This document shows positions 1 through 37,985 of a stretch of DNA of 37,985 nucleotides, piece after piece (position 1 is the stretch's first letter; each line of letters opens with the position of its first letter). The notes below the pieces were generated by a model. That model ran no database searches. It was not told the DNA's origin and saw only the letters and a list, made by a program, of their open reading frames with translations. Origin of the DNA: Alphaproteobacteria bacterium (GTDB taxonomy: Bacteria; Pseudomonadota; Alphaproteobacteria; Rhodobacterales; Rhodobacteraceae). Made by a program: the position numbers and the translations under genes. Location: contig JAAAPG010000200.1 in the NCBI GenBank assembly GCA_009908405.1, forward strand, positions 1 through 37,985, written 5' to 3'.

Positions 1-372
1 CGAATCGCGGTCGGCCATGCCCAGCAGGTTGCTGGCCAGCCGCATGAAGCCGTCTTCCTCGAAATCGCGGGCCTCATCCGCCAGCACCACGCGCCACAGG
101 TCTTGCAAGTACCCCATGCGGTCTTCATGCGCGATCTGGTCCTTGATCGCCTTGGTCAGATGGACCGTGTCGCCGGCATTGGCCTCCATCACCTCGGCCT
201 GCGGCAACAATTCGGCGCTGCCATACCGGCGGGTCAGGATGTCCTGGATCACGGCACGCTCGGCTTGCGCATACTCGCCATCCGTGCGCGCCACCCGCAC
301 CAGCAGCGCCGCGACGGCCACGCGACCGTCGGGCGCTTCGGGTTCTGGCTTGCGAAACAACCGCCCGATCAT
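1..372 (-). CDS. TerB-like tellurite resistance/co-chaperone family protein (3' end truncated by window edge)
   Basis: Minus-strand reading from ATG at 372 gives MIGRLFRKPEPEAPDGRVAVAALLVRVARTDGEYAQAERAVIQDILTRRYG..., TerB-like; ATG overlaps the msrB stop. Confidence 0.65.
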   Translation of the reverse strand, partial: MIGRLFRKPEPEAPDGRVAVAALLVRVARTDGEYAQAERAVIQDILTRRYGSAELLPQAEVMEANAGDTVHLTKAIKDQIAHEDRMGYLQDLWRVVLADEARDFEEDGFMRLASNLLGMADRDS

Positions 373-890
373 GCCGCAGGCACCGGACCGCCCTCGACCT
401 GCCCGGTGTCGTCCGGTGTGAAGGTCATGGCCAAGCCGTTGATGCAATGGCGTTTTCCGGTCGGCGCGGGGCCATCGTCAAAGATATGTCCCTGGTGCCC
501 GCCACAGTTGGCGCAATGCACCTCGGTACGCACCATGAAGAAGCTGCGATCTGCGCGCGTGCCCACAGCCCCGTCCATCGCCTGCCAGAAGCTGGGCCAA
601 CCGGTGCGGCTGTCGAACTTGGTTTCCGAGCGGTACAGCGCCTGGCCGCAGCCTGCGCAGTTATAGGTGCCCGCGCGATCCTCTTTCAGCAGCGGAGAGC
701 GTTCGCCCATCAGTGCATTGGTAAAGGCGCGCTCGGTCGCCTCTTCGCGCAACACGGCGAATTGCGCCGGCGTCAGGCGGTCGCGCCATTCGGCGTCGGT
801 CAGTGTCAGCGGAAAGTCGCCTCCGGATGCCCCGGCGCGCGCGCCGTAGAATGCCAGCCCCGTGGCGGCCAGAAATGTGCGTCGGTCCAT
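369..890 (-). CDS. msrB: Peptide-methionine (R)-S-oxide reductase with Tat-like signal
   Basis: CAGCG, TGWPSF, CxxCGGHxGHIFDDGP and KRHCINGLAM motifs of MsrB; N-terminus MDRRTFLAATGLAFYGARAGA resembles a twin-arginine signal. Confidence 0.93.
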   Translation of the reverse strand: MDRRTFLAATGLAFYGARAGASGGDFPLTLTDAEWRDRLTPAQFAVLREEATERAFTNALMGERSPLLKEDRAGTYNCAGCGQALYRSETKFDSRTGWPSFWQAMDGAVGTRADRSFFMVRTEVHCANCGGHQGHIFDDGPAPTGKRHCINGLAMTFTPDDTGQVEGGPVPAA

Positions 891-1009
891 GAAACCCTCC
901 TGTTTCGATCATGCCCTGTTTACGCGGGCACATGGCGATTGGTTTCACATATAGGATAAGTTCACGTCACAGCTTCAACAAGCCCGCGTGATCTGCCAAT
1001 ATTCCCGCC

Positions 1010-2893
1010 ATGAGTCTGCCTCCCGGTTTCCTTGATGAATTGCGCAATCGCGTCACGATCTCGTCCGTTGTCGGGCGCAAGGTCGTATGGGACATGCGCA
1101 AGTCCAACCAGGCCAAAGGCGATTTCTGGGCGCCCTGCCCGTTCCACCAGGAAAAAACCGCCTCTTTCCATGTCGATGATCGCAAGGGGTTTTATTACTG
1201 TTTCGGCTGCCACGCCAAAGGCGACGCGCTGACATTCTTGCGCGAAAGCGAAAACATGTCCTTCATGGAAGCGGTCGAAACGCTGGCCCGCGAAGCCGGT
1301 CTGCCCATGCCCGAACGCGACCCGCGCGCCGCCGAAAAGGCCGACCGGCTGTCGGAACTGGCGCAGGTCACGGAAGCGGCTTTGCGGTTTTTTCGGATGC
1401 AACTGAATACCGGGGCCGCGTCCGGCGCGCGCGATTACCTGGAGGGCCGCGCGCTGGCGCAATCGGCGCTGGACCGGTTCGAGATTGGCTATGCCCCGGA
1501 CGCGCGGCGAGCTTTGTGGGACGCTTTAACCGGCGCAGGCATCGCGGGCGACAAGATCATCGAGGCGGGGCTATGCGCCAAGCCCGATGATGGCGGCGCG
1601 CCCTATGACCGGATGCGCGGGCGCATCATCTTTCCCATCCGCGACGCACGCGGGCGCTGCATCGGGTTCGGGGGTCGCGCGCTTAGCCCCAATGCACGCG
1701 CCAAGTATCTGAATTCGCCCGAAACCCCTTTGTTCGACAAGGGCCGGGCGCTGTATAACCTTGGCCCTGCGCGCAGCGCGTGCGGCAAGGGGCAACCGCT
1801 GATCGTGGCCGAGGGCTACATGGACGTGATCGCGCTGTCCGAGGCCGGGTTCGAAAGCGCCGTCGCGCCCCTTGGCACCGCGATTACCGAAGACCAGTTG
1901 CGGCTGATCTGGCGCGTGTCGCCCGAACCGGTGATCGCGCTGGATGGCGACACGGCGGGCTTGCGGGCGGGCTACCGGTTGATCGACCTGGCCCTGCCGC
2001 TGCTGGGACCGGACCAGTCGCTGCGCTTCTGCCTGCTGCCGGAGAAAATGGACCCGGATGACATTCTGCGCCAAGGCGGGGCATCCGCCATGGCCAGGCT
2101 GATCGACGGCGCGGTGCCCCTGGTGCAGCTTTTGTGGCAGCGCGAAACCGACGGGCAAGTTTTCGACAGCCCCGAACGCCGCGCCGCGCTGGACAAGCGC
2201 CTGCGCACGGCCTTGGCAAAGATCGCGGATCCGGGTTTACGCGGGCATTACACCGACGAAATAAAGCGGCTCAGGTTCGAGTTCTTTCGCCCTGCACAGC
2301 GCGCGTGGACACCGCGCGGGTCTCGTTTCGTGCCGCCTGCCAAACCGCTCAGCGCGACCCGCAGCACAAGGCTGGCCAGCGCCCCGGACGACGCGATTGC
2401 CGACGCGATGCGCGAAGAACTGATTCTGGCGACCCTGCTGCGCCACCCAGCCCTTGTGACAGAGTTCGAGAGCGACCTGGAACGCTTGTCCTGCCACGAC
2501 CCGACCCTGTCGCAGCTTTGCGCCATGCTGCTTGCCGGCGAAACGCCGTCCCCCGACCACATCGAGGCGTTGATGGCCCTGCCCCATGTCGCGATCGCGC
2601 CACCGGTACGCACCGATGATCCCGATTTCGCACGCTTGTGCCTGCGCGATGAACTGTCGAAGTATTTCGCGCGCGACGGGCTGGACGCGGAATTGCGCGA
2701 CGCGGTCGAAGACTTGGGCGATCTGGCCGATGAAGGCGTCACCTACCGTTTGGCGCGTGCCAGTGCCGCACGCAACGAATCAGAACGCTCGCGCCTGAGT
2801 GATTCGACCGATCTGGGCGAGGATCGGGCCGCATTGTCAGGCGAATTGCAGCGACTCATCGAATCGGAAATCTGGGTAAAACGGAAAAAGTGA
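1010..2893 (+). CDS. dnaG: DNA primase
   Basis: Zn-finger CPFHQEKTASFHVDDRKGFYYCFGCHAKGD, TOPRIM VAEGYMDVIAL and ALDGDTAGLRA; 627 aa; directly upstream of rpoD. Confidence 0.97.
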   Translation: MSLPPGFLDELRNRVTISSVVGRKVVWDMRKSNQAKGDFWAPCPFHQEKTASFHVDDRKGFYYCFGCHAKGDALTFLRESENMSFMEAVETLAREAGLPMPERDPRAAEKADRLSELAQVTEAALRFFRMQLNTGAASGARDYLEGRALAQSALDRFEIGYAPDARRALWDALTGAGIAGDKIIEAGLCAKPDDGGAPYDRMRGRIIFPIRDARGRCIGFGGRALSPNARAKYLNSPETPLFDKGRALYNLGPARSACGKGQPLIVAEGYMDVIALSEAGFESAVAPLGTAITEDQLRLIWRVSPEPVIALDGDTAGLRAGYRLIDLALPLLGPDQSLRFCLLPEKMDPDDILRQGGASAMARLIDGAVPLVQLLWQRETDGQVFDSPERRAALDKRLRTALAKIADPGLRGHYTDEIKRLRFEFFRPAQRAWTPRGSRFVPPAKPLSATRSTRLASAPDDAIADAMREELILATLLRHPALVTEFESDLERLSCHDPTLSQLCAMLLAGETPSPDHIEALMALPHVAIAPPVRTDDPDFARLCLRDELSKYFARDGLDAELRDAVEDLGDLADEGVTYRLARASAARNESERSRLSDSTDLGEDRAALSGELQRLIESEIWVKRKK

Positions 2894-3051
2894 CTGATTC
2901 GTAACAATAGCGGCTTCTCAAGAGGCCAAATATGCACGGCATAACTGGAAAATCAGTCTATCTGCCCCTACATCATATCCAGCACCGATGCGCCAGAGTT
3001 TGATTCGTTCGAACCGTCCAGCGTGTCTTCGCATTTTACTCGGGAGCTTCC

Positions 3052-5043
<1,992 letters not shown>

Positions 5044-5064
5044 GTTCGATCGGCCAGATACACG

Positions 5065-5090
5065 AAAGGGCGCGGATTTCCGCGCCCTTT
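5065..5090 (+). terminator. Intrinsic terminator downstream of rpoD (possibly bidirectional)
   Basis: Perfect 11-bp stem AAAGGGCGCGG-ATTT-CCGCGCCCTTT followed by TT; lies between convergent rpoD and the 5110-6009 gene. Confidence 0.8.
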
Positions 5091-5109
5091 TACCTGACCT
5101 CCGTCACAT

Positions 5110-6009
5110 TCAGTGACCGTCGTCCTCGTCTTCGTCTTCGTCGTTGTCATCATCGGACGGCAGATCATCATCCGATGCCTCGCCCGTTGACAGGCTGTCC
5201 ATCGTGTCATCGTCCTTCGGGACCAGCACGGTGTTGCCGTCGTCATCGGTGTCCAGTTCATAATCCGTGAACACTTCGTTCCCGTCTGAATCGGTGCTGA
5301 CGATGGTCACCTGGTAAACTTCGCCAATCTCGATGTCTTGTTCTTCCAGGTCAGCTTCAAGATCAGCGATCAGCGAATCCAGTTCAATATCTTCCAGCTC
5401 CGTGCCTTCGGGCAGTTCGACAGTCGTGAACTGCAAGCCGAAGTCATTGGTCGCGGATTCATTGCCATCTTCATCGACCGTCGTGTAGAAGAATTTGATA
5501 TCGTCCAAGGTGTCACCCGTGTCGTCGCCGGGCGTATCATCGTCGTCATCATCCTCGTCGACATCATCGTCGTCTTCGTCGACGTCGTCCTCGTCTTCGT
5601 CGTCATCGTCATCATCGATTTTATCGTTGATCTTATCGGCCTTGGCTTGCCAATGGGCGGCTTTCGCATCATAGCATTCGGCCTTGGCATCACCCAGCTT
5701 CTCGATCTTGGCGGCTTTGTATTCACCAATCTTTTCGACCCTGGCCGCCAGATGATGATAGCCGTAATCCTTCAGAGCCTGCACCTTGTGGGCCGTGTGG
5801 TCACGGATCGCATCTGCCTTTTCCTGAGCCTTGTCGCGTATCGCGTCAGCCTTGTCCGAATACTTGTCGGCCAAATCCTGATACGTGTCCGCCAGCTTCT
5901 GTAGCTTGTCGGAATTGTCGGCATCATTCGATTTGCTGTGGCCATATTTCGAGTATCTCGAGTACCCACCGAATTTGGACCCGAAGCCGAACGATCTGAA
6001 AAAAGACAT
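5110..6009 (-). CDS. Hypothetical, highly acidic protein: Gly/Tyr/Ser-rich N-terminus, charged helical repeats, poly-Asp/Glu linker, acidic C-terminal domain
   Basis: 299-aa ORF MSFFRSFGFGSKFGGYSRYSKYGHSKS...DKADAIRDKAQEKADAIRDH...DDDDDDEDEDDVDEDDDDVDEDDDDDD...; no family recognised. Confidence 0.75.
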   Translation of the reverse strand: MSFFRSFGFGSKFGGYSRYSKYGHSKSNDADNSDKLQKLADTYQDLADKYSDKADAIRDKAQEKADAIRDHTAHKVQALKDYGYHHLAARVEKIGEYKAAKIEKLGDAKAECYDAKAAHWQAKADKINDKIDDDDDDEDEDDVDEDDDDVDEDDDDDDTPGDDTGDTLDDIKFFYTTVDEDGNESATNDFGLQFTTVELPEGTELEDIELDSLIADLEADLEEQDIEIGEVYQVTIVSTDSDGNEVFTDYELDTDDDGNTVLVPKDDDTMDSLSTGEASDDDLPSDDDNDEDEDEDDGH

Positions 6010-6237
6010 TTTGGAACCCCATCCGAGTTATTTCATGTAGGCGTCGCTTTAGCAGCGATCCTCAAAAATTCCTTAAAAAAAACACAATCGCGCCACCATG
6101 CCCCTGCTCATCCGGGAGGTTTCTTTGAAGAATTCTTCGCAGAATCGAAACAATCCGTGGAACGAACCGCGAATGTTCGTGAACCGTTTAAAAGTGAAAC
6201 AAAGACCCTCAGCTTGCCTTGTATTCTTGACGTCGCG

Positions 6238-7197
6238 CTACGGATTGATTCGGGTCTCGATCCCGCAATGCCACAATTCTGCCTCGATTTCAGAGGGGTT
6301 GGCGCGACTGTGCCATAAGCCGCCGCCCTTCAGATCGTGCAATGCGCGTTGCATTTCGGTATCGGCCGCGACCTGTTCCACCACCCACCAGCGATTCCAT
6401 TCATAGGCCAGCGACCAGTCGCTTTCATCCAGCCGGGTTTCCGGCAAACGGTAGTGAAAGGTCGGGCGCCCGCCTTTCAGGTGGTCGGGCGGCACATCGG
6501 CCAATATATCGGGCACCGCGTCTTGCAACAGGGGCAGCAGGTCCAACCCGTAATGGCGCGACGGCGCGTGCTGCACATAGGCGCGGCCCAGATCGGCCAG
6601 CGTCCAGCCGTCTGCCCCGGCCAGCGCATCGACCAGGGCGCGCGGCCACGGGTCCACGAAGGGCATGACGCGCCGCGCCGGGTCCAGCGGGTCCGACGCG
6701 CGCAGCCAGTCTTCCAGCAGCGCGTAGGCGCGGACAATGGCCAAGGTGGCCGCGTCATCCGGGCGCTCGGTGTTCAGGTGAATGCCGAATCCATAGCCCA
6801 GTCCCGCGCGCGACCCCTTGGCCCCGGCCTGCGCCAGCTTGGCCAGAAGCGCCTCTACCTGCGGCAGCTTCGCCTGTGCCAGGGGCGCGGTCACGATCTC
6901 GACCGGGACAAGGTCGCCGAGGATGTCGGCGGCCATGTCTTCGACCCAGCGGGTTTTCAGGGTGATGTCCAGCTCGACCTTGACCTTGCCGAAACGCCCG
7001 TCGGTCACGACCAGATCGCGCGGGCCTTCGCGGGTGACCGTGCCGCCCCATTGGTCTTGCACGATCTCTGCCGCCTGTTCCGGGGATAGCCCGGCAAATT
7101 CCACTTCAACCCCGGTGCGGCGGTCAGCGCTGGGGGTGGCGTGATCCGGCAAGGGCAGGAACCGATCACGCGGCAGGGCGCTGTGCAGGTCATCCAT
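6238..7197 (-). CDS. Amidoligase-family (COOH-NH2 ligase, GCS/GS-like fold) protein
   Basis: TGVEVEFAGLSPEQAAEIV near the N-terminus, VEIVTAPL, GYGFGIHLNTE; adjacent to a GGCT-like gene, the association reported for prokaryotic amidoligases. Confidence 0.75.
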   Translation of the reverse strand: MDDLHSALPRDRFLPLPDHATPSADRRTGVEVEFAGLSPEQAAEIVQDQWGGTVTREGPRDLVVTDGRFGKVKVELDITLKTRWVEDMAADILGDLVPVEIVTAPLAQAKLPQVEALLAKLAQAGAKGSRAGLGYGFGIHLNTERPDDAATLAIVRAYALLEDWLRASDPLDPARRVMPFVDPWPRALVDALAGADGWTLADLGRAYVQHAPSRHYGLDLLPLLQDAVPDILADVPPDHLKGGRPTFHYRLPETRLDESDWSLAYEWNRWWVVEQVAADTEMQRALHDLKGGGLWHSRANPSEIEAELWHCGIETRINP

Positions 7198-7200
7198 GTT

Positions 7201-7641
7201 TCAATCCTCGATCGCGTCCATCCCCTGCGCCCCGATCAGGCGGTAGACCCAGGCGCTTTCCCCGTCTTCCAACACCATCAGGTCGCGCCGATACTTTCGC
7301 CCGGTCCGCTCGTAGCGGTCAAGGCGGATCATCTCTGCCGGGGTCACGTCGAACACCACGCCGTCCAGCACCATATCCGCGCCCTCGGCAATGTTGCGCC
7401 CGTCCCCGCGCTGCCAGCCGCGCAACTGCGCCGGTGCGCTTGGCACCCAACGGCCTATCACCACCAGCCGCACAATCGGGTTGGTCAGCGTGGCGAAGCC
7501 GAAGACCCGCGCCGGGCCATCTGGGGGCGCGGGCGTGGCGGCATCCGCGGGCGGCAGGTAGAACGGCGCGCGGGTGATCGCATACCACAGCACGGCGATC
7601 ACGATCAGGGCGATAAAGGTCATCTGGGTCATCCCGGTCAC
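7201..7641 (-). CDS. Gamma-glutamylcyclotransferase (AIG2-like) family protein
   Basis: VFGFATLTNPIVRLVVIGRWVPSAPAQLRGWQRGDGRNIAEGADMVLDGVVFDVTPAEMIRLDRYE fits the GGCT fold (xYGxL-like start and D-x-Y-E end); one predicted N-terminal TM segment. Confidence 0.75.
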   Translation of the reverse strand: MTGMTQMTFIALIVIAVLWYAITRAPFYLPPADAATPAPPDGPARVFGFATLTNPIVRLVVIGRWVPSAPAQLRGWQRGDGRNIAEGADMVLDGVVFDVTPAEMIRLDRYERTGRKYRRDLMVLEDGESAWVYRLIGAQGMDAIED

Positions 7642-8525
7642 GGCCTTGCCGCGCGGCGCGCGCGCAGCACCTCCGAGATATAGAGCGCCATGGCCGCCCA
7701 GATCATGGGGAAGGCGATTAGTCGCGCCCCCTCGAACGGTTCACGAAAGGCAAGGGTCGAGATGAGAAAGATCATGGTGGGAATGGCATAGCCCGAAATC
7801 GCGATGGTGGACAAGCGCAACCCCTTGGCCGCGTTGGCATAAAGGATCAGCGGGGTGGCGGTGATGACGCCGCAACCCAGCAGCAGTGCCCAATCCATCG
7901 CCCCGGCCTGTACGGTAAAAAGCTGGCCTTGCGCGGCTTGCCAGGCCAGGTAGGCCAGCGCGGCGGGCAGCAGGATCATCGCTTCCAGCGCAAAGCCCTG
8001 GTTGGGGCCAATCGGCAGCGCGCGCTTGAAATACGCGTAACCGCCCCAAGAAAACACGATCAAAAGCGCACCTGTCGGCAGGCGTCCCGCGTCAACCGTC
8101 AACACCACAACGGCGGCGAAGGCCAGCGCAACAGCCCCCCATTGCCGCGCGCTGAGCCGTTCGCCCAGGAAGATCGCGCCAAGAAACACGCTGAAGATGG
8201 GATTGATATAATACCCCAAGGCCGCCTGCATCGCCTGACCGGACTGGATGAGCCAGACATAAGCGCCCCAGTTGATCGAGATCAGCGCCGCCGTGACCGC
8301 CGCCATGCCCAACATGCGCGGGGTGCGGATGGCCGCGCGCAGATCGGCCGTGCGACCCAGGTAAAGCAACCAGGCCATCGCCAGCGGCAAGGCCCAGATC
8401 ACGCGGTGCGCCACCACTTCCGGCGTCGGCACATGGTCGAGCGCGCGAAAGTAGAATGGCAGCGTGCCCCAAATGGCGAAGGCGGCAATGGCGAGGGCAA
8501 AGCCGCGCGGGGTGTCTTCGTTCAT
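7638..8525 (-). CDS. rarD: EamA/RarD-type drug/metabolite transporter
   Basis: [40 protein letters not shown]... and ten hydrophobic segments are typical of RarD. Confidence 0.9.
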
Positions 8526-9925
8526 ATGCGGCCAAGCTCCGCCTGCACGGCGGCGATAAAGGCCGCGCCGCGCGCCTCGAAATCGGGAAACTGGTCGAAG
8601 CTGGCGGCGGCGGGGGCAAGCAGCACGGTGTCGCCCGGTTGGGCGTCGGCCATGGCGCGAGCGGTGGCCTGCTCGATCGTGTCGAACACCTCGTGCGGGT
8701 GTTCGCCCAGTTGCAAGGCGAACTCGCGCGCCGAATGGCCGATCAGATAGGCCTTGGCCACGCGGTCCAGGTGCGGGACAAGCGGCGCGATGCCGCCATC
8801 CTTGCCAAGCCCGCCCGCGATCCAGCGGATGCGGTCGAAGGCTTGCAGCGCTTTCGCGGCGCTCTCGGCATTCGTCGCCTTGGAATCGTTGACGTAGCGC
8901 ACGCCGCCCGCTTCGGCGACCAACTGGCTGCGATGCGGCAGGCCGGTGAAACTGGCCATGGCGTCCTCAACCAGCCGCGGCGCGGCGCCAAGGCTGCGCG
9001 CCACGGCGTAGGCGGCGCAGGCGTTCTGATGATTATGCGCGCCCGGCAGGCCCGGCATGGCGCGCAGGTCGATGGAGGCCACCTGCCGCCCGGCGCGGTA
9101 TTCGGCCAGAAACCCCTTGCGCGCAAAGACGTTCCAGCCCGGCCCGGCCAGCTTCTGCCCCGAGGAGACGCGGATCACGCGCGCATCCTCGCGCGCCTCT
9201 GCCAATTGCCCGGCCAGGAACTGCCCTTCGACCTCGTCCACACCGATGATGGCGCGGTCCGGCCCGCCTTCGGCAAACAGCCGCCGCTTGGCCGCGAAAT
9301 ATCCGCCCATGCCGCCATGGCGGTCCAGGTGGTCGGGCGACAAGTTGGTGAACACGGCGATATCCGGCGTCAGCGCGCGGGCCAGTTCGGTCTGGTAGCT
9401 GGACAGTTCCAGCACGATCACCGCGCCGTCCTGCGGCGGGTCGATGGACAAGACCCCTTTGCCGATATTGCCCGCCATCTGGCAAGGCCGCCCCATGGCG
9501 CCCAGAATATGCGCAATCAGCGCCGTCGTGGTCGATTTGCCATTCGACCCGGTGACCGCGACCACCTTGGGCGGAAGGTCCATGGCCATTGTCTGCGCGG
9601 TTGCAAAGCTGCGGAAAAACAGGCCGATATCATTATCGACCGGCACCCCCGCCATCAGGGCTGCCGCAATATGGCGGTTCGGCGCGGGATAGAGGTGCGC
9701 AATACCGGGGCTGGTGACAAGCGCCGCGATCTGCGACCAGTCGGCGCGCGACAGGTCTTGCAGGGCAATGCCCTCTGCCTCTGCGCGGGCGCGGGCATCG
9801 GGGCTGTCATCCCAGGCCACCGGCTTCGCGCCGCCCGCCGCCAGCGCGCGGCATGTCGCCACGCCGGACCGCCCGAGCCCCAGCACGGCGACCGCGCGCC
9901 CCTCATAGCCTTGCACCGGGATCAT
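8522..9925 (-). CDS. murD: UDP-N-acetylmuramoyl-L-alanine--D-glutamate ligase
   Basis: [63 protein letters not shown] track start (10048) shortened to the conserved start at 9925. Confidence 0.95.
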
Positions 9926-9946
9926 GTCAGAGCCTTTCAACCGGAC

Positions 9947-10042
9947 GGGGCTGCGCCCCGACGCCTTTTGTTCAGGGGGCTTTGCCCCCGGTCTGGCCCA
10001 TTCTGGCCAGCCCTCCCCCAGAGTATTTGCGGCAAGATGAAG
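9947..10042. repeat. Intergenic multi-hairpin repeat element (copy A)
   Basis: Hairpins GGGGC-TGC-GCCCC (9947-9959), GGGGGC-TTT-GCCCCC (9975-9989), CTGGCC-CATTCT-GGCCAG (9993-10010), then CCCCCAGAGTATTTGCGGCAAGATGAAG; related copy at 36036-36088. Confidence 0.65.
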
Positions 10043-10057
10043 GTGCAAGAGACGCGG

Positions 10058-11143
10058 TTAGCGGACCTTCAGCGTCGCCAGCCCGATCAACGCCAGAACC
10101 AGCGCGATGATCCAGAAGCGGATGACGATCTGCGGCTCTGCCCAGCCCTTCTTCTCGAAATGGTGGTGGATCGGGGCCATCAGGAACACGCGCTTGCCGG
10201 TCGTCTTGTAATACAGCACCTGGATGATGACCGACAGCGTTTCGACCACGAAGATGCCGCCGACGATTCCCAGCACGATTTCATGCTTGATGGACACGGC
10301 AATCGCGCCCAGCGCTCCGCCCAGGGCCAGGCTGCCGGTGTCGCCCATGAACACCGCCGCCGGCGGCGCGTTGTACCACAGGAATCCAAGCCCGCCGCCG
10401 GCCAGCGCGGCGGTGAAGATCAGAAGCTCCCCCACACCCGGCACGTAATGCACGTCCAGGTAGGCGGTGAAATCGACCCGGCCCACGGCATAGGCGATCA
10501 CGCCCAGCGTGGCACCGGCGATCATCACCGGCATGATCGCCAGCCCGTCCAACCCGTCCGTGAGGTTGACGGAATTGGCCGCGCCCACGATGACGAAAGC
10601 ACCAACGGGGACGAAGAACCAACCCAAGGTAATCAGCACCTCGGAAAACACCGGGACCGCAAGCTGTCCCTGCAGCCCTGTCGGGTGGACATACATCGCG
10701 GCCGCGCTCGCCAACACGCCGATCAGCGCGCCCAAGGCCAGCCGCACCCGGCCCGGCACGCCTTTGACATTGCCTTTGGAGACCTTGGCAAGGTCATCGG
10801 CAAATCCGATCAGGCCAAACCCGATGGTCACCAGCAGCACGATCCAGACATACGGGTTGTCCAGCCGCGCCCAGAGCAGGGTCGAGACACTCAGCGCCGA
10901 AAGGATCAGCAAACCACCCATGGTGGGGGTGCCGGTTTTCGTCAGCAAGTGGCTTTCTGGGCCATCCTCGCGGATCGGCTGACCATTCGACTGGCGGCGC
11001 TTGAGCAGGTTGATGAGTGGCGGGCCGAAAAAGAAACCGAAGACCAGCGCGGTGAAGAACGCCGCGCCCGCCCGGAAGGTGATATACCGGAACAGGTTGA
11101 ACCCCGGCAGGGTATCGGCGAACTCGGTCAACCAGAAAAACAT
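10058..11143 (-). CDS. mraY: Phospho-N-acetylmuramoyl-pentapeptide-transferase
   Basis: [49 protein letters not shown]. Confidence 0.98.
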
Positions 11144-12558
11144 TACGAACCCTTCTTGTGGGAAGGCGCGGAATCGAGACCGCGCAATGCATCGACAACG
11201 CGCGACACGCGACTGCCCTTGGAGCCTTTGACCAGGACCACATCACCGGGGGCGACAAGCGTGTGGACGTGATCGAGCAGTTCTTCGGCCGTGCCAACCC
11301 GGCGCCCGCGTTGGCGCAGCGGCAGCGCCGCGTGCAGCGCGGTCATCCGCGATCCGACACAATGCACCTGTCGAACATCGGCCATCGCGGGATCATCGGC
11401 GAGGGCCGCGTGCATCGCGCTCTCGTCCGGGCCGAGTTCCAGCATATCGCCCAGGATGGCAATGCGCCGCCCACCCGGCGCGGGCTTGGTCTGGCCGAGC
11501 AAAGACAGGGCCGCCGCCATCGAGGCCGGGTTGGCGTTGAACGCGTCGTCGATCAGCGTGAAGCTGGCCTCTTCGACCGGGTCGAGCAGGATGGTTTGGC
11601 GAAGTCCCCGTCCGGCGGGGGGGTGCCAGCGCCCCAGCGCCAGCGCTGCGCGCGCAAGGTCCAGACCCAGAGCATGGGCCGCGCCCAGACAGGCCAGCGC
11701 GTTGCTCGCGGCATGGGCCCCGGAATTGACCAGCCGCACCGCCAGCGCCATGCGCCCGACCTTGGCGCGTAGCACAAGCGCCGTGTCGGTCTGGCGGATG
11801 CCATGCAAATGCAGGGGCTGATCGTCCTGCCCCAAGGGCAGACATGTCGCGGCATGGGCGCGGGCGGCTTGCTCCAGAATAGGGCTTGTCGGCAAATCGG
11901 CAGGAAAGATGGCGGTGCCACCGGGTTCCAGCCCTGTAAAGATACTTGCCTTTTCCTGCGCTATCGCTTCCAAAGAGCCCAAGGATTCAAGGTGGGCAGG
12001 CGCGATCGCTGTCACTATTGCAACATTCGGGCGGGCAAGCGCGGTCAGGGGTGCGATTTCGCCCGCATTGCTCATCCCCATCTCGACCACGGCAAAATCG
12101 GCGTCTTGCGGCAGGCGTGCCAGCGTGATCGGCACGCCCCAATGGTTGTTGAAGCTGGCTTCGGCGGCATGAACCTTGCCGAATTCCGCCAACATCTCGC
12201 GCGCCATATCCTTGGTCGAGGTCTTGCCGACAGAGCCTGTAATGCCGATGATCTTTGCCCGGCTGCGCATCCGGCCGGCTGCCCCCAACGCTCGCAGGGC
12301 TTCCATTACATCGGGCACCAGGAGCAAGGGCGCATCCGGTGAAACGCCTTGGGGAATGCGTGAAACAAGCGCGGCGGACGCTCCTTTCGCGAGCGCATCG
12401 GCGACGAAATCATGCCCATCGCGCGCGGCGGAGAGGGCTATGAACAAGTCCCCCGGCTGCAGGCTACGCGTATCCATGGAAATGCCGCGGGCCTGCCAAT
12501 CGGTCGTTGCACGCCCGCCCGTGGCGGTGGCCGCATCGGCGGCGGTCCAGAGCGTCAT
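11143..12558 (-). CDS. murF: UDP-N-acetylmuramoyl-tripeptide--D-alanyl-D-alanine ligase
   Basis: [41 protein letters not shown]; between murE and mraY. Confidence 0.96.
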
Positions 12559-14045
12559 GCCCGCTCCTCCAACGCGGCGATGGCCAGCGATGCCTGTTCC
12601 AGATCGTCGAACGGGTAAACCGTATCACCCACGATCTGCCCGGTTTCGTGCCCCTTGCCGGCGATCAGCAGGGCATCGCCCGGCCCCAGCGCATCGACCC
12701 CACGCAAGATGGCCTCGGCGCGGTCTGCGACTTCGGTTCCCGTGGGACAGGCTTTCAGAATCTCTGCACGGATACCGTCTGGATCTTCGGATCTTGGGTT
12801 GTCATCTGTCACAAACACAACATCGGCGTGTTCAGCCGCCGCACCCCCCATCAAGGGACGCTTGCCCCGATCACGATCACCGCCCGCGCCAAAAACGACC
12901 ACCAAACGCCCCATGACATGCGGGCGCAGGGCTTGCAGCGCGACGCCCAAAGCATCGGGCGTATGCGCGTAATCGACGAAAACGGTCGCCCCGTTGGCGC
13001 GCGTTCCTGCATGCTGCATGCGCCCGCGCACGCCATCCAGACGGGGCAGTTGCGCGGCGGCCTCTGACGGGTCGGCGCCGCAGGCCAACACAAGGCCATA
13101 GGACACAAGCACGTTCTGCGCCTGAAAACCGCCGATCAACGGCAGGGTTTGCTGGTGGGTCACGCCATCATAGGAAAAGCGCAGAACCTGACCGGACGGG
13201 TCAAACCGTTGACCCAAAAGCCGGATATCGGCATCGTCATCGCGCCCCACGGTCAGCGTGCCCAAGCCGCGCGCTTCGGCAATCGCCAACAGGTCGGCCC
13301 CGCGCGGGTCGTCCATGTTCAGCACGGCAACACCATCTTCCGGCAGGATGCGTTCGAACAACAACGCTTTCGCTGCGAAATAGGCGTCCATCGTCAGATG
13401 GTAATCCAGATGGTCTTGCGTGAAATTCGTGAAACCGGCAGCGCGCAGGGTCACGCCGTCCAGTCGCCGTTGTTCCAAACCGTGCGAGGACGCTTCCATC
13501 GCGCAATGGGTCACACCCTCGTGCGCCATGTCCGCCAGCAACCGGTGCAATGTCACGCTATCGGGCGTGGTGTGGCCCAAAGGCGCGCTATAGGCGCCTT
13601 CGACCCCGGTGGTACCCAGATTGGCGGCCTCTAGCCCCAAAGCGGCCCAAAGCTGGCGCGTGAAGCTGGCGACAGAGGTCTTTCCATTGGTGCCCGTCAC
13701 CGCGGCCATGACAGCCGGTTGCGCCCCGAACCACAGGGCCGCCGCCCCGGACAAGGCCGCGCGGGGGTCTTCGGCCAGCACCAGTGCTGCATCGGACGCG
13801 GACAGCGCATCCGCCGCGATCTCGGCCCCCGCGCGGTTTGTCAGGATGGAGCTTGCACCGCGCGCCAAGGCCGTCGCGATATACTCTGCCCCGTGCACCC
13901 GGCTGCCGGGAAGGGCCGCGAACAACATGCCCTTCTGGACAGAGCGGCTGTCCAACCCGATACCGCTGACGGCAACATTCCCGCCCCGGCTGGGGTTCAG
14001 GCCAAGCTCTGACAGGCGTCGGGCTGGACGGTCGGACACACGCAA
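12555..14045 (-). CDS. murE: UDP-N-acetylmuramoyl-L-alanyl-D-glutamate--2,6-diaminopimelate ligase
   Basis: VTGTNGKTSVASFTRQLW, MEASSHGLEQRRLDG, DDNPRSEDP (meso-DAP specificity motif DNPR), GKGHE. Confidence 0.97.
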   Translation of the reverse strand: MRVSDRPARRLSELGLNPSRGGNVAVSGIGLDSRSVQKGMLFAALPGSRVHGAEYIATALARGASSILTNRAGAEIAADALSASDAALVLAEDPRAALSGAAALWFGAQPAVMAAVTGTNGKTSVASFTRQLWAALGLEAANLGTTGVEGAYSAPLGHTTPDSVTLHRLLADMAHEGVTHCAMEASSHGLEQRRLDGVTLRAAGFTNFTQDHLDYHLTMDAYFAAKALLFERILPEDGVAVLNMDDPRGADLLAIAEARGLGTLTVGRDDDADIRLLGQRFDPSGQVLRFSYDGVTHQQTLPLIGGFQAQNVLVSYGLVLACGADPSEAAAQLPRLDGVRGRMQHAGTRANGATVFVDYAHTPDALGVALQALRPHVMGRLVVVFGAGGDRDRGKRPLMGGAAAEHADVVFVTDDNPRSEDPDGIRAEILKACPTGTEVADRAEAILRGVDALGPGDALLIAGKGHETGQIVGDTVYPFDDLEQASLAIAALEERA

Positions 14046-14135
14046 GTTCCTTCAAGTCGGCCAGTTGATCGGCCAGGTCGCAGTGGTGTTACCCCGTTTT
14101 GCCGGGCGGGTTCAATGGCCCCCGCACGACAGGGA

Positions 14136-15923
14136 TCATTGCGCGCGCGCGTCCGCGCGCAAACGCGCCTCGGCCTCCGCACGGGCTGTCGGACGAACCC
14201 CAAGCAGCGGGGCGACCCTGCGGATGACCTCTGCCGCGACGGGCACCGCGGTCCACCCGGCGGTGCGGCGCGGTTCCGGCCCGGTTGTGTCAATGGCTTC
14301 GTCCAGCGTCACGATCAGCACGTATTTCGGGTCATGCGACGGGAAGACACTGGCGAATGTGGCCAGCACCGCGTCCTCTTCGTAGCCCCCGTTCGGACCC
14401 GGTTTGTCGGCAGATCCGGTCTTGCCGCCGACGGGGTATCCAGCAATCCGCGCGAAAGAGGCGGTCCCCTCATGCACCACCTTGTGCAGGATATGGCGCA
14501 TCCGGGCCGAGCTTTGCGGGCTGATGATCTGCGCACCCTCTTGCGGTGCGTCACGGCGCAACAGCGTGGGCGTTATCTTTTGCCCCCCATTGACCAGGGT
14601 CGCATACCCTGCTGCCAGCGCCAGCGGACTGGTCGTCATGCCATGCCCGTAGGAAATGGTCATGGCCGACAGTTCTGACCACGGATCGGGCAAAATCGGC
14701 TTTGCGCGCGCGGCCTCGGCCAGTTCGATCCGCGCAGGGTCCAGAAACCCGAAGCCGCGCAGAAAGGCTTTCTGTCGTTCCGCGCCGATGGCCTGAATCA
14801 TGCGCGCGGTCCCGATATTCGAGGATTTGATCATCACCTTGGTCACCGACATCTCGGACCCGTAATCGCGGAAATCCTCGATCTCGAACCGGCCCCATTT
14901 CAGCGGACCGCGGGTATCGATGACCGTGTCGGGCGTGACATCGCCCTGGTCCAGCGCCTGCGCCACGGCGAAGGATTTCATGACAGACCCAAGCTCGTAA
15001 TACCCCTGCACCGCGCGATTGAAAATCGGGCTGTCGGCCGGGTCGCCCTCGGTCGGCGGGGCCGGTCGGTCATTGGGGTCGAAATCCGGCAAGGACACCA
15101 GGCTGAGCACTTCTCCGGTCTGCGCATCCATCATGACCGCGCTCGCCCCGCGCGCATTTAGCACGGTCATACCCCCCGACAGCACTTCGGTTATGGTGGC
15201 CTGAAGCGGCAGGTCGATCGACAAGCGCAGCGGCTCAGTGGCGCGGGCCGGGTCGCGCAGGCGCTCCTCGAAAAACAGTTCTGCCCCGGCCACGCCCAGC
15301 AATTCCGCCGCGCGCACGCCCTGCTCGCCAAAGCGGGCACCGCCCAGAACATGCGCCGCGATGCGCCCGTTGGGGTAGACACGCATCTTGCGCGGGCCGA
15401 ACATCAGTCCCGGCTCTCCGATATCATGCACCGCTTGTTGCTGTTCCGGTGACAAGCGCGTGCGCACCCAGACGAATTTCCGCGCGGGGTCGGTAAAGCG
15501 CGCCGCAAGACGCTCGGCGTCCATATCCGGGAAAATGCGGCCCAGTTCGCGCGCCGCGCGCTGCGGGTCCACCATGCGGCGGGTTTCGGCGTAGAGTGCA
15601 TGCGTGGCAAGATTGGTCGCCAGAACGCGGCCGTTGCGGTCGGTAATGTCGGCGCGCGCACCGGAGATGTCCTCGACCAGTCCGGCCCGGACCTGCAACG
15701 GTTCGGTTGCGGCCAACAGCCCCATCCGTGCGCCCAGAAGCACGAAACCCGACAGGAACAGCAGTGCCAGCACCAAAAGCCGCAGCTCTGCCCGCACACG
15801 TCCGGTATCGCGCAGGGCCTGACGGCGCAAACGCAGGTTTTCCTGTTCGATATGGTCGGGATCTTCGCCTTGCGCACGGGCTTGCAAAATACGCGCGAGG
15901 GGTCTCAGGGGCGTGCGGATCAT
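14136..15923 (-). CDS. ftsI: Penicillin-binding protein 3 / peptidoglycan transpeptidase
   Basis: YELGSVMKSF (SxxK), SSNIGT (SxN), VGGKTGSADKPG (KTG). Start set to ATG 15923 (MIRTPLRPLARIL) rather than the longer ORF. Confidence 0.94.
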   Translation of the reverse strand: MIRTPLRPLARILQARAQGEDPDHIEQENLRLRRQALRDTGRVRAELRLLVLALLFLSGFVLLGARMGLLAATEPLQVRAGLVEDISGARADITDRNGRVLATNLATHALYAETRRMVDPQRAARELGRIFPDMDAERLAARFTDPARKFVWVRTRLSPEQQQAVHDIGEPGLMFGPRKMRVYPNGRIAAHVLGGARFGEQGVRAAELLGVAGAELFFEERLRDPARATEPLRLSIDLPLQATITEVLSGGMTVLNARGASAVMMDAQTGEVLSLVSLPDFDPNDRPAPPTEGDPADSPIFNRAVQGYYELGSVMKSFAVAQALDQGDVTPDTVIDTRGPLKWGRFEIEDFRDYGSEMSVTKVMIKSSNIGTARMIQAIGAERQKAFLRGFGFLDPARIELAEAARAKPILPDPWSELSAMTISYGHGMTTSPLALAAGYATLVNGGQKITPTLLRRDAPQEGAQIISPQSSARMRHILHKVVHEGTASFARIAGYPVGGKTGSADKPGPNGGYEEDAVLATFASVFPSHDPKYVLIVTLDEAIDTTGPEPRRTAGWTAVPVAAEVIRRVAPLLGVRPTARAEAEARLRADARAQ

Positions 15924-16303
15924 GGCTGCTCCTCGGCTTCGGTGGGGCGCGCGCCGGACAAGGCCTCGAGTGATCCGAACACCTCGACCCCGGCGCCCAG
16001 GTCCAACCTGGCCTGTGGCGCGGGATAGGCGATATCGCCGATCTCTCCGAAATGTTCGGCCGTGATTGGCATCAGCTTTAGCGCTTCGAAATTCACTTCG
16101 ACCAGCGCGCGCAACCGATCGGGACGGTTCAGATAGGCCCATTCCACGCGCTGCACCGCGATCTCTGCTTCCAGACGGGCGATCTCACGCTCCAGGCTGG
16201 CGCGGGTATTCATCGCCTGTTGGGTCAGATGGTTTTCGCGATACGCCCATGTCGCCAGCCCGATGACCGCAAGCGCCGTGACCAGATAAAGAATACTTCG
16301 CAT
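15920..16303 (-). CDS. ftsL: Cell division protein FtsL-like
   Basis: Single N-terminal TM plus coiled coil (ASLEREIARLEAEIAVQRVEWAYLNRPDRL) between ftsI and rsmH. Confidence 0.88.
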   Translation of the reverse strand: MRSILYLVTALAVIGLATWAYRENHLTQQAMNTRASLEREIARLEAEIAVQRVEWAYLNRPDRLRALVEVNFEALKLMPITAEHFGEIGDIAYPAPQARLDLGAGVEVFGSLEALSGARPTEAEEQP

Positions 16304-16306
16304 GGG

Positions 16307-17284
16307 TTACACCTCTGATATCCGGGGCAGACCAAGGGCGGCGCGATCGGCCGGACCGGCAGGCGCATCCGTGCGCTGCGCCAGTCGCAACCGGGCTGAC
16401 CGCGCGCGTGGGTTGGCGCGCAGCTCGGCCTCGTCGGCGGCGATGCCCTTCTTTTCGATCAGGCGAAAGCGCGGCTGAACCTGCGGGGCTTCGGGCGCGA
16501 AACGGTTGCCGCCGCCGCCCTGCGCGGCGCGCTGCGCCAGGAAGCGCTTGACCACCCGATCCTCCAGCGAATGAAAGCTGACAACGGCCAGCTTGCCGCC
16601 GGGTTTTAGCGCGCGTTCCGCCGCTTCCAGCCCGTCGATCAAGGCATCGAATTCGGCATTCACCGCGATACGCAAGCCTTGAAAACTGCGGGTCGCGGGA
16701 TGGATTTGCCCCGGCTTGGGGCGCGGCAGGCAACCGGCGACGATCTGCGCCAACTGGCCGGTGCGCTCTATCGGGGCCTCGGCGCGCGCGCGCAGGATCG
16801 CGCGGGCAATCCGGCGGCTGGCGCGTTCCTCGCCATAGTGGAACAGGATATCCGCCAGCGCGCTTTCCGACGCGCCGTTGACAATGTCACGCGCGGACGG
16901 CCCGGATTGCGACATCCGCATGTCCAAGGGGCCATCCTTGCCAAAGGAAAATCCGCGTTCGGGCAGGTCCAACTGCATGCTGGACACACCAAGGTCCAGA
17001 ACAACCCCGTCAAGCGGCTGGCCCGCATGCGCATCGAGCCGGGCGAAATTGCCCTGCACCAGCCGTAGCCGTTCGCCAAACTCCGCCCCCCAGTCGCGCG
17101 CCATGTCCAGCGCCAGGGGATCGCGGTCCACGCCGATCAACTGGTCCACCCCGGCGCGCAACAATTCACGCGCGTAACCGCCCGCGCCCAGCGTGCCGTC
17201 CAGCCAGACCCCCGAAATCGGGGCCAGGTGCGTCAGGATGGGCTGTAACAGAACCGGGATATGCGGGCTTGCGTCTGGCATCAC
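16307..17284 (-). CDS. rsmH: 16S rRNA (cytosine(1402)-N(4))-methyltransferase
   Basis: [65 protein letters not shown]. Confidence 0.97.
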
Positions 17285-17286
17285 AC

Positions 17287-17868
17287 TCAGCGACGGCGGG
17301 ACAGGGTGTCGCGCAACAGGTCGGCCTCTGTCCCCACCGCGCTTGACGGACGCGGCGGCAGATGTATGCGCGCATCGAAATCGGGGGCCTGGTCGGCGAG
17401 GAACACCTCCGTGCGGCTGGACTTGACGGCTTTGAACGTGTCTTCTTTCCAGATCTGGAAATGATCGCCCTTGGCAATGAAGAACGCGGCCTCGTTCGGG
17501 TCCAGCTCCAGCTTGTCACGCAGGCGTTGCGGCAACACGATCCGCCCGTCCTCGTCGATCTGGGCATCGGCGGCATGACCATGGAAGGTCAGCTCCAGCG
17601 TTTCGCGCTCCGGGCTGCCGGGCTGCATCAGGTCAATCCGATCCTCGATATCCTCGATGGCGTTCAACGTGTAGCAATCCAGCCGCTTCTGGCTGTCCAG
17701 ACCGTAAACGATAACAAGATTGGGGCGCAGGCCGTCGGTCCAGTCCGGGTCGCCCACTTCGATCACGCGTCGGAAGCTGGCCGGGATCGAGACCCGGCCT
17801 TTGCTATCCACCTTCTGGTGGAAAGAGCCTCTGAACCTGCGTGCCACCTTGGGCGGTCCTTCGTCCAT
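17287..17868 (-). CDS. mraZ: Transcriptional regulator MraZ
   Basis: [24 protein letters not shown] and [18 protein letters not shown] (AbrB-like repeats); first gene of the dcw cluster. Confidence 0.93.
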
Positions 17869-17891
17869 GCGCGGCGCGCGTCACGCGCCAG

Positions 17892-17936
17892 AAATGAAAA
17901 CGGCGGATCGAGCTGCTGCCACTGCCCGATCCGCCG
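17892..17936 (-). terminator. Intrinsic terminator/attenuator in the mraZ (dcw) 5' leader
   Basis: Perfect 10-bp stem CGGCGGATCG (17901-17910) / CGATCCGCCG (17927-17936); on the minus strand followed by TTTTCATTTC, before the mraZ ATG at 17868. Confidence 0.75.
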
Positions 17937-18199
17937 ACTGTCCCATCGCTGGGTGCCCGGTTGGCGCTCGCTTCCTTGGGGGGAGGGGATGCTGCTCGCG
18001 AGCGCGCCGGATCTGTGTTTTGGAAGATAAAGCGGGTGCCTGTATGAACTCTGCCTCTGCGGGGTCTTGGTGCCCCTGTGATGCCCGTTTATCTTGGAAC
18101 AATGATTGCCATGGGATTTCATGGTAATCAATCATCTTCTGGCAGATTTTTGAAAAATATCCTGGGAGACCGACCCCAACATACAGAATTAAATCTCTG
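17893..18199 (-). ncRNA. Candidate UpsM-like sRNA/leader RNA upstream of mraZ
   Basis: Region between a sigma-70-like promoter and the leader terminator, in the same genomic place as the R. sphaeroides UpsM sRNA. No sequence homology was tested. Confidence 0.45.
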
Positions 18200-18205
18200 A
18201 TATTG

Positions 18206-18234
18206 ATAATCCTATCTACATATTGTGAGAACAA
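18206..18234 (-). promoter_or_regulatory. Candidate sigma-70 promoter for the dcw leader
   Basis: Minus strand TTGTTC (18229-18234) - 17 nt - GATTAT (18206-18211) in an AT-rich stretch. Confidence 0.45.
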
Positions 18235-18388
18235 AAATAGATCACATCTAAATAAGTTGTCGGAACAGGCCTGTCCAAGGATGATGCATCTGTTCCCGTA
18301 AAATCCCGATATCTTGCCGACCAGTACCGGAGTGTTGCGGTTCTGACACAGGCTTAACGGCTTTCGGCGCGAAAGCGCATGAAAAATA

Positions 18389-18418
18389 CGCCCGAATCAC
18401 GGCCAAGTGATTCGGGCG
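18389..18418 (-). terminator. Intrinsic terminator of mrp
   Basis: Perfect 12-bp stem CGCCCGAATCAC-GGCCAA-GTGATTCGGGCG; on the minus strand followed by TATTTTTC; lies about 60 nt past the mrp stop (18482). Confidence 0.85.
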
Positions 18419-18481
18419 TTACGCCAATCAAAGGGCACATCGCAGATTCCATGTAATCCCGAAAGGCGAGCGGCAGAAGGC

Positions 18482-19540
18482 TCAGAGCGATGCGATCAAT
18501 TGATCTGCAATCCGCGCATAGGCTTGCGCGACCAAGCTGTCCGTGGCCGCGACCGGCACACCGCCGTCCCCGGACAGGCGCACTTCCAGGCTGAGCGGCA
18601 ATTCTCCCAGAAAGGGCAGGCCCTGTTTTTGCGCCTCGCGCCGGACCCCGCCCTCGCCGAAGATATGCTCCTCGTGCCCGCATTGCGGGCAGATGAAGGT
18701 GGACATGTTTTCGATCAGGCCAAGCACGGGGGTTTTCAGAGTGTCGAACGCGCGCAGCGCCTTGCGCGCATCCAGCAGCGCCACATCCTGCGGGGTCGAT
18801 ACGACAATTGCGCCACGCACATCGAACTTGCTGCACAAGGTAAGCTGTATATCTCCCGTGCCCGGTGGCATGTCCACGATCAGGACATCCAGCGCGCCCC
18901 ATTCAACCTGTGTCAGCAATTGTTGGAGCGCGCCCATCAGCATCGGCCCGCGCCAGATGACGGCCTCGTCCGCTTTCATCATCAGCCCGATCGAGATCAT
19001 GCGCACGCCATGCGCTTCTGGCGGAATTATGCGCTTGCCATCGGGGGACGCCGGGCGCTTGTCGACACCCATCATCTTTGGCTGGCTGGGGCCGTAGATA
19101 TCGGCATCCAGCAGGCCCACGCGCAGCCCCTTGCGCTCAAGGGCCACTGCCAGGTTCGCCGCGACCGTCGATTTGCCGACCCCACCCTTGCCAGAGCCGA
19201 TGGCGATCAGGTTGGCCACACCGGGAACGGCCTGCCGCCCCTCTTGCGGCGTCGGATGGCGTCCGATCTTCAGCTTGGGTTCCGGTTTCGGCGGTGTATG
19301 CGACGTCAACGCGACCGCTGCCGATTGGACGCCGGGCAGCTCGGTCACAACGCGTTCGGCCTGCGCGCGTACCTCGGAATACGCCTTGGCGATCTCGGCT
19401 GACGGAGTTTCAATCACGAAACGGACGGATTGACCATCAACGACCAAGGCGCGAACCAGGTCTCGGGCGACAAGAGTGCCCCCATCCGGCAAGGCAACCG
19501 TGTCGAGCGCGGCCAATATGTCGTCATGCGTTGGGGTCAT
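18482..19540 (-). CDS. mrp: Iron-sulfur cluster carrier / P-loop ATPase Mrp (ApbC)
   Basis: IGSGKGGVGKSTVAANLAVALERKGLRVGLLDADIYGPS, DVLIVDMPPGTGD, ENMSTFICPQCGHEEHIFGEGG. Confidence 0.94.
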   Translation of the reverse strand: MTPTHDDILAALDTVALPDGGTLVARDLVRALVVDGQSVRFVIETPSAEIAKAYSEVRAQAERVVTELPGVQSAAVALTSHTPPKPEPKLKIGRHPTPQEGRQAVPGVANLIAIGSGKGGVGKSTVAANLAVALERKGLRVGLLDADIYGPSQPKMMGVDKRPASPDGKRIIPPEAHGVRMISIGLMMKADEAVIWRGPMLMGALQQLLTQVEWGALDVLIVDMPPGTGDIQLTLCSKFDVRGAIVVSTPQDVALLDARKALRAFDTLKTPVLGLIENMSTFICPQCGHEEHIFGEGGVRREAQKQGLPFLGELPLSLEVRLSGDGGVPVAATDSLVAQAYARIADQLIASL

Positions 19541-19787
19541 CTGTGGCTCCGTTTCTAAACTCGATGATAAAATGGGCATGACGCGGCGGGCGACAAGGGC
19601 CAAAACACCGCCGCAGGCGCGGCACGCGCTGTGGGGTCCTACCGTGTCAGAGACCTTTGCCGCGGCTTCGCCGATGAATTGGCGCCTTCTTCGCACATGT
19701 TTTTACCAGTTGATCGAAGGCGCGCCCATTCTTTGAGCGGAATCCGAATTTACCCAACGTAAGCATGACTCTAGCGCATAGCGGCAT

Positions 19788-19822
19788 TGCAGCATTCTCC
19801 ATTGTGCAAATGCAGCATTCTC
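19788..19822. repeat. Two perfect 12-bp direct repeats TGCAGCATTCTC upstream of the DUF1127 gene
   Basis: TGCAGCATTCTC at 19788-19799 and 19811-19822, 23-bp period, about 60-90 bp before ATG 19879. Confidence 0.6.
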
Positions 19823-19878
19823 TTATCTTCATTTGTAACAGGCCGGGTTGGCCGAGACAGTTTCAAAGGTGCTTCGAA

Positions 19879-20091
19879 ATGGCGCATATCGCAGAAAATA
19901 GCGGCACGGTTGGCGCAAATCTGCCCTTCTTCGGGCTGGTGAAGCGTATCTCGGACGCGGTCGCACGCCGCCGGGTCTACAACCGAACATATGCCGAGCT
20001 GAATAACCTGACCACCCGTGAACTGGATGACCTGGGGATCAGCCGGTCGATGATTTCGCGCCTCGCCTATGAGGCTGCATTCGAGAATTGA
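19879..20091 (+). CDS. Small DUF1127 protein (CcaF1-like by synteny)
   Basis: RRVYNRTYAELNNLTTRELDDLGISRSMISRLAYEAAFEN is DUF1127-like; immediately upstream of the CCTCCTCCC hairpin array. Confidence 0.88.
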   Translation: MAHIAENSGTVGANLPFFGLVKRISDAVARRRVYNRTYAELNNLTTRELDDLGISRSMISRLAYEAAFEN

Positions 20092-20094
20092 GTT

Positions 20095-20162
20095 TCAGGC
20101 CCTACCCTCCTCCCGGGGCTTGATTACGGCGGCGGCTGTTTCCTCCTCCCTCGGCCGCCGCC
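20095..20162 (+). ncRNA. CcsR/cuckoo-type sRNA, unit 1
   Basis: Hairpin 20095-20123 (TCAGGCCC/GGGCTTGA) and hairpin 20128-20162 (GGCGGCGGC/GCCGCCGCC), each with CCTCCTCCC in the loop (20106-20114, 20142-20150). Confidence 0.8.
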
Positions 20163-20201
20163 AGATATACCGCATCGGTTTTCGGACCTGGCTGCGGAAC
20201 A

Positions 20202-20274
20202 GAACGTTCGCCCTTATCCTCCTCCCAAGGGCGTTCGCAAGGTCGCCGGCGTCCTCCTCCCTGCCGGTTGCCTT
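20202..20274 (+). ncRNA. CcsR/cuckoo-type sRNA, unit 2
   Basis: Hairpins around CGCCCTT/AAGGGCG (20209-20233) and AAGGTCGCCGGC/GCCGGTTGCCTT (20239-20274), loops carrying CCTCCTCCC (20218-20226, 20253-20261). Confidence 0.8.
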
Positions 20275-20300
20275 CACGAAGGGGCCCTAGGCCCATGACA

Positions 20301-20390
20301 TTGTTTCGGCCCCCCTCCTCCTCCCTGGGGTCGTACAAAAATCGGCGGCAGTCCCCTCCTCCTCCCTGGGACTGTCGCCTTTTTGTTTTG
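20301..20390 (+). ncRNA. CcsR/cuckoo-type sRNA, unit 3, ending in an intrinsic terminator
   Basis: Hairpin TTGTTTCGGCCCC/GGGGTCGTACAA (20301-20338) and GGCGGCAGTCCC/GGGACTGTCGCC (20344-20379), loops with CCTCCTCCC (20317-20325, 20358-20366), then TTTTTGTTTTG. Confidence 0.82.
20344..20390 (+). terminator. Terminal hairpin of the sRNA array; potentially bidirectional terminator shared with fliP
   Basis: 12-bp stem flanked by ACAAAAAT upstream and CTTTTTGTTTTG downstream; fliP stop on the opposite strand at 20405. Confidence 0.75.
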
Positions 20391-20404
20391 GCAGGGCCAA
20401 ACCG

Positions 20405-21133
20405 CTAGAAATAGCTGCGGACCAGCGCTTCCGAAATCAGACGCCAGCCATCCGCGATCACAAAAAACGAGAGCTTGAACGGCAGCGATACGATCGCTGG
20501 CGGCACCATCATCATACCCATCGACATCAGCACTGCCGCGACGACCAGGTCGATGATGAGGAACGGCAAAAAGATCAGAAACCCGATCTGGAACGCCCGC
20601 GCGATCTCGCTGAGCATGAAAGACGGCACCAGCAAGGACAGGGGCGCGTCGGGGCCAAGCGCGCCCTGTGCCTGCGGGCGCAGGCTGGCAAGGCTGTCAT
20701 AAGTTTCCGGATCGATGCGTGCGGCCATGAACAGGCGAAACGGCTCCGCGGCACGCACGAACCCTTCCTCAACAGAAATACTGCCCTCGTTCAACGGCAC
20801 GATCCCGTCCTGCCACGCGGCGACCAGAACCGGCTCCATCACAAAATAGGTCAGGAACAGCGCCAAAGAGACCATCAGCATGTTCGGCGGCGACTGCATC
20901 AGGCCAAGGGCCTGGCGCAAGATTGCCAAGACGGTCACGATAAACGGAAAACAGGTCACCATGACCAGAATTCCGGGCACCAGGCTGAGCAGCGTCAGCA
21001 ACACCAGAAGCTGCGCGCCGCGCACCGCCAAAGAGCCATCCGCCCCGAATTGCAGGCTTATATCCTGCGCCAGCGCCGGTGTCAGCGCCGCGCACCAGAT
21101 CGCAAGCCCCAAGGCGATGGAAGACCGGCGCAT
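20405..21133 (-). CDS. fliP: Flagellar biosynthetic protein FliP
   Basis: MVTCFPFIVTVLAILRQALGLMQSPPNMLMVSLALFLTYFVM, FLPFLIIDLVVAAVLMSMGMMMVPPAIVSLPFKLSFFVIADGW. Confidence 0.96.
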   Translation of the reverse strand: MRRSSIALGLAIWCAALTPALAQDISLQFGADGSLAVRGAQLLVLLTLLSLVPGILVMVTCFPFIVTVLAILRQALGLMQSPPNMLMVSLALFLTYFVMEPVLVAAWQDGIVPLNEGSISVEEGFVRAAEPFRLFMAARIDPETYDSLASLRPQAQGALGPDAPLSLLVPSFMLSEIARAFQIGFLIFLPFLIIDLVVAAVLMSMGMMMVPPAIVSLPFKLSFFVIADGWRLISEALVRSYF

Positions 21134-21136
21134 CGT

Positions 21137-21433
21137 TCAGAGCATCTCGTCAAGATTGGCCAGCTCGGTCAGGCGGACGCCAAGAAAACCTGCCTGATCG
21201 CCGTCCAATTCCTGCAACTCGCCGCGCGCGATCAGCTTGTCGCCGATATACAGTTCTACCGGATCGTCTATCCTGCGGTCCAAAGGCAGCACAGAGTCGC
21301 GTTGTAGCCGCATCAGGTCTCGAACCACGGGGCGTGCGAACCCGACAGATACGGTGATTTCTATCGGCACCTGTCCGAGTATCGTGGCCCCGTCGCGGTC
21401 GGGGACGGATTGAGGAAGTGCGGTATCATCCAT
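21137..21433 (-). CDS. fliN: Flagellar motor switch protein FliN (SpoA domain)
   Basis: VPIEITVSVGFARPVVRDLMRLQRDSVLPLDRRIDDPVELYIGDKLIARGELQELDGDQAGFLGVRLTEL. Confidence 0.88.
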   Translation of the reverse strand: MDDTALPQSVPDRDGATILGQVPIEITVSVGFARPVVRDLMRLQRDSVLPLDRRIDDPVELYIGDKLIARGELQELDGDQAGFLGVRLTELANLDEML

Positions 21434-22019
21434 GGGAACTGTCCTTTTGGTCGTCAGATGTCGCGATGCCGGACTTGAGCGCGGCCGTTACGCTGTCTAA
21501 ATCAATCAGCCGGGTGCTTTGATCGACCCGAATCATGACCTGCGCGTCCGAGAAGCTCTCTTCCTCCAACAATGTCGCGTCGAGGCCCGGTATTTCCGCA
21601 AGGATCTGGCTCAGGCTATCCTTGACGCTTGGGGCGCACAGCACGTCCAGCCGACCGGTAAATTGTCGTTGGACCAGTTCGCGCAATTCGCGTTCCAGCA
21701 ACCGCCGCAACGCCTCCGATGTCAGATCGGGCAGGACGGTCGCGATCATCGTCGCGGCAAGATCCATGAAACTGCTCTCCAGTTCGGCACGGGCTTCCGC
21801 GTAGCCGAATGCGACGGCCTGCAATGCCTCTTGCGCGGCGCCGCGACGAAGCGCGTCTTCATTGCGCATCTGGTCGAGCGCATCTGTCCAGCCGGCCCCG
21901 TAGCCTTCCTCGAATGCGCGGGCCCGCAGGGTTTCAGCGTCATGCGGGGTGATCGGGGTGGTTTCTTCCAGAACACGGTCGCTGTCGAAGCTCTCCAGCT
22001 TCAGGAAGGCCATGGTCAT
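21426..22019 (-). CDS. fliH: FliH-like flagellar assembly protein
   Basis: 197-aa FliH/V-ATPase E-like sequence between fliF and fliN; position plus helical composition. Confidence 0.65.
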   Translation of the reverse strand: MTMAFLKLESFDSDRVLEETTPITPHDAETLRARAFEEGYGAGWTDALDQMRNEDALRRGAAQEALQAVAFGYAEARAELESSFMDLAATMIATVLPDLTSEALRRLLERELRELVQRQFTGRLDVLCAPSVKDSLSQILAEIPGLDATLLEEESFSDAQVMIRVDQSTRLIDLDSVTAALKSGIATSDDQKDSSHG

Positions 22020-23581
22020 GAGCGCTCCTTTCGGTCTTCCATCCAGTGCCGAAGCAACTGTGCCGATTCGTCCTGTCGTTCCTCTATCATTCGGCGCAAC
22101 CGGGCGACCGGGTCATCCGGCGTGCCCAGCGGGGCGGCCGGATCATGCGCATCGAACCTCTGCACGCCGTCGTCCGCGGCTATGGCCGGGTCCAATGCCA
22201 GCAGGTCGTCCGAACGCGGCGCGTTGCCCTCGCGCGCCGCGCGCAATATGGGGCGCAGCACGAACAGGATGAAAATTGCCAGGACGGCCAGCAAGAACGC
22301 CCAGCGCAACAGGGTCATCAGGTCGAGGTCCGAATTCGCGAACAGGCCCGACCGCGCTTCGGTGCCCAGCGCAGGCGCGGGTTCAAAACGCAACGACTCC
22401 AGCGTTATGATATCGCCACGTGATTCGTCGTAGCCGACCGCCGACGCCACCAGCCCGCGCAGGGTTTCCAGCTCTTCCTCGTTTCGCGGGCGCCAAACCG
22501 GCGGGCCGTCGGCCTGCGGCTCCTCCACTCCATCAATCAGAACGGCAACCGTCATGCGCCGGATCGCACCGGGACCGCGCTCAACTTCGCGCAAGGTCTC
22601 TGACATGTCGTAATTCGTGTTCTGGCGGGTCAGGGTTTCGGTATTCTCTGCCGCGCCATCTTCGGCACGCGCATCGCCATCGGGCAGATTCGACGCAACC
22701 GTAACCCCCTGCGCCCGCGAATCCGTGCTGGAACTGCGCGATTCTTCTGTCTCTGCGCGAACCGCAACCCGGCTCTCGGGGTCTATGCGCCGTTCGGTAA
22801 TCGTCTCGCGGTCCGTCACGGTTTCTATGGACAGTTCCACCACGGACCGGCCCGGCCCGACATGTGCCTCCAGCAACCGTTCCACGTTCCGGCGCAGGTC
22901 GCGCGCCCGGTCGGCGGTCTGGCCAGCAGGATGCTGGGTTTCATCAGGGCCAAGCACCAGACCGTTCGCACCGTCGATGATCGACACATCCTCGGGGGTC
23001 ATACCGGGCACGGCGGAGGCCACAAGAAAGCGCAGGGCCCGCGCCTGGTCTGGTGTCATGGCCGCGCTCGCAGTGGTCACCGACACAGACGCCGAAGGGG
23101 CGACATCACGCTGGAAAGCAGTGTTGACACCCTGTGAAATGTGGACCCGCGCGCTGCGCAGATGCGGGCTGGCGACAATCGTGCGCGCCAATTCACCCTC
23201 TTTCGCGCGCCAATAGGCGGCATCGAACATTTGCGAGGTCGTTCCGAAACCGGTCAACGTATCGAGCAGTTCATAACCGGTATGCGAATTGGCTGGCAAA
23301 CCGGCGGACGCGAGCATCAGTCGCAACTCGTCACGGACAGGCGCCGGGACATAGATCGCGTCGCCCCGTACTTCATATGCAACATTACGCGCTTCAAGCG
23401 CCTGAATCACTTCGCCCGCAGCCCCTTCTTCGAGGCCGGCATAGAGGAGCGCCTGACTTGGCTTGAGCCCCTGCTGCGCGATCAGCGCTATCACAAGCGC
23501 CGCGAAGAGCCCAAGCCCTGCGGTTATAAGCCGGCCCCGTGTGTCGAGTCCCGTCCAGAACGCCTGAACCTGCTGCACCAT
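22016..23581 (-). CDS. fliF: Flagellar MS-ring protein FliF
   Basis: LYAGLEEGAAGEVIQALEARNVAYEV, PASVSVTTASAAMTPDQARALRFLVASAVPGMTPEDVSIIDGANG, QNTNYDMSETLREVERGPGAIRRMTVAVLIDG. Start set to 23581 (MVQQVQAFW). Confidence 0.95.
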   Translation of the reverse strand: MVQQVQAFWTGLDTRGRLITAGLGLFAALVIALIAQQGLKPSQALLYAGLEEGAAGEVIQALEARNVAYEVRGDAIYVPAPVRDELRLMLASAGLPANSHTGYELLDTLTGFGTTSQMFDAAYWRAKEGELARTIVASPHLRSARVHISQGVNTAFQRDVAPSASVSVTTASAAMTPDQARALRFLVASAVPGMTPEDVSIIDGANGLVLGPDETQHPAGQTADRARDLRRNVERLLEAHVGPGRSVVELSIETVTDRETITERRIDPESRVAVRAETEESRSSSTDSRAQGVTVASNLPDGDARAEDGAAENTETLTRQNTNYDMSETLREVERGPGAIRRMTVAVLIDGVEEPQADGPPVWRPRNEEELETLRGLVASAVGYDESRGDIITLESLRFEPAPALGTEARSGLFANSDLDLMTLLRWAFLLAVLAIFILFVLRPILRAAREGNAPRSDDLLALDPAIAADDGVQRFDAHDPAAPLGTPDDPVARLRRMIEERQDESAQLLRHWMEDRKERS

Positions 23582-23691
23582 GATGCTCCCTTCCAGCGGG
23601 CCTTCTGCCCGTTCGACACATTCAACATCGCTGGCAGGGCTTAAGATTCGGTTAGTGACATTGTGGCAGAAAGAGAAAAACCACAGACGCG

Positions 23692-24192
23692 ATGCGAGGA
23701 CCCATGGCGCAGGATGCAGACGCTCCGAATATGGAAGAGAAACCACTAAAAAAGAGAGGGTTAATGCCCATCCTGATCGGCATGGCCGGCGCGTTGGTGC
23801 TTGGTGGCGGCGGTTTCTACGCTGTGTATTCGGGGCTGATTCTGGGTGGGCAGGACAAGGCGATAGAAGACGTGAAAGCGAATCCAAAGACATTGCCGAC
23901 CTACCTGGCGATCGAGCAGCTTACCTTGTCGTTAGCGGAACCCGGCGGCGCAGAGCATCTCAGGCTGTCGGCGCATGTGGAAATCGCCGATGGGCGCTTG
24001 GACGAGGCTGAAGCGTATCGCCCCCGGTTTCTGTCGGTCATCAACACCTATTTACGCGCCGTTGAGCCCGACGATTTGCGGGAGGCAAATGCTCTTATCC
24101 GGCTGCGCGCACAGATCTTGCGCCGCCTTCAAATGGTCGCGGGGGCAGATCTGGTCGACGATTTTCTGATCACAGAATTCATACTGAATTAA
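23692..24192 (+). CDS. fliL: Flagellar basal body-associated protein FliL
   Basis: N-terminal TM and FliL-like C-terminus ...RPRFLSVINTYLRAVEPDDLREANALIRLRAQILRRLQMVAGADLVDDFLITEFILN. Confidence 0.82.
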   Translation: MRGPMAQDADAPNMEEKPLKKRGLMPILIGMAGALVLGGGGFYAVYSGLILGGQDKAIEDVKANPKTLPTYLAIEQLTLSLAEPGGAEHLRLSAHVEIADGRLDEAEAYRPRFLSVINTYLRAVEPDDLREANALIRLRAQILRRLQMVAGADLVDDFLITEFILN

Positions 24193-24203
24193 GGAGCCGA
24201 ACG

Positions 24204-24632
24204 ATGGAACTCTTTGCCGATATCGCAATCGGGGCAGGCGCGCTCTTGGCCGCAGCGTATTGCATGTTGTTGTCGCGCAGGCTGCGCGCATTCACTCGGC
24301 TGGACGGCGATGTCGGGCGGGCGATTGCCGTGTTGTCGACACAGGTCGACCAGCTGACGCGCGCACTGGCAAGCGCCGAATCAGGGGCGGCCTCGCGCGA
24401 AAGCGCTTTGGGCGCGCAGATAGCCGCGGCGGAACAGGCGGCGCGACGCCTCGAACTGCTGATGGCGGCGGAGCGTCCGCAAAAGCCGAAACCGGCGCCG
24501 GACATACCGTCCGCGACGGCGACGCAAGCAGTTTGGTCCCAAGCGGATCACGGATTCGAACCTCTTGAACGGGCAACCAGCACCGACAACAGGTTACGCA
24601 CCACCCGATCCCGCGGCGGAGGCAGGATATGA
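24204..24632 (+). CDS. Flagellar-cluster membrane protein (DUF6468-like)
   Basis: N-terminal TM plus coiled coil (LSRRLRAFTRLDGDVGRAIAVLSTQVDQLTRAL); between fliL and motE-like gene as in other alphaproteobacteria. Confidence 0.6.
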   Translation: MELFADIAIGAGALLAAAYCMLLSRRLRAFTRLDGDVGRAIAVLSTQVDQLTRALASAESGAASRESALGAQIAAAEQAARRLELLMAAERPQKPKPAPDIPSATATQAVWSQADHGFEPLERATSTDNRLRTTRSRGGGRI

Positions 24633-25201
24633 CCGACCGATCAAAGGCTCGGAGCACCGGTCTGGGGATGGTGCTGATGCTGTTGGCCGGGCTGTTCTTC
24701 GCCTCTGGCCTGTCGCGGCTTAGCTTGGGCGTGGTTGGCGTGGTGGCCGCCGAAAATGGCCTGCCGGAAGAAACAGAGGCAGAGGATGCAGACGCGTCCG
24801 GCGGCGCCTTGTTCGAAGCGCTGCGCACCCGAGAGGCGCGTCTGGCGCAGCGAGAACAAGCATTGCAAGAGCGTGCCGACGCGTTGCGGACCGCAGAAGA
24901 AAGGGTGCGCGCGCAAATCGCGGAAATGCAGGCTACGGAAGAGCGCCTGGCCGCAACCCTAGCGCTGACCGAAAGCGCCGCAGAGACGGATCTCACGCGG
25001 CTGACCACGGTTTTCGAACACATGAAGCCGCCCCAGGCGGCAGCTTTATTCGCAACCATGGACACTGAATTCGCTGCCGGTTTCATTGCCCGCCTGGAAC
25101 CGCAATTCGCTGGCGAGGTCATGGCAGAACTGGACCCGACGCTGGCTTACGGGATCAGCGCCGTGCTGGCCGGGCGGCATGCAAGCACACCGCGCGAATA
25201 A
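24629..25201 (+). CDS. MotE-like flagellar protein (MgtE_N-like C-terminus)
   Basis: TM, coiled coil, then FEHMKPPQAAALFATMDTEFAAGFIARLEPQFAGEVMAELDPTLAYGISAVLAGR. Confidence 0.75.
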   Translation: MTDRSKARSTGLGMVLMLLAGLFFASGLSRLSLGVVGVVAAENGLPEETEAEDADASGGALFEALRTREARLAQREQALQERADALRTAEERVRAQIAEMQATEERLAATLALTESAAETDLTRLTTVFEHMKPPQAAALFATMDTEFAAGFIARLEPQFAGEVMAELDPTLAYGISAVLAGRHASTPRE

Positions 25202-25315
25202 GATCGGAAAACCTTTGAAAACGGCGTCTTCGGCAACCGAACGTTAAGCTCCGCCTGCAAAACTCGCGATGGGCGACATCGTGCTTCAATGGTGTTCAAA
25301 TAACGAGGGATCAAC

Positions 25316-26185
25316 TTGTTACCGATTATTGGAATATTGCTCGTCATCGGCTTGGTCTTCGGCGGCTACCTTGGCGCCGGCGGTTCGCTGACGATCATTC
25401 TCAAGGCCTTGCCTTTTGAAATGATCATGATTGGCGGCGCAGCAATCGGTGCGTTCGTTCTGGGCAACGATATGCCAACCATCAAGGCATCGGGCCGCGA
25501 TATTCTACGGGTGTTCAAGGGGCCGAAATGGCAGGCGTCGGATTATCGTGATCTATTGTGCCTTCTGTTCCAGCTAATCTGGCTGGCACGGCAAAATCCT
25601 GTTGCCATAGAAGAACACATTGAAGCGCCAGAAAGTTCATCGATTTTTGGTGCTTACCCGAAAATTCAAAAAGACCATGATGCCGTTGAACTGATCTGCG
25701 ACACCTTGCGCGCGGCTTCGATGAACTATGACGATCCGCATCAGGTCGAAGAGGTGCTGGACAAAAGGCTGGATGCACAGCGCCAACATGCACTTCATTC
25801 CAGTCACGCGGTTCAGGTGGTCGCCGACGCACTCCCCGCTTTGGGAATCGTCGCGGCGGTTCTCGGGATCATCAAAACGATGGGCGCGATTGACGAACCC
25901 CCTGAAGTGCTGGGCAAGATGATCGGCGGCGCCTTGACCGGCACGTTCCTGGGCGTTTTTCTGGCCTACGGTTTCGTCGGCCCCATCGCCGGTCGCATGA
26001 GCGCGATCGTCGTGGAAGATGACCATTTCTTCCAGTTGATACGAGAGGTTCTCATCGCAAACCTGCACGCCCACCCGGCAAATATCTGCATCGAGGTTGG
26101 ACGGCAGAACACACCACATCATGTCCGCCCGGATTTCTCGACTTTGGAGGAGGCCATGCGCGATCTCAAGAAAGCGGCTGCCTGA
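25316..26185 (+). CDS. motA: Flagellar motor stator protein MotA (TTG start)
   Basis: LPIIGILLVIGLVFGGYLGAGGSLTIILKALPFEMIMIGGAAIGAFV, VADALPALGIVAAVLGIIKTMGAIDEPPEVLGKMIGGALTGTFLGVFLAYGFVGPIA; first codon is TTG. Confidence 0.96.
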   Translation: MLPIIGILLVIGLVFGGYLGAGGSLTIILKALPFEMIMIGGAAIGAFVLGNDMPTIKASGRDILRVFKGPKWQASDYRDLLCLLFQLIWLARQNPVAIEEHIEAPESSSIFGAYPKIQKDHDAVELICDTLRAASMNYDDPHQVEEVLDKRLDAQRQHALHSSHAVQVVADALPALGIVAAVLGIIKTMGAIDEPPEVLGKMIGGALTGTFLGVFLAYGFVGPIAGRMSAIVVEDDHFFQLIREVLIANLHAHPANICIEVGRQNTPHHVRPDFSTLEEAMRDLKKAAA

Positions 26186-26188
26186 ACC

Positions 26189-28453
26189 ATGCTGCGGATT
26201 CTGTCGCTTTTGCTGGTATTGATGCTCTGGGTGCCGATGCCATTCGCCCGAGCACAAGACGTGAACGTCGTCCTAAGGGCTGGTGAGCACAGGGATTTCA
26301 CGCGAATTGTGTTGTCACTGCCAGAGACCGTCTCATGGCGCTTGGAGAGAAGTGCAACATATATGGATCTGATCGTGGATGACGACTCCGTTGTATTCGA
26401 TCTTTCCAGAGCATTTGACCGCATCCCGAAAACCCGCTTACGTGCAGTCGAGCAGAACTCTTCCGGCTTACGGTTCCATTTGGGCTGCGAGTGCACGGTT
26501 CGTCGCGTGAACGGCATTGCAGGGCAAGTCGTTTTTGACTTGGTAACACCATCCGAGACACCGGTTGAAACGCTTTTTCAAACGATGCCCAACGCGACGC
26601 CGCGACCGAGGCCGCGCCCATATCTAGCAGATTCGAAGACACCATTTGTCCGAGACCAGTCCGTCGCAAAACGCGCCGGGGCGCGCCTTGCACAATTGCT
26701 TCGCGAGGAGGACATGCCGGTCGACTCGGATCGTTTTTTACTGCCCCATGTGCCTGTTGTGGTCCCCGGCTCGGAACATCGGGCCGCAAATCTCGAGGAC
26801 GAGAAGAGCAGGTCAACAGAAGCTGCCCAATCGCTCACCGACGCACTCACAAAGGCTATATCCGGCGCTGTGTCGCGCAACCTGTTGTCGGCGGAATCCC
26901 AGTTTTCAAGACAGGATCAAACCGTAACGTCCTTGCTTGCCGATTCTGCGGCCAGTCACGTCCGCTCGCAGACGTCGCGTGGCAAACTCCAGCCGGTCGA
27001 CGCAGAAAACAGGTGCGCCGAAGCCGTGACAAAGCAGGTTCCAGACTGGAGCAGCCCACCCGCAAACATTTTGCAAGAACAAGACTGGGCTGCCCTCTAT
27101 GACCCGCTCGACAGGATAGATCCGCAAACGGCCCACTCACTCGGGGTCAACCTGCTGCGCCTTGGTTTCGGAGCCGAGGCGCGCGCCCTTTTCATGATGG
27201 CACCGGCGACAGACGCAACCGACAGCTTGCAAGCCGTTTCTTATCTGCTCGACCAAGAGCCCGCACCAAACCCGGAGGTGCTTTTGCGCTTCGCCCATTG
27301 TTCCGATCTGGATGCGTTCTGGGCGTTTTTGTCTGCGCCCGAGCGCAGCGTTGGCATGGCGGACACAAGCCACAGCCTCGTGCGGGCAATCCAAGCCCTG
27401 CCCCGCGCGATGCGCGCACGGCTCGGTCCAAGTGTTGTGCAACATCTGCTGCGCAACGATGACCCCGACACAGCTGGATTGGTTCAAGCTGCAATCGCGC
27501 GTGCACACCCGGATGGCGGCAAGTCTCGGGTATCTGCCAAACCTGAACTGCTGCGTGCTTTGCCTGCACAAATGGAAACGCTCGACGCAAACTCCGCGAT
27601 GGAGCTGACCGATGACGAGCTACTGCTGTTGCTGGAAAATGCCGAGTCCCTTGAGGTCGCCGTGCCGCTGGACCTGCTCGAACACGCTGTCGAGCGCCAG
27701 TTTGCGCTTCGACGTGGCTCCATGGGGCGCACCATGGCGCAGGCAGCGGCGCGCGGCTTGGCGCGCGCCCTCGAATTCAAGGCTGCATTCGACCTGGCGA
27801 CCGCCCGCGAGTCGGACCTGTCCGACGCGACGCGCGACGCACTGCTGTCGGATCTCTACCTCCGGCTTCTCGACGACGCTGACGACACGGCTTTTGTAAC
27901 GACAGTTTTTAACTATCTGCCAAGGACCAGCGACGATTTGGAGCCCGCAGTTGTGGAAAAACTGTCGGCCCGCCTGACTGCGCTCGGCTTTGCGTCAGAA
28001 GCCAGCGCATTGCGCGCAGAACATGATGACACACCTGAATCGGATCCCGCAATTCCGGCCCCAACGGATATCCCGGACTCGACGTCGGCCGCGCGCGACA
28101 TGGGCACGGCCTTGGAAGAACCGCTTGGCTCCCAACTCGCTTCAGCGCCAATCTTGCAAAGCGACGCATCTCAACCGGCGCCTACCGACACGGCACGGGG
28201 CGCAACTGTGCCCCAAACCGCCCGCACCGCGTCAGTGGAGGATAATCTCCCCGTCAGCGCGGTCGATGTATCGGGCCAGACCGCGCCTGTGCCCCCCCCC
28301 GGCGGGCCCGACATCACAACATTCGATCAAGGCTCGGACGCTGTTCCAACCGATACGCAAGACGAGGGGCTTTTGACCCAAGGCCGGTCCATCCTGCGCG
28401 ACGCCGAGGCACTGCGGGCGCAACTGAACACGCTTCTGGACGCGGGTCCTTAG
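26189..28453 (+). CDS. Large exported motility-linked protein (signal peptide, AMIN-like N-terminal region, helical-repeat middle, disordered C-terminus)
   Basis: 754 aa; MLRILSLLLVLMLWVPMPFARAQ signal peptide; VNVVLRAGEHRDFTRIVLSLPETVSWRLE...; starts 3 bp after motA stop. Confidence 0.7.
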   Translation: MLRILSLLLVLMLWVPMPFARAQDVNVVLRAGEHRDFTRIVLSLPETVSWRLERSATYMDLIVDDDSVVFDLSRAFDRIPKTRLRAVEQNSSGLRFHLGCECTVRRVNGIAGQVVFDLVTPSETPVETLFQTMPNATPRPRPRPYLADSKTPFVRDQSVAKRAGARLAQLLREEDMPVDSDRFLLPHVPVVVPGSEHRAANLEDEKSRSTEAAQSLTDALTKAISGAVSRNLLSAESQFSRQDQTVTSLLADSAASHVRSQTSRGKLQPVDAENRCAEAVTKQVPDWSSPPANILQEQDWAALYDPLDRIDPQTAHSLGVNLLRLGFGAEARALFMMAPATDATDSLQAVSYLLDQEPAPNPEVLLRFAHCSDLDAFWAFLSAPERSVGMADTSHSLVRAIQALPRAMRARLGPSVVQHLLRNDDPDTAGLVQAAIARAHPDGGKSRVSAKPELLRALPAQMETLDANSAMELTDDELLLLLENAESLEVAVPLDLLEHAVERQFALRRGSMGRTMAQAAARGLARALEFKAAFDLATARESDLSDATRDALLSDLYLRLLDDADDTAFVTTVFNYLPRTSDDLEPAVVEKLSARLTALGFASEASALRAEHDDTPESDPAIPAPTDIPDSTSAARDMGTALEEPLGSQLASAPILQSDASQPAPTDTARGATVPQTARTASVEDNLPVSAVDVSGQTAPVPPPGGPDITTFDQGSDAVPTDTQDEGLLTQGRSILRDAEALRAQLNTLLDAGP

Positions 28454-28508
28454 TCAGCACGTCACGCCGAGGCGCCGCAGAAACGCCCGTGACACACCCA
28501 CGCCTCGT

Positions 28509-29270
28509 CTAGACGAATTGTTCTCGGATCAGCCGCTCTTCCAGACCGTGACCCGGGTCGAACAACAACCTGTGAACAATATCCTCGCGCGAGGTGATAT
28601 CCACGGACACGACGTTTCGGACTGATCGGCTATCGGCATCTGCCATGACAGGGCGTTTGTCAGGTTCTACCACCTCGAAGCGGACGGCGCTGGATTTGGG
28701 CAGAAGTGCGCCGCGCCAGCGCCTTGGACGAAACGCTGCAACAGGGGTCAGCGCCATCACGTCGGACCCTACCGGCAAGATCGGGCCATGCGCAGAATAA
28801 TTATACGCCGTGGAGCCGGCGGGGGTGCTGAGCATTGCGCCATCGCATACCAGTTCCGGCAGTCGTTCGCGGCCATCTATCAGGATACGCAACTTGGCGG
28901 CCTGCGCCCCTTGACGCAAGAGCGAGACTTCATTGATCGCCAAGGCCTGCGAAAACGACCCGTCCATGCGCTCTGCGTGCATTTCCAAAGGGTTCAACAA
29001 GGCCGTTTCAGCGATTGCCAGCCGGTCGTGCAGATTGTCGCGCGCATAGGCATTCATCAAGAATCCAACGGTTCCGCGGTTCATGCCATAGACCGGCAAA
29101 TCAATATGTTGCGTCGCATGCAGGGTCTGCAGCATGAACCCGTCGCCCCCGAGCGCGACGATCACGTCTGCCTTGTCCAGCGGAACATTGCCGTAGAAAT
29201 CCGTCAATTCAGCCAAAGCGGCCTGCGGCGAGTCTACCGAGCTGGCGACGAAGGCGATCTTTCGGGTCAT
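28509..29270 (-). CDS. nadK: NAD kinase
   Basis: [68 protein letters not shown]. Start set to 29270. Confidence 0.95.
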
Positions 29271-29469
29271 GGCGACGCTCCTCCATTTGCGCGATCCGCG
29301 GGATGTCACCTGCAAAGGGGTCGCTTGGCAAGCACTTGATGACCGGTTGCGCCGCTCGACACCGCGCTCCGGCGTCGGGGTTGCGGCGAAATGCGGCGCA
29401 AACAAGCCTTCCAAGGCGGCGGCACATGCTCTAAGGAAGCAGCATCCCAACCCTTTGCCGGAGGCCGCC

Positions 29470-30765
29470 ATGGATATCACGACCCGCGATACAGGCTTTT
29501 TCACTGAAACGCTCGACACTCGCGATGAAGACCTATTCGCGGCCATGCAGCAGGAATTGGGACGTCAGCGCGACGAGATCGAACTGATCGCGTCGGAAAA
29601 TATCGTGTCCGCCGCCGTGATGCAGGCGCAAGGCTCCGTGTTGACCAACAAGTATGCCGAAGGGTATCCGGGCCGACGCTATTACGGCGGTTGCCAGTTT
29701 GTCGATATCGCCGAGAACCTGGCGATAGAGCGCGCCTGCAAGCTGTTCGACTGCGCTTTTGCGAATGTGCAGCCCAACTCGGGCAGCCAGGCCAACCAGG
29801 GCGTGTTCACGGCACTTCTGAAACCGGGCGAGACCATCCTGGGCATGAGCCTGGATGCAGGCGGGCACCTGACCCACGGCGCCAGGCCCAACCAGTCGGG
29901 CAAGTGGTTCAACGCCGTGCAGTACGGGGTGCGCGAAGGCGATTACGCGATCGACTATGACCAGATCCAGGCGCTGGCCACCGAACATCAACCCAAGATG
30001 CTGATCGCAGGCGGCTCCGCCATTCCGCGCGTGATCGACTTTGCCCGGATGCGCCAGATTGCCGACAGCGTCGGTGCGTATCTGCTGGTGGATATGGCGC
30101 ATTTCGCGGGGCTTGTCGCGGCGGGCCTGTATCCCAGCCCCTTCCCCCACGCGCATGTCGCCACCACGACCACGCACAAAACCCTGCGCGGCCCGCGCGG
30201 CGGCATGATCCTCACCAATGACGAGTCGATTGCGAAGAAGTGCAACTCGGCCATTTTCCCCGGCATTCAGGGCGGCCCGCTGATGCATGTCATCGCCGCA
30301 AAGGCCGTGGCATTCGGCGAGGCGCTGCGCCCCGGGTTTCGTGACTACCAAAAGCAGGTGATCGCCAACGCGCAAGCCATGGCCGACCAGTTGGAAAAGG
30401 GCGGCCTTGCGACCGTGACGGGCGGGACCGACACGCATTTGCTGCTGGTGGACCTGCGTCCGAAAGGCGTGAAAGGCAACGCGACCGAGACGGCGTTGGG
30501 CCGCGCGCATATCACCTGCAACAAGAACGGCATCCCGTTCGACACCGAAAGCCCGATGGTCACAAGCGGCATCCGTCTTGGCACACCTGCTGGCACAACG
30601 CGCGGCTTTGCCGAGGCCGAATTCCGTCAGATCGCGGACTGGATCGTCGCGGTGGTCGACGGGCTGGCGGCCAACGGCGAAGACGGGAACGCCGAGGTGG
30701 AAGCGCGGGTCAAGGCCGAGGTGGCCGAACTTTGCGCCCGGTTCCCGATCTACCCGCAGCCTTGA
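29470..30765 (+). CDS. glyA: Serine hydroxymethyltransferase
   Basis: [70 protein letters not shown] before ATG 29470. Confidence 0.98.
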
Positions 30766-30775
30766 TGCAGCCTTG

Positions 30776-31543
30776 ATGCAGCTTGCGCAGGTCAGCCATG
30801 GTACTGCAGGGGCGGCACCGCCCCTGTTGGTCGTGCATGGCCTGTTCGGATCGGCCCGAAACTGGGGTGCGATCGCCAAGCGGTTGGCCAGTGATCGCCA
30901 CGTGATCGCGGTCGATATGCGCAACCATGGCGACAGCCCCTGGGACGATGCGCAGGACTACCCTGCCATGGCGGAGGATCTGGCGAAGCTTGTCAGCGAA
31001 CATGGCCAGCCGATGGATGTGCTCGGTCACTCCATGGGGGGCAAGGCCGCGATGATGCTCGCACTTGCGCGACCGGATCTGGTCAACCGCCTGCTTGTCG
31101 CGGATATCGCGCCGGTCGTTTACGCGCACACGCAACGTCCGTTGGTTGCCGCGATGCGTGGCTTGGATGTGAGCAAGCTCTCATCGCGCGCCGAAGCCGA
31201 CGCGGCACTGGCCGAGAGTGTCGCTGACCCCGGCGTGCGCGCGTTCCTGTTGCAGTCGCTGGACCTGCGCGCGACGCCGCCACGGTGGCGGCTGAACCTG
31301 GACGCACTCGACCGCGAGATGGACAAGATCACGGGCTGGCCTGACCGGGTCGACGGCAAATTCGACGGTCCCGCCCTGTTCCTGAGCGGTGCCAAATCGG
31401 ATTACCTGCTGCCAGAGCACCGCCCGGCGATCAAAGCGCTGTTTGCGGACGCGAAATTCGCCAAGATCCCGGATGCGGGCCATTGGCTGCACGCCGAGAA
31501 TCCGCGCGCGTTCGAGCAAACCGCGCGCGCGTGGTTCGATTAA
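30776..31543 (+). CDS. Alpha/beta-fold hydrolase (YbfF-like esterase)
   Basis: LLVVHGLFGSARNWGAIAKRLASDRHVIAVDMRNHGDSPW, VLGHSMGGKAAMMLAL, IPDAGHWLHAENP. Confidence 0.9.
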   Translation: MQLAQVSHGTAGAAPPLLVVHGLFGSARNWGAIAKRLASDRHVIAVDMRNHGDSPWDDAQDYPAMAEDLAKLVSEHGQPMDVLGHSMGGKAAMMLALARPDLVNRLLVADIAPVVYAHTQRPLVAAMRGLDVSKLSSRAEADAALAESVADPGVRAFLLQSLDLRATPPRWRLNLDALDREMDKITGWPDRVDGKFDGPALFLSGAKSDYLLPEHRPAIKALFADAKFAKIPDAGHWLHAENPRAFEQTARAWFD

Positions 31544-31546
31544 CGG

Positions 31547-31738
31547 TTACGCGGATTCGTTGGCAAGGATCATCTTGGCAACGATCCAGCTGGCTACCAG
31601 CCCGACGACCGTCCCCGCAGCGGCCCATGCCAGGATCGGGTTCAGCGTGTCCTGCCCGATCACCAGCGCGATCACGACGCCGATCCCGGCGCAGGTCGCC
31701 CCGGCGATACTGAAGATAAGCGAAAACAGGCGGAACAT
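31547..31738 (-). CDS. Small two-TM membrane protein
   Basis: MFRLFSLIFSIAGATCAGIGVVIALVIGQDTLNPILAWAAAGTVVGLVASWIVAKMILANESA; similar 60-aa proteins are common in Rhodobacteraceae (from memory). Confidence 0.65.
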   Translation of the reverse strand: MFRLFSLIFSIAGATCAGIGVVIALVIGQDTLNPILAWAAAGTVVGLVASWIVAKMILANESA

Positions 31739-31817
31739 GGCGACACTCCTCGGTTCGTGTATGTGGCAGAAGACTAGCAATTCGAACGTCAACCCGCCTT
31801 GATCTGGCGCAAACTGG

Positions 31818-32123
31818 TCACGTTTTGCAATCGAGGCGCGCGCGCAAGACGCCGATATCCCCGTCCACGCTATCGGGCCGCAAGCCGCAGCCCGTCGCGT
31901 CGCGCATCGCCTGCATCAGCGTTTCGCGCAACTGTCCCTTGTCGGCGTGTTTGGCAAAGCCGTGGCGAATAGCCTCGACCCGGTCATCGGCGCGCCAGAC
32001 GGTGATATCGTACCCCCCGCGCGTCAGGCGAACCGGCTCCGCCGCGCCCAGCAAGGGCGACGGGCTATCGCAGGCCGCGAGCGCCAAGACACATGCAAGA
32101 ATGGAAAGAGGATAAGTTCGCAT
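31818..32123 (-). CDS. Hypothetical lipoprotein
   Basis: Lipobox-like signal MRTYPLSILACVLALAACDSPSP; 101 aa. Confidence 0.65.
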   Translation of the reverse strand: MRTYPLSILACVLALAACDSPSPLLGAAEPVRLTRGGYDITVWRADDRVEAIRHGFAKHADKGQLRETLMQAMRDATGCGLRPDSVDGDIGVLRARLDCKT

Positions 32124-32214
32124 GCCGCGATCGTGGTCTGAAAGCGGTTAACAAGCCCTTAATACCGCCCGGCTCCGGGGGCAAAAAGCGGTTCGTGTCA
32201 AAAAACCAGCCCGG

Positions 32215-32860
32215 CCACGCCCACTCGGGAGGCGCCGGATCCCCGCCTGGAAATTGCGTGTCGCCCCAAGCGACAGCTTGATGTTGTTATAACTGCGCGT
32301 CGGCACATTGCTTTTTTGCTGTTCCAACACGACCTTGACCATCGGGGCAAATCCGCCGTTTCCAGGTGCCGCCCAGGCCAAGTTCCACCCCTGTCGCGCG
32401 CTCCACCTGCGGCAAGGGCAGCACCAAGTCGCCGCCAATATCGACGTGGCGCTGCCCGCAGCGGCGCCACGGGTTGGATTGCGGCACCATCGCGATCCGT
32501 GCCTGTCCGCGCCAAGTGTTACGCGTATCCATGGCGGCCAGGTATTCCTGCACCGCCTGTATCTCGCCAAGTGTCCGCTCTCCGGACAAGGCATCGTCGA
32601 AATGATGCCGCGCGCGCGCTTGGGCTTCGGTCAAAAACAGCGCGCGAGCCAGTTCCAGTCGAAAGCGGCCATTGGCGGGGCGCTGCGATACCAACTTCTC
32701 CAGCAGCGGTAGCGCGGCGCGCGGAGCGCCTGTTGCAAATGCACCAAGGCTTGTTGCAATTCTGCGGCATCCGCGGGATCTGGCGCGTCATCGTTTGGCG
32801 CGACGCCCTGTGACAGCGCCACGTGCCCTGTTGGCTGGCCCTGCCCCGGCTGCCGAGCAT
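32215..32860 (-). pseudogene. Decayed Slam (DUF560)-like surface lipoprotein assembly modifier
   Basis: Fragments in different frames: AELQQALVHLQQALRAP / LPLLEKLVSQRPANGRFRLELARALFLTEAQARARHHFDDALSG...YLAAMDTRNTWRGQARIAMVPQSNPW...ATGVELGLGGTW / MVKVVLEQQKSNVPTRSYNNIKLSLGATRNF. Frameshift near 32720; most of the barrel is missing. Confidence 0.6.
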
Positions 32861-33090
32861 GGCCTCACCCCGCGCCCATGACAAGCACAAGGCTTGCCGC
32901 CCGCTGCATCCCGGTCAATCCCGTCAAAATCCGCTCGATCCGATTGGCGCTCTGACGGCGCATCTCGATCACGATCGATAGAGATTAACCAACAAGTCAA
33001 CATTCCGGGCCGAACCGCCCACGGCTTAACGGTTCTTGAACCACCCATGGGCTTTTCTTGTAGCAGATCAGGCACAAACCGGGGGTCAAG

Positions 33091-33417
33091 ATGCGACAAG
33101 CCAAACGAATACGGACAACCGCCGCGGTGGCGCTCATTCGAAATGGACAGCGGGAAACGGCGCATCTATGCGATTATTCGCGAGACGGGGTCTGCCTGCA
33201 AGGGGTGCGCGGCGTGATGGCGGGCGATGTCCTGGAACTGCATTGCAAGGGCGCGCGCATCGGTGTCGAGGTGCGTTGGCTGCGCGCGAACCACGCTGGC
33301 ATGTGCTTTTTGCCGGATGGGCGTCCAAGCGAAAAGGCGCGCTTTCTGGCGGCCATTTCCCGCGGCGCAAAGCCAGCCCAAGCGGCGCGCATCTTCGGGT
33401 TTTCGGAACTGGCATAA
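33091..33417 (+). CDS. PilZ-domain protein
   Basis: MRQAKRIRTTAAVALIRNGQRETAHLCDYSRDGVCLQGVRGVMAGDVLELHCKGARIGVEVRWLRANHAGMCF; D/NxSxxG-type and RW motifs. Confidence 0.75.
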   Translation: MRQAKRIRTTAAVALIRNGQRETAHLCDYSRDGVCLQGVRGVMAGDVLELHCKGARIGVEVRWLRANHAGMCFLPDGRPSEKARFLAAISRGAKPAQAARIFGFSELA

Positions 33418-33512
33418 GGTCCGGTTGGCGGCAATGGCACGCGATGCGGCGCGCCCGAAACGCGCGCCGAGCTCAGCTTCGCAAGCCGCCGCCGGAGCGG
33501 GCACGCTGTTTT

Positions 33513-34421
33513 TCAGCCCGTGTTCTCCGCGTCATGGACTGCCCTTTCCAGATATGCCACCTGCCGGCGCACCCCCTCTGCCAGTGCATCGGCAAAGCGC
33601 GCAAGGCGCATGTTGCGTCGGTCATCGGCATGGCGGATCAGGTAGAACGCGCGCGTCAAGTGAAACTGGTCCACCAGCACGCGCCGCAGATCGGGCGCGT
33701 GGCCCAAGGCAAAATCATGCACCACCCCCAGCCCGGCACCATGGCACAGCAGGTTCAATTGCACCGGGACCGAATTGGAAGTCACTTGCGCCGTTGGCAG
33801 GTCCAGCCGCGCAAGGTAATCCAGTTCGCGGTCGAAAATCATATCTGGAATATACCCGACCAGCCGATGCTCTCGAAGATCGGACAGCCGCGCCACGGGT
33901 CCGTGTTGCGCAAGATAGGCCCGTGTCGCCGCAAAATGCAGGTGATATTCGGTTATCTTGCGCACGTCCAGACGCTGGGCTTGCGGAGCGGATACACCGA
34001 TGGCCATATCCGCTTCGCGGCGCGACAGGTTGAACAGGCGTGGCAGGGCGACGATCTGAACCTCCAGCGCGGGATGGTCCGCACAGATCTGCGCGATGAC
34101 CTGTGGCAGCAGGTAATTCGCGCAGCCATCGGGCGCGCCCAGCCGGATCTGGCCGCTCAACCCCTGCCCCGGCGCACCCGGCGCTTCGGCCGCGCGCAAA
34201 TGCGCTTGCGCGGCCTCTATATGCGGCAGCAGGCGCAGGCCCTCTTCCGTCAGCGCATAGCCTTGGTGCGAGCGTTGGAACAACCGCCGCTCGAGCCGCG
34301 TTTCCAGCCGAGAGACGCGGCGACCGACGGTCGCCGGGTCCATCTTCAACACTTGCCCCGCGCGCCCAAGGCTTGCCGCCCGCGCGAGCGCCAGAAAGAC
34401 GCGCATATCGTCCCAATCCAT
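33513..34421 (-). CDS. LysR-family transcriptional regulator
   Basis: MDWDDMRVFLALARAASLGRAGQVLKMDPATVGRRVSRLETRLERRLFQRSHQGYALTEEG HTH plus substrate-binding domain; divergent from mmsA. Confidence 0.93.
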   Translation of the reverse strand: MDWDDMRVFLALARAASLGRAGQVLKMDPATVGRRVSRLETRLERRLFQRSHQGYALTEEGLRLLPHIEAAQAHLRAAEAPGAPGQGLSGQIRLGAPDGCANYLLPQVIAQICADHPALEVQIVALPRLFNLSRREADMAIGVSAPQAQRLDVRKITEYHLHFAATRAYLAQHGPVARLSDLREHRLVGYIPDMIFDRELDYLARLDLPTAQVTSNSVPVQLNLLCHGAGLGVVHDFALGHAPDLRRVLVDQFHLTRAFYLIRHADDRRNMRLARFADALAEGVRRQVAYLERAVHDAENTG

Positions 34422-34433
34422 CTGCCCGAACCC

Positions 34434-34447
34434 TTGCAAATTTGCAA
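34434..34447. promoter_or_regulatory. Candidate LysR operator: perfect 14-bp palindrome
   Basis: TTGCAAATTTGCAA in the about 104-bp lysR/mmsA divergent intergenic region. Confidence 0.55.
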
Positions 34448-34525
34448 TACTGCATTGGTATATTGCGCCTTCCCAAGGCGAAAACGCAAGGATACTCTAC
34501 GCCCGAACAGCGATTGGAGGACGCG

Positions 34526-36025
34526 ATGGAAGAGCTTTCACATTGGATTGACGGCGCGCGCGTGGCGGGCACATCGGGCCGGTTTGCCGATGTCTACAAC
34601 CCCGCCACGGGCGAGGTGCAGGCGCGCGTGCCACTGGCCAGTCAAGCCGAGATGGACGACGCGGTCGCCCGCGCCGCAAAAGCACAGCTCGCATGGGGCG
34701 CGACCAACCCGCAAAAGCGCGCGCGCGTGATGATGGCCGCCGTGGGCCTGATAAACCGCGACATGGACAAGCTGGCGGAAAAGCTGTCCTCGGAACATGG
34801 CAAGACCTTTGTCGATGCCAAGGGCGATGTGCAGCGCGGGCTGGAGGTGATCGAATATTGCATCGGCGCGCCGCAATTGCTGAAGGGTGAATACACCGAC
34901 AGTGCCGGTCCCGGCATCGACATGTATTCCATGCGCCAGCCCTTGGGCGTGGTCGCGGGTATCACGCCCTTCAACTTTCCGGCCATGATCCCGCTGTGGA
35001 AAATGGGCCCGGCGCTGGCCTGCGGCAACGCGATGATCCTGAAACCGTCCGAGCGTGACCCGTCAGTGCCGTTGATGCTGGCCGAGATTTTCAAGGAAGC
35101 GGGCCTGCCCGATGGCGTCTTGCAGGTCGTCCATGGCGACAAGGACGCGGTCGATGCGATCCTCGACAATGACACCGTGCAGGCCGTGGGCTTCGTCGGG
35201 TCCACCCCCATCGCGCAATATATCTACGCGCGCGGCTGCGCGAACGGCAAGCGCGTGCAATGCTTTGGCGGCGCGAAGAACCACATGATCATCATGCCCG
35301 ATGCCGATATGGACCAAGCCGCCGACGCGCTGATCGGCGCGGGCTATGGCGCGGCGGGCGAACGCTGCATGGCCGTATCCGTGGCCGTGCCCGTGGGCGA
35401 CGGCACGGCGGACGCGCTGCGCGACCGGCTTGTGCCCAAGATCGAAGCGCTGAAGGTCGGGCCGTGGACGGCAGGGGACGATGTCGATTACGGCCCCGTC
35501 GTGACCGCCGCGGCGAAGGACAACATCCTGCGGCTGGTCGAAACCGGCGTGGATCAGGGTGCAGAGCTTGTGGTCGATGGCCGCGATTTCAGCCTGCAAG
35601 GTTACGAGAACGGCTTTTTCGTCGGCCCGCACCTGTTCGACCATGTGACGACCGAGATGGACATCTACCGGCAGGAGATTTTCGGCCCGGTCCTGTCGAT
35701 GGTGCGCGCGAACAGCTATGACGACGCAATCGGCATGGCGATGGACCACGAATACGGCAACGGCACCGCCATTTTCACCCGCGATGGCGACACGGCGCGC
35801 GATTTCGCGCATCGCATCAATATCGGGATGGTGGGGATCAACGTGCCGATCCCGGTGCCGCTGGCCTATCACACTTTCGGTGGTTGGAAGAAATCGGGCT
35901 TTGGCGATCTGAACCAGCACGGGCCGGACGCGTTCAAGTTCTACACCCGCACCAAGACCGTGACCTCGCGCTGGCCCAGCGGGATCAAGGAAGGTGCGGC
36001 CTTCAACTTCAAGGCCATGGACTAA
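34526..36025 (+). CDS. mmsA: CoA-acylating methylmalonate-semialdehyde dehydrogenase
   Basis: LSHWIDGARVAGTSGRFADVYNPATGEV, GITPFNFPAMIPLWKMGPALACGNAMILKPSERDPS, YGAAGERCMAVSVAV (catalytic Cys). Confidence 0.95.
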   Translation: MEELSHWIDGARVAGTSGRFADVYNPATGEVQARVPLASQAEMDDAVARAAKAQLAWGATNPQKRARVMMAAVGLINRDMDKLAEKLSSEHGKTFVDAKGDVQRGLEVIEYCIGAPQLLKGEYTDSAGPGIDMYSMRQPLGVVAGITPFNFPAMIPLWKMGPALACGNAMILKPSERDPSVPLMLAEIFKEAGLPDGVLQVVHGDKDAVDAILDNDTVQAVGFVGSTPIAQYIYARGCANGKRVQCFGGAKNHMIIMPDADMDQAADALIGAGYGAAGERCMAVSVAVPVGDGTADALRDRLVPKIEALKVGPWTAGDDVDYGPVVTAAAKDNILRLVETGVDQGAELVVDGRDFSLQGYENGFFVGPHLFDHVTTEMDIYRQEIFGPVLSMVRANSYDDAIGMAMDHEYGNGTAIFTRDGDTARDFAHRINIGMVGINVPIPVPLAYHTFGGWKKSGFGDLNQHGPDAFKFYTRTKTVTSRWPSGIKEGAAFNFKAMD

Positions 36026-36035
36026 CGGAAAAGGC

Positions 36036-36088
36036 GGAGGGGGGTGCACCCCTCGCACCCCCCGCAGGATACTTGGACAAGGATGAAG
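36036..36088. repeat. Intergenic hairpin repeat element (copy B)
   Basis: GGGGGGTGC-ACCCCTC-GCACCCCCC (36039-36063) followed by GCAGGATACTTGGACAAGGATGAAG, related to copy A tail at 10021-10042. Confidence 0.55.
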
Positions 36089-36091
36089 GGG

Positions 36092-36736
36092 TCAGTCGCG
36101 CGCACCGTCGCGAATGTCGTTGGCATAGCCGTGGTTGTGGTCGCGATGTGCGGCCTCGTCCGCGCGCACCGCAATGATCAACTCGCGCAAGCGGGCATCG
36201 GGGGCCAGCTTCCAGTAGTCGATGGCCATTTGCGGGGCAGGCACGTTTTCGACAGCACCTTTGTCGACCTGTTCAAGGTATTGCGTGTAGCTGATGACGG
36301 CCTCTTCTTCCAGGTAACCCACCACGCGATGCGCGGTCTTCGGGGCGACAAGGTAAAGCACGAAATACAGGTTGAAGAACACGCCCTGCGCGATCAGGAT
36401 AATCGCGCGTTCCAGCCAGTTGGGCTGGGCGATTTGAATAAAGGCCATCAGATGCATGCGCTCGTTTTCGGCTTCGTCCAGAAGCTCGCGGATCCAGCCC
36501 TGGTCGTCGCGAATACGGCGAATGGCCTTGAGGTGCTGCAACATGCCGCCCACCATGCCCGGCACGGCGGCGACGGTTTCCAGCACCACGGCACGGTGGC
36601 CGTAGCGCTTGGCGAAAAAGGCATCGGCGAAGACGCGCATGAATTTGACCACCCGCAGCGCGACCCGGTCCGACAGGTCGCGCGGGGCGTGGTGTTGGGT
36701 GAGGTTGATGTTTTGGTGTTCCTTGAAATCAAACAT
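36092..36736 (-). CDS. aox: Alternative oxidase (diiron quinol oxidase, AOX)
   Basis: [60 protein letters not shown] carry the AOX diiron ligand motifs. Start set to 36736. Confidence 0.92.
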
Positions 36737-36780
36737 CGCAATCTCCTTTCTGATATACAGATGGGCGCGCGGGTCGGGCG

Positions 36781-36794
36781 CGCAACGGGTTGCG
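36781..36794. promoter_or_regulatory. Candidate operator between aox and the hydrolase gene
   Basis: CGCAAC-GG-GTTGCG inverted repeat in a 92-bp divergent intergenic region. Confidence 0.35.
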
Positions 36795-36828
36795 ACGCTG
36801 TGCCCCATAGGCCGTGGGCGCTGGCGGC

Positions 36829-37875
36829 ATGAGCGATCTGCAAATCCGACGCGAGGGGCGCGCGGGCCGCATCACGCTGGACCGGGGCCATGCGCTGAAC
36901 GCACTGAGCTACGCGATGTGCCGCGCGATTGACGCGGCTTTGCTTGACTGGGCCGGGGATGATGCGGTCGCGCTGGTGGTGATTGACGCCACCGGTGACC
37001 GCGCGTTTTGCGCGGGCGGCGATCTGGGCGAAATGTATGCCACGGGTCGCGCGGGCGATCATTTGTATGGCCGCCGCTTCTGGGCCGATGAATACCGTAT
37101 GAATGCCCGGATCGCGGACTACCGAAAACCCATCGTGACCTTGATGCAAGGCTATACGCTGGGCGGTGGCGTGGGGCTTGGCTGCCATGCCAGCCATCGG
37201 GTCGTGTGCGAGAGCAGCCGCATCGCCATGCCGGAATGCGCCGTCGGGATCATCCCGGATGTGGGTGGCTCTCGATTGCTTGCGCGTGCGCCGGGGCGGG
37301 CGGGGGCCTATCTGGGCCTGACCGGCGCGCGCATGGGGCCGGGTTGCGCGATCTGGGCGGGGTTCGCGGACAGGTTCGTGCCACGTGCGGATTGGGCGCG
37401 ACTGTTGGCCGATCTGGTAGCGACGGGGGATGTGACCGCGATCCCGGCGCATTCCGCACCCGACAGTGCGCTTGCAGCGCAGGCGGCACGGATCGACCGG
37501 CTTTTCGCGGGGCGCACAGGGGCAGAGATCAGCGCCGCCTTGCAAGCCGATGACAGCGCCTTCGCGCAAGAGACGCGTGCGCTGTTATCGCGTGGTTCGC
37601 CCTTGGCGCAGGCTTGCGCGCTGGAGATACTGGCGAGGCTTGGCCCCGCGCCCGGAATTCGCGACGCTCTGGCGCAGGAATACCGTTTCACCCATCGCGC
37701 GACAGAGCGGTCGGATTTCCTGGAAGGCATTCGCGCCGCGATCATCGACAAGGACCGCCGCCCACGCTGGCGGCATGGCAGCTTGGCCGATGTGATTCAG
37801 GCAGAGGTTGAGGCTATGCTGGCACCGCTTGATGCGGCAGAACTGACATTCAAGACAGAGGGAGAGAGGCCATGA
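36829..37875 (+). CDS. Enoyl-CoA hydratase/isomerase family, probable 3-hydroxyisobutyryl-CoA hydrolase
   Basis: [54 protein letters not shown]; placed between mmsA and mmsB. Confidence 0.87.
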
Positions 37876-37985
37876 AAATCGGGTTTATCGGCTTGGGCAA
37901 CATGGGCGCGCCGATGGCGGCCAACCTGGCCAAGGCGGGCCATGCGGTGGCGGGGTTCGACCTGGCCGCGCCTTGCCCCGATGGC
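37872..37985 (+). CDS. mmsB: 3-hydroxyisobutyrate dehydrogenase (truncated by window edge)
   Basis: ATGA overlap with the upstream gene; [38 protein letters not shown] Rossmann start. Confidence 0.85.
   Translation, partial: MKIGFIGLGNMGAPMAANLAKAGHAVAGFDLAAPCPDG

Follow-up and report, generated by a model that had tools for sequence, protein, structure and literature searches.

The closest described system is the ccaF1-CcsR1-4 operon of Rhodobacter (Cereibacter) sphaeroides, of the cuckoo or CIN1 group, in which a DUF1127 gene, ccaF1, is followed by four tandem two-hairpin RNAs that present CCUCCUCCC in their loops. Control of these RNAs by RpoH, and their maturation by RNase E and CcaF1, are established in that species. 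A second known element that bears on the locus described here is PhaR, a PHB-binding repressor whose repression is relieved by PHB. Outside the CcsR RNAs, the same anti-Shine-Dalgarno loop motif is carried over variable stems by NfeR1/alpha-r14 (RF02344), SmelA075 and SmelA099 of Sinorhizobium, which have several hairpins (PMC10746234, PMC3927594). Unlike CcsR, NfeR1/alpha-r14 has its own sigma-70 promoter and three or four hairpins, and a DUF1127 operon is not described in the passages of these papers that were covered. MmgR (alpha-r8) of S. meliloti is also an anti-Shine-Dalgarno sRNA, and its promoter is bound by PhaR at a site nearly identical to one found here (PMC12542648, PMC7143759); however, according to the same partial sources it is a single 77-nt RNA of another family, activated by NtrC, which is not part of an array and for which no DUF1127 gene is reported.

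The locus under study lies in a window of 37,985 nucleotides, by which is meant the whole stretch of DNA that was analysed. It shares with ccaF1-CcsR1-4 the order of a DUF1127 gene followed by tandem two-hairpin RNAs, the loop motif and, as predicted from sequence, an RpoH-like promoter and a terminator, but it holds three units instead of four, and their stems have diverged to below the Rfam gathering score.

A three-unit CcsR-like array behind a DUF1127 gene

The sequence CCTCCTCCC occurs six times on the + strand of the window, at 20106, 20142, 20218, 20253, 20317 and 20358, against an expectation of 0.28 copies, and none of 100 shuffles reached six. The whole 2.58-Mb genome contains eight copies, six of them within the array at 20106-20366 and two elsewhere. 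The minimum-energy fold of the region (306 nt, -132.7 kcal/mol) places all six in hairpin loops and is more stable than that of every shuffle (z = -4.2); exact count and fold therefore agree with the earlier note, which had described six motifs, each in a hairpin loop. Its description of close pairs also stood, the hairpins of a pair being ~4-6 nt apart in the fold, but the spacing of 30-40 nt that it gave between pairs was slightly off, as the pairs are separated by ~46 and ~26 nt. The final hairpin (20344-20379) runs into TTTTTGTTTT, the T-tract that the note had pointed out, and by sequence and fold the stretch 20344-20389 on the + strand is a predicted Rho-independent terminator, which the terminator scan missed because its loop limit is 8 nt.

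Covariance model R1, for which 26 hairpin pairs were taken from other genomes and the window was excluded (its E-values are rough), finds exactly three units in the window, all on the + strand. Unit 1 (20088-20169; hairpins 20095-20123 and 20128-20162, loops 20106-20114 and 20142-20150) scores 54.4 bits (E = 2.1e-9), unit 2 (20199-20279; hairpins 20209-20233 and 20239-20274, loops 20218-20226 and 20253-20261) scores 33.9 bits (E = 1.9e-5), and unit 3 (20299-20386; hairpins 20307-20333 and 20344-20379, loops 20317-20325 and 20358-20366) scores 73.5 bits (E = 4.5e-13). The Rfam CcsR1 model (RF02791) also matches three stretches, with E = 1.5e-8 for the best, 3.2e-8 and 0.006, and gives units 1, 2 and 3 scores of 40.0, 22.2 and 41.1 bits. 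Since none of these reaches the gathering score of 65.3 bits, the locus is not filed under RF02791 itself. The RF02344 (alpha-r14) model, at 48.7 bits, likewise stays below its threshold of 58.8 bits in the window, where Rfam gives no match at gathering thresholds. Matches at lower thresholds to 6C, ar7, Scr3202, BjrC80, mir-290, anti-hemB and a riboswitch were rejected as relatives, being weak and in several cases plainly driven by the C-rich loop.

Conservation of the hairpins was assessed in two ways. For 204 hairpins taken from 31 loci, matching each 5' arm with its own 3' arm gives a mean score of 25.8, compared with 14.1 for re-dealt arms (standard deviation of the shuffled means, 0.37). 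In an alignment of the window array with 14 close relatives (15 sequences), 19 of the 53 stem pairs show double-sided changes, 88.8% of the cells are paired, a share that falls to 53% or less once the partners are slid, and the covariation score is matched by no shuffle. Five of the six helices are paired in 88-100% of the cells and have double-sided changes (92% and 95% in unit 1, 94% for helix 3 in unit 2, 88% and 100% in unit 3); helix 4, the second of unit 2, is weak, at 50%. The loops are constant across the 15 arrays. Selection on the loop, which the earlier note had suggested from stems that differ between units, is thus supported, because the loops stay constant while the stems covary, and the loop conservation on which that suggestion depended holds in the homologous loci. 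The test by covariance model that the note had proposed came out in its favour with the independent model, and with Rfam CcsR1 below the curated threshold.

The DUF1127 gene occupies 19879-20091 on the + strand and encodes a CcaF1-like protein of 70 aa (Pfam PF06568, E = 3.3e-13); the first loop lies 14 nt past its stop codon, in the same direction. A longer version starting at 19765 was rejected, as this start lies upstream of the promoter and the relatives begin with MA near 71 aa. The nearest named relative of the protein is that of Roseibaca sp. Y0-43 (84% identity), and its nearest named relatives as a group are found in Roseibaca (79-84% identity), then in Natronohydrobacter and Roseinatronobacter, nearly all of them with the same six-loop array. 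On one side of the locus lies the divergent mrp/apbC gene (18482-19549), which flanks it in the relatives also; on the other, from 20405 onwards, fliP and further flagellar genes are convergent. The DUF1127 gene, the divergent mrp/apbC and the six-loop array in these three genera support the claim that this is the orthologous ccaF1-CcsR locus with three copies. With CCUCCUCCC in all six loops, paired hairpins with covarying stems (helix 4 being weak) and a DUF1127 gene directly upstream, the locus is CIN1/cuckoo and CcsR-like, and the array itself adds one more case to a known RNA family. Elsewhere in the window, a gap of ~600 bases (17869-18481) upstream of mraZ, in the dcw cluster, has no Rfam match; R. 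sphaeroides makes the UpsM sRNA upstream of mraZ.

Of 151 genomes of the family, each listed under its own genus label, 109 have the paired motif; the reversed-pattern control gave few matches, chiefly in array-bearing genomes. A DUF1127 ORF precedes the first loop by 3-67 nt at 24 of 31 loci, the window included, and the arrays range from 2 to 26 loops. The largest, L013 (G147:C1:334949-336119), consists of near-identical three-hairpin repeats; the known copies of R. sphaeroides number four. Related RNAs also occur on viral contigs. Genes for alpha-r14 (NfeR1-family) sRNAs score above the Rfam threshold on the IMG/VR contigs L099, L102, L104, L138, L157 and L173, adjoined by a phage-type helicase in L104 and L157 and, in L157, by an exonuclease and a sliding clamp as well; these are phage-borne anti-Shine-Dalgarno RNAs. 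A CCTCCTCCC hairpin pair is carried by L134 (3870-3952), where it lies between a phage-type repressor and replication genes, and by the similar contigs L103, L109 and L110.

PhaR-type dyads in the promoter

Upstream of the DUF1127 gene, three elements were recognized on the + strand; two of them are dyads, which the earlier note had not pointed out and which tell the most about the locus. Dyad 1, CGGCATTGCAG (19782-19792), agrees with the PhaR core published as CTGCNNNGCAG at all but one position and is kept in relatives. Dyad 2, ATTGTGCAAATGCAGCAT (19801-19818), is conserved across genera at the locus and overlaps a -35-like TTGTGC (19802-19807); its centre is of 4 nt, not of 3 nt as in the PhaR operator. 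The -10-like CTTATCTT (19822-19829), which stands out by column conservation, reads CCATGTT or CTATTTT in relatives and is of RpoH type by comparison. A sigma-70 scan found no promoter. Alignment of 22 upstream regions displays a conserved layout, namely a dyad TGCTGCATRGCAGCA, ~30 bp further on TTGTGCANNYGCAGCA, and then C(C/T)ATnTT, in which the conserved columns correspond to an RpoH-like -35 and -10, the -35 being overlapped by the second dyad. The arrays that pass Rfam CcsR1 (L026 and L027) have the same promoter dyads.

The first conserved dyad contains CTGCNNNGCAG, which is the PhaR site published for R. sphaeroides (available passages of PMC12542648). This operator of R. sphaeroides and Paracoccus is the same dyad as the one at the locus, where many relatives have it exactly. 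In the same genomes the phaP genes have the core twice, and phaP of the window's own genome has CTGCGGTGCAG twice. A matrix trained on the operators of phaP (the phasin gene) only gives 15.6 bits at 19778-19796, which encompasses dyad 1, just upstream of the RpoH-like promoter; it is the sole site above 10 bits on either strand of the window. Over 8,000 background windows the best score was 17.5, at the promoter of a second DUF1127 gene (L041), and the next was 10.7. Among the locus promoters of PhaR-containing genomes, 22 of 23 exceed the 99th percentile of the background. The promoter thus contains a CTGCNNNGCAG-type operator, with one mismatch, in a genome that encodes PhaR (PF07879, E = 2.4e-27).

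The gene at L041 lies in the window's own genome (contig C293) and shares the double-dyad promoter, as TGCTGCATAGCGGCA and TTGTGCAGGCGCAGCA, but comes without a CCTCCTCCC array. Conversely, L352, L364 and L400 have the dyad promoter immediately ahead of a hairpin array, and no DUF1127 gene was recognized in between; the dyad promoter can travel with the RNAs alone.

The R. sphaeroides operon is described as driven by an RpoHI/RpoHII promoter (PMC10253847), and PhaR is not mentioned in the passages covered of the CcaF1 and StsR papers (PMC10253847, PMC8307010). The locus may then be an ordinary RpoH-driven CcsR locus whose dyads are sites of another regulator, or elements of the promoter or of DNA structure, with PhaR uninvolved. 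Four observations make this unlikely, the first being the score given by the phaP-only matrix. The second is the recurrence of the same elements at PHB genes. Exact copies of the 15-mer TGCTGCATRGCAGMA number 69, spread over 62 of the 151 genomes; the reversed control gave no copy. Thirty-five sites precede a DUF1127 gene with an array, two such a gene that lacks exact loops, and seven an array at which a simple search saw no DUF1127 gene; one (L328) lies near a contig end with the second dyad and a downstream ATG, five, from five genera, are placed upstream of phaC at a distance of exactly 37-38 bp, and 19 have no clear assignment. In three further genera (L386-L388), the divergent phaZ and phaC genes have the second element, TTGTGCANNNGCAGCA, between them. 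Since TGCTGCATRGCAGMA precedes phaC and TTGTGCANNNGCAGCA separates phaZ from phaC, both promoter elements recur at the phaC/phaZ control region. Matches to TTGTGCANNNGCAGCA in G003 and G124, outside any DUF1127 locus, were discounted as chance. Two tandem copies of GTGCANNCGCAGCA stand before a small gene at L394 (G138:C5), possibly a further PhaR target.

The third observation concerns genomes that lack PhaR, which is present in 146 of the 151. Two complete genomes, G135 and G003, have neither PhaR nor PhaC and have kept the DUF1127 gene and the array; both dyads are absent from their promoters, in which TTGTG and the -10-like region are kept. By my reading, at least one dyad is kept at 23 of 23 loci of PhaR-containing genomes and at neither of the two PhaR-less loci (Fisher p = 0.003, a value that comes from two genomes only and ignores kinship). 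G107 was rejected as a case of PhaR loss, as its PhaC is on a broken contig end and its dyads are near-intact; the lack of PhaR there probably reflects a gap in the assembly. Fourth, the EMSA-proven PhaR site at mmgR of S. meliloti, CAATTGTGCACCGCAGCATTA (excerpts of PMC12542648), is the same as dyad 2 except for one spacer base fewer.

To judge from sequence comparison, PhaR probably binds at the dyads. The sign of regulation is uncertain because dyad 1 precedes the -35, a position that would suit an activator too, and since both dyads lie between the divergent mrp and DUF1127 genes, control may be exerted on mrp instead or in addition. A PhaR-type operator at the ccaF1/CcsR locus is not mentioned in the searched passages of the CcsR, CcaF1 and PhaR literature, although Billenkamp 2015, Grutzner 2021 and Reinkensmeier 2015 possibly mention one.

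Complements of the loop

The earlier note had proposed that the anti-Shine-Dalgarno-like loops could bind AG-rich sites, and the genome sequence offers support for this. Outside the array there are two perfect complements of the 9-nt loop, and both precede plausible start codons by 4-8 nt, an ATG (ABC transporter ATPase) in one case and a GTG (MFS transporter) in the other. In total, 8- or 9-nt complements immediately ahead of a plausible start codon single out 20 candidate genes. Nine of them are transport genes, and the others include genes for an ATP-grasp CoA ligase, an enoyl-CoA hydratase, a [2Fe-2S] subunit, a SoxA-type cytochrome and a hydrogenase small subunit. Among the predicted targets are the ABC ATPase (L001), a TRAP DctP protein (L081), a Peripla_BP_4 protein (L080) and the ATP-grasp CoA ligase (L078). 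This list fits an anti-Shine-Dalgarno mechanism without proving it and is suggestive only, because a GGAGG core is itself a ribosome-binding signal and is expected at strong sites.

Alternatively, the chief role of the loops might be to sequester CcaF1, Hfq or another RNA, as a sponge or decoy would, rather than to act as antisense elements against ribosome-binding sites, with the arrays of up to 26 hairpins titrating the partner. Copy number does grow by tandem duplication, up to the 26 loops of L013, and the adjacent gene is CcaF1-like, CcaF1 being an RNA-binding protein in R. sphaeroides (passages of PMC10253847). The related NfeR1 loops, however, silence the mRNAs of ntrB and of ABC transporters through base-pairing where translation begins (PMC10746234), the flhR mRNA is a reported target of CcsR1-4 (PMC8307010; both papers as far as covered), and the two perfect complements in the present genome precede start codons, all of which makes a sponge quite improbable as the main function. 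That the hairpins serve mainly as a 3'-UTR stabilizer and terminator of the DUF1127 mRNA, with no activity in trans, would suit an array that begins within 15 nt of the stop codon and ends in a terminator, but it is very hard to credit, given that mere stability would not require a constant loop on changing stems and that the promoter-array loci L352, L364 and L400 have no recognized DUF1127 gene in between.

A proposed link between PHB and the control of the CcsR RNAs

Antisense loops under joint RpoH and PhaR control are the reading preferred here: judged from sequence, the locus is probably a CIN1-type operon driven by RpoH and repressed by the PHB-sensing PhaR, whose loops would block ribosome-binding sites, many of them of transport genes. 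The RNA array is of a known kind; the new part is the promoter and its probable link to PhaR and PHB. For the transcription, processing, sign of regulation and targets of the operon, I infer the following course. The RpoH-like promoter would give a transcript of the CcaF1-like DUF1127 gene with three CcsR-type sRNAs in its 3' UTR, and this precursor would probably be cut by RNase E. Each sRNA would use its two constant CCUCCUCCC loops to base-pair with extended Shine-Dalgarno sequences, such as GGGAGGAG and its like, and would thereby block the translation of a group of mRNAs among which uptake systems are well represented. PhaR would repress the operon in the absence of PHB, and PHB granules would derepress it by drawing PhaR away. 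Carbon overflow would in this manner add to the stress input from RpoH, the CcsR RNAs would rise, and uptake and catabolism would be braked.

It is moderately likely that the same holds throughout the Rhodobacteraceae, that is, that the PhaR regulon includes the DUF1127-CcsR operon and that PhaR and RpoH jointly control an anti-Shine-Dalgarno array, through which carbon-storage status would be converted into translational repression of uptake genes, in parallel to PhaR and MmgR in rhizobia. Cereibacter sphaeroides allows a direct test of this, since phaR, phaC, ccaF1 and CcsR are all open to genetic work there. If true, the promoter result would link riboregulation by the stress-induced CcsR and CcaF1 with the control of PHB storage, and PHB accumulation would be a physiological signal for RNAs that have so far been discussed mainly under oxidative and heat stress. 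Control of anti-Shine-Dalgarno sRNAs by PhaR would then be a theme common to the Rhizobiales, with MmgR, and the Rhodobacterales.
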